Origin: Verrucomicrobiota bacterium
Lineage (GTDB): Bacteria > Verrucomicrobiota > Kiritimatiellia > JAHIZV01
Assembly (NCBI GenBank): GCA_018814445.1
Contig: JAHIZV010000169.1
Location: forward strand, 1 to 64,000
Direction of reading: 5' to 3'
Length of the DNA stretch: 64,000 bases
Part shown: piece after piece, positions 1-64,000 of the stretch
How positions within the stretch are numbered: position 1 is the first letter of the stretch
How the letters are laid out: each line of letters begins with the position of its first letter
Notes under the pieces: generated by a model
What the model was told of the DNA's origin: nothing
Database searches by the model: none
What the model saw: only the letters and a program-made list of their open reading frames with translations
Translations under genes and position numbers: made by a program

Positions 1-142
1 CTGACTTAAGGCCACGACATGCCTTACGGCATTGACTACAAACAATGCGAACTTCATCAATTGTTCGTAGTTAAGCCCGTCAGGGCTGTGCCTTTCTTTG
101 CCTGGCGCATCCGAAAGTGGTCTTAAGTCAGCGGCATTCAGG
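1..142 (+). repeat. MITE-like dispersed element, copy 1 (left flank cut by window edge)
   Basis: CTGACTTAAGGCCAC...GTGGTCTTAAGTCAG terminal inverted repeats; nearly identical (one substitution seen) to 19789-19930. Confidence 0.85.
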
Positions 143-156
143 ATGGCCTCCGTTAC

Positions 157-1197
157 TTAGGCCGTCTCGCCGTGCTGCGTCTCAACCAGGCGGATCTTGC
201 GCGGCTTGGATACCTCGCGGAGTACTTTGTCCGATTCCTCGAGATGTGTGCGGAGAGAGGTCAGCATACTGCTGAATTCTTCTGTGGCGGTGACGGATTT
301 AATTGTGCCGTCGACGACTTCCTGAACGTGCAGGACTTTCTGAATATCCTGTTCGAGTTCCGTGATTTTATCGAGCTGGGCGGCAAGCTGTTGACTCGCC
401 GACTGGACTTTGTCCGCATGTTCGGCGAGCGATTGCTCGATCTTCTTGGCACCGGATGTGTGACCGTTCGAGATGGCGGTGTTGATCTCAGAAGACACAT
501 TGGACAGTGATTTTGAATGCTCGGAAAGCACGGCGCCCAGATCTGTTGAGAGAGCGGCAAGAGAGGACTTCAGCTCCGCGGACTGTTTTGACATGGAGCT
601 GGACTGCTCGGCAAAAATGGACTTGAACTGGGTGGCGAGAGAGGCCAAAGCAGATGTTGTTTCTGCCGACTGCTTCGAGATGACACCGGACTGTTCAGCA
701 AGAACGGATTTGAAATTGCCGGCGAGAGCTGCCATAGCTGCTTTTGTTTCGTCAACTTGTCGGACCGCCTGCGCTTCAGCTTTCTGAAGTGCTTCTAGCA
801 GACGACTTTGCGTCTCCAGGAGTTTTCCGTTAAGTTTCTCCACCTGCTCGGCAGTTCGTGTTCCAAGTGCTGCGGCTGCATCACTCACGGCTGTCGCATA
901 TCGCTCCGGCTGAGGAAGATGTTTGCTGAAGGCTGCATCAATTGCGGAACCGATCGAATCGCCCAGTTCTTTGGCGCTGACGCTGGTTCCGGGAAGGCAG
1001 GCAGGAAGTCGTGAAATGAGCTGGGCAATAATGAGGCACGTACACGCGAGGCCGACTGATACAACGATGATCGGACCGCGGGTTTCCGATTCAGTGCCCT
1101 TGAAGAGCATGTAAAGAACAACACCCAAAACGACAATGCCAATCAGTCCCGTAATAAGACTGATCAATTTGCCGCCAGCTTTTTCTGATCCGGCCAT
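157..1197 (-). CDS. Membrane-anchored coiled-coil protein with degenerate internal repeats; start chosen at MAGSEK (ORF open to 1395)
   Basis: Two N-terminal hydrophobic segments then repeated (L)A..FKS.(L/F)AEQS..(I/M)SKQSAE; GGGGG upstream of ATG at 1197. Confidence 0.6.
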   Translation of the reverse strand: MAGSEKAGGKLISLITGLIGIVVLGVVLYMLFKGTESETRGPIIVVSVGLACTCLIIAQLISRLPACLPGTSVSAKELGDSIGSAIDAAFSKHLPQPERYATAVSDAAAALGTRTAEQVEKLNGKLLETQSRLLEALQKAEAQAVRQVDETKAAMAALAGNFKSVLAEQSGVISKQSAETTSALASLATQFKSIFAEQSSSMSKQSAELKSSLAALSTDLGAVLSEHSKSLSNVSSEINTAISNGHTSGAKKIEQSLAEHADKVQSASQQLAAQLDKITELEQDIQKVLHVQEVVDGTIKSVTATEEFSSMLTSLRTHLEESDKVLREVSKPRKIRLVETQHGETA

Positions 1198-1657
1198 ATC
1201 AACCCCCATGCAGAAGAGCACCGTTTTTTTTGCAACAAGTCGTACGGATAATAGGCGCTTAACCCGCTGATTGTCAAAGAGAAGATAGAAAGGGAAAGAA
1301 GCTGCGAAGAAGATCGAGGGAGGGAGGACCGACACTTTACATCCACTGGAGAGAGCAAGCAGAAGCCGTCGCAGTTCTCTCGTCGCGACCGACACTTACG
1401 GTCGCGTTGATGAGGGGGCAGAATCATCTCCATTCTTCTGCTCGATCGCTTCCTGATCCATGCGTCATCGAGGACCGTTGTCGTGCAATCCGAAGGGAGA
1501 CAGATCTTTGCCATGAAGAAAGCCTCATCCGAAGCGGGAAAGAAGATGGGATATCCAACGCTCCGTGCTCCGGTGACAATATATATAACAGATTCATATT
1601 ACGATAGTTATGGCTATATATGGGTCTATTCACGCAATTTCCAAGCCTGACCCGCGC

Positions 1658-3586
1658 CTATTCGCGGGAGCCACGCAGCTTTTTGATCCAGACGGACAGT
1701 ATGGCGATGTCGGCGGGATTCACTCCTGATATCCGTCCCGCCTGACCAAGGCTCTCCGGCCGGACTCTCTTCAGCTTCTCGCGCGACTCATAGCGCAGTG
1801 CGATGATAGCATCGTAATCAATCGAAGGAGGAATCAACAGATGCTCCATCTTCTGTGCCTTCGCGATCTGCTGCTTCTCTCTTCTGATATAGCCCTCGTA
1901 GTGAAGCTGAATCTCCACCTGCTGGATCGCCTCTGGAGCAAGATGGGGATCGGTGTCCGGCAAATCCGAATAGGAGACATCTCGCCGGCAGAGAACCTGT
2001 GCGAGGCTCGAGCCGTCGACATACGTGCGTCGAAGCCGGGCGAGTTCTTGTTCGATTGAGTTTGCAATTGAACGGGTCTCCGCCAGATCCGCTTCCGAAA
2101 CAATGCCCAGACGGAGGGCGTGTTCAAACATTCTGAATCGGGCATTGTCCTGACGAAGGACCAGGCGGTGCTCCGCTCTGGATGTGAACATACGGTATGG
2201 CTCATCGGTGCCTTTCGTGACAAGGTCATCTATCAGGACGCCGATGTAGGCCTCGTTTCGACTTAGAACCATGGGGTCTTCGCCTCGCACCTTCAGCGCC
2301 GCATTGACGCCGGCAATGAACCCCTGGCCTGCGGCCTCCTCGTAACCGGTGGTTCCGTTGATCTGCCCGGCAAGGAAGACATTCTCGATCAGCTTGGTCT
2401 CCAGACTGTGATAGAGCTGGGTAGGATCAGCGTAGTCGTACTCAATGGCATAGCCGGGCTTCAGGAATTCCGCATGTTCAAGTCCGGGAATCGAATGAAT
2501 CATCTCGTGCTGTATGTCCTCCGGAAGACTGTTGGAGGTGCCGTTTGGGTAGATTTCAACGGTGCTGCGACCTTCAGGTTCGATAAAGACATGGTGAGAG
2601 GACTTGCTCCTGAATTTCACAATCTTGTCCTCAATCGAGGGACAGTATCTTACACCCGTGCCTTCAATGGATCCGCCATACATCGAGCTTCTGGCTAGGT
2701 TATTCTCAATGATTTCATGTGTTTTCGCCGTTGTATGCGTCAAATAGCAGGGAATTTGGTCGTATCCGGGAGGCCAGGGACGGAAGACATCTGCTTTATG
2801 TTCCACGTGGAACATGGGGTCTTTTCCCGTAATTGGTACCGATTTCTGTTCCACGTGGAACACACGCCGCTTTTCGGCGCTTTCCGCCCATTCTCGCCGG
2901 GCGGCCAGGGAGAAAAACGGCGGAGGATCGAATCCTGGCTGGGGCTCCATCTTCTGCCAGTCTATGGAATCCTTGTGCAGCCTCGGCGGCGTGCCGGTCT
3001 TGAGCCTTCCGAGTCGAAATCCAAGATTAAGGAAAGAGCGGCTTAACTCAGTCGCCGCCTTTTCATCGATTCTGCCTCCAGGGAAATGCCGGTCTCCGAT
3101 ATGTATTACTCCTCCGAGAAACGTGCCCGTGGCGATGACGAGAGATGCTCCGCGAATTTCGGATCCATCCGATGTGCGGACGCCTTTGAGCTTTCCGGCC
3201 TGGAGAAGAATTTCAGTGACCAGGGCCTCGATGATTTCTAAGTTCGGTGTCCGAGCGAGAACGGCTTGAATCCGCAGAGGGAAGAGGGGCTTGTCGCATT
3301 GGACGCGGTTAGCCTGAACGGCGGGCCCCTTGCGGGTATTGAGTGTCCGGAATTGTATGCCGGTGTAATCGGTGTTGCGGGCAATCTCACCCCCGAGCGC
3401 GTCGAGTTCAAAAACGATATGTGATTTAGCGATACCTCCAATCGACGGATTGCATGACATCCTGCCAATCGCATCGCGCGAGATGGTTATGAGGGCGGTT
3501 GAAACTCCGAGTTTGGCCGCAGCAAGAGCGGCTTCGTAGCCGGCATGTCCGGCACCCACCACAATGACATCATATGCTCTATTCAA
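1658..3586 (-). CDS. mnmG: tRNA uridine-5-carboxymethylaminomethyl modification enzyme MnmG (GidA); probable TTG start near 3586
   Basis: [64 protein letters not shown] motifs. Confidence 0.95.
2799..2814. promoter_or_regulatory. parS-type site 1 (TGTTCCACGTGGAACA), inside mnmG
   Basis: Perfect 16-bp palindrome matching the known bacterial parS consensus; parB present at 12725-13645. Confidence 0.85.
2847..2862. promoter_or_regulatory. parS-type site 2 (TGTTCCACGTGGAACA), inside mnmG
   Basis: Second perfect 16-bp copy, 48 bp from site 1. Confidence 0.85.
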
Positions 3587-3647
3587 AGTCAGTTCCAGTA
3601 TATATAACCACTTGTACTCCAGTGGTTTAGGATAATGTCTGGCGGTG

Positions 3648-5021
3648 TCATTTCCCGATACAGAACCGGGAGAAGATGTGGTCCAGAAGTTCTTCCTCGT
3701 ACGTTTTTCCGGTAATAGTCCCCATTGCCTCGAGAGCGTCTCGCATCCTGGCGGCGGCAAGCGGGATATCGTCATCGCGTTCAGAGGCGAGCAGTGCGTC
3801 TGCGGCATCGAGATGTTCTGCCGTCTCGATCAGCAGGAGGCGGTGGCGCTCGGAAATGACGGCATGTGGCGGACCTTCCACGTGGAACTCCTGTTCGAGA
3901 TTCCTGCTTATAGCATCTCCCACAGCGTCTGCGGATCCTGCAGTCAGGAGAGATGTACGCACGCACTGGAACTGGAGAAAATCCTTCTGAGTCACTTTCT
4001 CGCCAAGATCGATTTTATTAAGGACGAGGACGCTTCTCCGGGGGTCAAGGCCTTCAATATGCTTCATGGTTTCTGAATCAACAGGCTGAGAAGCATCGAG
4101 CACAAGCAAGTGAATATCAGCCTTCTCGAGTTGCCGCCGGGTCCGGGCAATGCCTTCCTGTTCCACGGCACACACGGTTTCGCGCAGGCCTGCCGTATCG
4201 ACGAGACGGATTGGGACGCCGTCGAGGACCAGTCCCTCCTCGATAGAATCTCTGGTCGTTCCGGGAATATCCGAAACGATGGCGCGATCCGTGCCCAGCA
4301 ACAGGTTCAGAAGTGTCGACTTGCCGACGTTGGGTTTTCCGGCGATGACTACGAGCGCGCCATCCCGAAGGAGATGGCCTTCATCCCACGTCTGAATCAG
4401 TCGGCTTACCTCAGTGGAGACTTCTTTGAGTCTCGCCCGGATATCGTTAAATACTGCCGGAGGGAGGTCTTCCTCGGGAAAATCGAGCGTTGCTTCCACA
4501 TCTGAAGCGACGGAAATGCCTCGCTCGTAAATATCTTCAATAACGCGACTTAAGCCTCCCTCAAGCTGGTCAACGGCAGCGGAAGCGGCGCGCTCTGAGC
4601 GGGCTTTTATGAGATCAAGAACAGCTTCGGCCTGCGCCAGATCAAGACGTCCATTCAGGAAGGCGCGGCGAGTGAATTCTCCGGGCTCGGCCAATCGGGC
4701 ACCCTCCTCGATGACTCGGCGCAGAATGCGGCGCGCGCTGACGGGTCCTCCGTGACCCTGGAACTCGACCACGTCTTCCCGCGTATAGCTGTGCGGAGCC
4801 CGCATAAGCATGAGCAGAATCTCATCAATGTCACCGACAATTCCTTGAACCGTCCCATGCAGAAAAGTCCCGGTTCCGGCTTCAGAAGGCCTGCGTCCTT
4901 TTCCCTCGAAGATGGCATCCGCGATCTCGAAGGCTTTTGGTCCGGAGACGCGGACGATCGCTACTCCCGCTTCTCCGGGAGCCGTCACGATTGCTGCTAT
5001 GGTGTCTTCGATTAAGTTCAT
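3648..5021 (-). CDS. mnmE: tRNA modification GTPase MnmE (TrmE); ORF open to 5144, start near [19 protein letters not shown]
   Basis: [41 protein letters not shown] motifs and C-terminal FCIGK. Confidence 0.95.
3874..3889. promoter_or_regulatory. Degenerate parS-like site (CCTTCCACGTGGAACT), inside mnmE
   Basis: 13/16 match to TGTTCCACGTGGAACA with intact TTCCACGTGGAA core. Confidence 0.5.
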
Positions 5022-5216
5022 GACAGGTGCGGATGCGGAGGGTTCCTCTCCAGCATGCCGCGCGTGCGAGATGTTGGCGTAAGTGCAACACCCGTGCAAT
5101 TCGAAAGAGAAACTCAAGGACTGCCAACCTGCGCCAGGCTTCATGCCCGTTGGCGAGATCGCCCTAGACCTGGGCTACCTCTTCGCGATACAATACACTT
5201 GAAAGGACCGCTTTAT

Positions 5217-5657
5217 ATGAGAAACGTTCTGAAACTGTGCTCAATGCTCACTTTGCTGGGGCTCATCGTTGCGTGCAATACGCCTGAAGCGCGGATTAAA
5301 AAGAATACGGAGATGTTCGACGGCTTTCCTCCCGATGTGCAGGAGCGTGTCCGCCAGGGAAAAATCGCGGTCGGCGATACGCGCGATATGGTATTCATCG
5401 CGCTCGGAGAACCGAATCGCCAATACGTGAGGACCACGGCCGACGGCGATGCCGAATTGTGGTCGTACGTCGATAGAGACGTAAGACCGGAACGCGAACG
5501 GGTCACGGGTTCGTTTCGTGTGCGCGATTCCCAGGGCCGATATCGCAACGTCAACGAGTCAATGTGGGTTTCGGTGGATCACTATACCGAGTACGAACGC
5601 CTTCGCATCGAGTTGATAAACGGCAAAGTGCACGCGATAGAGACGATCAAGAGATGA
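5217..5657 (+). CDS. Small lipoprotein with SmpA/BamE-like domain
   Basis: Signal peptide with lipobox LIVAC; QGKIAVGDTRDMVFIALGEPNRQY like BamE-type GM....V...LG.P. Confidence 0.65.
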   Translation: MRNVLKLCSMLTLLGLIVACNTPEARIKKNTEMFDGFPPDVQERVRQGKIAVGDTRDMVFIALGEPNRQYVRTTADGDAELWSYVDRDVRPERERVTGSFRVRDSQGRYRNVNESMWVSVDHYTEYERLRIELINGKVHAIETIKR

Positions 5658-5679
5658 CGGCTGAAGAGCCGATGTCTTT

Positions 5680-6620
5680 CTATCCTTCTCTGAATGCCAT
5701 GACGTCATCCAGGCTCGCGGCATCAGCCAGGAGCATCACGAGGCGATCGACGCCGAGCGCGATGCCTGCACATTCAGGCAGGCCCGATTCCAGCGCTGAC
5801 AGAAACGCATGATCCAACGGGTATCTCTCGCGTCCGGCTTCTTCCCGCATGGCTGCCCACTTATCAAATCGCGCTTTCTGTTCTACGGAGTCTGTGAGTT
5901 CCGAATAGGCGTTGGCGAGTTCAAGTCCGCCTATATACAGCTCCCATCGTTCAGATACGGCGGGGTTAGCGCGCTTTCTGCGCGCAAGCGCGGCAAGTGC
6001 CGAGGGATAATCCGAGAGTATCACCGGGACATCGTGGGGCAACGCCGGTTCGACTTTGGTGACCAGATCGAGATCGAAGCGGTCTTCATCGAACTCCTTT
6101 ACTGGATCCCATCCAGCGTGTTGGATGAATGCATTGGAGACAGTGGTCAAATTCCAGAGAGGAACAAGAGAGATCTCATTGCCTTGGTATGCAATGTCGG
6201 TTGTACCGCGCACTTCGTTCGCGACATGGGCTATGAGAGCCTTCGTGTCTGTGAGAATATCGAGATAATCCGCTCCGCTCCGGTACCATTCCAGCATGGT
6301 GAATTCGGGATGATGGAGATCTCCTCTCTCACCTCTTCGGAAGCATGCGCCCATCTGAAAGATCCGTTTATACCCCGCGGCAACGAGGCGCTTCATGTGA
6401 AGTTCGGGTGATGTGCGGAGGTAACAATCTCCTGAAGGCTCCGCGTCGATATGGAGTTCGAGCGCGGGAGTAGCAACACGGACGGGCGTCTCCACCTCAA
6501 TGAAATCCCGCTCGGTGAAGAACGCCCGGATAGACTGAAGGACCCGGTGTCGAATCTGGAGATTCGTTTTCAGCGACTGTAATCGCAGCGTGTCCGGGTT
6601 GGCATCTGGGCTTTCAGGTT
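5680..6620 (-). CDS. epmA: EF-P--lysine ligase / lysyl-tRNA synthetase paralog (EpmA/GenX/PoxA); start unclear
   Basis: RTSPELHMKRLVAAGYKRIFQMGACFRRGERGDLHHPEFTMLEWYR and C-terminal GIALGVDRLVMLL; frame reads upstream as LRLQSLKTNLQIRHRVLQSIRAFFTERDFIEVETPVR. Confidence 0.88.
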
Positions 6621-6647
6621 TCAGGTTTGAGCCCTCAGGTTTCCAAT

Positions 6648-7214
6648 CTAACCTTTGCTCACCCGCTCAGAATACGCGCCGGTACGTGTGTCTATTCTGA
6701 TCACATCGCCTTCATTGACGAAAATCGGCACCTGGACTTCATAACCATTATCGACTTTAGCGGGTTTGAGCACGTTCGTTGCCGTATCGCCGCGCGCGCC
6801 GGGCTCGGTCTCGATGATCTTCTTCTCGATGAAGTTCGGCAGCGTGACCTCAAGCGGCCGGTTGTTGAAGAAGAGGACCTCCACCTCCATGTCCTCCACG
6901 AGGAAGTACTTCTGGTTCCCCAGCACGTCTGAACTCACATGAATCTGCTCATATGTGTCAGTATCCATGAAGACGAAGTCACTGCCGTCTTCGTAAGAGT
7001 AGATCAGATCCTTCGAGAGAAGATTCGGTTTGTCGATCTTCTCAACGGAGCGATATGACTTGTCGAGAGTCGAGCCGGTGAACAGGTTCCTGATCTTGCA
7101 TCGATAGATGGCCTGTCCTTTGCCCGGTTTCACAAACTGGAAGTCCGTGATGATGCAGGGCTCCCCGTCGATTTCAATTTTCAGTCCTTTGCGTAGATCA
7201 GATGCGCTGTACAT
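6648..7214 (-). CDS. efp: Elongation factor P
   Basis: DLRKGLKIEIDGEPCIITDFQFVKPGKGQAIYRCKIRNL...; three-domain length. Confidence 0.95.
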   Translation of the reverse strand: MYSASDLRKGLKIEIDGEPCIITDFQFVKPGKGQAIYRCKIRNLFTGSTLDKSYRSVEKIDKPNLLSKDLIYSYEDGSDFVFMDTDTYEQIHVSSDVLGNQKYFLVEDMEVEVLFFNNRPLEVTLPNFIEKKIIETEPGARGDTATNVLKPAKVDNGYEVQVPIFVNEGDVIRIDTRTGAYSERVSKG

Positions 7215-7243
7215 GTTCTCACCTTCCTGTCCGCCAAAGAGAA

Positions 7244-7267
7244 CGGACGATCCGACGGGATCGTCCG
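7244..7267 (-). terminator. Rho-independent terminator downstream of PEPCK
   Basis: Perfect 10-bp stem CGGACGATCC/GGATCGTCCG with 4-nt loop, then TTCTCTTT on the minus strand. Confidence 0.75.
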
Positions 7268-7302
7268 CTCATCGACGATTCACTTCGTATCAGCCGCGAA
7301 GA

Positions 7303-9099
7303 TTAAGCGTTCTGCAGCCGGGCCTCAAGAGCATTGAGTTCGTCATTCAGTTCTGCGGGGAGCTTGTCGCCAAACTTGGCAAAGTGCTCTCTGATTGCAT
7401 CGACAACGGCCTTCCATTCCGCGGTATCGACTTTCATCAGTTCCGCCATGTCCTCAGCCGGGATATCCAGGCCGCTCAGATCGAGAGCGCCGTCAGCCGG
7501 CATCAGGCCTATAGGACCTTCCCTGGCCTCTGCAGTTCCGTTGCACCGTTCGAAGATATACTTCAGGACACGGCTGTTCTCACCGAATCCGGGCCACAAC
7601 CATTTACCGTTGGTGTTCTTGCGGAACCAGTTTACGTAGAAGACCTTAGGCATCTTATCTCCGCCCTTCTCGCCCATCTTGATCCAGTGCGCGAAGTAGT
7701 CTCCCATGTGGTAGCCGCAGAACGGAAGCATAGCCATCGGATCAAATCGGAGCTGGCCGAGTCCGCCCGCTGCTGCTGCTGTCTTTTCGGAGGCCATGGA
7801 GGCTCCAAGGAATGTGCCGTGCTGCCAGTTGGCAGCTTCGATGACGAGCGGCTGAGTCGTTGCTCGGCGCCCGCCGAAGAGGATCGCGCTGATCGGCACT
7901 CCCGCGGGATCTTCCCACTCATCCGCGATCACCGGACACTGGCTTGCGGGTGCGGTGAAGCGTGCGTTGGGATGCGCGGCGGTGCGTCCGCAGCCGGGCG
8001 CCCAGGGACGGCGCAGCCAGTCCACGAGATGCTCCGGCTCATCTTCTTTCATATCCTCCCACCAGACATCTCCTTCCGGCGTCAGTGCGACATTGGTAAA
8101 GATGGAGTTCTTTGCGGCACTGATCATCGCGTTGGGGTTTGAGTAGTCGCTCGTTCCCGGTGCGACACCGAAGAACCCGGCTTCAGGATTGATGGCATAG
8201 AGTCGACCGTCCTCGCCGAATTTCATCCAGGCGATATCATCGCCGATGGTCTCGACCTTCCAACCCTTGAGGGTTGGATTCATCATGGCGAGATTCGTTT
8301 TTCCGCACGCGCTTGGGAACGCAGCGGCGACGTACTTCACATCCCCGTCGGGTGATGTGAGTTTCAGAACCAGCATATGCTCGGCCATCCAGCCTTCGTC
8401 ACGAGCCTGAACGGAGGCGATGCGAAGCGCATGACATTTCTTGCCGAGCAGCGCGTTTCCGCCATAACCCGAACCATAGGACCAGATCTCGCGGGTCTCC
8501 GGGTAATGCGTGATGTACTTGTTCTCGGCATTGCACGGCCAGGGCTGATCGGGCTGTTTTTCGCCGGTCAGCGGTGAACCGATCGAGTGGATGCCCCGGA
8601 CAAAGTCTTCGCTGTCACCGAGGACTTCAACAACCTTCGTGCCTACGCGCGCCATGATGTGCATATTGCAGACCACGTAGGGCGAATCGGTGATTTCAAA
8701 GCCTATCTTGGCAATCGGGCTTCCGATCGGGCCCATGGAGTAAGGAATCACGAACATCGTGCGGCCCTGCATACAGCCGTCATAGAGGCCGCGGAGAGTT
8801 TCCTTGATCTCCGCAGGGGCCGTCCAGTTATTCGTCGGCCCCGCGTCTTCCTTACTCTCGCAGCAGATATAGGTGCGGTCTTCCACGCGCGCCACATCAG
8901 CGGGATCCGACCGGCAGATGAAGCTGTTCGGGCGGATATCATCGTTGAGCCGAATATACGTTCCGGAATCGACCATGAGTTTGCTCAGGCGGTCGTATTC
9001 GTCCTTGGACCCGTCACACCAGACGATTTCGTCCGGTTTGCACATGGCGGACACTTCGTCTACCCACTCAAGCAGCTTCTTATTCGTTGTTTTTGTCAT
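7303..9099 (-). CDS. pckG: Phosphoenolpyruvate carboxykinase (GTP)
   Basis: [64 protein letters not shown] motifs. Confidence 0.97.
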
Positions 9100-9229
9100 A
9101 GGTTTCCTCTGTTTCAAGTTAGTCTACTATGTTTCAGAATCTAAGCCCGTCAAGGGCGGGGGAAAAATAAGGAAGGAGAGATCAGTTGGCAAGCTTTTTC
9201 GTTATTTTTTTGTCGAATAAGGAGGGCTT

Positions 9230-10219
9230 CTAGAATCTCCCTACTAATTCGAGAAAAGCCCCATGTCGAGTGCTCTCGACATTGTCGAGAGAGGTGTTCC
9301 CGGCAGTCCCGTCCGCGAAATAGATCGTATCTTCGCCGTTCTCAGCCTCGAAGTGCATATACCAATATCCGGCAGACAGCGTTAAGCTCTTATGCAGTTC
9401 GTAGCTGAGCGAGCAGCGGGCATCGATCCCGCGCCCCGTATCAGCCGTCTGGACGAAATTGGGCGAGCTTTCCCGAAAGTCGTCCGGGCCCGATCCTGCT
9501 CGCAGATTCCAATAGGCCTGACCTTCGTAATCAAGCAGTGCAAGCAGCGCAGCCTCGCAGGAAAGCGTCCACTTAGGATATACCGGAATGATAGCTCTCC
9601 CGCCCAGCCTGAGCATCTGCCACGCGAAGTCGTAGGTGGAATCGAGACCGTCAAGCGGGTCATATATGGGTTCGCCCAGCACGAGTGTCGTTACGCCGTC
9701 CGTATCGTTGACTTCATCTGTGTAGTAGTGGTATCCGATGAATCCTTCAAGCTGAGCGTCGACTTTCTTGAGTTTGAACAGCTCGCGCAAGTCGACAAGC
9801 ATATCCAGCGTGAAAAACTTCGTGTTGCCCTCTGTTTGAGCTTCCGATTCAAGGAATTTGAAATCGTCGATCCAGTCGGAGTCGGTATTAGCGCCATCAT
9901 TGATGTTCCCGCCCCCGAGCCGGCCTGCAAAGCTGACAAGGCGAGACGCGCGGACCTCTCCGGAAAGGACGAATACAACGCTGTCCAGATTCTCCCACTG
10001 AAGCTTTGAGCGTCCGGTAGCGACGCCGAAACCGGGATCGGTGAAGATGAAACTCGTTTCCCATCCACCTTCTCCTGTCGTGATCCAGGCGCCCGCGCCG
10101 ACCGAGATGTTCTCATTTCCGTATATCTGGACGCTTCCACTGCCGGATCCCGCAAAGGAATCAGAGGCGATGAAGATGCCGAACGGGATGATAAGAAGAG
10201 TCGAGAGCGAGAGCTTCAT
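9230..10219 (-). CDS. Predicted outer-membrane beta-barrel protein
   Basis: Signal peptide MKLSLSTLLIIPFGIFIASDSFAG; alternating beta pattern; C-terminal ...LELVGRF. Confidence 0.6.
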   Translation of the reverse strand: MKLSLSTLLIIPFGIFIASDSFAGSGSGSVQIYGNENISVGAGAWITTGEGGWETSFIFTDPGFGVATGRSKLQWENLDSVVFVLSGEVRASRLVSFAGRLGGGNINDGANTDSDWIDDFKFLESEAQTEGNTKFFTLDMLVDLRELFKLKKVDAQLEGFIGYHYYTDEVNDTDGVTTLVLGEPIYDPLDGLDSTYDFAWQMLRLGGRAIIPVYPKWTLSCEAALLALLDYEGQAYWNLRAGSGPDDFRESSPNFVQTADTGRGIDARCSLSYELHKSLTLSAGYWYMHFEAENGEDTIYFADGTAGNTSLDNVESTRHGAFLELVGRF

Positions 10220-10273
10220 GACGATTTCCTCCGTAATGATTCGGGCCGCATGACCGCAGATCATACACTATTC

Positions 10274-10315
10274 CCCGAAACCCGAAACCCGAAACCCGAA
10301 ACCCGAAACCCGAAA
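10274..10315. repeat. Heptanucleotide tandem repeat (CCCGAAA)x6
   Basis: Six perfect 7-bp units. Confidence 0.97.
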
Positions 10316-10317
10316 GG

Positions 10318-11988
10318 CTACTTTTCTCCGCCAAGTGCTTCGGCAACGTTGAGCCCATGGTCGCGTATGCGCCGATAGGCGTTGAGCATATCCATGTAGA
10401 TGAGGCTCTTCAGCGGCGGAATCTTCTCCTCGGCGAGACGGGAGAGATGGTGCCGGCGGTATTCCTTCATCAATCGGGTTACGTCGTCGCCGCGAGAATG
10501 GGCACGGCTCACGATATCGGTGGGAGGCTCTTTGATGGATGCGATCACCATATCCAGGTAGTCTCGCACAGCGTCGTGCAGATTCAGAATCTCTTTGAGA
10601 CCCTCTTCGGATATCTCGAGCTTGTTCTTGCGCAATTTGAGATACATCTTCATCACGTTGGTGATGTAGTCACTGATGGACTCCAGCTCGTCGGCCGCCC
10701 TCAATTGAATGCGCGCTTCTTCAATGGATGAATGGGTAACTCGTCCGGACATAAGTTGCCCAAGAAATACGGTGATCTCCTTCTGAACGTTGTCGAGGAT
10801 GTCTTCCCGATGAAAGATCTTCCGCTTCAGCTCTTCGTTCGGTTTCTCCTGCTGAAGGACTTCCCGCAGCTTGTCCATCATCAACTGGATGCTTTCACCC
10901 ATGAAGACGAGCTCTTTCTTTGATTGCGCGAGACCGAAGTTGGGCGTGTCCAGCATCCTGATGTCGAGATAGGTAAGATGCGGAGTCTCCTTCGTGCCTT
11001 TGTCCGGCGCGATCTTCGTCACGAGCCAGGCCAGCGGCCGGAGCAGAGGAATGAAGAGGATCGTATTGGTCACGTTAAAACCGGTATGAACCAACGCGAT
11101 TCCAGCCAGAATGTAAGGAAACGTCTCTACGCCCTCGGCAAGAACCATCACCCCCGGATCATGTCCCACGACTTTCCGGATGACGCCGATGTATATGGGG
11201 AATATCGCGGTAATCCATGCCACGCCCAGAATGTTGAAGACGGCATGTGAGTAGGCTGCGCGTTTAGCGTTTGTCGATGCGCCCAGTGAGGCGAGATAGG
11301 CTGTGATGGTTGTGCCGATGTTCTCGCCTAGAACCAGTGCAGCCGCCGTCTCGAAACCGATCACGCCTGTCTTCGCGAGACCCATGGTAATACCGAGTGT
11401 GGCCGAGGAAGACTGCACTATCATCGTGAGAAGGCATCCAACCAGCGCGCATTTGAGGACTCCGAAATAGGAATCAGCCTGAAACCGGGCGAACCAGTGC
11501 GCAAATTCAGGAATTGAGCGAATGGGTTTCAGTCCGCCGCTCATGAGTTCCAGACCGAAGAAGATCATGCCGATACCCATAAACACCATGCCCGTGTAAC
11601 GAACGCGTTCGTTCTTGGAGAAGAGGAAGAAGAACGCCGCAACGCCAAGCATCGGCAGTCCGTACTTCCCGATCTTGAGCGTCAAAATCCAGCCGGTAAT
11701 CGTCGTTCCGATGTTGGCGCCGAAGATGACGCCGATAGCCTGCATAAGGGTCATGAATCCGCTGTTCACAAGTCCGACGACCATGACTGTGGTGACGGAG
11801 CTGGATTGAACGACACAGGTGATGAACAGGCCGACGCCTACGGCCAGCAGACGGTTGTCGGTAACAACGCTGATCATCTTGCGCAAGCGGGTTCCGGCCA
11901 CAGCCTGAAGCCCCTCGGACATGTTTTTCATGCCGAAAAGGAAGATTCCCAGTCCGCCGATCAGATCGAAGATCATTTTGAGTACCAT
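10318..11988 (-). CDS. Na+/phosphate symporter family with C-terminal PhoU-like helical domain
   Basis: GLGIFLFGMKNMSEGLQ, VVQSSSVTTVMVVGLVNSG, GANIGTTITGW, VQSSSATLGITMGLA, LGENIGTTITAYLAS. Confidence 0.92.
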   Translation of the reverse strand: MVLKMIFDLIGGLGIFLFGMKNMSEGLQAVAGTRLRKMISVVTDNRLLAVGVGLFITCVVQSSSVTTVMVVGLVNSGFMTLMQAIGVIFGANIGTTITGWILTLKIGKYGLPMLGVAAFFFLFSKNERVRYTGMVFMGIGMIFFGLELMSGGLKPIRSIPEFAHWFARFQADSYFGVLKCALVGCLLTMIVQSSSATLGITMGLAKTGVIGFETAAALVLGENIGTTITAYLASLGASTNAKRAAYSHAVFNILGVAWITAIFPIYIGVIRKVVGHDPGVMVLAEGVETFPYILAGIALVHTGFNVTNTILFIPLLRPLAWLVTKIAPDKGTKETPHLTYLDIRMLDTPNFGLAQSKKELVFMGESIQLMMDKLREVLQQEKPNEELKRKIFHREDILDNVQKEITVFLGQLMSGRVTHSSIEEARIQLRAADELESISDYITNVMKMYLKLRKNKLEISEEGLKEILNLHDAVRDYLDMVIASIKEPPTDIVSRAHSRGDDVTRLMKEYRRHHLSRLAEEKIPPLKSLIYMDMLNAYRRIRDHGLNVAEALGGEK

Positions 11989-12084
11989 GTCGTCTCCTCT
12001 GTTTCCTTCGATAGGGAAAGGTTAGCAGAGTATCAGCAGGGGTAAGGTCGTACTCAAGCTTTCTTCGACAGAAAATCGCGTTGC

Positions 12085-12118
12085 GTAGAAAAAAGGAGAA
12101 AACCACTAGATCTAGTGG
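12085..12118 (-). terminator. Intrinsic-terminator-like palindrome overlapping the HAD gene stop codon
   Basis: CCACTAGATCTAGTGG (6-bp stem, GATC loop) followed on minus strand by TTTTCTCCTTTTTT. Confidence 0.6.
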
Positions 12119-12735
12119 GTCAGGGCATTCAGGACACGACGGACAGTGTCTTCCGGGGTGGTGTAGTGGACACCTTTTATGCCCACGCGACCGGCTCCGT
12201 CAACGTTGATAAGAAGATCGTCTATGAAGAGACATTCGTCAGCGTTCAGGTCGTTCTTCTCGAGTCCGAGCCGATAGAATTCGGGGTCAGGCTTCAAGAC
12301 GCCGAGATAGCAGGAAACGGCATCGCCCTTGTGGAAACTCAATGAAGGGAACGCGGTGTATACATAGGGCACATGCAGGTCTCCGGCGTTGGAGAAGAAG
12401 TAGATGTCATATGTCTGCGCAAGTTCCCGCGCAAAATTGATCATAGGAGTATTCTCGCTGAATACGTCGCGCCAGATATCGACGAAATCCTCATAGCCTC
12501 CTTCGAAATGGGTGATTTCCTGAAAGCGCGCAAAAAAGGTCTCCGATGAAATCTGTCCGCTCTCGTATTCGACAATAGATGGATCGCGGCTCACAAGATC
12601 GAAGAAGCCTTTGGCGCCAGAGATGTTCGCGTTGGGACAAAGCGGAAGAAGACGGACAACAGCCCGTTCGTATTCCAGGTTTAACAGCACAACACCAAGG
12701 TCAAACAGGATACTCTTGATAGACCTAGAAATCAT
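12112..12735 (-). CDS. HAD-superfamily hydrolase
   Basis: ILFDLGVVLLNLEYERA, FFSNAGDLHV, KPDPEFYRLGLE, CLFIDDLLINVDGA. Confidence 0.88.
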   Translation of the reverse strand: MISRSIKSILFDLGVVLLNLEYERAVVRLLPLCPNANISGAKGFFDLVSRDPSIVEYESGQISSETFFARFQEITHFEGGYEDFVDIWRDVFSENTPMINFARELAQTYDIYFFSNAGDLHVPYVYTAFPSLSFHKGDAVSCYLGVLKPDPEFYRLGLEKNDLNADECLFIDDLLINVDGAGRVGIKGVHYTTPEDTVRRVLNALTH

Positions 12736-13645
12736 CAGACAGGCCGAGAATCACGAGCAACCGGTCCAGATCGTCCGTCGAATAGAAGTCGATCTCGATA
12801 CGGCCGCGAGCCTTTTTACCGTTGGCCAGCGTTTTGCAGGCTGCGACGCGAACGCTCGTACCGAGCCTCTGATGCAGTTGTTCAGTGATGTGCTGGAGGT
12901 GACTCGCAGGGATATCGGATCTTTCGGTCCTGGGCTTCCTCGGAGCCAGTTTCGTCTTTGCGACGATCTTCTCGACGGCCCGGACGGAAAGACCTTCTTT
13001 CACGGTTCTCTGAGCGAGAAGTTCCTGCTCATCCGATACGCTGAGACCAAGCAGCGCTTTCGCATGACCAGCGGAGAGGCGATTTGCGCTGACGAGAGTC
13101 TTCACGCCATCGGGAAGGCTGAGAATCCGGACGGCATTGGCGACGGTCGCCCGGCCTTTGCCCACGCGCTGGGCGATCTGTTCCTGCGTCATCTCAAACT
13201 TGTCGGCAAGCGCCTGGTACCCCTCGGCTTCATCGACGATGTTCAGATCTTCTCTCTGTAGATTCTCAACGAGGGCGAGCTCGAGAGCTTCTCGATCCGA
13301 AACATCCATGATGATGACGGGAACTTCCTTGAGTTCGGCATCATGTGCGGAACGAAGTCGTCTCTCACCCGCGATCAGCTCGTACTCCGGCCCGGTCCTG
13401 TCGTCGCCGGATTTCTTGATCTCGCGGACGAGCAGTGGCTGCAGAACTCCCTGCTCTCGAATGGAGCGAACAAGGTCTTCAAGCGCCTCCGGAGAGAACT
13501 GCCTGCGCGGCTGCCAGGGATTCTTGTGGATGCAGTGAATCGGAACACGCGTGATACCACCGGGCAGTTCGCCGCCCGTATCCGATGTAGGAACTTCCTT
13601 GATCAGGGCATCAAGCCCGCGGCCCAATCCAGCATGTTTCGCCAT
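12725..13645 (-). CDS. parB: Chromosome-partitioning protein ParB (Spo0J family)
   Basis: GLGRGLDALI, NPWQPRRQFSPEALEDLVRSIREQGVLQPLLVRE, YELIAGERRLRSA, ALVENLQREDLN, LSAGHAKALLGL. Confidence 0.95.
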   Translation of the reverse strand: MAKHAGLGRGLDALIKEVPTSDTGGELPGGITRVPIHCIHKNPWQPRRQFSPEALEDLVRSIREQGVLQPLLVREIKKSGDDRTGPEYELIAGERRLRSAHDAELKEVPVIIMDVSDREALELALVENLQREDLNIVDEAEGYQALADKFEMTQEQIAQRVGKGRATVANAVRILSLPDGVKTLVSANRLSAGHAKALLGLSVSDEQELLAQRTVKEGLSVRAVEKIVAKTKLAPRKPRTERSDIPASHLQHITEQLHQRLGTSVRVAACKTLANGKKARGRIEIDFYSTDDLDRLLVILGLSDDF

Positions 13646-13816
13646 CCCGCAATCTCCTAAGTAGATAGGGAACTATATTTGAAAGGGAGAGAGGGGGAAA
13701 GGGAGAAAGAGTGTGGGAGTTTGAATGTGTGGGAGTGTGTGTGGGCTGCCACTGGTTATTCGTGACTAATGACGAACGAAGAGCAACTGACTCATGACCG
13801 GCCGAACGCCTAATGA

Positions 13817-14248
13817 CTATCTTTCCGGCAGTCTTCCGCGCGCATCAAAGAGAACTACCAGCGTCAGGATGATCAGCCCGATGTTTCTGACGATATTATG
13901 CGTGCCGATGGTCTCGGCGTCCGGATTGACGGAGAAGCATCCGCATGTGATATCGATGCCCCGGAGCATCGTTGAACCTATCGCTGCGGTAAACACGATC
14001 AGCATAATCAGGACGATCCACGCGGCGGCTTCACGGAAGGATTTGGCGAAGAAGAGGGCGAACGCGCAGAACAGTTCGAGCATCGGAACAAAAAGGGCGA
14101 CTGCGTTGATCGCCGAATGGGGGAGTATCTGGTAGTAGAAAACGAGGGTCGCGAACTCGTGTGGTGAAAGGATTTTGGAAATGCATGCCAGCAGGAACAC
14201 GATTCCGATGGCTATGCGAGATGAGGTTGCGAGGAAGCGCCAGTTCAT
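13817..14248 (-). CDS. DoxX/MauE-like four-helix membrane protein
   Basis: Hydrophobic segments; ACISKILSPHEFATLVFYYQILP; TCGCF motif. Confidence 0.7.
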   Translation of the reverse strand: MNWRFLATSSRIAIGIVFLLACISKILSPHEFATLVFYYQILPHSAINAVALFVPMLELFCAFALFFAKSFREAAAWIVLIMLIVFTAAIGSTMLRGIDITCGCFSVNPDAETIGTHNIVRNIGLIILTLVVLFDARGRLPER

Positions 14249-14805
14249 AACCCCTCCTCCGTTGCGTAGCCCGCGTCTACCCAGGCTTTCATTCCTCCGA
14301 CGAAGAGAACGACATTTGTGTAGCCCTGATTCTTGAGAAAGAGGACCAGTTCATACGACTCGTCGCACGCGATGCCGGAGCAGTACGCAAGGATGGGTTG
14401 TTGAGGCGTGATGTACGCCTGAGCCGTCATGAATGCGAGATCCACGTCGTCATATGGAAGAGGAAGAGCCGTAGGAAGGTGTCCCTCTTCATAGTCCGAA
14501 CGTGGCCGCGCGTCGAAAACGATATGGCGGCCCGCTTCGATGATCGCATGCGTCTGATCGAGATTGGCGAGAGTGATCCCGGCTTTCAGAGCCTTCGCCT
14601 CGATGTAGTGACTCCAGTCCTCTACCCACAGAATACGGTCAGGACGCAGCGCGTTCAGAATCGCGGCCCCGGCCGCGGACACGACAATCAACAGAAGGAT
14701 ATGAGACAGCAAAGGTCCCGTTCGGCCCCTGCGTGAAGCTACATCCGTCAGTATCTGTCCCGGTTGCATGGGACGGAGCCTAACAACTTCTCTGCCGAAG
14801 GCCAA
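14245..14805 (-). CDS. Membrane-anchored rhodanese-domain protein
   Basis: FDARPRSDYEEGHLPTALPLP and active-site-like ILAYCSGIACDESYELVLFLKNQGYTNVVLFVGGMKAW. Confidence 0.85.
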   Translation of the reverse strand: MAFGREVVRLRPMQPGQILTDVASRRGRTGPLLSHILLLIVVSAAGAAILNALRPDRILWVEDWSHYIEAKALKAGITLANLDQTHAIIEAGRHIVFDARPRSDYEEGHLPTALPLPYDDVDLAFMTAQAYITPQQPILAYCSGIACDESYELVLFLKNQGYTNVVLFVGGMKAWVDAGYATEEGL

Positions 14806-14838
14806 TCATAACAACGGGCAGGCGGCTTCACGCGACCA

Positions 14839-16269
14839 TCAGTCTGAGGAGTTCCACTTCATCGCGGCAACCTGTCCCTGCCGCGCGTAGTCCGCCGCTT
14901 CGCCGAGGATGCGTGCGGCTTCCTGCGGGGCGTGGAAGCCCATCGAGTTTTCGGCGGCAATGTAGTCGAGACGCCACTGCGCTTTACGCTGCAACTCGAG
15001 CGATTCCTTCAGTTGGTCTTCCGTTGCGCCGGCGGCTTTGGCCGCGGCAATAGCATCCAACTGGTCCATCAGGGCGGCTCCGGCCCGTTCGAGCAGGTCG
15101 TGATTCCGCTCCTGGATAGCATCGACCCGCGCCTTGATTTCGTCCTCCGGGAAATGGTGACACACCTGACACGCACGGTTGATATTCAACAGCGGACTAC
15201 GCACCCAGTGATCAGAAACCTTGGTCGCGCCGTCACGCATGTAAGGCATATGGCAATCGGCGCATGCCACACCACTGCGCGCATGGATGCCCTGGCTCCA
15301 CATTTCAAATTCGGGATGCTGGGCTTTGAGTATTTCCGCTCCGCTTTCCTTATGCCTGTAGTCGAAGAAGCGCGTTCCATCCTCGAATGTCTTCTCGTTC
15401 CAGAACTTCTCCAGGTCCTCCACTTTGAGGCCGTTGCCCCACGGGAATGTGAGCGGCATTTTGTTCGCGCAGTAGTATTCGACGTGGCATTGCCCGCAGA
15501 CGAAGGAACGCATTTCGGTTCGCGTTGCATCAGTATTCGGATCATAGGGTTCTTTCTTTCCGGCGTCGCGCCACTGCTGGATTGAAGGAAGATGCGGGAC
15601 CTCCGCTTCCGAGTCGGCCAGCGCGCGGATGCCGGTGATGAATCCGGGGCGTGTCACGCGCAACTGCATCGTATCGGGGTCGTGGCAGTCGACACATGAA
15701 ACCGGATGGTCATGACCCATCTCGTGAAGCATCGCGTTCAGGTCCTTGTACGAGTACTGAAAGGTCTTTTCAAATCCCGCCATTGCGTCGCCGTCGCCCA
15801 GCTCGCGATAAAGCGGCATGATGGATGCGTGGCAGTGAAGACAGGAGCCGGATTGAGGTTTCGTCTGCCGCTCGGTTTTTTCCTGATCGACCAGCATGTA
15901 GGCGTGCCCGCGCCGGTCCCGGTAGTCGATGGAAAATGCATAGCCGAGAAACATACGCTTGAGCCATGGATCGCGCTCAATCTTCTCCGCCGGCAGGGCC
16001 TCGCTACCCCCATGGCCTCCGAATCGTGTGCGGGTCGTAATGGCGGTTCGCTTGTACGAGTCATATTCCTTGGGCCAGTTTTTACCCCATAGCTCCGGAT
16101 CGGTGTCGTTTTCAGTCACTTCAACCAGGCGGACGTAGGGCGTTCTGGTATCGGCCTTTCGCTCGAATATGTTGACCAGCAATGCGGTCACCAGCGATGC
16201 GGCGACGGCGACAACTATGACGATAATGGCGAAAAGCGCCTGCAGACGTGATCTTGATGATGCGTTCAT
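14839..16269 (-). CDS. nrfA: Ammonia-forming cytochrome c nitrite reductase NrfA, CxxCH-type
   Basis: Five heme motifs [52 protein letters not shown]...TFPW. Confidence 0.93.
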
Positions 16270-16817
16270 GGTTTCATCCTTTCTAAAAATTCGCCGAGGT
16301 CAGGTCCGCCCAGGCCCGCGGTCTCTCCGTGACCCGCAGACTGGTGACAATGGAGGCAACTGACCGCATCGGCGTCCGAGGTCGCTCCCGATACCAGGTT
16401 GTGGACCATATCCTCGTGGCAGGCCATACAGTTCTCCTGCAATATCCCGCGGTTCTTCTTCTTGATCATGATCGGCTCGTGGAAATCCTGGAATGTGAAT
16501 CCCCTGGAGTGGTGATATCCGTTCTCCGCCTTGGCGATGTACTTCGGGATAAACTCGTGCGGGAGGTGACAGTCCACACAGGTAGCGACGCCGTGGTGGC
16601 TGGATTTCTGCCAGGAGTCATACTGGGACTGCATGATGTGACAATTGGCGCAGGCAGCGGGATCCTTGCTGAAGTAGGAAAGGCCCTCAGCATACTGGAA
16701 CGTGTATCCGCCGACACCGATAAGCAGACCCAGAACGATGGCGGCAGACAGGATGATCCCGCGCGGTCCCGAACCGGAACCGTCGGTTGCGCTCTTGCCG
16801 TCTTCTCTGTCGATCAT
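16266..16817 (-). CDS. nrfH: NrfH-type tetraheme menaquinol dehydrogenase subunit
   Basis: N-terminal TM; CANCH, CVDCH, CMACH, CLHCH. Confidence 0.92.
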
Positions 16818-16822
16818 GAACC

Positions 16823-16849
16823 CCTCTTGCGGACACTTTCCGCAAGAGG
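16823..16849 (-). promoter_or_regulatory. Hairpin overlapping the putative nrfH Shine-Dalgarno
   Basis: 11-bp stem CCTCTTGCGGA/TCCGCAAGAGG, loop 5 nt; 3' arm contains AGAGG 5 nt before ATG; no U-tract. Confidence 0.6.
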
Positions 16850-16894
16850 AAGGGGGGAGTCAAGGCGGGAAAGCCAGTTCAGGAAGAGGAGCGG

Positions 16895-16945
16895 ATTTTC
16901 CAAGCCTTGGAAGTTCGTTTCAGAGAATCTTCCAAGGTTTGGAAA
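16895..16945. repeat. Double-palindrome repeat (TTCCAAGCCTTGGAA ... TTCCAAGGTTTGGAA)
   Basis: Two near-palindromes in an intergenic gap; similar unit at 30693-30742. Confidence 0.75.
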
Positions 16946-16955
16946 GCGAGCGGGC

Positions 16956-17369
16956 TTAGCCGAGCATGCGCTTCATCTCTTCAGCGTGTCCGGCTTCGTC
17001 AGCGGCTTGTTCTTCCATCTTCATTTTCAGGTCGATCAGGCCTGCGGCATCGGCCAGATCAGCCAGTTTACGGTAGCCTTCCACGTCGGCTTCTTCCTCG
17101 GCAATGTCATGCTCGAGCATCGCGCGTACTTCACCCGGAGGAGGTGTCAGATCGGGATTCAGCTTCGGCGTCCCGCCCAGCATGACAATCTTATCAGCGA
17201 GGTATTGCGCATGACCGACTTCGTCGACGACCTCGGACTGATACATTTTCCGTACGGCATCCCACTGAGCGCCCTTAATGCCGGCTGCCTGCAGGAGGTA
17301 TCTCAGAAATGTGGATACCTCGCGATTCATGGCGTGGTTTAGTCCTTCGATCAGTTTCTTGTTGCTCAT
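16956..17369 (-). CDS. Ferritin-like (bacterioferritin/Dps-type) di-iron protein
   Basis: LNHAMNREVSTFLRYLLQA ... EVVDEVGHAQYLADKIVMLGGTP ... EEEADVEGYRKLADLA ... DEAGHAEEM. Confidence 0.82.
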   Translation of the reverse strand: MSNKKLIEGLNHAMNREVSTFLRYLLQAAGIKGAQWDAVRKMYQSEVVDEVGHAQYLADKIVMLGGTPKLNPDLTPPPGEVRAMLEHDIAEEEADVEGYRKLADLADAAGLIDLKMKMEEQAADEAGHAEEMKRMLG

Positions 17370-17402
17370 GACTGTCCTTTCCCTTCTTGTGACTCGTGAT
17401 GT

Positions 17403-18734
17403 TTACAGTTTTGCCGTGGCGTCTCTTGTCGCGAACACGAATGCGTTGTCCGAAGGCTTGGCCGCCAGTTCAGGATGGGTCGCGTATTGATGAATAAGCA
17501 AATCGTCGATCGTGACGCCCTTCTGAATGGCCAACGAGAGAAAGTCCACGTTCGCGGCTACACCGTGCCCCGGCCGCAGAATGCTTCCGCCTATCAACCT
17601 CCGCGAAGTTCGCTCAAATACTAGTTTTGTTTTGATCATGGCAACGCCATCGATCATCGGGTAGCGATCCATCACTTCAGAAGAACCGCAAACAACATCG
17701 AACCCCTCTCTGACCGCCGCTTCCTCGATCAGGCCTGCTGACCCGAAGCTCGTTCCGAATACCGCCGAGGCGCTGGCATTAATGACGCCGGGAAAGATTT
17801 CGTTTCTGCCGAGAATATTCGCCGCGACGACCCTGGACATGAAGACCGCATTTGTCCCAAATTCACCGCGAGCAGGTCGGCCCGTAACAAACGATTTCTT
17901 TGTGGCGCAATCTCCCGAAGCATAAACACCCGGCGCGTTCGTTCTCAGATATTCATCGACATCTACGCCGAATCGGCTTGTTTGGAGTCCCGCCTCTTCC
18001 GCGATCTCCGTATTCGGAGAAACGCCGATGGACAACACTACGAAATCTGTCTCGATCACCGTGTCGTCTTCAAGGCGTACCGCCTGCACGACTCCCTCTT
18101 CCGTAACGAACTCAGAAACGGCGACTCCGGTTCGAACGTCAATGTCGTGTTCTTTCAATTTGTCCTCTACCGTGACGGCGAACTCCTCTTCCGTTGTCGC
18201 CAGCAGTATATGCGGGAGCATCTCGACGAGGGTCACATGAATGCCCAGCTCTGTGAGTATCGCGGCCACTTCAATCCCTATGTATCCGCCGCCCACAACG
18301 ACACACCGCCTGTGTTGGCCTGCCCATTCGCGCAGTCGAACCATGTCGCCGCGTGACCGTACGGGCGTTATGTTCTCGGCATTGATGCCCGGCAACGAAG
18401 GAATAGCAGGTTTTGATCCGGTCGCCAGAACGAGATGAGAATACGAGATACTTGTTCCCTTTTCAGTCGTGACCGACTGCCCGGCCGTGTCGATGTGCTG
18501 CACGCGATCAATGATGAGTTCCGCCCCGAAATCCGTCACGAGGGAGTTAGGAATAAGGAATTTCTTCTCCGGCTTCTCATCGGATATGCCATACGGAACC
18601 GCACATCGGTTGACATTGATCTCTTCGTCCTTGATGAGTGTCACGGATAGATCTGCTTTTGCCGCATGAAGGGCATGCACGATCAGCCGGCCTGCAGGGC
18701 CGCCGCCCACAACAAGTACATCTGTTTCTTTCAT
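17403..18734 (-). CDS. FAD-dependent pyridine nucleotide-disulfide oxidoreductase (NADH oxidase/CoA-disulfide reductase-like)
   Basis: VLVVGGGPAGRLIVHAL, LVLATGSKPAIPSLPG, CVVVGGGYIGIEVAAILTELG, VYASGDCAT. Confidence 0.87.
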   Translation of the reverse strand: MKETDVLVVGGGPAGRLIVHALHAAKADLSVTLIKDEEINVNRCAVPYGISDEKPEKKFLIPNSLVTDFGAELIIDRVQHIDTAGQSVTTEKGTSISYSHLVLATGSKPAIPSLPGINAENITPVRSRGDMVRLREWAGQHRRCVVVGGGYIGIEVAAILTELGIHVTLVEMLPHILLATTEEEFAVTVEDKLKEHDIDVRTGVAVSEFVTEEGVVQAVRLEDDTVIETDFVVLSIGVSPNTEIAEEAGLQTSRFGVDVDEYLRTNAPGVYASGDCATKKSFVTGRPARGEFGTNAVFMSRVVAANILGRNEIFPGVINASASAVFGTSFGSAGLIEEAAVREGFDVVCGSSEVMDRYPMIDGVAMIKTKLVFERTSRRLIGGSILRPGHGVAANVDFLSLAIQKGVTIDDLLIHQYATHPELAAKPSDNAFVFATRDATAKL

Positions 18735-18742
18735 CAGGGCCT

Positions 18743-19147
18743 CTATGAGTTTGCTGCGCGCGTGGTGATTTCGAAATCGGGGGTATCGATGACGTGCTTT
18801 TTGACCGTGCAGAGATCGGCGGCCCGCCGAATCGCTTTCTCGTACTTCTCGGGAAAATCCTTCGGCAGGGTCAGCATGATTCTGATGGGCGTGAAGAGCT
18901 TTCGTGCGGGATCGCGCTCCGCCTCAAGGTTCACTGCAAGACCCTCTGTATTGAGGTCCCTGGAGTTGCAGAACTCCAGCGCGTAAATCCCCACGCATGT
19001 GGACATGGAAACGAAGAAGAGATCGAAAGGCTCCGGGGCCGAGCCCTCGCCGCCGTTTTTCACGGATTGGTCCGTATGAACGGTAAATCCGTCGTAGTGA
19101 GCATCGACCTTCTTCCCGCCTGGAAATGTGACTTCAAATTTCTTCAC
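18743..19147 (-). CDS. OsmC family protein
   Basis: GGEGSAPEPFDLFFVSMSTCVGIYALEFCNSR and C-terminal AADLCTVKKHVID. Confidence 0.85.
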   Translation of the reverse strand: MKKFEVTFPGGKKVDAHYDGFTVHTDQSVKNGGEGSAPEPFDLFFVSMSTCVGIYALEFCNSRDLNTEGLAVNLEAERDPARKLFTPIRIMLTLPKDFPEKYEKAIRRAADLCTVKKHVIDTPDFEITTRAANS

Positions 19148-19185
19148 TTCATGTATCTCCCTCTGTTGAGCCGCGCGTGCGTTTC

Positions 19186-19386
19186 CTAAGCAAAAGGGCA
19201 GGTCCCGGTTGGGCAGGAAGCTCCCGCGGATGCTCCGCCTGATGACGCAGCGTTAAACGCCGCAAACTGCTTCTTGATCCTGGAAGATCCGCACTTGGGG
19301 CATTGCGCAGGAGCATCTGCTTCGCCCCGAACAAGGACTTCGAAGCGATGCTCACAGTCTTCACACACGTATACGTAGATAGGCAT
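19186..19386 (-). CDS. FmdB-family zinc-ribbon protein
   Basis: MPIYVYVCEDCEHRFEVLVRGEADAPAQCPKCGSSRIKKQFAAF. Confidence 0.88.
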   Translation of the reverse strand: MPIYVYVCEDCEHRFEVLVRGEADAPAQCPKCGSSRIKKQFAAFNAASSGGASAGASCPTGTCPFA

Positions 19387-19398
19387 GGTATCTTGTCC

Positions 19399-19728
19399 TT
19401 ATGCTTTGGCTGCCTCGTCAATAGCGGCCGTAAGAGTCGCCGTGTTCTGGACTCCGACGAAACCGTCCACGGGTTTGCCGTCTTTGAAGAGAATGAGCGT
19501 GGGAATGCTCCGAATACCGAGCTGACCCGAAGTCATGGGCGCATCGTCCACGTTGACCTTGGCAATCGCGGCCTTTCCGCCGATTTCAGCAGCGAGCTGC
19601 TCAATAATGGGGCCCTGTACCCGGCACGGTCCACACCAGGGCGCCCAGAAATCGACAAGGACGATGCCTTTCCCGACATGTTCCGCGAAATTCCGGTCTG
19701 TCAATTCAAGTACACCTTCTGTGATCAT
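19399..19728 (-). CDS. trxA: Thioredoxin
   Basis: VLVDFWAPWCGPCRVQGPIIEQLA; IRSIPTLILFKDGKPVDGFVG. Confidence 0.96.
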   Translation of the reverse strand: MITEGVLELTDRNFAEHVGKGIVLVDFWAPWCGPCRVQGPIIEQLAAEIGGKAAIAKVNVDDAPMTSGQLGIRSIPTLILFKDGKPVDGFVGVQNTATLTAAIDEAAKA

Positions 19729-19779
19729 CGTTTTCTCCGTTTACCTGTATGTCATTCATGGAGATCAGGCTTCCTGATC

Positions 19780-19928
19780 TGAATGGCGCTGACTTAAGGC
19801 CACGACATGCCTTACGGCATTGACTACAAACAATGCGAACTTCATCAATTGTTCGTAGTTAAGCCCGTCAGGGCTGTGCCTTTCTTTGCCTGACGCATCC
19901 GAAAGTGGTCTTAAGTCAGCGGCATTCA
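19780..19928 (+). repeat. MITE-like dispersed element, copy 2
   Basis: TGAATGGCGCTGACTTAAGGCCAC ... GTGGTCTTAAGTCAGCGGCATTCA, about 24-bp terminal inverted repeats. Confidence 0.9.
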
Positions 19929-20009
19929 GGCCTGATCTGCCGTTCATAATACTGAGAGTCACGGATGAGCGGTCAGGTTCCCGAAAAAACAAAAACATTT
20001 CGAGATGAT

Positions 20010-20795
20010 CTACACTGCTTCCATCTGTTTACGGAGTTTGTCCAGCAGAACCTTGGGAATCCTTCCCTGGTTCATGCCTCCGCAGACGTAACGGGTGAGA
20101 TCGAGAGAGGCGAAGACATTGCGGCATCGCTCGCACATGATGGTCTGGCCGACGGGGAAGGTTATTCCCCGGTCCAGTGCTTCCTGCTTGGCATGCAGCA
20201 AATCGAGGCAAACCTGCTTCGGATACGCGGCGGCACTGCCTTCTCGACAGGGAAGTTCGCCGGTCAGATCCCGACGAAGTTTCAAGCGCGCGCGATGGAG
20301 CCGCGTCTTCACGGTTTCGGGTTTGAGTCCGAGGATCTCGGCGACCTCGTCTATCGGCAGTTCCAGAATATCCTTTAAGATCAGCGGCATACGGAAAGGG
20401 GCGGGCAGTGCCGCGATGGACTTCTCCATGCATTCGCGCAGCTCGCCGCGTTCCGCCAGTTCCGCCGGATTCGTGATTTGTCCGTCGATATCGGGCATAT
20501 CCTTTTCCCTAAAAGGGAGAAGTTCATCGATGGACTCGATGCGCCCCGGTTCCCCCGCTTTCTTCCGGCGCATGCGCCCGCACGTTCGCACCGCTATGGT
20601 ATAGAGCCAGGTTGTGACTTTTGAGCGCCCGTCAAACTGCTTCCAGTTCTTATAGGCCTTCAGGAACGTTTCCTGCACCAGATCCTGCGCATCATGCGGA
20701 TTGCCGCATAGACGCAGAGCGAAGCGATACATCTGATCGCCATACTGACTGAGCAGGCGGGCCACAGCCTTTTCTCGGGGTTCATCCTGCTTCAA
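20010..20795 (-). CDS. ECF-type RNA polymerase sigma factor with Cys-containing C-terminal extension
   Basis: DAQDLVQETFLKAYKNWKQF, VTTWLYTIAVRTC, region 4 LPIDEVAEILGLKPETVKTRLHRARLKLR; tail with MCERCRNVF. Confidence 0.9.
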   Translation of the reverse strand: MKQDEPREKAVARLLSQYGDQMYRFALRLCGNPHDAQDLVQETFLKAYKNWKQFDGRSKVTTWLYTIAVRTCGRMRRKKAGEPGRIESIDELLPFREKDMPDIDGQITNPAELAERGELRECMEKSIAALPAPFRMPLILKDILELPIDEVAEILGLKPETVKTRLHRARLKLRRDLTGELPCREGSAAAYPKQVCLDLLHAKQEALDRGITFPVGQTIMCERCRNVFASLDLTRYVCGGMNQGRIPKVLLDKLRKQMEAV

Positions 20796-20807
20796 GAAGG
20801 AACCTTC

Positions 20808-22493
20808 CTACTTCTCTCGCGGGAAGGGCCAGGCCATGAGACCGCCCTCCATCACCTTCACGTTCGTCCAGCCGTTGGCTTCGAGGACGCTGGCGGCTTC
20901 GTAACCGCGCAACGATATTTTGCAGTAGCAGATGATCTCCTGATCTTTGTCAGCGGGTAATTCGTTGAGCCGGTTCCGGAGCGCGCCCAGGGGAATCAGG
21001 TTCTCGCCGACGCCAAGCCGCATCCGTTCAAATTCGTCTGCGCCGCGGACGTCCAGAAGATAGGGCTGCCCCCCTTTTTGCAGACGCTCCCTGACTTCGC
21101 TCGCGGACAGACCGCTCATGCGTCCGAGCATCTTGTTCTCAAGCACGTGGGCCGTCATGATGAAATTGTCGATTGCGGGAGAGAAAGGCGGCGCATAGGG
21201 CAGGTCGGCGTTGACCAGATCCGCGACCGTCAGTTTTCCATGAATCGCCATTGCCGCCTGTGCGATTCGCTTGCTGACGTCGCCGGGACCTACGGCCTGA
21301 AGGCCCAGCAGGCGGCCCGTATCCGCATTGGCAACCATTTTCAGCAGAAGCAGTTCTCCGCCCATGAAATGGGGTTTGTCCGGCGCCGCGGTAATGACCG
21401 AAACAACGTTGTATCCGGCTTCCCTCGCGCGACTCTCGGAAAGCCCCGTAGCCCCGGCTCCGTAGTCAAATACTTTGCACACGCCCGTCTGGATCGTGCC
21501 CGGAAATTCCACTTTGTTCCCAGTCACGACGTTCTGCCCGACGACCCTTCCTTCAAGGTTGGCGAGATCGCCGAACGGTGCATGAACCTTCTCTCCGGTA
21601 ATGAGATGGGGTATCTCCACGCAGTCGCCCGCGGCGTAAATGTCCGGGTCGGACGTCTGCATGAACGTGTCGACTTCTATGCCGCCTCGTTCCCCGATTT
21701 TCAGTCCGGCGTCTTCGGCCAGCTTGGAGTTCGGTCTTACGCCGACGGCGACGACGGCCAGTTCACAAGGCAGCTCGATCCCGTTGCGGAGTTTTACTCC
21801 GGTCAGTTTTCCGTTCTCGCCGAGAAACTCCGCGACGGGATTCTCGGTGATTACGATGGCGGCCTTGCTCCTAATATGGTTTTCCAGAACCTTCGCCATT
21901 TCCCAGTCGAGGAAGAGCAGGAGCTGGCTCATCATTTCCACCAGTGTGATCTGAATGCCGGCGAGATGCAGAGCTTCGCAGGTTTCCACGCCGATAAGTC
22001 CACCGCCGATCACGACAGCCCTATCGATCTTCTTCTCGTCGGCGATCTGCCGCAGGTAATCGGCATCACGCATCGACTGAAGCGTTGAGATTCCTTCCAG
22101 ATCACTCCCGGGAAGCGGCGGCACCACCGGGCTCGCACCGGTTGCGAGGACCAGTTTGTCGTACGCCAATTCGAAATCCTGTTCCTCATCGAGATCGTGG
22201 CAGGACACGACATGGCGCTTGCGGTCAATGGCCGTGACGCGTGTCCGCGTCATCGCGTTGATGCCCTTGGCCTTAAGATAGTACTTCGGATCCCGTATCA
22301 CGCCCGTGGGCGTGGAAAGCAGTTGGTTCCGGTCGTCAAAAAAGCCGCCGACGAAATAGGGATAACCGCAGGAGGCCATCGACAGATCGGGGCCTTCCTG
22401 CAGGATAGTAATCTCCGCATGCTGATCCATGCGCCTGGCTTTGGCGGCGGCTTTAGGTCCTGCCGCGGACCCTCCTACGACGACGATTTTCAT
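20808..22493 (-). CDS. CoA-disulfide reductase-like FAD oxidoreductase fused to C-terminal rhodanese domain
   Basis: KIVVVGGSAAGPKAAAKARR, MASCGYPYFVGG, LATGASPVVPPLPG, YAAGDCVEI; C-terminal YLLDVRGADEFERMRLG...IICYCKISLRGYEAASVL. Confidence 0.92.
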   Translation of the reverse strand: MKIVVVGGSAAGPKAAAKARRMDQHAEITILQEGPDLSMASCGYPYFVGGFFDDRNQLLSTPTGVIRDPKYYLKAKGINAMTRTRVTAIDRKRHVVSCHDLDEEQDFELAYDKLVLATGASPVVPPLPGSDLEGISTLQSMRDADYLRQIADEKKIDRAVVIGGGLIGVETCEALHLAGIQITLVEMMSQLLLFLDWEMAKVLENHIRSKAAIVITENPVAEFLGENGKLTGVKLRNGIELPCELAVVAVGVRPNSKLAEDAGLKIGERGGIEVDTFMQTSDPDIYAAGDCVEIPHLITGEKVHAPFGDLANLEGRVVGQNVVTGNKVEFPGTIQTGVCKVFDYGAGATGLSESRAREAGYNVVSVITAAPDKPHFMGGELLLLKMVANADTGRLLGLQAVGPGDVSKRIAQAAMAIHGKLTVADLVNADLPYAPPFSPAIDNFIMTAHVLENKMLGRMSGLSASEVRERLQKGGQPYLLDVRGADEFERMRLGVGENLIPLGALRNRLNELPADKDQEIICYCKISLRGYEAASVLEANGWTNVKVMEGGLMAWPFPREK

Positions 22494-22519
22494 AGATCCG
22501 CTTTCCTGTGATGAGTAGA

Positions 22520-23542
22520 TCAGTAGCTGTCTTCAGTCAGGACAACCTTGCCTTTGAATACCCGGTAGATTACGGCGCTGTACCCGATCACGAGCGGCAT
22601 ACCGACCAAGGCGATGATCAACATCACCCGATGCGTGCGTGGAGTGGACGCTGCGTTGTAGATCGTGAGGCTGTTTGCCAGATCGGTACACGATGGCACG
22701 AGGCGGGGGAAAAGGCAGACCGCGAAAAGTCCGACTGTCGCCAGGATAGTCACCGCAGAAGCCAGAAAAGCGCGCCCGTCTCTATTCGCGCCGGAAGCAA
22801 TCGGGATGAAGACGAGGCCGGCCATCAGAATGATGAGAAGGGCAAGTAACAGCGGGCTTTTCGACACTCCATAGAGGAGAAAAGGCGCGGCGAAATAGGT
22901 GGCTATCAGTACGCATGCATAGAGTGCGGCGAAAGCGATCCAAGTTCTGGAAAGCCACTTGCGCATTCTCCTGCGCTGGTCACCTTCGCTCTTCATCGAC
23001 AGATAGGCGGCGCCGTGCATCACGCACATAACCAGACTGAGCGCTCCGGCAAGGAGGGCGTAGGGATTAAGCAGGTTGAAGAAGCCGCCCGTGTACATTC
23101 CTTCACTGTCCAGGGGAATGCCCCGGGCTATATTGCCGACTGCTACACCGAAGAGGAGAGCAGGCACGAGACTTCCGAGTCCGAACGCCCAGTCCCAGAA
23201 CCGTTTCCACGCAGGGGCATCAACCTTTCCCCGGAACTCGAGAGAGACGGCCCGGAATATCAGAGCGACAAGCAGCAGCATCAGGGCCATGTAGAAAGCG
23301 CTGAAGACCGTCGCGTACACGATAGGGAAAGCCGCGAATAACGCACCCCCGCCGGTAAGCAGCCACACTTCGTTTCCGTCCCACACCGGGCCGATGGCAT
23401 TCAGATTCACGCGGCGTTCGTGTTCGTTGCGCGTGAAGAGATGTATTACACCGACCCCGAGATCAAAACCGTCGAGAATCGCGTACCCGCCGATCAGAAC
23501 GCCGACAAGTATGAACCAGGTTGTGTTCAGATCGATCATCAT
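22520..23542 (-). CDS. cydB: Cytochrome bd quinol oxidase subunit II
   Basis: WFILVGVLIGGYAILDGFDLGVGVIHLF, IGPVWDGNEVWLLTGGGALFAAFP. Confidence 0.96.
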   Translation of the reverse strand: MMIDLNTTWFILVGVLIGGYAILDGFDLGVGVIHLFTRNEHERRVNLNAIGPVWDGNEVWLLTGGGALFAAFPIVYATVFSAFYMALMLLLVALIFRAVSLEFRGKVDAPAWKRFWDWAFGLGSLVPALLFGVAVGNIARGIPLDSEGMYTGGFFNLLNPYALLAGALSLVMCVMHGAAYLSMKSEGDQRRRMRKWLSRTWIAFAALYACVLIATYFAAPFLLYGVSKSPLLLALLIILMAGLVFIPIASGANRDGRAFLASAVTILATVGLFAVCLFPRLVPSCTDLANSLTIYNAASTPRTHRVMLIIALVGMPLVIGYSAVIYRVFKGKVVLTEDSY

Positions 23543-24870
23543 GCCACCTCCTTCACGGTAACGGACTCCGCTTCGTGCTTCATCTCCTTGATCAGTAGAA
23601 ACACGTACAATGAGCCGAGGAAAATATAGATGACGCCGAACATGATAATAGTCGCAAGAATCTGTCCGGCAGGCACTGTTACTGAAACCGCATCCCGCGT
23701 GCGAAGCATGTGATAAACGATCCACGGCTGTCGGCCGACTTCGGCGGCGACCCATCCAAACTGGCAGGCGATCAGGGGAAGCGGAATCGAGCACACGAGC
23801 AGTTTCAGGAAGCGGCGGCTCTCGGGCAGGCGTTTTCTCACGATCTGCAGTGCGCCCCAGGACATGGAAGCGATGAAGAAGAGTCCGAGCAGAACCATGT
23901 TGTGAAAAGAGACGAACGTGAGCCACAGCGGCGGTCGCTCGTCTTCAGGAAATTCGCTGATGCCGGGAATCTCCGCGTCGATATCACCAAAGGCCATGAG
24001 GCTGAGCAGGCCGGGAAGCTCGATCTTCGCGTTGAGTTCTGGCGGTCTCGTTTTGACCAGTCCAAAAACTGCAAGGGGCGCGCCGGACTGCGTGCTGTAG
24101 AGCCCCTCGATAGCCGCGAACTTCTCAGGCTGTGTGTGAGCAACCTGTCGGGCGTGCATGTCCCCGAACGGGAATACGACCGTGACTGAACTGATGATGC
24201 CCACGACAAGAACTGTCTTCAGGGCCTTTAACGCGGCCCGGTTCTGCGCGTTCCGGAGCAGCAGGAAGGCACATACGCCGGCGGCAAAGAAGGCGCCGGA
24301 CACCAGTGCCGCATCAATCGTGTGGAAGAAGCGAGGCCACATCGACGGATTGAATACGGCCTCAGAGAAACTCGTCAGTTCAGCGCGCCCGTTCTGAATC
24401 ACGTAACCCGCCGGTGTCTGCATCCAGGAGTTCGCTACCAGGATCCAGAAGGCGGAGATGGTGGATCCCACAGCCACCATCAGGATCGAGAACCAATGAA
24501 CACCTTTCGATACGCGCTTTCGACCGAAGAGATACAGGCCGAGAAATCCGGATTCGAGGAAGAAGGCAAACACTCCCTCGGCTGCCAGCGGCGCTCCGAA
24601 TATGTCCCCGACGAACTTCGAATACTCGGACCAGTTTGTGCCGAACTGGAACTCCATTACAATCCCCGTGGCCACGCCCACGGCAAACGTCAGGGCGAGA
24701 AGTTTGCCCAGAAAACGACCCATGCGGACAAAGTCTTCGTCGCTCCGCCGCCAACCTAATCCCTCGACAATGACCAGCACCCATGCGAGCCCGATGGTAA
24801 TCGGCGGAAATAGAAAGTGAAAACCGATTGTCAGTGCAAACTGTATTCTCGCCAGTAATACCGCATCCAT
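23539..24870 (-). CDS. cydA: Cytochrome bd quinol oxidase subunit I
   Basis: LLARIQFALTIGFHFLFPPITIGLA, EFQFGTNWSEYSKFVGDIFGAPLAAEGVFAFFLES, GWVAAEVGRQPW. Confidence 0.96.
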   Translation of the reverse strand: MDAVLLARIQFALTIGFHFLFPPITIGLAWVLVIVEGLGWRRSDEDFVRMGRFLGKLLALTFAVGVATGIVMEFQFGTNWSEYSKFVGDIFGAPLAAEGVFAFFLESGFLGLYLFGRKRVSKGVHWFSILMVAVGSTISAFWILVANSWMQTPAGYVIQNGRAELTSFSEAVFNPSMWPRFFHTIDAALVSGAFFAAGVCAFLLLRNAQNRAALKALKTVLVVGIISSVTVVFPFGDMHARQVAHTQPEKFAAIEGLYSTQSGAPLAVFGLVKTRPPELNAKIELPGLLSLMAFGDIDAEIPGISEFPEDERPPLWLTFVSFHNMVLLGLFFIASMSWGALQIVRKRLPESRRFLKLLVCSIPLPLIACQFGWVAAEVGRQPWIVYHMLRTRDAVSVTVPAGQILATIIMFGVIYIFLGSLYVFLLIKEMKHEAESVTVKEVA

Positions 24871-24884
24871 TAAACATCTCCTCC

Positions 24885-25031
24885 GAATGTCACTGACTCA
24901 AGGCCCCTTCGGATGCAATAGGCAAACAAAGGCACAGCCCTGACGGACTTGACTGCAAACAATGGATGAAGCCTGCACCGTTTGTAGTCAATGCCGTAAG
25001 GCATGTCGTGGCTTTAAGTCAGCACTATTCA
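24885..25031 (-). repeat. MITE-like dispersed element, copy 3 (inverted, diverged)
   Basis: Reverse complement aligns end-to-end with copies 1 and 2 (GACATGCCTTACGGCATTGACTACAAAC..., GTCAGGGCTGTGCCTTT). Confidence 0.85.
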
Positions 25032-25139
25032 CATATCCTTCGGCTGATTCGCGCATCCGCAAATACTTATGCACCTGATCACACCTTCTTGACAATCAAT
25101 TATTATGCACATATGTTCATAATAAATCAGGGCCGCGTC

Positions 25140-25526
25140 ATGTCGAGACCATTCAAAACCCGCTGTATAGGACCCTTGCCGGGGGTGACTGTGTTCAAAC
25201 CCGCCGGTGTGCCGGCCACCGAATTGGAGAAAGTGGTCATTCATCTCGATGAACTGGAGGCCGTTCGACTCGTGGACGGCGAAGGTCTCGATCACGCGCA
25301 GGCGGCTCAGCGCATGAATGTGTCCCGTCCGACCGTGAGCCGGATACTGGGGCGGGTTCACGGGAAGATAGCGCAAGCCCTGACGGAAGGTCAGGCGCTT
25401 TTCATCCAGCAGGGCGGTGCGCCCGTCGAACGGGTTGCGGCCGGAGAGACCCGCGGGAAGGGCCGAATGAGAAAAGGCAAAGGAGAAAGAAATGAAAGTA
25501 GCGGTGTGCGCGGAAGAAGGAAGTAA
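25140..25526 (+). CDS. DUF134-family HTH protein
   Basis: GVTVFKPAGVPATELEKVVIHLDELEAVRLVDGEGLDHAQAAQRMNVSRPTVSRIL. Confidence 0.85.
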   Translation: MSRPFKTRCIGPLPGVTVFKPAGVPATELEKVVIHLDELEAVRLVDGEGLDHAQAAQRMNVSRPTVSRILGRVHGKIAQALTEGQALFIQQGGAPVERVAAGETRGKGRMRKGKGERNESSGVRGRRK

Positions 25527-25908
25527 GGCTTCCTGGATCGGCAAATGCGTAAGCAAGAGTCCGTTCTTTGTTCTGGCTGACACGGATTCGGGTGAGTTTG
25601 AAAGCATGCCTAATCCTGCCATCGGCGCGAAGGGACACCATGGCAGAGTGGCGGCCGAAGCTCTCATCAGAACATCAGTGAAGTCCGTGATCGGCACCCA
25701 TTTCGGACACAAGGCAATGCGGCTTCTTGCGGCCGAGGGCATATCCGTCTACCAGACGGAGCCCGGCGTGGTGGAACATGCGGTGCAGGCTCATAAGGCG
25801 GGACGGCTATCTCTCGCGCAGGAAGGAAATCCCTGCCACGACTCATCGTCTCACCGGTCGTGCTGCAAGGGAGGTGCGGGTCACGGCGGGACCTGTTGTC
25901 ATGGGTAG
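25492..25908 (+). CDS. NifX/NifB-type dinitrogenase Fe-Mo cofactor biosynthesis-like protein with Cys/His-rich tail
   Basis: KVAVCAEEGSKASWIGKCVSKSPFFVLADTDSGEFESMPN; GHHGRVAAEALIRTSVKSVIGTHFGHKAMRLL; tail SCCKGGAGHGGTCCHG. Confidence 0.82.
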   Translation: MKVAVCAEEGSKASWIGKCVSKSPFFVLADTDSGEFESMPNPAIGAKGHHGRVAAEALIRTSVKSVIGTHFGHKAMRLLAAEGISVYQTEPGVVEHAVQAHKAGRLSLAQEGNPCHDSSSHRSCCKGGAGHGGTCCHG

Positions 25909-26530
25909 ATATGCGCGCGCAGAGATGGTGGAGAACCAGGCCCGCCTGCTGCAGCGCAATGCTGTCTACAAACGGTTCGGTTATGATGTCCAGTCGAGCA
26001 TACACTTCATCCTCTCCAGGCTGCATCCGGTCGAAGGAAGGATTCTTGAGATCGGCACAGGCAAGGGACGCTTTTTGACCGCCCTGGCGCGTCACGCCGA
26101 TGATATTACGTCCATTGACGTGGATGCAGCGGAACAGCGTGCCGCAAAACTCAGCGTAGCTCAGGAAGGCCTGACGCCGCGGGTCCGGTTTCTTCGGGGA
26201 GACGCGATGTCGATGAAATGGAAGCGTCCCGCCTTCGATTTGACCGTTTCCATGAATGCTTTGCACCATATTCCCGATCAAGCGCTGGCCGTGAAGGAAA
26301 TGCTGCGGGTGACCCGGCCGACCGGGAGAATCATGATCAGTGATTTTGATGAAGAGGGATTCGAAATCATCGAGCGGATTCACGAGTCAGAAGGCCGGGT
26401 GCACACACGCCTGCCGTACCGATGGGATAATCTGGCCGACATCTTCCGGGAACATGGCTGGAGCAGTTCGGAGCGCGCCGGACATCATCAGACGCTCATT
26501 ATGGCCCATGGTCCGGACGCGCGCCGATGA
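25901..26530 (+). CDS. SAM-dependent methyltransferase (class I)
   Basis: ILEIGTGKGRFLTALARHADDITSIDVD; FDLTVSMNALHHIPDQ. Confidence 0.87.
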   Translation: MGRYARAEMVENQARLLQRNAVYKRFGYDVQSSIHFILSRLHPVEGRILEIGTGKGRFLTALARHADDITSIDVDAAEQRAAKLSVAQEGLTPRVRFLRGDAMSMKWKRPAFDLTVSMNALHHIPDQALAVKEMLRVTRPTGRIMISDFDEEGFEIIERIHESEGRVHTRLPYRWDNLADIFREHGWSSSERAGHHQTLIMAHGPDARR

Positions 26531-26959
26531 TTATGCCGATGCGACGGTCGACTCGACGGACACTCCAACGGGGCATTCGACCGCGGCGCTGACAGGACAG
26601 AATTTTTCGGCCTGTTGGACCGCCTTGGCCATCTTCTCCGAATCCTCTTCTGCCTGTACGACGGTGCGGATCACGATATCGATGCCCTGAAACCGAAGTC
26701 CGTTAGCGGTTCGCTCCATGCGTCCCACGGCCTCACTTTCATATGAAGTCATTCCGATTTTCATCTTGTCGACGAAATACAGCACCGTTAACAACACACA
26801 GCTTTCCACGGCGCCAACCAGCATGTCTTCCGGTGACCAGCGATCTTTCTTTCCGCCGAACTCAGGCGGCGGTGTGATATCCAGCGTAGGTTTTCCGTCG
26901 CACCGGATGTCCGCCGCCTCACCGCCGCTCCATTTCACCGATGTCTTGTACTCCCACAT
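26531..26959 (-). CDS. OsmC family protein (second)
   Basis: PPEFGGKKDRWSPEDMLVGAVESCVLLTVLYF; AEKFCPVSAAV. Confidence 0.85.
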   Translation of the reverse strand: MWEYKTSVKWSGGEAADIRCDGKPTLDITPPPEFGGKKDRWSPEDMLVGAVESCVLLTVLYFVDKMKIGMTSYESEAVGRMERTANGLRFQGIDIVIRTVVQAEEDSEKMAKAVQQAEKFCPVSAAVECPVGVSVESTVASA

Positions 26960-26978
26960 GCCAACAGTTCCTTTCGGA

Positions 26979-28400
26979 TTAGATCTTTCCGCGCCGTGCC
27001 TCCAGTTCTACACGAATATCCGTCAGTTTCCGGCGGTTGAGCGGATAGATCCACAGAATCGCGATCGCGGCGAGCCAGAAGACGACCGGCAGCAGGATGT
27101 AGACCATCAGCATGCGGTGGAGCACGTTCTCGGGCTGGGTGTGTCCGGCATCGACGTTGAAACCCGTCCACTCAAGAACAAAGCCCGACAGGCCTACCGA
27201 TAGTGTCATACCCATCTTCAGGAACCACGAGAAGACGGCGTTAATACTGCCCTCGCGCCGCTTGCCCGTGTGAAGTTCATCGTAATCGACCATGTCCGCC
27301 AGCATCGACGGAACAATGAGCCAGAGCGAAGCGGTGACGCTGGCGTAGAATACGGCCGGAACGATTTGCAGGTAAGGGTGAGCCGGAGTCAGACACACGA
27401 GATTCAGCACACAGCCGATGAAGCCGGAAGAAATGATGATCATCATGGTCCACTTCTTGTCCAGCTTCTCGCAGACCCAGGTCCAGAAGGGAACCGCCGC
27501 AAGCCCCATCAGGAAGGCGGTCGTATCTTTGAATCCCTCGATCACCGCGGCGCTGGCGAGATGACCGTCGTTGATGTAGTAGAAGTTGATGTACAGTCCA
27601 AGAGCTCCGGTAACGCCTGCGCCGAACACCTGGAAGACGACGAAGCCCGTCATCATCCACAGAGGTTTGATGTTGAACGTGTCCTTCAATCCCTGCAGCA
27701 GGGGCTCTTTCGCCTGTTTTGAAGCTTCCTTCTCGTAGTAGCGCTCCTTGATGAACAGGGCGGGAAGCGAGCCCAGGGCGATCACCGCGAAGGCAAGCCA
27801 GATGCTGATGCTCTGCACGCCGCGCGTGATGTTCGGTTCGCCGTTGGGATCAGCGAAGAACCCGCTTGCGGCCAGCGGCAGTACCCAGCCGCCCAGCAGA
27901 ATGCCGAACTTGGTGAAGATAGTGCGGTACGCCGCAACACGCGTGCGCTCGTCGTAGTTTGGAGTCATTTCCAGCATCAGGCTGTTGTACGGCATGGCCC
28001 AGATTGTTGTGCTGGTGTAGGCGAGGATGCCGATGAGCGTGATGTAGATCACCATGCCCAGTTCACCGAAGGCCTCGGGCGGGCGCCAGAGAAACGGCGT
28101 GATCATTGCCGCGAGCGTTGCCCCGAGAAGAATGAACGGCCGCCGCCGCCCCCAGCGAGTCCGGGTGTTGTCCGAGATGTTGCCCATGATGGGATCTGTA
28201 ATGGCATCCCATCCACGGTAGATCATCAGAATGATGCCGAGCAGGCCGGGTGCGATGCCGAAGCCGATGTTGAAAACGGGCATCCACAGCCGGGCCGCCA
28301 GACCTACCGTGAAGAAATCAACCGCCCCACCCGCCCCGTATGACATCTTCTGCCAGAAAGGAACTCGATCTTCCGCCGGAATCGCTGGTCTTTTTGTCAC
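26979..28400 (-). CDS. MFS transporter, glycoside-pentoside-hexuronide:cation symporter family
   Basis: YRGWDAITDPIMGNISDNTRTRWGRRRPFILLGA; 12-TM-like pattern. Confidence 0.9.
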   Translation of the reverse strand: MTKRPAIPAEDRVPFWQKMSYGAGGAVDFFTVGLAARLWMPVFNIGFGIAPGLLGIILMIYRGWDAITDPIMGNISDNTRTRWGRRRPFILLGATLAAMITPFLWRPPEAFGELGMVIYITLIGILAYTSTTIWAMPYNSLMLEMTPNYDERTRVAAYRTIFTKFGILLGGWVLPLAASGFFADPNGEPNITRGVQSISIWLAFAVIALGSLPALFIKERYYEKEASKQAKEPLLQGLKDTFNIKPLWMMTGFVVFQVFGAGVTGALGLYINFYYINDGHLASAAVIEGFKDTTAFLMGLAAVPFWTWVCEKLDKKWTMMIIISSGFIGCVLNLVCLTPAHPYLQIVPAVFYASVTASLWLIVPSMLADMVDYDELHTGKRREGSINAVFSWFLKMGMTLSVGLSGFVLEWTGFNVDAGHTQPENVLHRMLMVYILLPVVFWLAAIAILWIYPLNRRKLTDIRVELEARRGKI

Positions 28401-28474
28401 TTTTCCATCCCCTTTTCACCAAGCATAACCTGAATTCATAAACTGTAGACTATTAAAAACTAGTCGCGCAAGTA

Positions 28475-28660
28475 TTAGTTTAGGTCCCTTTGCCTTTTTA
28501 CGGGGGGCGGCGACGAGTGGAGAACGAAATGCACTTTCTGCAGGTCAGGCCGCTCCTCCTTCATATCGGCTGCCCGGTAGTTGAAATGAAGACGAAGAAG
28601 GGACAGATGCAGGCAGAGGGAGGCCAGCAGACAGACGATGAATATTAGCGTATGTCTCAC
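28475..28660 (-). CDS. Small single-TM protein, possibly a truncated TonB-like remnant
   Basis: N-terminal TM, short Pro motif; directly downstream of TonB-receptor remnant. Confidence 0.3.
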   Translation of the reverse strand: MRHTLIFIVCLLASLCLHLSLLRLHFNYRAADMKEERPDLQKVHFVLHSSPPPVKRQRDLN

Positions 28661-28678
28661 GGACTTCTCCTGAATGTT

Positions 28679-29010
28679 CTACAGATCGTACTTGGCAGTG
28701 ATGTAGACGTAGCGTCCCGGCGCCGGAACTTCGTCCCCGGCGGCGAATACGGAGACTTCCGCCTTGATCCTGTCGTTTCCGTACCGGGCCCCGACATCAA
28801 CCTCGTACTTCTCTTCCGGGTCGAGAGACGGGTTGCCGACCTGGTATCCGCCTGGTGCCGCACCGAAAGCGAAGTATTGCTCCGTAATACCCGGATAGCG
28901 GGTGATCTTTCCCATTCCTGCATAGATGGTAATCTCATCGCCGGCCGCGTATTCGGTGAGGATATTACCGGACAACATGATCTCATCCCGATCCGTGTCC
29001 GCCGCATCCT
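28679..29010 (-). pseudogene. C-terminal fragment of TonB-dependent receptor
   Basis: AFGAAPGGYQVGNPSLDPEEKYEVDVGARYGNDRIKAEVSVFAAGDE...GRYVYITAKYDL; no plug or upstream barrel. Confidence 0.7.
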
Positions 29011-29042
29011 GCAATGGCGTGCTCTTTTCCGGTTTTCGTCGT

Positions 29043-29741
29043 CTATTCGAACTGTTTGCGGAGCTCCTCGAAAGCTTTGCGCAAGTCCGCGAGTTCGGAT
29101 TGTGTCTGCTCAAGCCTGCGCTCAAGATCGCTGATCCGGTCATCGGACGGCAGCATGGCTTCCGTCTCCACAATCGTTGGCGGTTCTGACATCTCGGGAA
29201 CCACGCCTTCCAGCAGATGCGCATAGCGGCCCTCTTTGCGCCCCCTCTCTCTCTGGAGCTTAACGGCCAGGGGAAACGGCAGGCCTGTGGCCAGCGTCTG
29301 AAGGACTTTTTCGACCTCGTCGATGGAGTCGAAGCCGCACATGCGTTCGGTGCGGGTGCGAAGTTCGCCGCAAGTCTGCGGTCCGCGCAGCATCAGCACG
29401 CAGAGGACGGATAGTTCCCGCGGATCGAGTTTGACAACCTGTTCGAGCGTAAACCGGTACTTCCCGACGCGGCTGTGGGCTTCGCGCACCAGGCTGGCAA
29501 GATGCTTCTCGCGCAAATCGTCGAGAGCGCTGACGACGGTATCCTCGTCGTAGCTCACGACCGGATCCCGGCTCGACTTCTGATTGCAGGCGTTTGTCAG
29601 GGCATTGATCGAGAGGGGGTAATGCTCCGGCGTGGTCATGCTCTTCTCGATCAGGCATCCAAGCACGCGCACTTCGACATCCGTCAGAAGAGGAAAGGAC
29701 GCGCGGGCCGAGTCGACATCTCCATTGCTTTGCTCGTTCAT
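29043..29741 (-). CDS. DUF480 (YceH-like) winged-helix protein
   Basis: LTDVEVRVLGCLIEKSMTTPEHYPLSINALTNACNQKSSRDPVVSYDE. Confidence 0.93.
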   Translation of the reverse strand: MNEQSNGDVDSARASFPLLTDVEVRVLGCLIEKSMTTPEHYPLSINALTNACNQKSSRDPVVSYDEDTVVSALDDLREKHLASLVREAHSRVGKYRFTLEQVVKLDPRELSVLCVLMLRGPQTCGELRTRTERMCGFDSIDEVEKVLQTLATGLPFPLAVKLQRERGRKEGRYAHLLEGVVPEMSEPPTIVETEAMLPSDDRISDLERRLEQTQSELADLRKAFEELRKQFE

Positions 29742-29784
29742 GCCGAAAACGTATCAAAAAACGTTTCCTCTGTGGAGGGTCTTT

Positions 29785-30324
29785 ATGCCGTAGAGCACCA
29801 AATGAAGACAGGACACCAGCTCAGTGGAACCAATTGCTCGATTGGCTGCAGAAGGAGTCTCCAGATCGGGCGCTGCATCCGCTCCTGACCATCGCCATTT
29901 TCTGGCGATTCATCCGTTCCAGGACGGAAACGGTCGGCTCTCCCGCATCCTGACCACGTTGCTGCTCCTGCGGGCCGGCTATGGCTACGTGCCCTATGCA
30001 TCGCTTGAGCACATCATCGAGGCGAGCAAGGAGCAGTACTACCTTGCGCTTCGCAGAACCCAGAAGACGATCTACACGGATAACAGCACGATCATGACAT
30101 GGGCGTCCTTCTTCCTGCGCTGCCTGCGACAGCAGATCGCCGTGCTGGAGAAGAAGATTCAGGATGAGGAGAAGCTGACGGAGCTAGCCCCCTTGTCGAG
30201 GGACTTGCTGCAGTTTTCCCGGGAACAGGGACGACTGACCGTCCGTGAAGCTGTGAAACTCTCAGAAGCAAATCGAAACACCATCAAACTCCACCTGCAC
30301 GAGACGTTGAGTCATCTGCTATGA
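29785..30324 (+). pseudogene. Fic-family protein remnant, 5'-truncated and frameshifted
   Basis: Fic motif HPFQDGNGRLSR in one frame; preceding QWNQLLDWLQKESPDRALHPLLTIAIF in another. Confidence 0.75.
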
Positions 30325-30523
30325 TTCCAGTCCTCTGTCGCAATAGCTTATCGACAACCCCGCTGTACCCGTCCTCCAGAACGCGCCGCCGGTATTCCTT
30401 TTCTGGACGGGCCGGGACGTCGGGCCGACTTTCATGCGATCCGACACACCTCCAGCACACACCTGGCCGTGCATGGGGTGATCTCGTGTCGCCTTCTGGC
30501 GCATAAGGGCGTCAGGAGGAAGA

Positions 30524-30600
30524 TGGTGGGCCCAGTAGGACTCGAACCTACGACCAGAGGATTATGAGTCCCCTGCTCTGACCAACTGAGCTATGGGCCC
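30524..30600 (-). tRNA. tRNA with CAU anticodon (tRNA-Ile2 or elongator Met), CCA encoded
   Basis: GGGCCCATAGCTCAGTTGGTCAGAGCAGGGGACTCATAATCCTCTGGTCGTAGGTTCGAGTCCTACTGGGCCCACCA folds as cloverleaf. Confidence 0.95.
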
Positions 30601-30692
30601 GTCAAAGGTCGGTTACACTACTGAACTCGGGAGTCGAATGCAATATTCTCGTGGAGTTTCAGCCCATGTTGCCCTGCAATAGCTGCCGAGAA

Positions 30693-30742
30693 ACTTCCAA
30701 GGTTTGGAAAGCCGGCCTGAAAAACATCCAAGGCTTGGAAGT
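30693..30742. repeat. Double-palindrome repeat, second copy
   Basis: CTTCCAAGGTTTGGAA...CATCCAAGGCTTGGAAG, like 16895-16945. Confidence 0.75.
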
Positions 30743-32034
30743 CACGGTCCTGCGTGGACTCCCGCTATCTGCGGAAGATACAGCGAAAGGGCCGGGATCA
30801 GGGAGATGACGATCAGGACGACGACTGCGGCGAGGACGAAGGGGATGGATTCGCGGGCCACGCCGTCCATATCCGTTTCGGCGAGGTTCGCGGCCGTAAA
30901 GAGATTCACGCCGACTGGCGGCGTCGCTTGACCGATAGCAAGGGCGCAGATGAAGATTACACCGTACCACACGGGATCGATGTTGTAGTGGCCCAGCACG
31001 GGAATCAGCAGAGGCATGACGAGGTACGAGATGGATATGGCGTCGAGAAACATGCCGAGCACGAGGAGCAGCAGATTAACGAGCAGAATCATCATGACGG
31101 CATTCGGACTGATGGAAACAATCAGATGCGCCGCCCCGTCAATGATCCCGGTTGTCGAGGCGGCCCATGAGAAAATCCCGGCAAAGGCGACCACGAACAT
31201 GATGACGGATGTGGTTACCGTCGCTTCCACGAAGATGCCGACGATGTCTTTGAGCCTGATCGACCGATAGACGACAAGACCCACAAAAAGGCTGTAGAAC
31301 ACGGCCACCACCGCCGCCTCGGTCGGAACAAAAACTCCCGTGTAGATTCCGCCAAGAATGATCACGGGAGCAAGGAGAGCCCAGAACGACTTCAGAAACG
31401 CGCGTAGAATCTCACCCGGTGTCCCGCGTTCCTCAAGTCCGCGGTATCCTCGCTTTCGCGATATGAAACAGGCCACGGCGATCAGGGCCATACCCATGAG
31501 TATTCCGGGAAAGATACCGCCGAGGAACAACGCACCGACCGATGCGCCGGTGATATTGCCGAAGATGATGAAGGCGATGCTCGGAGGGATGATGATAGAG
31601 AGGTCGGAAGCATTGGCGATCATCGCGGCGGAGAAATCACGGCTGTAACCGTGTTTCAGCATGGGCGCAATGAGGATAAGCCCGACGGCCGCCGTAGTCG
31701 CCGGGCCGGACCCCGACATCGCCCCCCAGAACATGCAGGTGAGCACGCCCACAATCGCGAGCCCGCCCGTCGTTCTCCCGACAAGCAGTTCAAAGAAATG
31801 AGCAATGACCCGCGCGAGTCCCGCCCTGTCGAGGATCACACCGGCCAGTACAAAGAACGGAATGGCGAGAAGCGGAAACGAAGAAATCCCCGAAACGAAG
31901 TTCACGCCCGCCATGTTGAATCCAAGGTCGAACACAGAAAGGGCGAGCATGCCGGAAATGCCAAGTGCCGTCCCGATCGGCACACCGATCAGCGTCAGGA
32001 CGACAAAGACGCCGAATAGAAGAACCGCCTCCAT
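30742..32034 (-). CDS. dctM: TRAP transporter large permease (DctM)
   Basis: LLAIPFFVLAGVILDRAGLARVIAHFFELLVGRTTGGLAIVGVLTCMFWGAMSGSGPATTAAVG. Confidence 0.95.
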   Translation of the reverse strand: MEAVLLFGVFVVLTLIGVPIGTALGISGMLALSVFDLGFNMAGVNFVSGISSFPLLAIPFFVLAGVILDRAGLARVIAHFFELLVGRTTGGLAIVGVLTCMFWGAMSGSGPATTAAVGLILIAPMLKHGYSRDFSAAMIANASDLSIIIPPSIAFIIFGNITGASVGALFLGGIFPGILMGMALIAVACFISRKRGYRGLEERGTPGEILRAFLKSFWALLAPVIILGGIYTGVFVPTEAAVVAVFYSLFVGLVVYRSIRLKDIVGIFVEATVTTSVIMFVVAFAGIFSWAASTTGIIDGAAHLIVSISPNAVMMILLVNLLLLVLGMFLDAISISYLVMPLLIPVLGHYNIDPVWYGVIFICALAIGQATPPVGVNLFTAANLAETDMDGVARESIPFVLAAVVVLIVISLIPALSLYLPQIAGVHAGP

Positions 32035-32546
32035 CAGCCGCCCCCCGCTTCGATGTTCGGCGTTCGATGTTCCGTGTTCGATGTTCGCGGCACGCTCCGC
32101 GCGCTGCGCCAGATTCCGCGGAGGAGATAAAACGAGAAGACAGGCACACCAGCGTAATAGATCCAGACGGGAACGCCGAGAGCCGGTGACCTCGCATGGA
32201 ACAGGGCCATCTCCTGATGGATGCTCCGGATGAGTAGTATCACGACAGCCAGCACCAGTATCGAGCTGAGTGCGGCACTGATGAAAGAAGCCGCCCGCTG
32301 CCATCGGCGGGGAAACTTCCTGTAGAGTGAGACCATACCGAGCTGGGAGCCGCGTTCGAAGGCGAGACCGGAGCCTATAACCACGAGCCAGACGAAAAGG
32401 TTGATTGTGATCTCCTCGGTGAAGGCGAGTGAGTAGTGAAAGAGATAGCGTCCGAGAACATTGATAAAGGCGACCACAGCCATCGTTCCCAGAATGCCGG
32501 CGCAGAGCAGATGGTCCGTTCTGACTTTGTCCTCTCCCGATGTCAT
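32034..32546 (-). CDS. dctQ: TRAP transporter small permease (DctQ)
   Basis: FINVLGRYLFHYSLAFTEEITINLFVWLVVIGSGLAFERGSQLGM. Confidence 0.92.
   Translation of the reverse strand: MTSGEDKVRTDHLLCAGILGTMAVVAFINVLGRYLFHYSLAFTEEITINLFVWLVVIGSGLAFERGSQLGMVSLYRKFPRRWQRAASFISAALSSILVLAVVILLIRSIHQEMALFHARSPALGVPVWIYYAGVPVFSFYLLRGIWRSARSVPRTSNTEHRTPNIEAGGG
32049..32090. repeat. Degenerate short tandem repeat (TTCGATGTTC-type) at dctQ 3' end
   Basis: CTTCGATGTTCGGCGTTCGATGTTCCGTGTTCGATGTTCGCGG. Confidence 0.85.
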
Positions 32547-33589
32547 TTGCTCATGTCGTCGAGTGCGGCCTTGTAAACCGCGGGATCAATCTTCCCGACC
32601 CATTGGTCAAAAACAGGTTTCGTCGCCGACTGGAACGCTTTGCGCGCATCGGCAGAGAGCATTTCAACCTCCATCCCGCGTTCGTTGAGCATGGCGACCG
32701 GATCCGGCACTTCAATCTCGTAGCCGAATTCTTTGCGGAGGATCGTCAGTGATGTTTCTCCGTCAAGTCCGGCGCGGCACAGGGCTTTTTCGAAGCGCGC
32801 GGCTTCGATCGCGGCAGCCTGAACCGCGCTCTGAATATCTGCGGGAAAGGACTCCCATTCCTTCCTGCACCAGTAAAGGACAAGCGGGTCCGCAAGGTAA
32901 TTCCAGAATGTGGCATGACGGTGATACTGGTAGATTTGCAGCGGGAGCAGAATGCCGACTGGATTTTCCTGCCCGTCAACGACGCCCTGTTGAAATGCGG
33001 TGACCGCGTCACCCCAGTTCATGTTCACGGGATCCGCACCGAGTGCCCGGAAGATGTCGATAAAGATGGGGCTTCCGACGACACGGATGCGCAGACCGGC
33101 AACGTCCCCCGGCATGCGGACCGCCCGCTTGCTGTTGGTGAGCTGACGGAATCCGTTCTCTCCCCATGCGAGAGGCATCAGTCCCTTCTGCCGCATGGCC
33201 TGGAAGATCAGCCGGCCGGTCTCACCGTCCTCAAGCCTGTCGAGGTTTTCATACGTATTGACGAAGAAGGGCAGAGCGAAGACGTTCATGTCCGGTATAA
33301 CAGGCGTGACATTGATGGTTGAATCGAGCGCCAGATCGATCGCGCCGGATGAAACCATCTGTGCCGAGTTAAGCTGTGCTCCTTTAAGCAGCTGGCTCCC
33401 GTAGTACGGTTTGACATTGATCCGGCCGTCGGTCTTTTCGGCAACGAGTTCAGCGAACTTCGCCGCGCCCATTCCCCAGTAGGTGGTCGGGCCGACGACT
33501 ACCTGCATGCGATACTCCCTTTTAAGTTCCGTCTTGTGCGAGCAGGCGGCAAGAAAGAGGCCGGCAAACGCAACGGCTAAGAGTCTCAT
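32543..33589 (-). CDS. dctP: TRAP transporter substrate-binding lipoprotein (DctP)
   Basis: Lipobox LAAC; GSQLLKGAQLNSAQMVSSGAIDLA; RVVGSPIFIDIFRALGADPVNMNWGDAVTAFQQGVVDGQENP. Confidence 0.93.
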   Translation of the reverse strand: MRLLAVAFAGLFLAACSHKTELKREYRMQVVVGPTTYWGMGAAKFAELVAEKTDGRINVKPYYGSQLLKGAQLNSAQMVSSGAIDLALDSTINVTPVIPDMNVFALPFFVNTYENLDRLEDGETGRLIFQAMRQKGLMPLAWGENGFRQLTNSKRAVRMPGDVAGLRIRVVGSPIFIDIFRALGADPVNMNWGDAVTAFQQGVVDGQENPVGILLPLQIYQYHRHATFWNYLADPLVLYWCRKEWESFPADIQSAVQAAAIEAARFEKALCRAGLDGETSLTILRKEFGYEIEVPDPVAMLNERGMEVEMLSADARKAFQSATKPVFDQWVGKIDPAVYKAALDDMSK

Positions 33590-33720
33590 GTTATCTCCCC
33601 GGATAAGAACTGGCGGACGATAACATGGGGATGACAACGGGGGAAAGCTCGCAAAACTATTCACTATGCCGACAGATAGGGTTAATATGTGAATGAACGC
33701 AGACTAACCGGAGTTGAATA

Positions 33721-34350
33721 ATGAACACGAAGCGCCGCGGCGGTTTCACATTGATGGAGTTGTTGGTGGTGATGGGCATCATCCTGCTTCTCGCGGCACT
33801 TCTGACTCCCGTTGTCACGCAGGTTCTCGAGCGGGGTCGACGGACCTACTGTCTGAATAACGTCAAGATGATCGCCACTGCGGCAACCCTTCTGTTCGCT
33901 GAATCAGAGCCTGAGCTGCCGTACCGCGGCAGTGCTTCCGGGGATTGGGGAGCGGCTGCGGCTCAGCTCATTCAATATCTTGACGAGAATACGGCAGCTT
34001 TTCACTGCCCCTCGAATAAGAAGAAGGACTTCACGTACACCTTCGTAAACAGCAAAGGAGATACGGTATCCGATTATACTAACTACGAAATGAACGGCTA
34101 CCTCTGCTCCTATGGGTCGTCGATCCGAATGGACCGGTGCATCACGTATCCTTCTGAATCCGCTTATACTTACGATGTTCCGTACACCGGTGATTCAAGT
34201 CCACATGAAACCGGTGCTAACATTGGCTATCTCGATGGTCATGCCGAGTGGCTTTCTTTGGAAAAAATGGCGCTCGACGGTGCGGAGGTCGACAAATTCT
34301 TCTGCTGGGGTCACGAGTTCTGCAAGGGCACGGCGGGCTGCGTTAACTAG
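33721..34350 (+). CDS. Prepilin-type N-terminal methylation domain protein (pseudopilin-like)
   Basis: MNTKRRGGFTLMELLVVMGIILLLAALLTPVV; C-terminal ANIGYLDGHAEWLSL. Confidence 0.9.
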   Translation: MNTKRRGGFTLMELLVVMGIILLLAALLTPVVTQVLERGRRTYCLNNVKMIATAATLLFAESEPELPYRGSASGDWGAAAAQLIQYLDENTAAFHCPSNKKKDFTYTFVNSKGDTVSDYTNYEMNGYLCSYGSSIRMDRCITYPSESAYTYDVPYTGDSSPHETGANIGYLDGHAEWLSLEKMALDGAEVDKFFCWGHEFCKGTAGCVN

Positions 34351-34515
34351 GCAGTCGCAGATTGCTTCCGAAAATGACAGAGTTATTCTGGTGGGTGATT
34401 CAGGGACTCTTTCTTCTTCCTCGTGTACGTCGATATCTTCGTGGGTGAATCCCCAGTACAGTATTGACATGTTTTATCAATTCGTGTTTTTTGCGCCGTA
34501 AAGGGGGTCATTGCA

Positions 34516-35550
34516 ATGAAATTGAGAAAATACGAGAAGAATCCGATTCTAAGTCCCCGGGCCGATTCCTGGTGGGAGACTGCCTGTGTAACCAATCCGG
34601 GAGCCTGGTACGACGGTGAGAAGGTCTATATGTTGTACCGCGCCGGTCCTGATACCGACGAGCACCCTGTCTTTCTTGGACTGGCGGAAAGCTGGGACGG
34701 GTTTAACTTCGAGCGTGCCTCCGACGAGCCGGTCTTCGGTCCGTCCGAAAACTCGTTCGACGGCGGGTGCGTTGAAGATCCCCGCATTGTCAGGTTTGGC
34801 AACACCTATTTTGTTACATACGCCACGCGCATCTTCTCACCGGGAGCGTACTGGAAAAAGACGATCGCTCTGAATGCTCACAATCCGCAGTTCGCCGACG
34901 AGGCGCCGGCGACTGTGAGGAACAATCTAACGAGGACAGGTCTGGCGGCAACAAGAGACTTTCGCGAATGGTACCGCTTCGGCCCGATCACGCCGGCTTC
35001 ACAGGACGATCGCGACGTAATCATCTTTCCGGAGAAGATCGGCGGAAAATTCGCGCTCCTCCATCGTCCGTATGACTGGACCGGACCGAAATACGGCTGC
35101 GAGAAACCGTCTATCTGGCTTTCGACGTCGGATGATCTGATGACATGGTCGGGAGATCATATGCTGGCGGTCTCGACCTATGACTGGGAAGAACAGAAAG
35201 TCGGCGGAAGCACGCCGCCGGTCAAAACTGATGCAGGCTGGCTGACGCTTTATCATGGCGTCGACAACAACAACGTCTATCGTGTCGGCGCCATGCTGCT
35301 TGATCTGAATAATCCGCGCAGGATCCTCGCGCGCACACCTGAACCGATCCTGGAACCGGAAGAGGACTACGAGAAAACCGGGCTTGTCTCGAATGTCGTA
35401 TTCCCCTGCGGAAACGTTGTTATCAAGAATGAATTCATCGTCTACTACGGTGGCGCCGACACGCACTGCTGCGTCGCCAGTGCCCCCCTCGACGAACTGG
35501 TGGCCCACGTTCTTGATCATCCGTGGCAAGTGGCCAAAGCGGGACAATAG
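34516..35550 (+). CDS. GH130-type glycoside phosphorylase/hydrolase
   Basis: YEKNPILSPRADSWWETACVTNPGAWYDGEKVYMLYRAGPD; GGCVEDPRIVRF; WLTLYHGVDNNNVYRVGAMLLD. Confidence 0.9.
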   Translation: MKLRKYEKNPILSPRADSWWETACVTNPGAWYDGEKVYMLYRAGPDTDEHPVFLGLAESWDGFNFERASDEPVFGPSENSFDGGCVEDPRIVRFGNTYFVTYATRIFSPGAYWKKTIALNAHNPQFADEAPATVRNNLTRTGLAATRDFREWYRFGPITPASQDDRDVIIFPEKIGGKFALLHRPYDWTGPKYGCEKPSIWLSTSDDLMTWSGDHMLAVSTYDWEEQKVGGSTPPVKTDAGWLTLYHGVDNNNVYRVGAMLLDLNNPRRILARTPEPILEPEEDYEKTGLVSNVVFPCGNVVIKNEFIVYYGGADTHCCVASAPLDELVAHVLDHPWQVAKAGQ

Positions 35551-35630
35551 GAAGAGGCGGAAGCGGCGATCCACCGGCCGTCCACAGAAACCGCTGGCTA
35601 TCGTGTATTATTTGTAATAGAGATGAATAA

Positions 35631-36620
35631 ATGCCCAGAGGGAATACAGCGTCCGACACGGCTTCAGGGGCTTCAATCTACGATGTTGCCGAGAAGGCCG
35701 GAGTCTCGATTGTCACGGTGTCACGTGTGTTCAACGACTATCCGCATGTGAGTACGAAGATGCGTGATCGCGTGCTGGCCGCCGCGCGCGATGTCGGCTA
35801 CACCCCCCGCCTGGTATCGAAACCGAAGATTCTGGCCGTCATAGTCGGGCACCTTGAGTATCTGACGGCCGGTGATTACAAAACGCGTCTCATTCTTCAG
35901 CTTGTCCGTGAATCCTCGAAACACGGGTACCTGATCGAGTTCATTCCGCATTCTTCCGCCTATCTCGCAACGAAGAGTCTTGTCGATGGAGTCATTGAGA
36001 TCGGGCTGACGGAAGAGGAGACCGCCATGCTGGATCTTCCGCCGGTCCCCACGGTTCTTGTCAACAAACGGGCCGAAGACGTCACGCATTCAACCGTATG
36101 CTCCGATCACTACCGGGAGGCGAAGGTGGCTACGGAATATCTGCTGGAAAAGGGCCACTCCCGCATCGCTCTTGTACTGGATGAGTTGAAAGGATGGGGG
36201 GTGGAGAATCGGGCCTCAGGCTATCGGGATACTCTGCTGAATGCCTCCGTCGACTCTGAGCCTTTGATTTTCTCCGCGGAGGACTCTCCGGCGTCCGAGG
36301 TCACAGATCAGATTATCACAGCGAAGTGCACTGCGGCGCTTCTCCTGACAGACAACGCGGGACTCGAGATTGTCGACTGTCTCACAAATGTGAAGGGCCT
36401 GCGCATTCCTGATGACATCTCCGTCATAACGATTGAAAACAAGTCAGCAAGCGCCTTCTTCAATCCGCGCCTGACGACGATCGACCAGCCTCTCAAGGAT
36501 ATTGCCGCCGACATTGTGAAGGAAATCTCCGCAGCCGGTGACGAGCAGGGGAGAATATTTCACCACGTATTTGAAAGCCGCTTGATCAAGCGCGACTCTG
36601 TCTCTACCGTGACGTCCTGA
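35631..36620 (+). CDS. LacI-family transcriptional regulator 1
   Basis: IYDVAEKAGVSIVTVSRVFNDYPHVSTKMRDRVLAAARDVGYTPR. Confidence 0.93.
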   Translation: MPRGNTASDTASGASIYDVAEKAGVSIVTVSRVFNDYPHVSTKMRDRVLAAARDVGYTPRLVSKPKILAVIVGHLEYLTAGDYKTRLILQLVRESSKHGYLIEFIPHSSAYLATKSLVDGVIEIGLTEEETAMLDLPPVPTVLVNKRAEDVTHSTVCSDHYREAKVATEYLLEKGHSRIALVLDELKGWGVENRASGYRDTLLNASVDSEPLIFSAEDSPASEVTDQIITAKCTAALLLTDNAGLEIVDCLTNVKGLRIPDDISVITIENKSASAFFNPRLTTIDQPLKDIAADIVKEISAAGDEQGRIFHHVFESRLIKRDSVSTVTS

Positions 36621-36639
36621 GTCTCTGCGGGCGATTGTT

Positions 36640-37524
36640 ATGAAGCCTTCTTTTCACTTTCTGGTCTTGCTGGCTTTGATCTCGACGTCTCGTTCGGAAA
36701 CCGTGGTTCTCTTTGACGCTGTATCAGAAGGCGAGATCCCCTGGGTGTGGGGAACCGCCAGATTGCGGGTCGATGAAACCGTACTGACACTCACGGAGTC
36801 CGACCGCTTTGGAAGCAGTGGTGGAACCCATATGGACAACCCACTGCCCTATCTTCCCGGCGGCGTGATTGATTTCTCCGTGGAATCAGTGGTCAAGGGC
36901 CGCTACACGCTTCAACTTGATAACGTCAAAGACCATGGAGTTCTGGAGTCCGTTCGTCTCGTGCCTTCGGCAACGAACACGGGCTCGCGATCCTTCTCGC
37001 TCAAGGATGCCGGCTTCAAGAAACCGTGCCGCACATTCGTCATAGTTCTTGCGGTGGAGGGTGAAGGAGCCGAAACGCATATCCGGGATCTTCGGTATTC
37101 GGTCGAGATACTGCCCGACCAGATTCTGCTCGATGAAGAGTTCAAGAATCAAAACGCTTGGGAGTGTTTTGATCTCGTTGCCGCTTCTGAGCGCGATGAC
37201 ATCAGGATTCAGACTGTTGAAGGAAAGACATGCGGATCAATGCTGCACACGTCCCGTCTCGAGAAGAGTGACGACCAAGTGCTGTATGTCCATCTCACCG
37301 GAGGCACGAACGCGACAGTCAGTGTTCAGATCACTTCCTTTGATGCCAAAGGTCAGTATGCCGGGTCCGTCGATGCTGTTGAACGCGCCAAAGACGGATG
37401 GTATGCGGTGCGACTTGACGGACTTCGCTGGCCGGAAGGAAGCGTCTCGTACCAGCTCAAATTATGGCTGGTGGGAAGCGACAACGCCTCAGCAGTAATA
37501 GACCGTTTAATGGTCACGAACTGA
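36640..37524 (+). CDS. Secreted protein of unknown function, paralog of 41203-42096
   Basis: Signal peptide; VLFDAVSEGEIPWVWGTARLRVDETVLTLTESDRFGSSGG..., shared landmarks with second copy. Confidence 0.75.
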   Translation: MKPSFHFLVLLALISTSRSETVVLFDAVSEGEIPWVWGTARLRVDETVLTLTESDRFGSSGGTHMDNPLPYLPGGVIDFSVESVVKGRYTLQLDNVKDHGVLESVRLVPSATNTGSRSFSLKDAGFKKPCRTFVIVLAVEGEGAETHIRDLRYSVEILPDQILLDEEFKNQNAWECFDLVAASERDDIRIQTVEGKTCGSMLHTSRLEKSDDQVLYVHLTGGTNATVSVQITSFDAKGQYAGSVDAVERAKDGWYAVRLDGLRWPEGSVSYQLKLWLVGSDNASAVIDRLMVTN

Positions 37525-37602
37525 CTCTATTTGATCGCCAGCCATGCTCTTATGGGTGTAGAGTTAATCAATCAGCAGAGCCATGGAGAACCGATTTTTG
37601 CC

Positions 37603-38631
37603 ATGCGCGTACCAATTGGAAGAAAGCTGTTCTTAAGTCATTTGATCGCTGTCATCTTCGTCTCCGGCAGCATCGGAAGCTATTTCTACTTCAGCGCGAA
37701 CCGCAGTCTGATGCAGAGTCTGCAGACGCGGCTCAAGAACAGCGCCGCTATCATAAGCGTGTCGCTGTCGGCCCGCGACCTGTCCGGTATTGACAGCAAA
37801 GATGACGTGTCGGACCCCACATATCTCTCCCTCCTGGACACACTGCGGAGAATGCGCCGAAGCAATCCTGACATCGCGTATCTATATGTGATGCGTAGAG
37901 TCGATGGCGGCGTTCAGTTTGTGGTCGATTCAGACGAAACAGAGGAACAGGCTCTACCCGGCCAGCCCTATGAAGACGTTGTACCGGCTCTTCTTGAGGG
38001 CTTTGACATCCCCTCGGTCGACGACGATATCTACTCGGACGAGTGGGGTTCATTTCTGTCCGGCTACGCGCCGATCGGCGGCGGTAACGGGGACTACCTC
38101 ATCGGCATCGACATGCGCGCGGATGAAGTCGCTCAGAAGTTCAAGTATCTGCGTCTGTCCGGATTGATTTCCCTCGTGTTCTCCGTGGTCCTTGCCCTTG
38201 TTTTCGGAAACCTCGTCTCGCGGCGTTTTGTGAAGGGCATTCATGCTCTTATCGTGGCCTGTAGAAACATGGCCGACGGTCGGCACATGAAGGAATTGGA
38301 CATCCGGACGGGAGATGAGTTCGACAGCCTGATCGAGGCGTTCAACACGATGTCGGGGAAGTTGAATCACTCCCGGAAAGAACTCGAGGAATCCAATGAA
38401 CAACTCGAGAATCGAGTTCGAGAACGAACCCGCGAGCTGCAGGAGTCGCTTGACCGGGTGAAGCAACTCTCCGGTCTTCTGCCCATCTGCGCAAACTGCA
38501 AAAGTATCCGTGACGACAAAGGCTACTGGCGCCAGGTCGAGGGCTATCTGCAGGAACACTCCGAAGCGGTATTCACGCACGGCATATGTCCCAAGTGCAT
38601 GAAAGCACTCTATCCCGACCAGGCAGACTAA
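37603..38631 (+). CDS. Membrane sensor with periplasmic domain, HAMP, coiled coil and C-terminal Cys-rich module; no kinase domain
   Basis: Two TMs; SRRFVKGIHALIVACRNMADGRHMKELDIRTGDEFDSLIEAFNTM; LLPICANCKSIRDDKGYWRQVEGYLQEHSEAVFTHGICPKCMKALYP. Confidence 0.85.
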   Translation: MRVPIGRKLFLSHLIAVIFVSGSIGSYFYFSANRSLMQSLQTRLKNSAAIISVSLSARDLSGIDSKDDVSDPTYLSLLDTLRRMRRSNPDIAYLYVMRRVDGGVQFVVDSDETEEQALPGQPYEDVVPALLEGFDIPSVDDDIYSDEWGSFLSGYAPIGGGNGDYLIGIDMRADEVAQKFKYLRLSGLISLVFSVVLALVFGNLVSRRFVKGIHALIVACRNMADGRHMKELDIRTGDEFDSLIEAFNTMSGKLNHSRKELEESNEQLENRVRERTRELQESLDRVKQLSGLLPICANCKSIRDDKGYWRQVEGYLQEHSEAVFTHGICPKCMKALYPDQAD

Positions 38632-38633
38632 GG

Positions 38634-38682
38634 GTCAGACACTGAAATATTGAATATTCAGTGTCTGACACTGAATTTTTCC
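38634..38682 (+). terminator. Strong palindrome between convergent genes, probable bidirectional terminator
   Basis: GTCAGACACTGAAATATT / AATATTCAGTGTCTGAC (17 bp stem, one bulge), T-run at 38675-38680. Confidence 0.65.
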
Positions 38683-39806
38683 CAGAGCGCCCTTGCTTCG
38701 GTGAGCTTGTCCCGGCATACCGCCAGAGGCGTTCTGCCATAATCACGGGTTGGTTCGAGGGTTGTGGTCTCAGCGTAGTCATTCCAGGTGACTAGTTGAA
38801 TCAGGGGGGCCGGCACGCACGCAGAAGGGTCACCGTCAGCCCATTTCCTGAGGTAGTCCAGGTAGACCTGCCATGTAAGATCCAGGGTGTTGCCGACGCT
38901 TGTTTCGCGGCAAATTACTCCGGGGCGAATATGGGGACTGCCGGGATCATTGGCCCAGGCCCAGACAACGAGCTGATTGTTGAAGCCCGGCCAAACGCCA
39001 TGCATGATATAGGAGCATTCGGAATTCTCAGCATTGGCCTTTCGGTATATGCCGCGCAGATAGTCCAATCCGCAGTTGTCCGGGTCACTCCAGCAGTAGG
39101 GACTGTCGAGGTCAACAGTCTCCCTGTCCGGCTGCACCCACGCATAGCAGGCGTCCTCACCTTTTCCTTGCGGATCACCGCTCCAGAGCAGATCGGCGCC
39201 GCCCACACCGAAAACCTCGTCCAGTGCTTCCCTGAACGCCCGACAGTTGTCGCCGTACGGAAAGATCGAGAAAACGGGTCTACCATCTCTCAGCAGGTAG
39301 ACATCCGTGATCAGATGCTCCCTGACGAAGGTCAGATCTTCAAGAAGCGACTGCGGCTTCTTCCCTTCTGTCGGCCATTGAGCCTGGGAGTCGAATGAGA
39401 TGAAGTAGTAGAAGGGATGGTCCGGATTTTCGGTATTCCATTTCTTGAGCCCGCGCAGCCAGTGAAGTGTAATCACGTTCTCGACAGAGTACTTGCCGTA
39501 CCAGTTGATGATGAAGCCCTGCACGCCGTAATCAAGCGCCGTCCGAATCTGCCATTCGATGATGTCCGGATTGCGTGAATCGTAGATGCCTATCTCCGGA
39601 ACATGATGATGCGTTCGCTTGTACCCCGCGCGGCTGTCATTCCAGTGTCGCATGTCCTCAATCGGCGCCTTCCAGTCGAGCTTGACCTCGTCATCCGGAT
39701 GAAGAGGAAAACCATCGGCCGTGATCGTGAACCACGGGACGAAGTGACCGAACATCAAGGGCAGAGTCAGAGATTCCCCGTTACTGTTTTCTGTATGAAA
39801 CTTCAT
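38658..39806 (-). CDS. GH99/GH71-like glycoside hydrolase 1
   Basis: LMFGHFVPWFT, YDSRNPDIIEWQIRTALDYGVQGFIINWYG, IQLVTWNDYAETTTLEPT. Confidence 0.8.
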   Translation of the reverse strand: MKFHTENSNGESLTLPLMFGHFVPWFTITADGFPLHPDDEVKLDWKAPIEDMRHWNDSRAGYKRTHHHVPEIGIYDSRNPDIIEWQIRTALDYGVQGFIINWYGKYSVENVITLHWLRGLKKWNTENPDHPFYYFISFDSQAQWPTEGKKPQSLLEDLTFVREHLITDVYLLRDGRPVFSIFPYGDNCRAFREALDEVFGVGGADLLWSGDPQGKGEDACYAWVQPDRETVDLDSPYCWSDPDNCGLDYLRGIYRKANAENSECSYIMHGVWPGFNNQLVVWAWANDPGSPHIRPGVICRETSVGNTLDLTWQVYLDYLRKWADGDPSACVPAPLIQLVTWNDYAETTTLEPTRDYGRTPLAVCRDKLTEARALWEKFSVRH

Positions 39807-39916
39807 TCCTGTTTCCGACGGCTCCTGCTAATGGGCGACTATAGAGCGCAACGGTAAACCTGTTGATTAAGCTTATCAATTGATTTCAGTGCCTTTTTCT
39901 GGTAGTCTCCACAGCC

Positions 39917-41182
39917 ATGACATCAACATATACCTCTATTCCCTTTATCCTTGCATCCGTCCTTCTCTGCACAATGATATCGCCCGCGAAATCCCATGGC
40001 GAGAAGCCTATGGTCTTCGCCCACTATATGCCCTGGTTCCGCGCTGAGAAGGAGGCGGACGGATTCATCACATGGGATCACTGGCAATGGTTCGGCAAGG
40101 GGCCGAAACATGATCCAGATGATATAGACGAAGATGGGCGGCGTGATATTGCCTCGGTTTTCTATCCTCTGATAGGCCCCTACGATGGACGGGATCCCGA
40201 CGTGTTGGAATATCATTTTCTGACGGCGAAGCTTGCGGGGATCGACGGGTTCATCGCGGACTGGTACGGACCCGGCAATTATTCTGACGAAGTCTTTGCG
40301 GCGATGGTTAGAACCGCCGAGCACTACGGTATGAAAGTCGCGATCTGTCTGGAGGAGAAATCCTTCTTCCCCGCCTATTCCAAAGCGACAAGCCGAGAGG
40401 AAGTGATGGCCGTAGCGGCGAACCAGATTCGGCATGTGCTGAATACTCACGCCGGGTCGCCGGCCTACTTGAGAAGGAACGGCGATCCCGTCTTTTTCAT
40501 GTTTAACAACCACGAAAATGGTGCACTGGGAAGCCACATCCTCACACACGAAGAGATCAAGGCCGTTCTGGATGGTATTGAAGAGGAGGACGTGCTCCTT
40601 GTGCGCGGGTATCTCGATATGCACTACGCCGGCATTGCCCGAGGGGGATACCTCTGGTGCGACAGTCCCTCCGGCCGGGAGAACTTCTACAAACACGTTC
40701 CTGAGGCGCGGGAGAAAGGCGTCGAGTACATCGTCGGGGTCGCAAACCCGGGTTTTGACGACTCCGGAGTCTGGGGTTGGGGCGGGAGCCCCCGGATTAC
40801 CGATCGCCGCGGCACGAAGTAATATGAGGAAAACTGGCAGGAAGTGCTTAAGTACAAACCTGATGCGGTGCAGATCGTGACCTGGAACGATTTCGAGGAG
40901 GGCACGACCATCGAGCCGACCGTAGAGTACGAATTTCAGTTCCTCGACTTGACCGAGCGCTTCGTATCCGCTTTTAGTGGGCGCAAAGAAGACCTGAGGA
41001 ACAACGCCTGGCCGTATAGAATCTATCAATTGCGGAAGCATCTCGCCGGGATCGTTGATGCAGACAGAGGGAGAAGGTGGTCAGACAAAATGGACGGCTT
41101 TGCAGGAGATCTGGGCGGTGGAAAAAGTTTCCTGATGGGCCTGAAGCTCTGGTATCTTGAAGTGCGAATACGGTCACTTTGA
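39917..41182 (+). pseudogene. GH99/GH71-like glycoside hydrolase 2, interrupted by in-frame TAA at 40820-40822
   Basis: VFAHYMPWFRAEKEADG ... RGTK*YEENWQEVLKYKPDAVQIVTWNDFEEGTTIEPT in one continuous frame. Confidence 0.82.
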
Positions 41183-41202
41183 TTGTTGAGGGAGATTTCC
41201 GG

Positions 41203-42096
41203 ATGAAGAGACTTTTCTTATGGGCCGCCTTGTCAGCCTTGGTCCTTTCATGTGCGCATGCCGAGGATCTGACGCTATTCAGCGCGGCAGAGGCCGGCGC
41301 GGACGCATGGAGTTGGGGCGGGGCTCGTGTGAAAGCTTCGGGTGATAATCTGTTGCTTACAGAGAACAACCGCTATGGCCCTTACGGCGATGCTTTCGTT
41401 TCGGATCATCTTCCCTACATTCCGTCGGCCACAATCAAGCTTGATGTAGCAAAGGTCGTCGCCGGTAAATACACGCTTCAGGCGGTATGCTTTGACGGCG
41501 CCAGCGTGCTCAGGTCCGTGGATATCGTTGCGACTTCGTCAAAGACCGGGCCGCAGATGCTGAGCATGTCGGAATCCCGTATTCCCCGCGGGACCGATTC
41601 AATCGTTCTGAAGATATGGGTGGTTGAGGAAGAGGGGGCCGCGATCGAACTGAAAGACCTGACCTACTCGGTCAGTATCAAGAGCGAGTACGTTCTTCTT
41701 GATTCTGATTTCAGAGATGCTTCTTCATGGGAAGCGGACGGCGTCACCCTCACGCCTGGAGATGACAAAGCCGTGCTGACTTTGCAGGACGGCAAGGAAT
41801 TCGGCTCGCTCCTGCATAACGCGACGTTTCAGAAACAGGGCGGAAAACTTGTGTTGATCAAGCTCGCAGACGTTGAATCGGCCCGGCTTACACTCCAGAT
41901 CCTGGTCTTTGATCGCCAGGGGAAATACCTGCATCCTGTCGATATAGCGAAGGACTTGAGTTCCGGCTGGCATGGCTTTCTCACGCGCGATATCACGTGG
42001 CCTGAGGAGGCGGGGACGTTCAGATTCAAGCTCTGGCTGTCCGGTGACAAAGGGGGCAGCGCAAGTCCCGAGCGGCTGTTGGTGGTGGCGAGATAA
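41203..42096 (+). CDS. Secreted protein of unknown function, paralog of 36640-37524
   Basis: Signal peptide; LFSAAEAGADAWSWGGARVKASGDNLLLTENNRYGPYG...; DLTYSVSI..EYVLLDSDFRDASSWE. Confidence 0.75.
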   Translation: MKRLFLWAALSALVLSCAHAEDLTLFSAAEAGADAWSWGGARVKASGDNLLLTENNRYGPYGDAFVSDHLPYIPSATIKLDVAKVVAGKYTLQAVCFDGASVLRSVDIVATSSKTGPQMLSMSESRIPRGTDSIVLKIWVVEEEGAAIELKDLTYSVSIKSEYVLLDSDFRDASSWEADGVTLTPGDDKAVLTLQDGKEFGSLLHNATFQKQGGKLVLIKLADVESARLTLQILVFDRQGKYLHPVDIAKDLSSGWHGFLTRDITWPEEAGTFRFKLWLSGDKGGSASPERLLVVAR

Positions 42097-42152
42097 TCGG
42101 ACACCAGATACCGGAAGACGGATTTCGGATGGCGTCGTGAGCGAATTCGGCA

Positions 42153-42866
42153 TCAATCCGCAGAATGATACCAGTAGTCCTTCTCGTCGGTTGCGCCGGT
42201 GAGCGCAATGTCTTTGCTCTTGAAATACTGCACGCCCATATCCGCAAACAGATAGTTTCCACCCGCGCCATTCTTGTGGACGTCGCCGGGCCGCTGGTCC
42301 AACCCGCAGAAAGAGAACTTCCCGACATAGCCGCGATCGTCCCGCGCGTTACCGGGCCTTTCGCCTACGATAATAAGGCGTCCTCCTCCGGACTGCGATT
42401 CTTCAAGGGAGAGCGGCAGATGCCCGCATGAGTCTCCTGGTCCCTTTTGATACCCGCCAAACGGATAGTGGTACTCGCACCCTTTCCAGTTATACCCCCC
42501 GTTTGCGGCGTAGGAACGCGGCTTGTTCGTTGAAGTCAGGTCAATGTACGGATCACTTGGGCACTCGAATACCGATTCCTCCCCGCCCAGATAAGCGAGT
42601 ATCTCTGTGTCCCATGTGACGCCGGCGGTGTCGTTCACGGCAGGATACACATAGCCGTTGTCGTCGGCCCACATGATGATCGCCTGACCAATTACACGCA
42701 GATGGCTGGCGCATTTGGTCATGTTCCCCTTCTCCCGCACATTTCCAATGATGGGAAACATCAACGCCGCAAGGATCGCTATCAGGGCGATAACAACGAG
42801 AAGCTCAACAAGCGTGAAGCCGAGGATGCGTCGATAAGGAAAAGCGCTTGTATGTGGTTTATTCAT
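42153..42866 (-). CDS. Pseudopilin-like protein (prepilin N-terminal methylation, DUF1559-like)
   Basis: GFTLVELLVVIALIAILAALMFPIIGNVREKG; GAGGNYLFADMGVQYFKS. Confidence 0.9.
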   Translation of the reverse strand: MNKPHTSAFPYRRILGFTLVELLVVIALIAILAALMFPIIGNVREKGNMTKCASHLRVIGQAIIMWADDNGYVYPAVNDTAGVTWDTEILAYLGGEESVFECPSDPYIDLTSTNKPRSYAANGGYNWKGCEYHYPFGGYQKGPGDSCGHLPLSLEESQSGGGRLIIVGERPGNARDDRGYVGKFSFCGLDQRPGDVHKNGAGGNYLFADMGVQYFKSKDIALTGATDEKDYWYHSAD

Positions 42867-42928
42867 GACTCTTTCGTGAACAAAACAGTATGATCCTCCC
42901 CGATTTTCTTTACAAGAGATCACTTTCC

Positions 42929-42942
42929 TGTAAGCGTTTACA
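42929..42942. promoter_or_regulatory. LacI-family operator-like site TGTAAGCGTTTACA
   Basis: Classic LacI/CRE-type near-palindrome between divergent genes, 3 bp before lacI-family ATG. Confidence 0.65.
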
Positions 42943-42945
42943 ACT

Positions 42946-43932
42946 ATGAGTCCAACACTGGTAGAAGTCTCACGGAGGGCCGGCGTTTCAACTGCAACCG
43001 TCTCCCGCGTCATCAACAAGAGCGCATTGGTCACCGAGGCAACGCGCGCGAAGGTCATGAAGGCTATTCGCGAACTTAACTATCACCCGAGCCGGGCGGC
43101 ACGCATGCTCGCCCGACAGTCGACCGAGACAATCGGCGTGGTCTTTCCGGACATCCAGGGAGGGTTCTTCGCGGAAGTTCTCCACGGTATCGATCTGGAA
43201 GTGACCGACACCCGCTATCACCTGATCACAGCTTTCGCACATGGAACTCAGGATGAAAGTTCTCTCGTGGAGGGTTTCCTTTACGAGCGCTCGGTTGACG
43301 GCCTGATTCTGATGAACCTGGCCCTTCCTGAAGAGTTCCTCAAGACCATCTCGACGCGCGATATGAGAGTCGTTCTTATCGATCGTCCCGCGCCGGGCTT
43401 TCCCTCGGTCTGTATCGATAACGGTACGGGCGTTGTCTCAGCCCTCGCTCATCTTACCGAAACGAGGGGGTACTCGAGGATCGGGTTCGTGCAGGGACCG
43501 ATCGGGACATACGACGCCGAAGAGCGCTGGAGTGCGTGCAAAGCATTTGCCCGAGACAAGGGTCTTATACTTAACGATTCGTGGATTCTGAACGGCGACT
43601 TCAGTGAGGGCGCGGCCTTCGCCGCCATCGATCAACTGATTTTATCGGGTGGGGAGCTGCCGGAAGCCTTCTTCTGTCTCAACGACCACATGGCTTTCGG
43701 AGTCATGGAGGCCTGCAGGAAACACGGCGTCAGTATTCCCGGCGATTTGGCCGTTGTAGGATTCGATGATGGCTACACGGCCCGTCTACTGCGTCTGACA
43801 ACGGTTCATGTGCCTCTTCACGAGATGGGTCGGCTGGCCGCGAGCGAGGCGATGAAAGGGAAAGACGAAGACGCGGCACACCATGTTCTGCAGACCGAAT
43901 TGGTGATTCGGGATTCGTGTGGGAGTAACTAG
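42946..43932 (+). CDS. LacI-family transcriptional regulator 2
   Basis: TLVEVSRRAGVSTATVSRVINKSALVTEATRAKVMKAIRELNYHPSRAARML. Confidence 0.95.
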   Translation: MSPTLVEVSRRAGVSTATVSRVINKSALVTEATRAKVMKAIRELNYHPSRAARMLARQSTETIGVVFPDIQGGFFAEVLHGIDLEVTDTRYHLITAFAHGTQDESSLVEGFLYERSVDGLILMNLALPEEFLKTISTRDMRVVLIDRPAPGFPSVCIDNGTGVVSALAHLTETRGYSRIGFVQGPIGTYDAEERWSACKAFARDKGLILNDSWILNGDFSEGAAFAAIDQLILSGGELPEAFFCLNDHMAFGVMEACRKHGVSIPGDLAVVGFDDGYTARLLRLTTVHVPLHEMGRLAASEAMKGKDEDAAHHVLQTELVIRDSCGSN

Positions 43933-44028
43933 TGCGAGATCTTGAATACGAAGCACCCCTTGCCCATTTGTCCGAACGGAGCGCACGACTAACCTGCAAG
44001 ATCGAGGTTCTGCACCAGTGCACAGAAC

Positions 44029-44120
44029 TTCTCCCTCTCCCTGAGGGAGAGGGCCGGGGTGAGGGAGGATTGGCCGTTGAATTTTCCCCTCACCTCAATC
44101 CTCTCCCCCGGGAGAGGAAG
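44029..44120. repeat. Palindromic repeat of PLPEGEGRGEG-encoding type
   Basis: CTCCCTCTCCCTGAGGGAGAGGGCCGGGGTGAGG ... CCCCTCACCTCAATCCTCTCCCCCGGGAGAGG. Confidence 0.85.
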
Positions 44121-44198
44121 CTCAACGATTCCGCGCACCAGGGGGATAGACCGACACCTCCTGATCGCGGAACTCGGACTGCGGCCCCGGCAGCCTGC

Positions 44199-47120
44199 AT
44201 GATCTGCCTCGTCATCATGGTAGTATTTGCAGTCTTCCCCGCGTTCGGCGCATGGCAGGCCGATACTCATTTTTCCCTCGGAACAAGCAACGGTATGCCC
44301 GTAATTCTTGATCCGGACGGCCACCCGTTCAAGTCAGTCGGCATGGTCTGGGCCTACGGACCGGAAGAAGGAGAGTTTCATCAGGACCTCACGCCCGAGC
44401 GCGTGATCGAGCATCTGCAAATGCTGAAGGATCTCGGGTTCAACACGCTGAATCTTTACGGTGAAGCGTACATCCCCGAGATGCTGAACTGGTGCGACGA
44501 GAACGAGATCGCGGTCTACTTCCGCACTTCCTACGGCGGTTCTCTGCCGGAGGAAACACGCGAGTATCCGGACTTCATGGATTCCGATATCAGGCGACGT
44601 GCGATCAGTCACTACGACGGATTCCTGAAACAGATCGGGAACCATCCCAGCGTTCTTGCCATTGACATGGACCACCGCTGGATCTTTCCGCTCGATTGGG
44701 CCGGTCGCCGTCGCATAGATGAACCGCAGCTTGGTCCCGCAGGAATCGCACACTTTCCGGCATGGCTCAAAGAGAAGTACGGCACGATTGATATTCTGAA
44801 CGGAAAGTGGAAGACGGACTACACCTCGTTTGCCGCCGTTATCGCGGATCCCTCGCTCGTCGGGAACGGCAAGGTACAGAAGCTCGGCTATCATCCCGCG
44901 CGGGTTGACCTGATGCGCTACACGTTGTGGACTGCGACGGATTTCATCAGCGAACTCGCCGCGGCGATTCACAAAAGAGTTCCTGGAGTCATGCTCACAC
45001 CGACGACGGAACATCCAGAGTGCATTCCGGAGATGAGCCCGCGCGTCAAAGATACGGGCATAGCGTTCATGTCGCCGGTTCACTACAACAGCGCGGAGGA
45101 CTTCGAACGGGAAATGCCTTCTTTCTCAAAGCTGATCTATGAGACGCGCTGGCACTACGACATACAGGGCGGCCCGGCCTACATAAGCGAGACCGGATGG
45201 CGGACCCGGGTACTCAACCAGAATCCACCCAATATGCGTTATGCGTGGATCCCTTCGCAGGACGAGGAAGCCGCGGCAAGGATGTACGCGAAACAGTTCG
45301 CGCTGTTGAGCGTGATGCCGTGGGTAGGCGGCTACGGATACTTCAAACTCTATGATAAATGGCCGGAGGGTGACTTCGGATATCTTCGCGATGACGGGTC
45401 AAAGAAACCGCAGGCGCTTATCGGTGATGCGGTCAATGAAGCCTTTCAATCGATCCTGACAACCGATCCCGCGCCGGAAGTCTGGATCTACTATCCTAAG
45501 TATGCGCATACGACGACGAGGCCCGGCTTCGCGCAATTCAAGTCGTGGGTACAACTTTGGGAAAAGCCGTTCATGGACGCCCTGGAACGGAGGGTTCACG
45601 AACACTGGGAGGGATTGAGCGCCGGCGATCGTGCGGTCGGCTCCAATTTCGCCGCCTGCGCCGCAGCCGATTTCGAGACGCTCTGGCGGGGGTTCGCATT
45701 CACGGAGAAGATACCCGCGGACGGCAAGCCCGTCGTTCTCTTCTCATCGATCATGGAATTCATGTCGGACGAAGACCGCGAGCAGCTGAGAGATATTCGG
45801 ACCATAAGTTTCGGAGAAATAGGATCACGCGATCTGTTCATGAATGAAACGGTTCCGTGGGACATCGATATCCTTGGACTCACATCGGAAGACGCGATGG
45901 AATCGGTGATGTCTGTTCCTCATTTTCCCCAGATCTGCACGGGCCAGACCATTCGACTGCCTGAGGCATCTTTCAACAGGCTTGATCTGTGCGCGTCCTC
46001 CCGCGATGGGGATGCAGCCGGGTTCATCGACCTTGCTTACGTGGACGGCGGCAAAGAAAGACTTGTTCTCGGCCCCGCGATCACGGACGCGAAACATCCA
46101 GCGGCGATGACCACCGGCGGATTCACGAATAGCGCGCACTTCAGTCGCCTGTCTGTCCCGCTCGAACCCATGTCGCAAGTTGAAGCGATCACTCTGCCCG
46201 ATGCTTCGTGGATCACGATTCACTCGGCGGATCTTGTCACCGGCGGATTCGCAACCAATATCCGCGTTGCCTTGACGATCGACTACAAACCCATCGAAGG
46301 CGAAACGCGGTGGTGCCGACTGCTGCGGAAATCAACGAACTCGGTGACGGTCCTTCAGCATTTTGACTCGGGATACCCCGCCGTCCTCGCAAGCGGCCCG
46401 CACGCGGTCTTTGCCTACGACCCATTGACGTGGACGGGAAGGAAGAACGATATCAGCGCATGTGTGGGCGCTCATGACAGACTGATCGAGCGTTGTCTCA
46501 CCTACCTCAGAGAAGTAGATCAGCGCGCCACACCTGACGGCGGGGCTCGCAATGACCGACGTTCTACGCAGGCAGCGGCTCCGCGACAAACACGTCATCG
46601 CGAGCCCCGCGGCAGCGGGACGTGGCGATCCAGACGTTTGCAGGAGGAACAAGCTGAATCAAAGGCAACTCCGATTACCGACTGGCAGATCTGCGGTCCT
46701 TTCACCTCCGATGGGCTGTTTGATGCTGTTGTTGCCGACGAGAGATCTCTATGTCCAGCCAACGCACCGGCAGACGGGAAATGGATCGCCTGCAAGCGGG
46801 AGTCGGGAGTGATCCATCTCGAGGATGACGCCCTCATGGGGAATAATGACTACTCTTCCGCGTACGCTTACACTCAGATCACATCAGACGACGAGAGAGA
46901 CATGAATCTTCTGCTGGGCAGTGACGACGGAATCATGGCCTGGTGGAACGGTCGCCTCGTGCTCGCCAACGAAGTCTTCAGGGGAGTGACTGCCGACAAA
47001 GACATCGTACACGTCCGCGCAAAAAGGGGAACAAACACCCTCCTTCTCAAAATCTTCGATGAGGCCGGCGGCTGGGGCTTCAGCGCGGCGACTGCCACAT
47101 GCAATGCACAAGAGGAATAG
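44199..47120 (+). CDS. Secreted GH-A clan (GH42-like) glycoside hydrolase with C-terminal PA14-like region; ORF open from 43932
   Basis: Signal-like MICLVIMVVFAVFPAFGAWQ; LKDLGFNTLNLYGEAYIPEMLNWCDENEIAVYFRTSYGG; ISETGWRTR. Confidence 0.75.
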   Translation: MICLVIMVVFAVFPAFGAWQADTHFSLGTSNGMPVILDPDGHPFKSVGMVWAYGPEEGEFHQDLTPERVIEHLQMLKDLGFNTLNLYGEAYIPEMLNWCDENEIAVYFRTSYGGSLPEETREYPDFMDSDIRRRAISHYDGFLKQIGNHPSVLAIDMDHRWIFPLDWAGRRRIDEPQLGPAGIAHFPAWLKEKYGTIDILNGKWKTDYTSFAAVIADPSLVGNGKVQKLGYHPARVDLMRYTLWTATDFISELAAAIHKRVPGVMLTPTTEHPECIPEMSPRVKDTGIAFMSPVHYNSAEDFEREMPSFSKLIYETRWHYDIQGGPAYISETGWRTRVLNQNPPNMRYAWIPSQDEEAAARMYAKQFALLSVMPWVGGYGYFKLYDKWPEGDFGYLRDDGSKKPQALIGDAVNEAFQSILTTDPAPEVWIYYPKYAHTTTRPGFAQFKSWVQLWEKPFMDALERRVHEHWEGLSAGDRAVGSNFAACAAADFETLWRGFAFTEKIPADGKPVVLFSSIMEFMSDEDREQLRDIRTISFGEIGSRDLFMNETVPWDIDILGLTSEDAMESVMSVPHFPQICTGQTIRLPEASFNRLDLCASSRDGDAAGFIDLAYVDGGKERLVLGPAITDAKHPAAMTTGGFTNSAHFSRLSVPLEPMSQVEAITLPDASWITIHSADLVTGGFATNIRVALTIDYKPIEGETRWCRLLRKSTNSVTVLQHFDSGYPAVLASGPHAVFAYDPLTWTGRKNDISACVGAHDRLIERCLTYLREVDQRATPDGGARNDRRSTQAAAPRQTRHREPRGSGTWRSRRLQEEQAESKATPITDWQICGPFTSDGLFDAVVADERSLCPANAPADGKWIACKRESGVIHLEDDALMGNNDYSSAYAYTQITSDDERDMNLLLGSDDGIMAWWNGRLVLANEVFRGVTADKDIVHVRAKRGTNTLLLKIFDEAGGWGFSAATATCNAQEE
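46533..46640. repeat. Palindromic repeat embedded in frame in the glycoside hydrolase ORF
   Basis: GCGGGGCTCGCAATGAC (46540-46556) / GTCATCGCGAGCCCCGC (46594-46610), then GTGGCGATCCAGA. Confidence 0.85.
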
Positions 47121-47232
47121 TGTCAGCGACCGGAGTCCGCACCGACGCTTCTCTCCTATCCCGCTCTTGACTGACTGACCAATCTGAGGATGATACTGAT
47201 TCTGGCTTTCAGGGAAGGTGGAAGAGCATCTC

Positions 47233-48237
47233 ATGCCTGCGGAAACATCAGACAACTCAGCGTCCTGTCTAATTGTCGGGGCTGGCGTCACCGGCCTTCT
47301 GGCGGGGTGCAGACTGCGTGAAAAGGGGCATGCTGTCACGATTCTGGACAGCGAGCGCGCGGTCGGAGGGAGGATGTCGACGATCGAGATCGATGGCGCT
47401 CACTTTGACCATGGAACACAGTTCTTTGTCGGTCAGGAAGGGGAATTCCGGGACTTGATCACCCAGTGGGAGGAAGCCGGCGCGGCGACACGCTGGGGTG
47501 GGCGCTTTCTGGGAGAACAGGGACACGACGAATTCAGAACGGCAGCGCGCTACTGTGGCGCGGGTGGCATGAGCGCGATAGCGCAACACCTGGCTGCGGA
47601 GCTCGATGTCCGCCTCGGTCAGGAGGCGGTGCGGGCGGAAATGACCCCCAAAGGCTGGTGTGTCTCAGTGGCGACGGGAGAAACATACTCTGCGCAGAGC
47701 CTTCTGCTCACGGCGCCCGTACCGAGTTCACTTCGGATTATCGATACCGGAGGAGTAGAGTTGCCCGCAGAGATCGAGAAGGGACTGGAGGCCGTCACGT
47801 ATCAGCCTTGCCTTGTGCTTCTCGCGTTGCTCGATGGCCCCAGCGGCCTTCCGGAGCCCGGCGGCATCAAACTCAACAGCAGTATTCTCATGTGGCTCGG
47901 CGACAACAAGATCAAGGGCGTATCTCCGGGAACCCATGCCGTGACTCTTCAAACAAGCGGGGCGTTCAGCGACACGCACCTGGCAGATGACGAAGAGAGC
48001 GTGAAGAATCTCATTTCAAATGCGGCCATACCTTTTCTTCAGGGCATCATCAAGAAATCCTATCTGCACCGGTGGAAGTATGGCCGGGTGACTAATGTCT
48101 TCGATGCCCATTACGCGTGGGTTGACGGCCAGTGTCCTGTCGCTTTCGCGGGCGACGCGTTCGGCGGGCCCTGCGTCGAAGGCGCCGCGATCTCCGCGTT
48201 GAGGGTAGCTGAACGGCTGGCCGATTATCTCGGCTGA
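47233..48237 (+). CDS. FAD-dependent amine oxidase/renalase-like protein
   Basis: CLIVGAGVTGLLAGCRLREKGHAVTILDSERAVGGRMSTIEIDGAHFDHGTQFF; VAFAGDAFGGPCVEGAAISALRVAERL. Confidence 0.9.
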   Translation: MPAETSDNSASCLIVGAGVTGLLAGCRLREKGHAVTILDSERAVGGRMSTIEIDGAHFDHGTQFFVGQEGEFRDLITQWEEAGAATRWGGRFLGEQGHDEFRTAARYCGAGGMSAIAQHLAAELDVRLGQEAVRAEMTPKGWCVSVATGETYSAQSLLLTAPVPSSLRIIDTGGVELPAEIEKGLEAVTYQPCLVLLALLDGPSGLPEPGGIKLNSSILMWLGDNKIKGVSPGTHAVTLQTSGAFSDTHLADDEESVKNLISNAAIPFLQGIIKKSYLHRWKYGRVTNVFDAHYAWVDGQCPVAFAGDAFGGPCVEGAAISALRVAERLADYLG

Positions 48238-48565
48238 AAACTTCCGAAACCTGGAAGTCTGGTCATGTCCCGAGTCTTCTGCAATTCAGCTTTACTTCTT
48301 TCACGCGGATTGAGGGATCGACATATGCATGGAGACGAGTAAGCAGGTAGAGTAAGTGTGCAGAAGCACGCAGCGCATAGTTAAACGGTTTCACTTAAAC
48401 GACCTGCTTCATCGCCCCCCCCTTCACGGTGATTCCCGACTTAGAGCGAATTCACAGAAACTGTAGCCGTGATATGCGCAATGGATGGCCGGCTTCCACG
48501 CCGTCCGCGGCCGCGGTGTAACGCGGCTGTCCAGAGAAAACGGCTATGACATTGTTTGATCTGCT

Positions 48566-49642
48566 CTAGCTTAGATACTTCACTGCGTAGGTTTTGAACA
48601 TACACCAGACCATGCCGCCTTCGCGAAGTCCCAGATGAGAGGCTGCACTGTGCGTGACCTCGGCGAGGAGTTTCACGCCTGCATCGACCGTGCACAGCGT
48701 GCAGTCCGGAGCCTGGGTGAGCCGCTCGATTCGTCCCTCTATCTGGTTCTGTAGTGACACGTCATCCGCCCGTTTCGACGCCAGCACAAGGTCCTCCGCC
48801 CTCACCGACACATAGAGATCGGCTCCGGTTCTGTACTCCTCCGCATAGGGCGCGCGTATCGTTTGATCGCCTGCGCCGAGAGACGTGATGCCATCCGCGG
48901 AGGATGTGTCAGTCACATTCACTTTGAAGATGTTGACCAGCCCGCCGCGGAGCTTCCGCCGAAGAGCGGGTGACTCGTGAATCAGATCAAGGTAGCTTCC
49001 GAATCCCACGGTCTTTCCTCCGTCCATCACGAACAGCTCATCCGTGAGTTGAAGAATGTCGGTCAGGTCGTGGCTGACGACCAGCATGGGAACATCAAGG
49101 GCGGAGCGAATCCGCCGAATAAAGGGAAAGACTCTCTGGCGCAGTTCCATATCCACCGCGGAGAACGGTTCGTCCAGCAGGAGCAGACGGGGTGACGCCA
49201 TTAAGGCTCTTCCGAGCGCCACGCGCTGACTTTCGCCTCCCGAGATGTCCGAAGGATTCCGCGCAAGGAGGCCTTTCAACTCGAGCATTTCCGTAACCAG
49301 TTCGAATCTCCTCTCGCGTTCAACGGCATGAAGTCTCCCCGCGCCATATCGAAGATTACGGCTGACGGTCAGGTGCGGGAACAGGCGTGCGTCCTGAAAG
49401 ACTATGCCGATTCGGCGTCTATGGGCGGGGACGCAAATGCTCCGAGCCGTATCAATCAGCGTCTGACCGTCGAGATCCAGGCGGCCGTGGTCAGGTCGGA
49501 TCAAGCCGGCGATGATATTCATCAGCGTGCTTTTTCCCGCGCCTGACGCCCCGAAGATCCCGGTTACTCCCGCGCTCGTCTGCAATGCGATATCCAGCTC
49601 GAACTCCGGGCGGAGATACTGTGCGTCGAGTCCGAGTCTCAT
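48566..49642 (-). CDS. modC: Molybdate ABC transporter ATP-binding protein
   Basis: GIFGASGAGKSTLMNIIAGLIRPDHG; LSGGE-type SDISGGESQRVALGRALMASPRLLLLDEPFSAVD; C-terminal TOBE-like domain. Confidence 0.93.
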   Translation of the reverse strand: MRLGLDAQYLRPEFELDIALQTSAGVTGIFGASGAGKSTLMNIIAGLIRPDHGRLDLDGQTLIDTARSICVPAHRRRIGIVFQDARLFPHLTVSRNLRYGAGRLHAVERERRFELVTEMLELKGLLARNPSDISGGESQRVALGRALMASPRLLLLDEPFSAVDMELRQRVFPFIRRIRSALDVPMLVVSHDLTDILQLTDELFVMDGGKTVGFGSYLDLIHESPALRRKLRGGLVNIFKVNVTDTSSADGITSLGAGDQTIRAPYAEEYRTGADLYVSVRAEDLVLASKRADDVSLQNQIEGRIERLTQAPDCTLCTVDAGVKLLAEVTHSAASHLGLREGGMVWCMFKTYAVKYLS

Positions 49643-50328
49643 GCAATCACCCCCATTCGCTTCTTGAAGCTTCGCACCCAGAACTCCGAAATGGCCAACG
49701 CGAGAAACGCTATCAGCACGGAGATAATCACGAGACGAAGTGCCGGTGCGTCTCCTCCGGGCGATTGCAGATATGTGTAAAGCGCCAGCGGAAGTGTACG
49801 CGTCTCCATGGGAATATTCCCCGCGAAGGTGATCGTGGCTCCAAACTCACCGATGCTTCTGGCGAAGGAGAGCACAAAACCGCTGACAACTCCGGGAAAA
49901 GACAGGGGCAATGTGATCCGGAGAAACGTCTTAAGCGGGTTGGAGCCCAATGTCCGCGAGGCTTCTTCGAGTCGAACGTCAACCATCTCCACAGCCGTCC
50001 GTATCGATCGCACGGCAAGAGGAAAAGAGACGACCATTGACGCGAGGACCGCGGCCTTCCAGGTGAATGCCAGGCGTATGCCGAGTGTGGAGAATATCCA
50101 CTTTCCCAGGACGCCGTTGCTTCCGAACAGAACCAGCAGAAGGTAGCCGGTGACAACCGGCGGCAATACGAGCGGAAGGTGAATCAGGCTGTCGAGCACG
50201 AGTTTGCCTGCGAACTCTTTTCGCGCCAGCAGCCAGCCGCAAGCGATGGCCGGCACCAGATTGACGCCGGCGCACCACAAAGCGATCTTTGCGGAAAGGG
50301 CAAGAATAGACCACTCTTCCGGTGTCAT
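49639..50328 (-). CDS. modB: Molybdate ABC transporter permease
   Basis: LPLVLPPVVTGYLLLVLFG; EEASRTLGSNPLKTFLRITLPLSFPGVVSGFVLSFARSIGEFGATITFAGNIP. Confidence 0.95.
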   Translation of the reverse strand: MTPEEWSILALSAKIALWCAGVNLVPAIACGWLLARKEFAGKLVLDSLIHLPLVLPPVVTGYLLLVLFGSNGVLGKWIFSTLGIRLAFTWKAAVLASMVVSFPLAVRSIRTAVEMVDVRLEEASRTLGSNPLKTFLRITLPLSFPGVVSGFVLSFARSIGEFGATITFAGNIPMETRTLPLALYTYLQSPGGDAPALRLVIISVLIAFLALAISEFWVRSFKKRMGVIA

Positions 50329-50441
50329 GTTCGTCTTTGTCCTATCCAGGGCTCCGCGCCTATTCTGGAGGGTCGGCTTTCACGCTGACCATACTGGCGC
50401 CATCACTCAGGTTTGACCATGAGCCATTTTCATTGGTGAAT

Positions 50442-51215
50442 CTACTGTTCGACCGATACAAACCCCAGTGCTTCGGCCAGCTTTGCAGCAGCAGGACTTA
50501 CCATGAAATCCAACAGTCTCTTCGCGCCGGGACGTGACGGCCGGCAACAGGCGACACTGTATCTTATCGGGTCGTGAAGTTCAGGCGGGAAGACCGCGAC
50601 AACTCTCACTTTCTCCGAAATAGCAGCATCGGTCTTGTAGACGATGCCGAGTTGGGCCTCCCCCCTTTCGACCGTTGCCAACGCCGCGCGAACATCGAGA
50701 CAGGGAAGCAGCCGGCCCTCAAGTTTCTCTGCCCATCCAAGTGAACCAAGTGCTTGCGCCGCGTAGCGTCCGGCGGGTACATGAGCAGGATCGCCCAGAG
50801 CCATATAGCCCTCGAACAACTCTGAAGGATCAACGTCAGCGGATATCTTCACTTCGATCCGACTTTCGACAGGGGCGATCAGTACGAGGGCGTTGCTGAG
50901 AAAATCAACGCGCGTTTCCGGAAGTGTCAGGCCTCTCTCTTCGAGGTAGTCCATCCATTGAAGGTTGGCGGAAAGAAAAATGTCCGCTGGCGCGCCCTGC
51001 GCGATCTGGCGTGCAAGGAGTGATGAAGAGGCAAGATTCAGTCTGACTTTTTCACCGGTTTGCTCTGTATAGGCGTCAGCAACGTCTTGAACGAAATCCG
51101 TCGTGCTGGCTGCGGCGCAGAGAAGCAGGGATTTATCCTCCGCGGGCGACGAAGTGATCAGGGATGCGAAGGCGAGAACCGAAGTCAAAAACGAGTTGAA
51201 ATGCTTCAGTTTCAT
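50442..51215 (-). CDS. modA: Molybdate-binding periplasmic protein
   Basis: LLCAAASTTDFVQDVADAYTEQTGEKVRLNLASSSLLARQIAQGAPADIFLSANLQWMDYL. Confidence 0.95.
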   Translation of the reverse strand: MKLKHFNSFLTSVLAFASLITSSPAEDKSLLLCAAASTTDFVQDVADAYTEQTGEKVRLNLASSSLLARQIAQGAPADIFLSANLQWMDYLEERGLTLPETRVDFLSNALVLIAPVESRIEVKISADVDPSELFEGYMALGDPAHVPAGRYAAQALGSLGWAEKLEGRLLPCLDVRAALATVERGEAQLGIVYKTDAAISEKVRVVAVFPPELHDPIRYSVACCRPSRPGAKRLLDFMVSPAAAKLAEALGFVSVEQ

Positions 51216-53368
51216 ATCTTCTGCGGGCGGGGCGCTTTGATCACTACTTCGCGCGAACCGTCGAGGGGCAGTTTGAATTCCAGTTCCACGATGTCGCCGG
51301 CGTGGCTTCGCGGAGGTCGACCCCAGCCCATCATAACCATCGCTTCATCACTGCCGGGCTTAGGCTTGAGAACCTTGATGTCCCTGCCGATTTCCTGTTC
51401 ACGGCCGTCAACACAGACACCGAGCAGCGTCCGCTCCGCGACGAGATTGACGCGAATTCGCCAGGTTCGTTCCTGCAGTTGCCCGGGAAACCGGCCTTCC
51501 GTCGCGTTCACCTTGACCGAGACTTCGTCCTTGCCCCCGGTAATTTCAATTCTCGTTCGCGCGTATTCGCCGGACTGATACCCGAGGCCTTCTCCCGCGT
51601 CTTCGTATAGCTCGCGCAGGATTGTTCCCGCATGGCCGGGAAAGACCATGACCGTGATGGGGTCCCATGGGCGCTGGCCCGTGTAGCCCATTTCCGGAGC
51701 AGTGATAAGTGCGCCGCCGCGACGGACATACAGCGGGATGTGGCGAAGTGTCGATTTCTCTTCAATGGTCGTGGGTCCGTACACGATGTTGCCCGTCCAC
51801 AAGTTCTGCCACATGCCGGGAGGAATCCATACCTGGGAGGTCGCAACGCGCGTCTTCTTGTCGGCGGGCTTCGTAACGGGAGCAACAAGCAGGTCATCGC
51901 CGAGGAGATATTCATCACTGCGATGAGCTTCGCGGTGCTCCGGCCACCCCAGAGACGGCTTGCGCAGGATGGGTGTGCCATCATCATAAGCCCGTCGCGC
52001 AGCGGTGTAGATGACTGGGAGGAGGCGGTAGCGTAGCTTGGCATATTCGCGAACGATGTCCGCCGCCTCTTCTCCGAAGAGCCAGGGGTAGCGGAAGATG
52101 CCTTCCCCGTATGTGCCGTGAATACGCGTGATCGTTCCAAGACATCCGTATTGAAGAAAGCGCACATACAGCTCGTCGTCCGGCTGACCGATATGACCGC
52201 CCAGGTCCTGGTGAACATATGGCAGAAGTCGCAGGCCTTCCTCAACGCTGTCGCAGATGCCTGTCTCGAGTTCCTTGTAGGTCGCCTGAATGTCTCCTGT
52301 CCACCAGATTGGAAACCGGTGTGAACCATGGTTCCGTGAGCGCATGCTCATAATCATCGTGCGTTTGTCCGGCGTGTGAGAGCGGATGATGTTCCAAAAG
52401 AGATACTGTCCCCACAGCGCTTGATCCATACCGGGATCCGGCTCCCGGATACTGTCGGGCCAGTTCTGATCGTACCACCACGAGTCGAGTCCCATGTCGA
52501 GGAAACCTGTTAATCCTTTGTACCGGAACTTCAGCATGGCAGGTTCCAGCGCCGCCATGCCGTTGGGTTGTGGATGATCGTTAAACATGAGGCGCACATT
52601 CTTCTTGTGTGCCCGGTCGATGAACCTCTGCATGTCCGGGAAGTATTTTTTCTCAACGTCATAGCCGCCAGAACCGCCCACGCGCCAATCCGTATCCAGT
52701 ACGAAAACGTCCAGTGGATAGTCCCTCTCGCAAAAAGCATCGATATCCCTGAGGGCATCTTCCTCCGTGAACGGATAGTAGAGACTGGTCCAGAAGCCGA
52801 ACGCCCACAACGGGAGCAGAGGGATCTGTCCCGTGAGTTTCAGATACTCTTTGCGGGAGTGGTCCGGGCCCTGCGAGAGCAGGAAGAGGTATTTGTCCCG
52901 TCCCTTGAAACTCAGATCCCATCCGCTTGTGTGATAGAGGGGATCAGATTCAGAGATCTGATCTTCCGGAGGGGGACACGCCCCCCACGGTGGAGGAATG
53001 AGTCGGGGACTGTCCGAAAGGACCCATGCCCGTTTCTTGCCCGGTGGAGCAAAGCAGTCAGGCTCGTACGAGGTCTTGTCCCCTCCCGACCAGATCGAAG
53101 TGCCGGAGTCCTTCTCACGCACCTCGATGCTGCTCCAGACCTTGTCGACGTTTCCTGTCCGCTCGGCAAGGATCATGCAACCTGGTAATTCGATTCGCAT
53201 CAGTGATCCGTCCTCAATCACCCGAAACTCGGCACCCGGCCACTCCCGATCCACAACCAACAACGTCGGGTTGTCCTCGAATCCCTCCGGTCCCCGCTCT
53301 TCAAAACGAAGCAGGGTGGGCGACAGTATACTGACCCGTACGAAATCAGATATTTGAAGATATTTCAT
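51212..53368 (-). CDS. GH31 family alpha-glycosidase
   Basis: PLLPLWAFGFWTSLYYPFTEEDALRDIDAFCERDYPLDVFVLDTDWRVGG; WWTGDIQATYKELETGI; YGEGIFRYPWLFGEEAADIVREYAKLRYRLLPVIYTAARRAYDDGTPILR. Confidence 0.92.
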   Translation of the reverse strand: MKYLQISDFVRVSILSPTLLRFEERGPEGFEDNPTLLVVDREWPGAEFRVIEDGSLMRIELPGCMILAERTGNVDKVWSSIEVREKDSGTSIWSGGDKTSYEPDCFAPPGKKRAWVLSDSPRLIPPPWGACPPPEDQISESDPLYHTSGWDLSFKGRDKYLFLLSQGPDHSRKEYLKLTGQIPLLPLWAFGFWTSLYYPFTEEDALRDIDAFCERDYPLDVFVLDTDWRVGGSGGYDVEKKYFPDMQRFIDRAHKKNVRLMFNDHPQPNGMAALEPAMLKFRYKGLTGFLDMGLDSWWYDQNWPDSIREPDPGMDQALWGQYLFWNIIRSHTPDKRTMIMSMRSRNHGSHRFPIWWTGDIQATYKELETGICDSVEEGLRLLPYVHQDLGGHIGQPDDELYVRFLQYGCLGTITRIHGTYGEGIFRYPWLFGEEAADIVREYAKLRYRLLPVIYTAARRAYDDGTPILRKPSLGWPEHREAHRSDEYLLGDDLLVAPVTKPADKKTRVATSQVWIPPGMWQNLWTGNIVYGPTTIEEKSTLRHIPLYVRRGGALITAPEMGYTGQRPWDPITVMVFPGHAGTILRELYEDAGEGLGYQSGEYARTRIEITGGKDEVSVKVNATEGRFPGQLQERTWRIRVNLVAERTLLGVCVDGREQEIGRDIKVLKPKPGSDEAMVMMGWGRPPRSHAGDIVELEFKLPLDGSREVVIKAPRPQKI

Positions 53369-53403
53369 AATCACAATTGGGGGTAAGACTCTGAATCTTC
53401 GTC

Positions 53404-54648
53404 CTATGCACCGTTCACTAATTGCTTTCTTAACATAACCAATGGATGAATCAGGTAGAAAAATGGGAGCGTCCATTTTTTTCTGAGTCTGTAGTAGCTC
53501 TGAATTCGGACGGGAGACGCAAAGAGAAGTCGGCCGATGAAAAGGAGGCGTACCGGCCTGAAGAAGAAGCCGTGATGCACATCCATGCTCGCCTGGATCA
53601 GGCGGTCCACCCAGCCGATGCTGAGCAGTCTTCCGGTCAGCGTGGTGTCTGTTTTGAGCATATCGGTGGTAACGCCCAGAGAGGCCAGCACTTCCGCGGC
53701 CCGCGACCCAGGCAGGAGCAAGTCCAGCAGGCGGAGCGTTTCGACGAGTTCGCCATTAACGTTTTGCTCGCGCGATCTTTCCCCGATGACATTCCAGTTC
53801 AGCTCTTCTTTTTCAAGAAAGAGCATGAGATCGATGAACCACACGAGCCGGTTATCTCGCGACGGCTTGAGGAACCACTCGGCGGGGCGGCTGTCACGGA
53901 GTCCCAGGAAGTTGATCAGGCCGTGTTTGGCCACGTGTAGACACAGGTATATCAGGGAGTCTTCCGGGGAGAGCGTCCCGATCTCGTGCCCGCTGGCGCG
54001 GAATGTGGTGACTCTGCTCAGAACGGCACGCATATCGATCCGCGCGAGATTCGCCTCATCCACCAGGCCCCAATGAAGTTCAATCCAGGGAAGGGAGTCG
54101 CTCTCGTGCTTGAGGACAAGATGAAAATGCGCCCGCCTCATCATCAGTTCACTGAACCAGTTTCCCGCGACCGAATAGCCCATCGTCTTAAGGACATCCA
54201 GAGCGCGCTGGACGTTTCGTCTGTGTACAAGGATGTCGACGTCGTCATACGGCCTGACGAAAAGGCCGTGGTAGTAGGATTCATGCAGGTAGGGACCCTT
54301 CAGCACGGCGTAGATCAACCGGTTCTCGCGGAAAAGCGCATCGATCTTTCCCAGCATGACGACGGTCACCTTGTGATGCATTTGCCGGCGACGGAGTTCC
54401 TGTGAAAGATGATCGCGGTACAGCTGCGGGATATTCATGTCGTCACGGGGAAGCAGAACCTGCGCGGCAAGAGGAAGCAGTCTGTGCGCGGCGAGAGCTT
54501 CGTAGGCCGTAGCCCAGTTCTCTATCTGCAGCTGTGCCCCGTCTTCGCGATGTGTAGCCACGCCCAGCTTCCGCATGCAGTCCGTCAGTATGCTTTCAGC
54601 GGAGACCGTGCGCGGGTTGGATTTCGTTATGACCCGTTCTTCGTCCAT
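53404..54648 (-). CDS. Nucleotidyltransferase family protein (NTP_transf_5-like)
   Basis: LIYAVLKGPYLHESYYHGLFVRPYDDVDILVHRRNVQRALDVLKTMGYSVAG; LPWIELHWGLVDEA. Confidence 0.85.
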   Translation of the reverse strand: MDEERVITKSNPRTVSAESILTDCMRKLGVATHREDGAQLQIENWATAYEALAAHRLLPLAAQVLLPRDDMNIPQLYRDHLSQELRRRQMHHKVTVVMLGKIDALFRENRLIYAVLKGPYLHESYYHGLFVRPYDDVDILVHRRNVQRALDVLKTMGYSVAGNWFSELMMRRAHFHLVLKHESDSLPWIELHWGLVDEANLARIDMRAVLSRVTTFRASGHEIGTLSPEDSLIYLCLHVAKHGLINFLGLRDSRPAEWFLKPSRDNRLVWFIDLMLFLEKEELNWNVIGERSREQNVNGELVETLRLLDLLLPGSRAAEVLASLGVTTDMLKTDTTLTGRLLSIGWVDRLIQASMDVHHGFFFRPVRLLFIGRLLFASPVRIQSYYRLRKKWTLPFFYLIHPLVMLRKQLVNGA

Positions 54649-54852
54649 TAGCGACTCAACACTTTGCCACGCTATCTCAGGAAAGAAAGTCTTTCGTGTC
54701 CCACATGGAGGGCGAAGCTCGTGACACGGCGAAGCCCGCAGGGCGCAGATGGCTGCTGAGCCGAATCATCGACGTATTATGTTTGCAACAGGTCGTCAAA
54801 CTGGGTATTTCCTGACCGCCCGAATGCAATAAGGAAGAACGGATATACGACT

Positions 54853-55290
54853 ATGAACGAGGCTATGAATTTCTCAATAAACAGCCAGGATGTTGTCAAC
54901 GAGACGATCGAAGGCGAAGTGATCATGATCAACATGAAAAGCGGCAACTACTACAGTGTTGATCGAGTGGGCGCCGACATCTGGACCTGTCTTGAGAAAG
55001 GCCTGGCATCCGCGGATATTGTGGACGTCGTCGCGAAGAAGTACGCAGTGGATGCTGATACGGTGAAAGACGAAGTGGACCGGTTCTTGAGCGAATTGAA
55101 TGCGGAGAATCTTCTCTGCCCCGCTGAATCGTCCGCGTCCGCCGACGGGTTTGCCCTTGAGCCCGCAGGTGAGGGAGACTCGTTTCAGGCCCCTTCGCTT
55201 GACAAGTACGACGACCTTCAGGATCTGCTTCTCGCGGACCCGATTCACGACGTAGACGCCGGAGGCTGGCCGAACAATCCGGAGGCCTGA
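54853..55290 (+). CDS. PqqD-family (RRE-fold) protein with conserved-looking C-terminal tail DLQDLLLADPIHDVDAGGWPNN
   Basis: VNETIEGEVIMINMKSGNYYSVDRVGADIWTCLEKGLASADIVDVVAKKYAVDADTVKDEVDRFLSELNAENLL. Confidence 0.88.
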   Translation: MNEAMNFSINSQDVVNETIEGEVIMINMKSGNYYSVDRVGADIWTCLEKGLASADIVDVVAKKYAVDADTVKDEVDRFLSELNAENLLCPAESSASADGFALEPAGEGDSFQAPSLDKYDDLQDLLLADPIHDVDAGGWPNNPEA

Positions 55291-55307
55291 ACGGCGGGAA
55301 CCTGAAT

Positions 55308-56378
55308 GTGACCGATCCTGCGACATCACCCGAACAGGAAGCTCGTATGATCGAGTTCCTCCGGGTCGCGCACGATCTGTTCGAGCGCGCCGCGGCGAAC
55401 GCGGGCGGTGTCCGGGAGCACGTCTTTGAGATCGCCGGCCTCCACCTGAAACTGCGTTTCGCGGGCGAAGCGATTGTTCCCCATGTTCTGCCCGCGCTGG
55501 AACATCTGTCCGTTCCTCTCCATGAAGACGTAAGCGCCACGATCGACCTGTGGGATGAAGCCTCGACGGGCATCGTCCTTCCCCGTCCGCCGTGGAAAGA
55601 AACGGACTACGTCATACGCGGCGAGATTCCCGGCCTGTGCAGTAGAGAAATGCACACGGCATTCGATCCGGGCTTTCGAGGACTCAGCATGCTCCACATC
55701 GCGGCGGGACGAGGGATCTTCCATCTGCCTGACGCGTCGCTGATTCCGTATTACGAGCACTCCTCCCCTCTGCGAAGCATTCTTCACCGGTGGCTTGAGG
55801 AGAACCGCAGGCAGTACATGCACGCGGGCGCAGTCGGGACGGAAAATGGCGGCGTGCTTATCGCGGGTAAGGGCGGCTCCGGCAAATCAAGCACCTGCCT
55901 GAAATGCCTGTGCGCGGGCATGCTGTATGCCGGCGATGACTACACCGTGCTTGATCTTGATGACATCCCCCGCGTTCACAGCCTCTACTGCACCGCCAAG
56001 CTTAACGCCGAAGACGTAGTGCATTTCCCCGAACTCAAAGGAGCAGTCCGGAACGAAGAAACCATGGACGCCGAAAAGGCCCTGCTCTTCGTGCGTGGCT
56101 TCTTCCCCGGGAACATCGTCAAAGCGCTCCGGCTCCGGGCCGTGCTGATTCCGAGCGTAGGACATCCGGGAACAGAGATAGTCCCCCTCTCACCGATCGC
56201 AGGACTGAAAGCCCTCGCCCCCAGCACCATCTTCCAACTCCCCGGCGCGGGCAGAAGAGCCTTCGAAACCCTCTCCGCGCTGGTAAAAAGGGTACCCTGC
56301 CACGCCCTCCATCTCGGCCCGGACCGAAACGAGATTCCTGATGTAATCAGATGCTTTCTGGAAGACGTTCAGCAGTAG
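55308..56378 (+). CDS. HPr-kinase/phosphorylase-like P-loop protein
   Basis: MHAGAVGTENGGVLIAGKGGSGKSSTCLKCLCAGMLYAGDDYTVLDLDD. Confidence 0.85.
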   Translation: MTDPATSPEQEARMIEFLRVAHDLFERAAANAGGVREHVFEIAGLHLKLRFAGEAIVPHVLPALEHLSVPLHEDVSATIDLWDEASTGIVLPRPPWKETDYVIRGEIPGLCSREMHTAFDPGFRGLSMLHIAAGRGIFHLPDASLIPYYEHSSPLRSILHRWLEENRRQYMHAGAVGTENGGVLIAGKGGSGKSSTCLKCLCAGMLYAGDDYTVLDLDDIPRVHSLYCTAKLNAEDVVHFPELKGAVRNEETMDAEKALLFVRGFFPGNIVKALRLRAVLIPSVGHPGTEIVPLSPIAGLKALAPSTIFQLPGAGRRAFETLSALVKRVPCHALHLGPDRNEIPDVIRCFLEDVQQ

Positions 56379-56496
56379 ACCTGCTGCGGATGTCAGATGG
56401 TCTCAATTCTCTGAACCGCGTCAACCGTCGAGAAAACTGCCGAACCGATTCTTGAATCAGGAGATGCGCCCCCTTTTCTTCCGCTCGACCTGTCTC

Positions 56497-59400
56497 TCAA
56501 TTCTGCCAGAATGTGTAACGGTAACAAGCGCCGAAGGCGCAGATATTTGCATAAGCTGAGCCGCTCCACTTGGAGTCAAATCCACATTGTTTTACAGAAC
56601 AACCACCACTATTGCAGCACGCCTCCAATGCAACACCACGTGATGCCGAGATATTTGCTGTTGCTGAAGCCAATTTGTCCAGCCCCGCCAAAGACGTCTC
56701 AAGTTCACCGCCACCGGTTGCTGTCAGAGTGACACCTCCCATGATCTTGCCACAGCCTCCGCTCTTTCCCTCGCAGCCGCCATCCACGAATTCAACCGAT
56801 CCAGCCACCGTGCCTTCCACAGAGCCTTTGACACCGATGTAGCCGGAAATAGAGATATCCATACCGGGTACACCTATATTGAACTGAGGGCCACCTACTA
56901 CGGAAGCGCTTCCCTCGAGCGAGAAAGTCCACGATCCTCTTGTCTCCTCAGTCCACCCGCCAGGACAACACTCCTCGCACACCTCTCCTCTCAACTGAGT
57001 GGCAATCTTCATATCCCCCTGCAAACTAATCCAGCCGACAGGAGGGCCGATGTGGAAATCGCCGAGTCCCAATGAAAAGTCCTTATAGACGGCATGACAG
57101 TTGCGCTTAGCTGTCAAGCCTAGGGGGTCTACGTACACAACTGGACGATTCTCGACGAAGACGTACAGATGTTGACCTCCTTGCTCTCCGATAGGATCCC
57201 GGGACAGCCATCTTCCCGAACTTGGGTGGTAATGCCGGTAGCCGAAATACAATAGCCCACTCGCGCTATCCAGTTCCTTTCCGTTGAATAGGAACCGCGA
57301 CGTTTGGTTCGGCTGACTCGATACGAGAGTACCGAAGGGCGCGTATTCTAAACCGGCCATTTGCTCGTATGCATAGGTTGCCGCAATGCTCCCATTACCA
57401 GAGTTGAGCGGATTCATCAGCTCACCGGGATCGTTAACATCAATGCTGACGCCGAGGATTCCGCCGATGCCTCCAGCACTGTCAAGTGTTCCGGAGATGT
57501 CCATTCCTCGAACACAGACCTCGAGGTTCGAACTCTCACCATCCAGCACGGCCAAGGGAATAAAATGACTATAGACGTACAGATTTGTATGACAGGCGCC
57601 CCCTTCGCCCTGAGTACGCTTATACCTTCGAGCCAAGCCGTCATATTGGCTTCCCATTACATTCAATCCCGTTGCGAGCTTCGTGGCCCGAACAAGATGG
57701 TCTGCTTCGTCAAACGCATAAGCGAACTCTCCGTCGTTCGTCAGATTGCCGTTTGCATCGAAGGCGTAGGAATGTCCGCTGGCAACGACGCTGATCCGGC
57801 TGGTTGCGGACCGGCCGAAGACGTCGGTGGCAATGGCTATCCATTCGTTGGGTCCCGGTACGACGGCCTGGTTGGTGACGACAAATGTTCCGTCGCTGAA
57901 GGTGTATACCGGTTGACTATTAACGGTAATGACAGCGTCGGTGATATTGACTGAGCCCATGACGGCCATTACCCCCGCCCAGCCGCTTGTGGTGAGCTGA
58001 TTCAGTTCGTTGTAACGAGTCGATGTTACAAAGCCGTTCTCGACCTTCTGGGTCATGTTTCCGGCGGGATCGTATGCGTAGCGGAACGAGTAACCCGGCC
58101 ACGCCGAATCATCACCCATGTAGCCTTCGGCTGAAGTCAGTTGTCCGATGGCGTCGTAACCGTAGTCAATCCGCCTGCCGTCCTCGCGAACTACCCGGGT
58201 CCGTTGATCATGTCCGTCATAGGTGTACGCGAACGAGAGAAGAACATCTCCGGAGGATTTCTTATGCACAAGATTCGTGAGCCGCAGAAGGGCGTCATAA
58301 TGGTAGACGGTTCTCACTCCATTCGGGCGAATGAGTTCAGCGGGAAGCCGGCCGTTGCGAGTGTACATGTAACTGTACGAGCCTTCCGGCGCGGATACGC
58401 TGACAATGCGGTCCAGTGAGTCAAAACCATAGCCGACGCTGATCCCGCAGTAGGCCATGTTGGTCAATCGCTTGCTGGCGTCGTAGCCATACAGGACGCT
58501 GTCGTTCTGGAAAGGACCATCCGTACCGGTTTCTTTCGTGCAGCCCTCGACGTAGGACCACGTGGTCGTACCCACGCTGTCGATCATCTTTGTTCTTCGA
58601 TTCAGGGCGTCGTACTCGAAGCCGACGTCCGGATCGCTGTGATAGTTGACGTTGGTCAGATTGCCGTTCAGATCATAGGAGTAATAAGTCCATCGCCCGA
58701 TGCAGTCCCGCTTCGCGCTCAATTGACCTTCATCGTCGTATTGATACTGCTCGCCGCTTAGATCGTTGAATACCCGCGCCGTCTTTCGGCCTTCAGCATC
58801 GAAGCTGAAGTACGTGTGATGGCCGTTTTGATCGACGAGGTTGGTAACGTTGCCGAAAGCATCATATTGATAGCCGATGCTGTGTCCGGAGTTGTCGACA
58901 CGATTCGTCACCCGACCGAGAACATCGCGCTGATAGATTGAAATACGTCCCGCGCGGTCCGTTTCCCGCGCCAGGTACGTGTTGGTGTACTGTCTGTCGA
59001 CAAACGTACCATCCGGCAGATAAGTCCGCAGTGGCCGGCCAACTTCATCGAAGGTGTTGGAGATGACCAGTCCGCTCGCGTCACGAAACGCCACGAGCCA
59101 TCCCAACGCATTATACCAGTTGCTCTGCACCAGCAGTCCGTCACGCATGATGCCGGTCAGTTTGCCAAGGCCATCGTAGGTACGCTGTTCGGCAATCCCG
59201 TTGGGGTCCTGCATGCCGGTCAGTCGCCCCAATCCGTCATAGTAGTTACTGGTGATGAACCCTCGGCAGTCGCGGATGCTTATAGGCCTGTTGGCGGCAT
59301 CATACGTATACGATATTGCTTCTCCCATTGCGTTTGTCCGGCAAAGCCGGTTGCCGACCAGATCATATGAGTACGTGGTCGTGCTTCCGCCGGGCGAAGT

Positions 59401-62400
59401 CTCTGACGTGAGGTAGCCAAACTGGTCATAATCGAGCAAGGTGGCCCTTCCGAGACGGTCTTCCTGAGTGCGGATACCGTCCGGACCGTATGACCAGGTG
59501 CGAAAGGCGCCCGATCCGACATCTGTTTCCATGATCTTCCGGCCCAGTCCATCGTATGCATTCGTGATGATCTGTCCGGAGGGTGTGGTTTCAACTCGCA
59601 GTCTGCCTTTGTAGTCGTAGGTGTAGTACGTCGTATAGCCCAGCGGGTCGGTCTGCGATTCGGGATAACCCCATACGTCATATCCGACGATCGTCATTCC
59701 TCCGGATGGTGAGACAACATTGGTCGGTTGACCATAAGCGTTGTAGCGAATGGTCTGGGTGCTTCCGTCGGGGAAGGTTGTTGAAATCGGATTCCCGCGC
59801 CAGTCGTAAGTGTACCGTGTAACGTGGCCGAGAGCGTTGGTCGTGGTCACAAGATGACCACGCTCGTCATAACCATACTTTGTGACGTTGCCATGCGGAT
59901 CGGTTACTGCAATGGTGCGTCCAAGTGAATCGATCGTGTTGGACCAGAATGTGCCGTCCCGCTTACGTTCTGTCTGAACCTGGCCAAGTGCATCGTAGGT
60001 GAACGTCTGGTAGGTTCCGTCAGGATAGTCAACGCGCGTAATCCTGTTGCTTCCATCCCGTGTATTTGTCGTCGTGCGGCCCAACGGGTCGGTCATTGCC
60101 TGCAGATGCACGGGATACGTGTTGTCGGTGTAGCTCCAGTTCCAGCTTCTTCCCGCACTGTCGACTTCGGATGTGACTACGCCGAAATGAGCTGACAGGC
60201 CGTACGTGTGCGTATTGCCGAGGCGATCCACGTACGACGACATGAACCCCTGATTCCCGACATAACTGTAATTCTGCGCCTCTCCGGCTTCGTTCGTGAT
60301 GACCGCTACGCGCGTGCGATTCTCGTCCGGGTAGTAGCAGTACTTCTTTGAGCCATCCCCGTACTCGACCACATGCATGCCCGGCTGATTGGTCGGGAAC
60401 GTCAGCCTCGCCACGAGCGCGCTGGTTACCAGGTGCCGCTCTTCATAGATCATGCCCGACACGCCGACAGGCGCCTCGGGGCTGTTGTCTCTTTCCCGCT
60501 GATAGGAGTAGGCCATTCGGCTGTAGGGCGGCGGATACATTGGGTCATCTGCGCCTATAAGCACGGGGCGCCAGTATTTCCCCGGGGGAGGCGAGCGGTA
60601 AGAATACTTGGCCGATGTGCCGTCACCATAGTTCGCGCGTCTCAACGCGCCGTGACCGATTCCGTCAATGAACATGGAGTCATACTCGTAACTGACCACG
60701 CGGCCATCACTGCCGGACGCGCAGAGGATAAACTCCGGCGCAATCCAGATCACGGAACTGAAGTCGTTCGCCTCGTCCACATACGGATTGTTCGTGTCGG
60801 TAAGCCAGTTGGTTCCGTTCACGATGAACTTGTACTGATAGACTCCCTCCGCAAGATCGACCGCTCCGGTCCAGAGGCCGCCTCCCGCATCGTACATCTG
60901 ATAGTTCGATGTCGGGCTGTAATCGCGCCCGGGCAGACGCACGCAGGAACCCGTCAGACTGACGAAGTTGAACGCGAAATTCCCGAACGTATCTTTGCTT
61001 CCCGACGCTCCGTCCCCGAGGAAATACCCCGACAGATAACGGTCGTTGCCGCTTGTTCCGTCGCTGGCGAGCACTCCTGCAATGAAACATGTCGAAACAG
61101 AAGATACCGCCTGTGCGTTCAGCGACGTCCACGGTATGCTCACCTCCCAGCGTTCCGTGATCCGGTTGCCGTCTCCGTCCGTTGAAGTTGTTGGATTGGT
61201 TCCGGTTCCGTCGAACTGCGAAATGCGAGCCCCGGCCACCGCATTGAATCCGCCCGAGCCGCCAAGATAGAAAGCGCCCTGGCCATATTGGTATCCTGAA
61301 CCGATCTGGAACGCATAGGAATTGGCATCCCCCCATTCATCGCCCAGCAGGATGGCGATATCCATCGGGTGGGCAAACTTCACGTTATGCAAGTAATCGA
61401 GAGCGTAGGGTTGGCCGGTCTTCTGCCAGAGGTTCGACGCATTGTCGGTAAGCGTGTCAAAATCCAGAAAGACAATCATCCCGTTGTGGTCGTCTGACAC
61501 ATCAAGGCCAATGCCGCCGACATAGAAGTTAGTCGCGTCATAATTAACGTAGATTTGGCCGAAGCTTCCGTATCCGCCTGAACCGGAGGTGATCCATGAT
61601 CCGCCGTTTGTATTGAAGTCGAAGTTATCACCGATGTTATTCTGGTCGGCTCCTGGCGGGTCTGCGGTGACGAGCGGAGACCCGTTCGTCGCGGCGTTAC
61701 TTTCAGGGGTACAGCACGGGGAGGACTCCTGCAGTTGCCAATAAGGATCACGGCCGGGCATGCGAAGCCTTGTTCCTGTCAGGCGCATAAAATTGAAGCC
61801 GAACTCGTTGTTCTGATCGAGCGGACCCTCTGCGGAATCTCCCAGGTATCCTGCCGAAAGATAGCGGTTGTTGCCGCTGACATTCTGGCTCGCGACTACG
61901 CCCGCGACAACGCAGGTCGTGATGGAAGAGATATCGGATGCGCCAAGATCCGACCACGGTATCTTAACTTCCCAGCGATCTGTGAGTCGATTTCCGTCGT
62001 CGTCGGTGGAAACGGTTGCATTGGTTCCTTCGCCATCAAACTGTGAGACCGTTGCCCCGCTTACAGGGACAAACGCCCCGCTGCCGCCGAGAAGGAACAC
62101 ACCCTGTCCAAAGTTGTAGCCCGACCCGAGTTCGAAGGAAGGATAGTTACCGTCACCATACTCATCGCCCAGCACCATGGCGATATCCATGGGGCGAACG
62201 AATTCGACATTGTGCAAGTAATCCAGACCGTTGGGCGCGCCGGTCTTATTCCAAAGATTCGAGGCGTTTTCAGCCAGTGTGTTGAAGTCCAGAAACAGGA
62301 TCATAGCATCGCCATCGCCCAGCATCTCGCAGTCGTATGCTCCGACATAGAAATTTGTCTCATCGTAGTTGAAATAGACATTCCCGAGACTCCCAAATGA

Positions 62401-63315
62401 ACCACCCGCGGAGGATGTTATGAGTGGACTGCTATTGGTAGTCAGGTCGAACTTGTCGCCCACGTTGTTCTGCTGTATTCCAGGAGGATCACTTGACACC
62501 GCCGGGGAATACTCGATCGGTGAGCGAAGGCTGAAATCAGCTCCGTTCCAGGTTGCGGCAATGACAACGGAAGTGGCTTCGGCATCAGCCCACTGAAAAC
62601 TGATTCGACCGGGCGAAACGAAGTTGGTCGGGTTTCCGTACTCGATCTGGATGAAATGATTTGTGTTGGGATCAGCCACTTTCACGAGCCGGCCCTGTGA
62701 GTCATAGCTGAAAGAGGAGAAGCGCTCAAAGGCGTCATAAACGCCCTGCATCTGAAATGTCGAGCCGGGCCCTTTATAGAACGCATGCCGTGTGCCGTCT
62801 GTTGAGAGCAGATAGAACTGGTTGGGATCGATGTCGGACTGCAGTAGACGATTCTGAACCGCGGCGCCGGCGACGTAGTAGAGACTGGTCGATGATTCCT
62901 TGTAGTAGTAGGAGTCAACACCTGAAGGCCAACTTACGCGGATCACGGGGCCATAACTGTTGGCTCCGACCTCCGAAATGTCCCAGAAGTAGTTGTGACG
63001 CCAGTTTCCCGCCGTGCCAAACTCGGAGACGATGTTCCCAAGCCAACGGCTTGACGAGATTCTCTCGAACTTCAGTTTGTCCGCGCCCACGCCATCGGAA
63101 AGAGCGAGATCTGACACTTCCCGATGGACATTGCCGTTGTAAATCCAGAAAGGATTGCCTCCGCTTCCGTCAGGTCTGCAACAGTCACCATCCGGACAGT
63201 CGTCGGGTATGTTTTCACAGTTCTGACCAAAGGATCGGCAGGACAGCAACAAGACTGCCGCAACCAGAATGAACCACGAGCATTTGTCATTTCTCACCAC
63301 TCCCTCCCTCGTCAA
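56497..63315 (-). CDS. Secreted RHS/YD-repeat protein (2272 aa) with N-terminal carbohydrate-binding-like insertions and Cys-rich C-terminal domain
   Basis: Signal peptide; dozens of YDxxGR/YDALG repeats; RHS core end GKELDSASGLLYFGYRHYHPSSGRWLSRDPIGEQGG; likely TTG/GTG start. Confidence 0.95.
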   Translation of the reverse strand: MTREGVVRNDKCSWFILVAAVLLLSCRSFGQNCENIPDDCPDGDCCRPDGSGGNPFWIYNGNVHREVSDLALSDGVGADKLKFERISSSRWLGNIVSEFGTAGNWRHNYFWDISEVGANSYGPVIRVSWPSGVDSYYYKESSTSLYYVAGAAVQNRLLQSDIDPNQFYLLSTDGTRHAFYKGPGSTFQMQGVYDAFERFSSFSYDSQGRLVKVADPNTNHFIQIEYGNPTNFVSPGRISFQWADAEATSVVIAATWNGADFSLRSPIEYSPAVSSDPPGIQQNNVGDKFDLTTNSSPLITSSAGGSFGSLGNVYFNYDETNFYVGAYDCEMLGDGDAMILFLDFNTLAENASNLWNKTGAPNGLDYLHNVEFVRPMDIAMVLGDEYGDGNYPSFELGSGYNFGQGVFLLGGSGAFVPVSGATVSQFDGEGTNATVSTDDDGNRLTDRWEVKIPWSDLGASDISSITTCVVAGVVASQNVSGNNRYLSAGYLGDSAEGPLDQNNEFGFNFMRLTGTRLRMPGRDPYWQLQESSPCCTPESNAATNGSPLVTADPPGADQNNIGDNFDFNTNGGSWITSGSGGYGSFGQIYVNYDATNFYVGGIGLDVSDDHNGMIVFLDFDTLTDNASNLWQKTGQPYALDYLHNVKFAHPMDIAILLGDEWGDANSYAFQIGSGYQYGQGAFYLGGSGGFNAVAGARISQFDGTGTNPTTSTDGDGNRITERWEVSIPWTSLNAQAVSSVSTCFIAGVLASDGTSGNDRYLSGYFLGDGASGSKDTFGNFAFNFVSLTGSCVRLPGRDYSPTSNYQMYDAGGGLWTGAVDLAEGVYQYKFIVNGTNWLTDTNNPYVDEANDFSSVIWIAPEFILCASGSDGRVVSYEYDSMFIDGIGHGALRRANYGDGTSAKYSYRSPPPGKYWRPVLIGADDPMYPPPYSRMAYSYQRERDNSPEAPVGVSGMIYEERHLVTSALVARLTFPTNQPGMHVVEYGDGSKKYCYYPDENRTRVAVITNEAGEAQNYSYVGNQGFMSSYVDRLGNTHTYGLSAHFGVVTSEVDSAGRSWNWSYTDNTYPVHLQAMTDPLGRTTTNTRDGSNRITRVDYPDGTYQTFTYDALGQVQTERKRDGTFWSNTIDSLGRTIAVTDPHGNVTKYGYDERGHLVTTTNALGHVTRYTYDWRGNPISTTFPDGSTQTIRYNAYGQPTNVVSPSGGMTIVGYDVWGYPESQTDPLGYTTYYTYDYKGRLRVETTPSGQIITNAYDGLGRKIMETDVGSGAFRTWSYGPDGIRTQEDRLGRATLLDYDQFGYLTSETSPGGSTTTYSYDLVGNRLCRTNAMGEAISYTYDAANRPISIRDCRGFITSNYYDGLGRLTGMQDPNGIAEQRTYDGLGKLTGIMRDGLLVQSNWYNALGWLVAFRDASGLVISNTFDEVGRPLRTYLPDGTFVDRQYTNTYLARETDRAGRISIYQRDVLGRVTNRVDNSGHSIGYQYDAFGNVTNLVDQNGHHTYFSFDAEGRKTARVFNDLSGEQYQYDDEGQLSAKRDCIGRWTYYSYDLNGNLTNVNYHSDPDVGFEYDALNRRTKMIDSVGTTTWSYVEGCTKETGTDGPFQNDSVLYGYDASKRLTNMAYCGISVGYGFDSLDRIVSVSAPEGSYSYMYTRNGRLPAELIRPNGVRTVYHYDALLRLTNLVHKKSSGDVLLSFAYTYDGHDQRTRVVREDGRRIDYGYDAIGQLTSAEGYMGDDSAWPGYSFRYAYDPAGNMTQKVENGFVTSTRYNELNQLTTSGWAGVMAVMGSVNITDAVITVNSQPVYTFSDGTFVVTNQAVVPGPNEWIAIATDVFGRSATSRISVVASGHSYAFDANGNLTNDGEFAYAFDEADHLVRATKLATGLNVMGSQYDGLARRYKRTQGEGGACHTNLYVYSHFIPLAVLDGESSNLEVCVRGMDISGTLDSAGGIGGILGVSIDVNDPGELMNPLNSGNGSIAATYAYEQMAGLEYAPFGTLVSSQPNQTSRFLFNGKELDSASGLLYFGYRHYHPSSGRWLSRDPIGEQGGQHLYVFVENRPVVYVDPLGLTAKRNCHAVYKDFSLGLGDFHIGPPVGWISLQGDMKIATQLRGEVCEECCPGGWTEETRGSWTFSLEGSASVVGGPQFNIGVPGMDISISGYIGVKGSVEGTVAGSVEFVDGGCEGKSGGCGKIMGGVTLTATGGGELETSLAGLDKLASATANISASRGVALEACCNSGGCSVKQCGFDSKWSGSAYANICAFGACYRYTFWQN

Positions 63316-63980
63316 AGTCCCGGCACCTCATCTTCACCCCCAGGCGGTGGCACCCAGAAATTGAGAGACGTTTCCTGGAAACCTGACCGAAGAACCACCA
63401 TGCACATCCCCGGCCAGTCACTGGCGGTATAGCCAAAATCAAGACATCCGGAGCTGTCCGTATAAATCAACTTGCTCGTCGAGCCATCGTCCAGACGTCC
63501 GGCGTTTGCCACTTCAATTGCGACAGGTGTGTCGGGATCCGCTTTCGGCCACTTGAGGCGAATCTGCATGGTTTCGCCCGGCGCGATTCGAATAGTCTCG
63601 AACCTTCCATATACATTTCGTGGCTGTAGATTTCGTGAGGCCAGGGATACTTCTGCCTCGGCCCACCCCAACGGTGGTTCTGCGGGTTCAGGAATATGGG
63701 CAGGCACGGGGGGCGGATTAAGCGGCTCGCCGGGTTTCCGGCTTATGTCGAGCTTGTTCTTGTCGGAGGCTGGCGGGGGTTCCGGCATCTCCTCACTGAA
63801 TTCGGCCGGCGAAGGCGCGTACGTATTCTCGCCTGGCCGATCTTCCGGAAGGGAGACGGGTTCACTCTGCGCCGTCAGCGAAGGTTCCGACGGGTTTGGT
63901 CTCCCGCGTTTCAGATGCCATAGAACCGCGATGCCAATCAGCAGCACTCCGGCGAGAAGATAGATGACTCCTTTCTTCAT
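63312..63980 (-). CDS. Single-pass membrane/periplasmic protein, Pro-rich linker plus beta domain; overlaps RHS gene start
   Basis: N-terminal TM IYLLAGVLLIGIAVLWHL; Pro-rich stretch; 4-bp stop/start overlap with RHS gene. Confidence 0.7.
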   Translation of the reverse strand: MKKGVIYLLAGVLLIGIAVLWHLKRGRPNPSEPSLTAQSEPVSLPEDRPGENTYAPSPAEFSEEMPEPPPASDKNKLDISRKPGEPLNPPPVPAHIPEPAEPPLGWAEAEVSLASRNLQPRNVYGRFETIRIAPGETMQIRLKWPKADPDTPVAIEVANAGRLDDGSTSKLIYTDSSGCLDFGYTASDWPGMCMVVLRSGFQETSLNFWVPPPGGEDEVPGL

Positions 63981-64000
63981 TACGGTATCACCGATCCGTC

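Follow-up and report, generated by a model that had tools for sequence, protein, structure and literature searches.

The repeat present three times in the window (the whole stretch of 64,000 nucleotides that was analysed) is a real, mobile element, and the mechanism of its mobility is largely known. It is very probably a MITE of the IS4 subgroup that relies on an IS4-type transposase acting in trans and carries a REPIN as cargo. An IS4-type DDE transposase, supplied in trans, would bind the 23-bp inverted repeats and insert the element at an 11-bp staggered target cut. The interior would be a REPIN, made of two GTAG-tagged REP hairpins in inverted orientation with a palindromic spacer between them, of a REP family associated with RAYT genes in related genomes; IS4 ends and REPIN would spread as one unit, and the multi-arm fold would be the sum of the nested inverted repeats of the two systems. 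In the open literature that was searched, we found no previous description of an IS4 MITE with a REPIN inside it.

The three copies described in the earlier note were found again, with terminal inverted repeats and three internal hairpins matching that description, and their exact limits are given in Table 1. Copy 1 lacks the first 8 bases of the element because base 1 of the window is also base 1 of its contig (C83). Copy 2 is intergenic, the ATG of a trxA-like gene being located 53 bp downstream. Copy 3 precedes the ATG of a cydA-like gene by 15 bp. Positions 24874-24884, where copy 3 was inserted, contain what is likely the ribosome-binding site of this gene; the site was restored by the target duplication, which left the copy at its present distance from the ATG.

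Table 1. Positions of the element copies and their parts in the window, followed by related loci in the source genome (G000) and in other genomes.
Feature	Position or locus	Strand	Remarks
Element copy 1	1..139	+	element positions 9-147 of 147
Copy 1 REP unit GTAGTCAATGCCGTAAGGCATGT	17..39	-	read on minus strand
Copy 1 second REP unit GTAGTTAAGCCCGTCAGGGCTGT	67..89	+	
Copy 1 right terminal inverted repeat GAATGCCGCTGACTTAAGACCAC	117..139	-	
Copy 2 left target-site duplication CTTCCTGATCT	19770..19780	.	8/11 match to right duplication
Element copy 2	19781..19927	+	complete, 147 bp
Copy 2 left terminal inverted repeat	19781..19803	+	IS4-subgroup type
Copy 2 left REP unit of REPIN core	19805..19827	-	
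Copy 2 right REP unit of REPIN core	19855..19877	+	
Copy 2 right spacer	19878..19904	+	weak CTTTC...GAAAG arm
Copy 2 right terminal inverted repeat	19905..19927	-	IS4-subgroup type
Copy 2 right target-site duplication AGGCCTGATCT	19928..19938	.	
Copy 3 target-site duplication ACATCTCCTCC	24874..24884	.	9/11 match
Element copy 3	24885..25030	-	146 bp, 84% identical, old and diverged
Copy 3 second REP unit	24934..24956	-	tag decayed to GCAG
Copy 3 REP unit GTAGTCAATGCCGTAAGGCATGT	24984..25006	+	
Copy 3 other target-site duplication ACATATCCTTC	25031..25041	.	
Extra-arm variant, G000	C130:1-181 (L035), C4 (L062), C73 (L130), C211 (L133), C110/C221 (L053, L054)		
REP core in shell GGGGCTGTATCA	G061 L106, G327 L143		
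REP core in shell CTAGCAGCCYGT	G331 L095, L110		
REP core in shell GGTTGCGCTGAAAAAGTC	G179 L076		
REP core in shell GTTGCGGAAAG	G336 L074, G337 L080		

The source genome is a draft assembly of 4.06 Mb in 250 contigs, 95% complete. A search of this genome recovered the 147-bp unit, GAATG...CATTC, at about 40 places, well beyond the three copies first noticed, and this copy number indicates that the unit is not a product of chance. By BLAST, 30 places cover at least 127 of 149 bases, and at least 33 are near full length when covariance-model matches are included. Additional fragments were found at contig ends, many contigs ending inside the element. Identity to copy 2 is 91-99% for most copies (84% for copy 3), and the left end splits the copies into two sub-groups, GAATGG..AAGGCCAC or GAATGC..AAGACCAC. 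According to simple ORF calls, most complete copies sit between ORFs. Its length of 147 bp, its 23-bp repeats and the lack of any gene inside place the element within the limits used for MITEs (70-300 bp, non-coding, repeats of 15-30 bp), as do its multiple near-identical, dispersed copies with target duplications. A variant that carries an additional arm (CCCGCTTAGCGGG and similar sequences), either inserted after the left REP or taking the place of part of this REP, was observed at several loci.

Target-site duplications provided signs of mobility. In 20 complete copies, identity between the two flanks averaged 0.718 at 11 bp against 0.36 in a control with randomly paired flanks, and 7 of the 20 carry exact 11-bp duplications; other duplication lengths (7-10 and 12-14 bp) gave no comparable signal in the same copies. 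The proposal of a non-autonomous mobile element was thus borne out by these duplications together with ends of the IS4-subgroup type. IS4-subgroup elements have ends of the form -AATR--------WTW and target duplications of 10-13 bp (PMC2266710). The terminal repeats GAATGSCGCTGACTTAAGRCCAC fit this signature, GAATGGCGCTGACTTA agreeing with it at positions 2-5 and 14-16, and the 11-bp duplication falls within the published range.

The same ends were found on full-length elements in related genomes. The end motif GAATGSCRCTNACTTAAG, with one mismatch allowed, was detected in 104 of 346 genomes of the same class, where a reversed control motif gave scattered matches only. In four genomes (G010, G093, G314 and G088) it bounds elements of 1.5-1.9 kb, which were detected via the IS4 N-terminal domain. 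The proteins of G314 and G093 score 197 and 192 bits against NCBIfam IS4_1, contain DDE_Tnp_1 with a weak, sub-threshold Nterm_IS4, and carry the Y(2)R(3)E(6)K (YREK) motif; DDE transposases with this motif were found at L161, L162 and L203 in other Kiritimatiellia genomes. Exact 11-bp duplications flank three full-length IS4 copies (L159, L161, L166). Taken with these relatives, which share its ends, the duplications of the element indirectly show what would be an 11-bp staggered insertion of the IS4 type.

IS4-ended MITEs with other interiors occur in five genomes (G008, G047, G048, G027, G003); that of G008 has the same ends as our element and an exact 11-bp duplication, but its core differs. 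The interiors of L176 (G048), L175 (G047) and L081 (G008) are long palindromes of other sequence, with several TTGA/TCAA-looped hairpins in L176, and interiors rich in hairpins may thus be widespread in this group of MITEs. At L081 1640-1680 a second IS4-type end (GAATGGCACCAATTAAG) directly follows the target duplication of the first MITE.

No transposase for the element ends is present in the window, as the earlier note had stated, and a search of the source assembly, a draft that is 95% complete, likewise found no IS4-subgroup transposase with matching ends. Autonomous elements with such ends were found in other Kiritimatiellia genomes and not in the source assembly. Three PF01609 genes of this assembly (C32, C69, C88) were considered as the partner and rejected, since they have no matching ends. 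A partner in the same genome is not a defining feature of a MITE; the IS4 transposase probably is, or recently was, present in the organism and missing from the draft genome.

When the core is read outward, both of its halves are palindromes with a GTAG tag: GTAG-TCA-ATGCC-GTAA-GGCAT-GT and GTAG-TTA-AGCCC-GTCA-GGGCT-GT. The core thus consists of two imperfect GTAG-tagged palindromes in inverted orientation, the arrangement of a REPIN. The family pattern, GTAG-TNA-stem-GTNA-stem-GT, is also present outside the MITE, in the source genome as well as in other Kiritimatiellia genera. In 117 REP contexts chosen by tag and loop sequence alone, 98.3% of the stem pairs are kept, against 29-62% when the stem is slid, and the first three stem positions show alternative pairs (A-T/G-C, C-G/G-C, C-G/G-C). 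A search with a covariance model of the element yielded relatives in 14 further Kiritimatiellia genomes, nearly all through the REPIN core; the match in G008 is the IS4-ended MITE with another core mentioned above. A 28-base match in G026 corresponds to the REP hairpin only. In the source genome, REPINs of the family are also present outside the MITE shell, among them tandem arrays at contig ends that repeat every 94 bp (C166:1-413 and C206:42-296; L136, L137).

The association of this REP family with RAYT genes was found in related genomes. In G327 (Kiritimatiellia MAG JASLPY01, Arabian11_MAG_70), two REPINs flank the gene of a 197-aa Y1-type protein, which scores 21.7 bits against PF01797, just below the cut-off of 23. 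Homologues at 46-52% identity are encoded in G079, G320 and G174; REPs occur around the first two, and none were found around that of G174. The link between REP family and RAYT gene thus holds in G327, G079 and G320 and not in the source genome, where no close homologue of the REP-linked RAYT was found (best 27%). The source genome does contain ten Y1-type transposase genes of several lineages (L111-L120); no REPs of the MITE's family were found beside them, except for a whole MITE copy near L112, a gene that ends about 120 bp from this copy.

G327 contains composites that have diverged but share the ends and the order of the core (L072, L086, L092, L096, and also L146), L072 showing a target duplication of 10/11. 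A diverged relative of the composite exists in another family, and the association of IS4 ends with a REPIN is older than the source genome. The exact left-junction pattern was not found in other species among the GTDB representatives. The same REP core was also found within other shells with unrelated ends, with total lengths of 119-138 bp (Table 1), and these ends may resemble those of IS1182 type; the core usually lies close to one shell repeat, at a distance of a few bases, and some 16-32 bases away from the opposite one. The near REP has A(C/T)GCC in the IS4 shell and AGCCC in the GGGGCTGTATCA and CTAGCAGCCYGT shells, a difference which suggests that nesting occurred more than once. At a further locus of G331 (L090), a REP core was observed inside a shell with unrelated inverted repeats. 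We would tentatively consider, at somewhat below even chances, that REPIN cores are recurrent MITE cargo in Kiritimatiellia, one module being common to two unrelated mobility systems. If so, either RAYTs insert REPINs into MITE hairpins, or REPIN-bearing MITEs spread better.

The fold of the element is strong compared with shuffled sequences (z = -8.6 and -7.1 as RNA for the two strands, -6.6 as DNA), which could be taken for the mark of a dispersed structured RNA with a cellular role, such as that of a 5' leader, whose mobility would be secondary; copies 2 and 3 do lie just upstream of genes. However, a fold that is strong on both strands is expected from a nest of inverted repeats, and transposon ends outside with inverted GTAG-tagged REPs inside explain the multiple arms. 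The earlier note had reported stem changes that keep pairing, a fair description of copy 3. Across 21 copies of the source genome such changes do not exceed the shuffled controls (3 cells with pair-preserving double changes against 3.4; 94.1% of cells paired against 93.8%), so that the covariation check showed no excess and the note's proposal of a multi-arm fold selected at the RNA or ssDNA level is unsupported. Comparison of these copies with the G327 composites did reveal covariation (22 cells against 11.8 in shuffles, 0/500), mostly in the outer stem, formed by the two ends that have to fit one transposase; this excess is therefore uninformative on an RNA. Nor did we find an Rfam match for the element (a tRNA being the sole match in the window) or promoter-like or terminator-like sites within the elements. 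An intergenic location is in any case typical of MITEs and REPs, and the existence of recent, nearly identical copies flanked by target duplications shows that transposition has occurred. Within the source genome, no part of the element varies less than the REP hairpins: 0.5-1.9% of their stem cells differ, against 7.5% in the outer repeats and 5.4% in the right spacer, and 5 of 28 columns vary, against 28 of 63 in the remaining interior (p=0.018, as an indication only because the copies are related). This could also be expected of an RNA, but the conservation includes the loops, indicating that sequence is conserved and not pairing alone, and together with the family-wide pairing of REPs it points to recognition of the REPs rather than to an RNA product. 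The hairpins probably owe their conservation to continued recognition by a REP-binding factor, and we regard a cellular RNA as very unlikely.

Transfer of the whole unit by a Y1 enzyme (RAYT or TIRYT) through a single-stranded intermediate, the outer repeats being part of the hairpin, is unlikely too, though a little less so. The core is a REPIN, Y1 genes are present, one of them close to a copy, and RAYT-type genes flanked by TIRs have been described (PMC3733652). However, ends of the same type also flank IS4 transposases and MITEs without a REPIN, and REPs of the family exist in the source genome without an IS4-type shell. Exact target duplications, moreover, are not expected from IS200/IS605-like chemistry. 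These shell-less REPs also contradict the idea that the element is an ordinary internal-deletion derivative of an IS4 element with a REP-like middle arisen by chance. MITEs are usually regarded as derivatives of ISs (PMC10969869), but the core matches a class-wide REP family in its tag, its 4-base loop and its paired inverted arrangement, and this family is found beside RAYT genes and without IS4 ends; we consider this origin extremely improbable.

An IS4-subgroup MITE carrying a REPIN shares features with several known systems. With the IS4 subgroup and its derived MITEs (PMC2266710) it shares the end signature and the 11-bp duplication, and its full-length relatives in the class carry YREK-motif DDE transposases, but it is itself only 147 bp long and non-coding, with an interior that is not IS4 sequence. 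As in REPINs and GTAG REPs with their RAYTs (PMC3116915, PMC2817692, PMC3733652), there are two inverted GTAG-tagged palindromes with a pairing spacer, an intergenic location, tandem arrays and, in a relative, a RAYT gene between REPINs; in contrast to them, the REPIN lies here within DDE transposon ends and has spread with 11-bp target duplications in a genome where the cognate RAYT was not found. TIRtrons, TIRYT-associated repeats and the compound TIRs of P. putida and P. fluorescens, with a decayed GTAG-1 plus other stem-loops (PMC3733652), likewise mix REP-type hairpins with other inverted repeats. In those systems, however, the repeats flank Y1 genes, whereas here the outer repeats are IS4 ends that enclose no Y1 gene and, in relatives, flank IS4 transposases. 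The bacterial MITEs ERIC, NEMIS and QMITE2 (PMC3733652, PMC10969869) are similar in size, inverted ends, strong fold, intergenic location and high copy number, but none is described as enclosing a REPIN in the literature examined.

The composite offers REPs a means of spreading in the absence of a cognate RAYT. Bacterial REPs and MITEs are commonly viewed as distinct kinds of repeats with separate enzymes; here one element joins both and has spread to about 40 places. Since conservation within the unit is highest in the REP hairpins, the question of what keeps REPs under selection becomes testable. A multi-arm fold in a repeat, moreover, does not necessarily imply a functional RNA. Viral contigs gave no match to the MITE or its core, and the bare end motif was present in eight of them.

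Follow-up and report, generated by a model that had tools for sequence, protein, structure and literature searches.

We found that a PqqD-like protein encoded in the window, i.e., the whole stretch of 64,000 nucleotides analyzed here, ends in a leader-like tail that is fused and co-adapted to its RRE domain and has no separate precursor nearby. The RRE is the PqqD-like adaptor of RiPP pathways, and its usual ligand is the leader of a separate peptide. RREs that have no precursor, known as orphans, pose a puzzle for genome mining. If the leader lies inside the RRE protein, precursor searches near such clusters should come up empty. The tailed system spans many phyla and offers an RRE-leader fusion made by nature, in which the role of groove residues can be tested. 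It also raises the question of whether RiPP machinery was taken over for surface-glycan synthesis.

A leader-like tail fused to an RRE domain

The protein is encoded between a divergent nucleotidyltransferase-like gene (NTase) and the gene of an HPr-kinase-like protein. The features of the locus are:

53404-54648 (-): nucleotidyltransferase-like protein PF14907 (1.4e-37), 414 aa, divergent from the PqqD gene
54853-55290 (+): PqqD-like protein ORF, 145 aa, ATG start
54853-55122 (+): PqqD-like RRE domain, residues 1-90, winged-helix fold with leader-binding groove
55072-55074 and 55105-55107 (+): co-adapted RRE-domain positions E74 and E85
55123-55182 (+): flexible linker, residues 91-110, Ser/Ala/Glu/Gly, no sequence conservation
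55183-55212 (+): putative RRE-binding tail half F111-x-x-P114-x-L116-x-K118-Y119, leader motif [Y/W/F]xxPx[L/V]
55213-55236 (+): tail helix D121-A128 (DLQDLLLA), AlphaFold2 helix 122-127
55237-55272 (+): segment D129-P130-I-H-x-V-D-x-x-G-W-P140, invariant, candidate docking or modification site, AlphaFold2 confidence 53-69
55308-56378 (+): HPr-kinase-like kinase, 356 aa, Walker A GKGGSGKS, weak HprK matches, downstream of the PqqD gene

Directly downstream, on the opposite strand, the window encodes a YD-repeat (RHS-like) protein of 2272 residues (56497-63315, -).

The protein belongs to the RRE/PqqD-like class, with a PF05402 (PqqD) match over residues 22-88 (E=2e-15) and a winged-helix RRE fold. 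It is not a PQQ-type PqqD, since it scored 13.5 bits with TIGR03859, against a cut-off of 46. Its best sequence match in the PDB is TbiB1 (3.7e-18), and its best structure matches in Foldseek are TbiB1-leader complexes (5v1u, 1.2e-6). The tail described in the first-pass annotation, following an RRE-like domain and a linker, is indeed present: it reads FQAPSLDKYDDLQDLLLADPIHDVDAGGWPNNPEA, from the F111 codon at 55183 to the stop codon at 55288-55290. The linker has 20 residues here and 15-27 across relatives.

Lasso and LPP leaders bind the RRE through [Y/W]xxPx[L/V/I/F/A] (PMC13381572; YxxPxL also in PMC10368454). The leader aromatic residue fills one RRE pocket and Leu/Val another, and the beta sheet is lengthened by the leader backbone (PMC13381572). 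The tail carries the motif [Y/W/F]xxPx[L/V/I] as F111, P114, and L116. In an AlphaFold2 (AF2) model built with 81 sequences, it forms a strand (116-119) and a helix (122-127), with a pLDDT of 94 for the block 111-120 and of 93-96 across residues 11-90 of the RRE domain except for the last block; confidence is low past residue 128. This model, in which docking was read from DSSP and pLDDT alone and not from coordinates, and the sequence motif support a placement in which the FxxPxLxxY half adds a beta strand within the groove of the same protein. AF2 modeled the same strand and helix for subtype II (L143, L166), whose tail has no FxxP.

Domain and tail are also linked by covariation among the 104 tailed proteins. 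Residue 74 of the window protein corresponds to D70 of LppB (numbering verified against the LppB sequence), which hydrogen-bonds the leader Tyr (PMC13381572). Residue 74 is acidic in 14 of the 21 proteins with Tyr or Trp at position 111, versus 12 of the 79 with Phe (p=9e-6), and is mostly Ala, Gly, or Ser where the tail has Phe111. This pairing ranks first among 83 positions. Similarly, E/D85 accompanies K/R118 (81/84 versus 7/20, p=3e-9), the window pair being K118 and E85. Both associations recur in independent pairs on the tree (7:0 and 6:0 in two analyses, p=0.008-0.016, for 111/74; 5:0, p=0.03, for 118/85), although these tests are modest in strength, and the enrichment of covariation across all template contacts is not significant (p=0.12). 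Tailless RREs have D/E74 in 57 of 60 cases and E/D85 in 5 of 60; the latter is found in 88 of the 104 tailed ones. These patterns indicate that the RRE domain is adapted to the tail, the covariation being blind to binding in cis versus in a swapped dimer. Together, sequence, covariation, and model strongly support a leader fused in cis to its own RRE.

Distribution and conservation of the tail

To assess how widespread the tail is, we scanned 84,980 genomes and obtained 272 pattern matches and 235 confirmed loci encoding tail relatives, which bears out the earlier view that the tail is patterned rather than random and shows that it is conserved in homologues. Among the 235, all 80 matches listed have the tail at the C-terminus of a PqqD protein. 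They come from more than 10 phyla and include Chloroflexi, Cyanobacteria, Bacteroidetes, Acidobacteria, Desulfuromonadales and other former Deltaproteobacteria, Nitrospirae, Verrucomicrobia, Planctomycetes, Ignavibacteria, Aminicenantes, and others. The protein of Crinalium epipsammum PCC 9333 (WP_232229449.1), for example, has the tail CFEKPMLEKFTDMEDLLLLDPIHEVDVEAGWPNAKTA. The consensus is [FY]xxPxLxKYTDMQDLLLLDPIHEVDExGWP, where LLLxDPIH was forced by the scan pattern, so that its invariance is in part selection. Profile searches of around 300 genomes each of Chloroflexota, Desulfobacterota (the phylum of a Desulfuromonas), and Bacteroidota revealed additional members, some with looser tails (DQLMLDPIH, EIIRMDPIH, GALMSDPVH, ELILSDPIH).

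In the window's phylum, 4 other genomes among 289 have the tail, each time as the PqqD C-terminus; the window's own genome has a single copy. With a profile of the domain only (241 genomes of this phylum and 98 cyanobacteria), the top-scoring RREs were tailed and nearly all those scoring below them end 0-11 residues past the domain. The tail is thus restricted to one set of close relatives in these domain-only searches. A single origin of the tailed RREs is unproven: all 104 fall on one side of a weak split (0.65), alongside 19 tailless ones.

In a sample ranked by tail similarity, mean entropy is 1.46 bits for those tail columns that the scan pattern leaves free, whereas the folded domain has 2.23 and the linker 3.48. 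In the extended set, D121, D129, and P130 are each found in 104 of 104 proteins, H132 in 102, W139 in 101, and P114 in 99, and position 111 is F, Y, or W in 100. The tail is always attached to the RRE protein: no stand-alone copies were found among the listed genome matches, in six-frame HMM scans of all loci, or in viral contigs, and the search of small ORFs for the motif, proposed in the first-pass annotation, came back empty. The tail had no match among NCBIfam peptide models or in the PDB. Two loci (L174, L187; subtype III) keep YxxPxLxxYxDMAxxLALDP next to the same partner genes, with a PPxPGV end in place of IHxVDxxGWP.

Precursors and neighboring genes

To search for separate precursors, we looked for short ORFs that begin with a start codon and contain the pattern [YFW]xxPx[LVI]x(7-10)T. 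Next to tailless RREs there were 24 such ORFs in sense versus 3 in antisense (214 kb); next to tailed RREs the numbers were 15 and 12 (849 kb). Hence, in this search of the clusters themselves, no separate YxxP precursor stands above background at the 92 tailed loci, and no small ORF is conserved across them.

The window's genome has a second, tailless RRE cluster (L145; contig C31, 1-12000) with a 25-residue precursor, MKEYQAPEVIEYPALTDVTGGSPLD, together with genes for a transglutaminase, a radical SAM protein, an AMP-ligase-like protein, an HprK kinase, an NTase, and glycosyltransferases. This precursor fits the LPP leader consensus, outside Bacillota. Stand-alone precursor and tail align without gaps (YQAPEVIEYPALTDVTGGSPLD versus FQAPSLDKYDDLQDLLLADPIH), and the stand-alone precursors have Thr at the spacing of tail position 126. 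The LPP consensus YxxPxVLxHQxIxFETxxS includes the cleavage Thr and the phosphorylated Ser (PMC13381572). In a register that rests on one precursor and this published consensus, the precursor Thr and Ser would align with these two residues, and the tail would have L126 and D129 in their place. A cleavage-site Thr is lacking in all 104 tailed proteins, since position 126 is Leu in 101 and Ile in 3; rare leaders do have Ile(-2) (PMC10368454), with which the three Ile126 tails would be compatible.

We then counted gene families at those tailed loci that have 7 kb or more of downstream sequence (60 loci). The kinase family of the window is present in 52, its NTase family in 49, GT2 glycosyltransferases in 54 (mean 2.6 copies), GT4 in 19, and a sulfotransferase in 10. 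An ABC exporter-type ATPase was found in 35, an upper figure given that the profile also catches other ABC ATPases, e.g., the window's molybdate transporter. The window locus has the kinase and the NTase, and no GT2 or exporter within 12 kb. An annotated example is plasmid pCRI9333.04 of C. epipsammum PCC 9333, which encodes a PqqD family protein, a nucleotidyltransferase, an HPr kinase, glycosyltransferases, and an ABC transporter. The B2 transglutaminase-type leader peptidase was found at 1 of 85 tailed loci (phmmer, one query). In a pooled Pfam scan, neither a lasso cyclase (asparagine-synthetase-like) nor a signal peptidase (SpI-like LppS) showed up among the recurrent neighbor families. 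The corresponding enzymes of lasso clusters act in sequence: a Ser is phosphorylated by the kinase, and attaching hexoses to the phosphate requires the NTase (PMC8498205, PMC9266682).

A few loci depart from this layout. A Chloroflexi subgroup (L040, L097, L106) is tailed and has neither kinase nor NTase. Its tails are DMADLLLLDPIHEVD (L040, L106) and DMAELLLLDPIHEVD (L097), and the genes adjoin ABC genes and AMP-ligase/carrier/acyltransferase proteins (exporters or NRPS-like genes). Two tailed clusters encode a kinase-GT2 fusion and an NTase-radical SAM fusion (L054, 4660-7224; L208, 2389-4470). An HprK-like kinase encoded next to a subtype II tailed RRE (L166, 10181-11719, -) itself carries a PqqD-like domain at the C-terminus (PF05402, E=0.0011, below the cut-off).

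Possible roles of the tail and known systems

The reading that we favor, and hold to be probable, is that an RRE with a leader fused through a linker acts as a self-loaded adaptor that docks the kinase, the NTase, and glycosyltransferases. The FxxPxLxxY half of the tail would fill its own groove as an extra beta strand and keep the RRE permanently loaded; with the groove permanently filled, a separate precursor would be unnecessary. The cleavage Thr and the phosphorylated Ser of leaders would have been lost, and the hyperconserved DMQxLLLxDPIHxVDxxGWP would have taken the place of a variable core. Exposed on the surface, this segment would dock or activate the enzymes encoded alongside (kinase, NTase-like protein, glycosyltransferases), which would go on to synthesize a phosphorylated or glycosylated product and export it. 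We infer the docking, which the first-pass annotation had also proposed for the kinase or NTase, from the gene neighborhood. It fits the suggestion of Popov et al. that the part of the LppA leader beyond the RRE contact serves modifying enzymes (PMC13381572). The Chloroflexi subgroup, tailed without kinase or NTase, and subtype III, which lacks IHxVDxxGWP beside the same genes, both run counter to docking and to a single strict role of the whole tail. More tentatively, these proteins could form a widespread class of RREs with an internalized leader and neither precursor nor cleavage site, with Asp standing for the phospho-Ser and the RiPP-type kinase and NTase engaged for a phospho-glycan rather than a peptide.

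The tail might instead be a complete precursor fused to the RRE, with the leader half in the groove and DPIHxVDxxGWP as a universal core. Such a core would be modified on Asp, His, Trp, or its backbone, perhaps excised, and decorated with sugars, on the model of cofactor-like RiPPs such as PQQ and mycofactocin. This would explain why tailed clusters have no other precursor, why a core-like segment is conserved past the RRE-binding part, and why the clusters hold modifying enzymes and an exporter. Yet we consider it unlikely. There is no conserved hydroxyl for the kinase: the tail would be a poor kinase substrate because 17 of 81 tails, including that of the window, lack S/T/Y after D121 and 25 of 81 lack Ser from F111. 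At its own site, LppK took Ser as an acceptor but neither Thr nor Tyr (PMC13381572). The scarcity of a leader peptidase, the lost cleavage Thr, and the partners kept by subtype III without IHxVDxxGWP also count against it. Hence, of the first-pass proposal of a fused leader or substrate, the leader part has held up (RRE motif, AF2 strand, covariation at two domain positions, loss of the precursor, gap-free precursor match), whereas the substrate part is weakened by the absence of a conserved Ser/Thr, the lost cleavage Thr, and a "core" that is hyperconserved rather than variable. As a universal Ser phosphoacceptor the tail was rejected, many of the 81 having no Ser.

It is rather improbable that the tail is an autoinhibitory plug, blocking the groove until a partner or a true leader, unlinked in the genome, displaces it. 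The tail does fill the groove in the AF2 model, and a plug would shield the RRE from the leaders of any lasso-type cluster in its genome; in Oscillatoria PCC 10802, for instance, the two RREs are separated by 9.6 kb. However, with A/G/S at 74 the groove is re-tuned to the tail Phe and no longer to leaders with Tyr or Trp, no precursor lies near tailed RREs, and plugging would not require an invariant DPIHxVDxxGWP. That the tail is a C-terminal sorting, degradation, or dimerization tag unrelated to leaders, with a chance FxxPxL, would agree with the low AF2 confidence past residue 128 and is hardly credible given the motif, the strand, the covariation with residue 74, a known leader contact, and the tail-like precursor that this genome encodes elsewhere.

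We found no report of this motif or of an RRE-leader fusion of this kind in the open-access text of PMC. Among described systems, the PqqD-like chaperones of HPr-rel-A, SynChlorMet, and GeoRSP (NCBIfam) resemble the protein studied here, and two of these systems have an HprK-related kinase, but the window protein scores far below the curated cut-offs of their models. The lasso B1 RREs (TbiB1, TfuB1, paeninodin/pseudomycoidin type with K and N genes) share the fold and the leader motif, and their K and N enzymes, which phosphorylate and glycosylate the peptide (PMC8498205, PMC9266682), have counterparts in the kinase and NTase common to tailed loci. Unlike lasso clusters, tailed loci have no recurrent B2 protease and no separate precursor nearby, no cyclase recurred in the pooled scan, and the tail is a fixed sequence. 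The LPP RiPPs of Bacillota (LppB/LppK/LppN/LppD/LppS; Popov 2026, PMC13381572) have, like tailed loci, a discrete RRE, an HprK-like kinase, an NTP transferase, and an MsbA-like exporter (the last three present at 52, 49, and 35 of the 60 tailed loci), are also rich in glycosyltransferases, and have a leader motif, [Y/W]xxPx[V/L], that binds the RRE groove. LPP systems have a separate precursor, a cleavage Thr, a phospho-Ser, and an SpI-type peptidase. In contrast, tailed loci have the leader fused, Leu and Asp in place of Thr and Ser (the Ser position being D129 in 104 of 104, with no LPP-type separate precursor YxxPxV...TxxS above background), and no peptidase among the recurrent families of the pooled scan. 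The fusion would be a new variation on the RRE-leader theme, in which a role of the tail as substrate is possible but disfavored and docking is favored.
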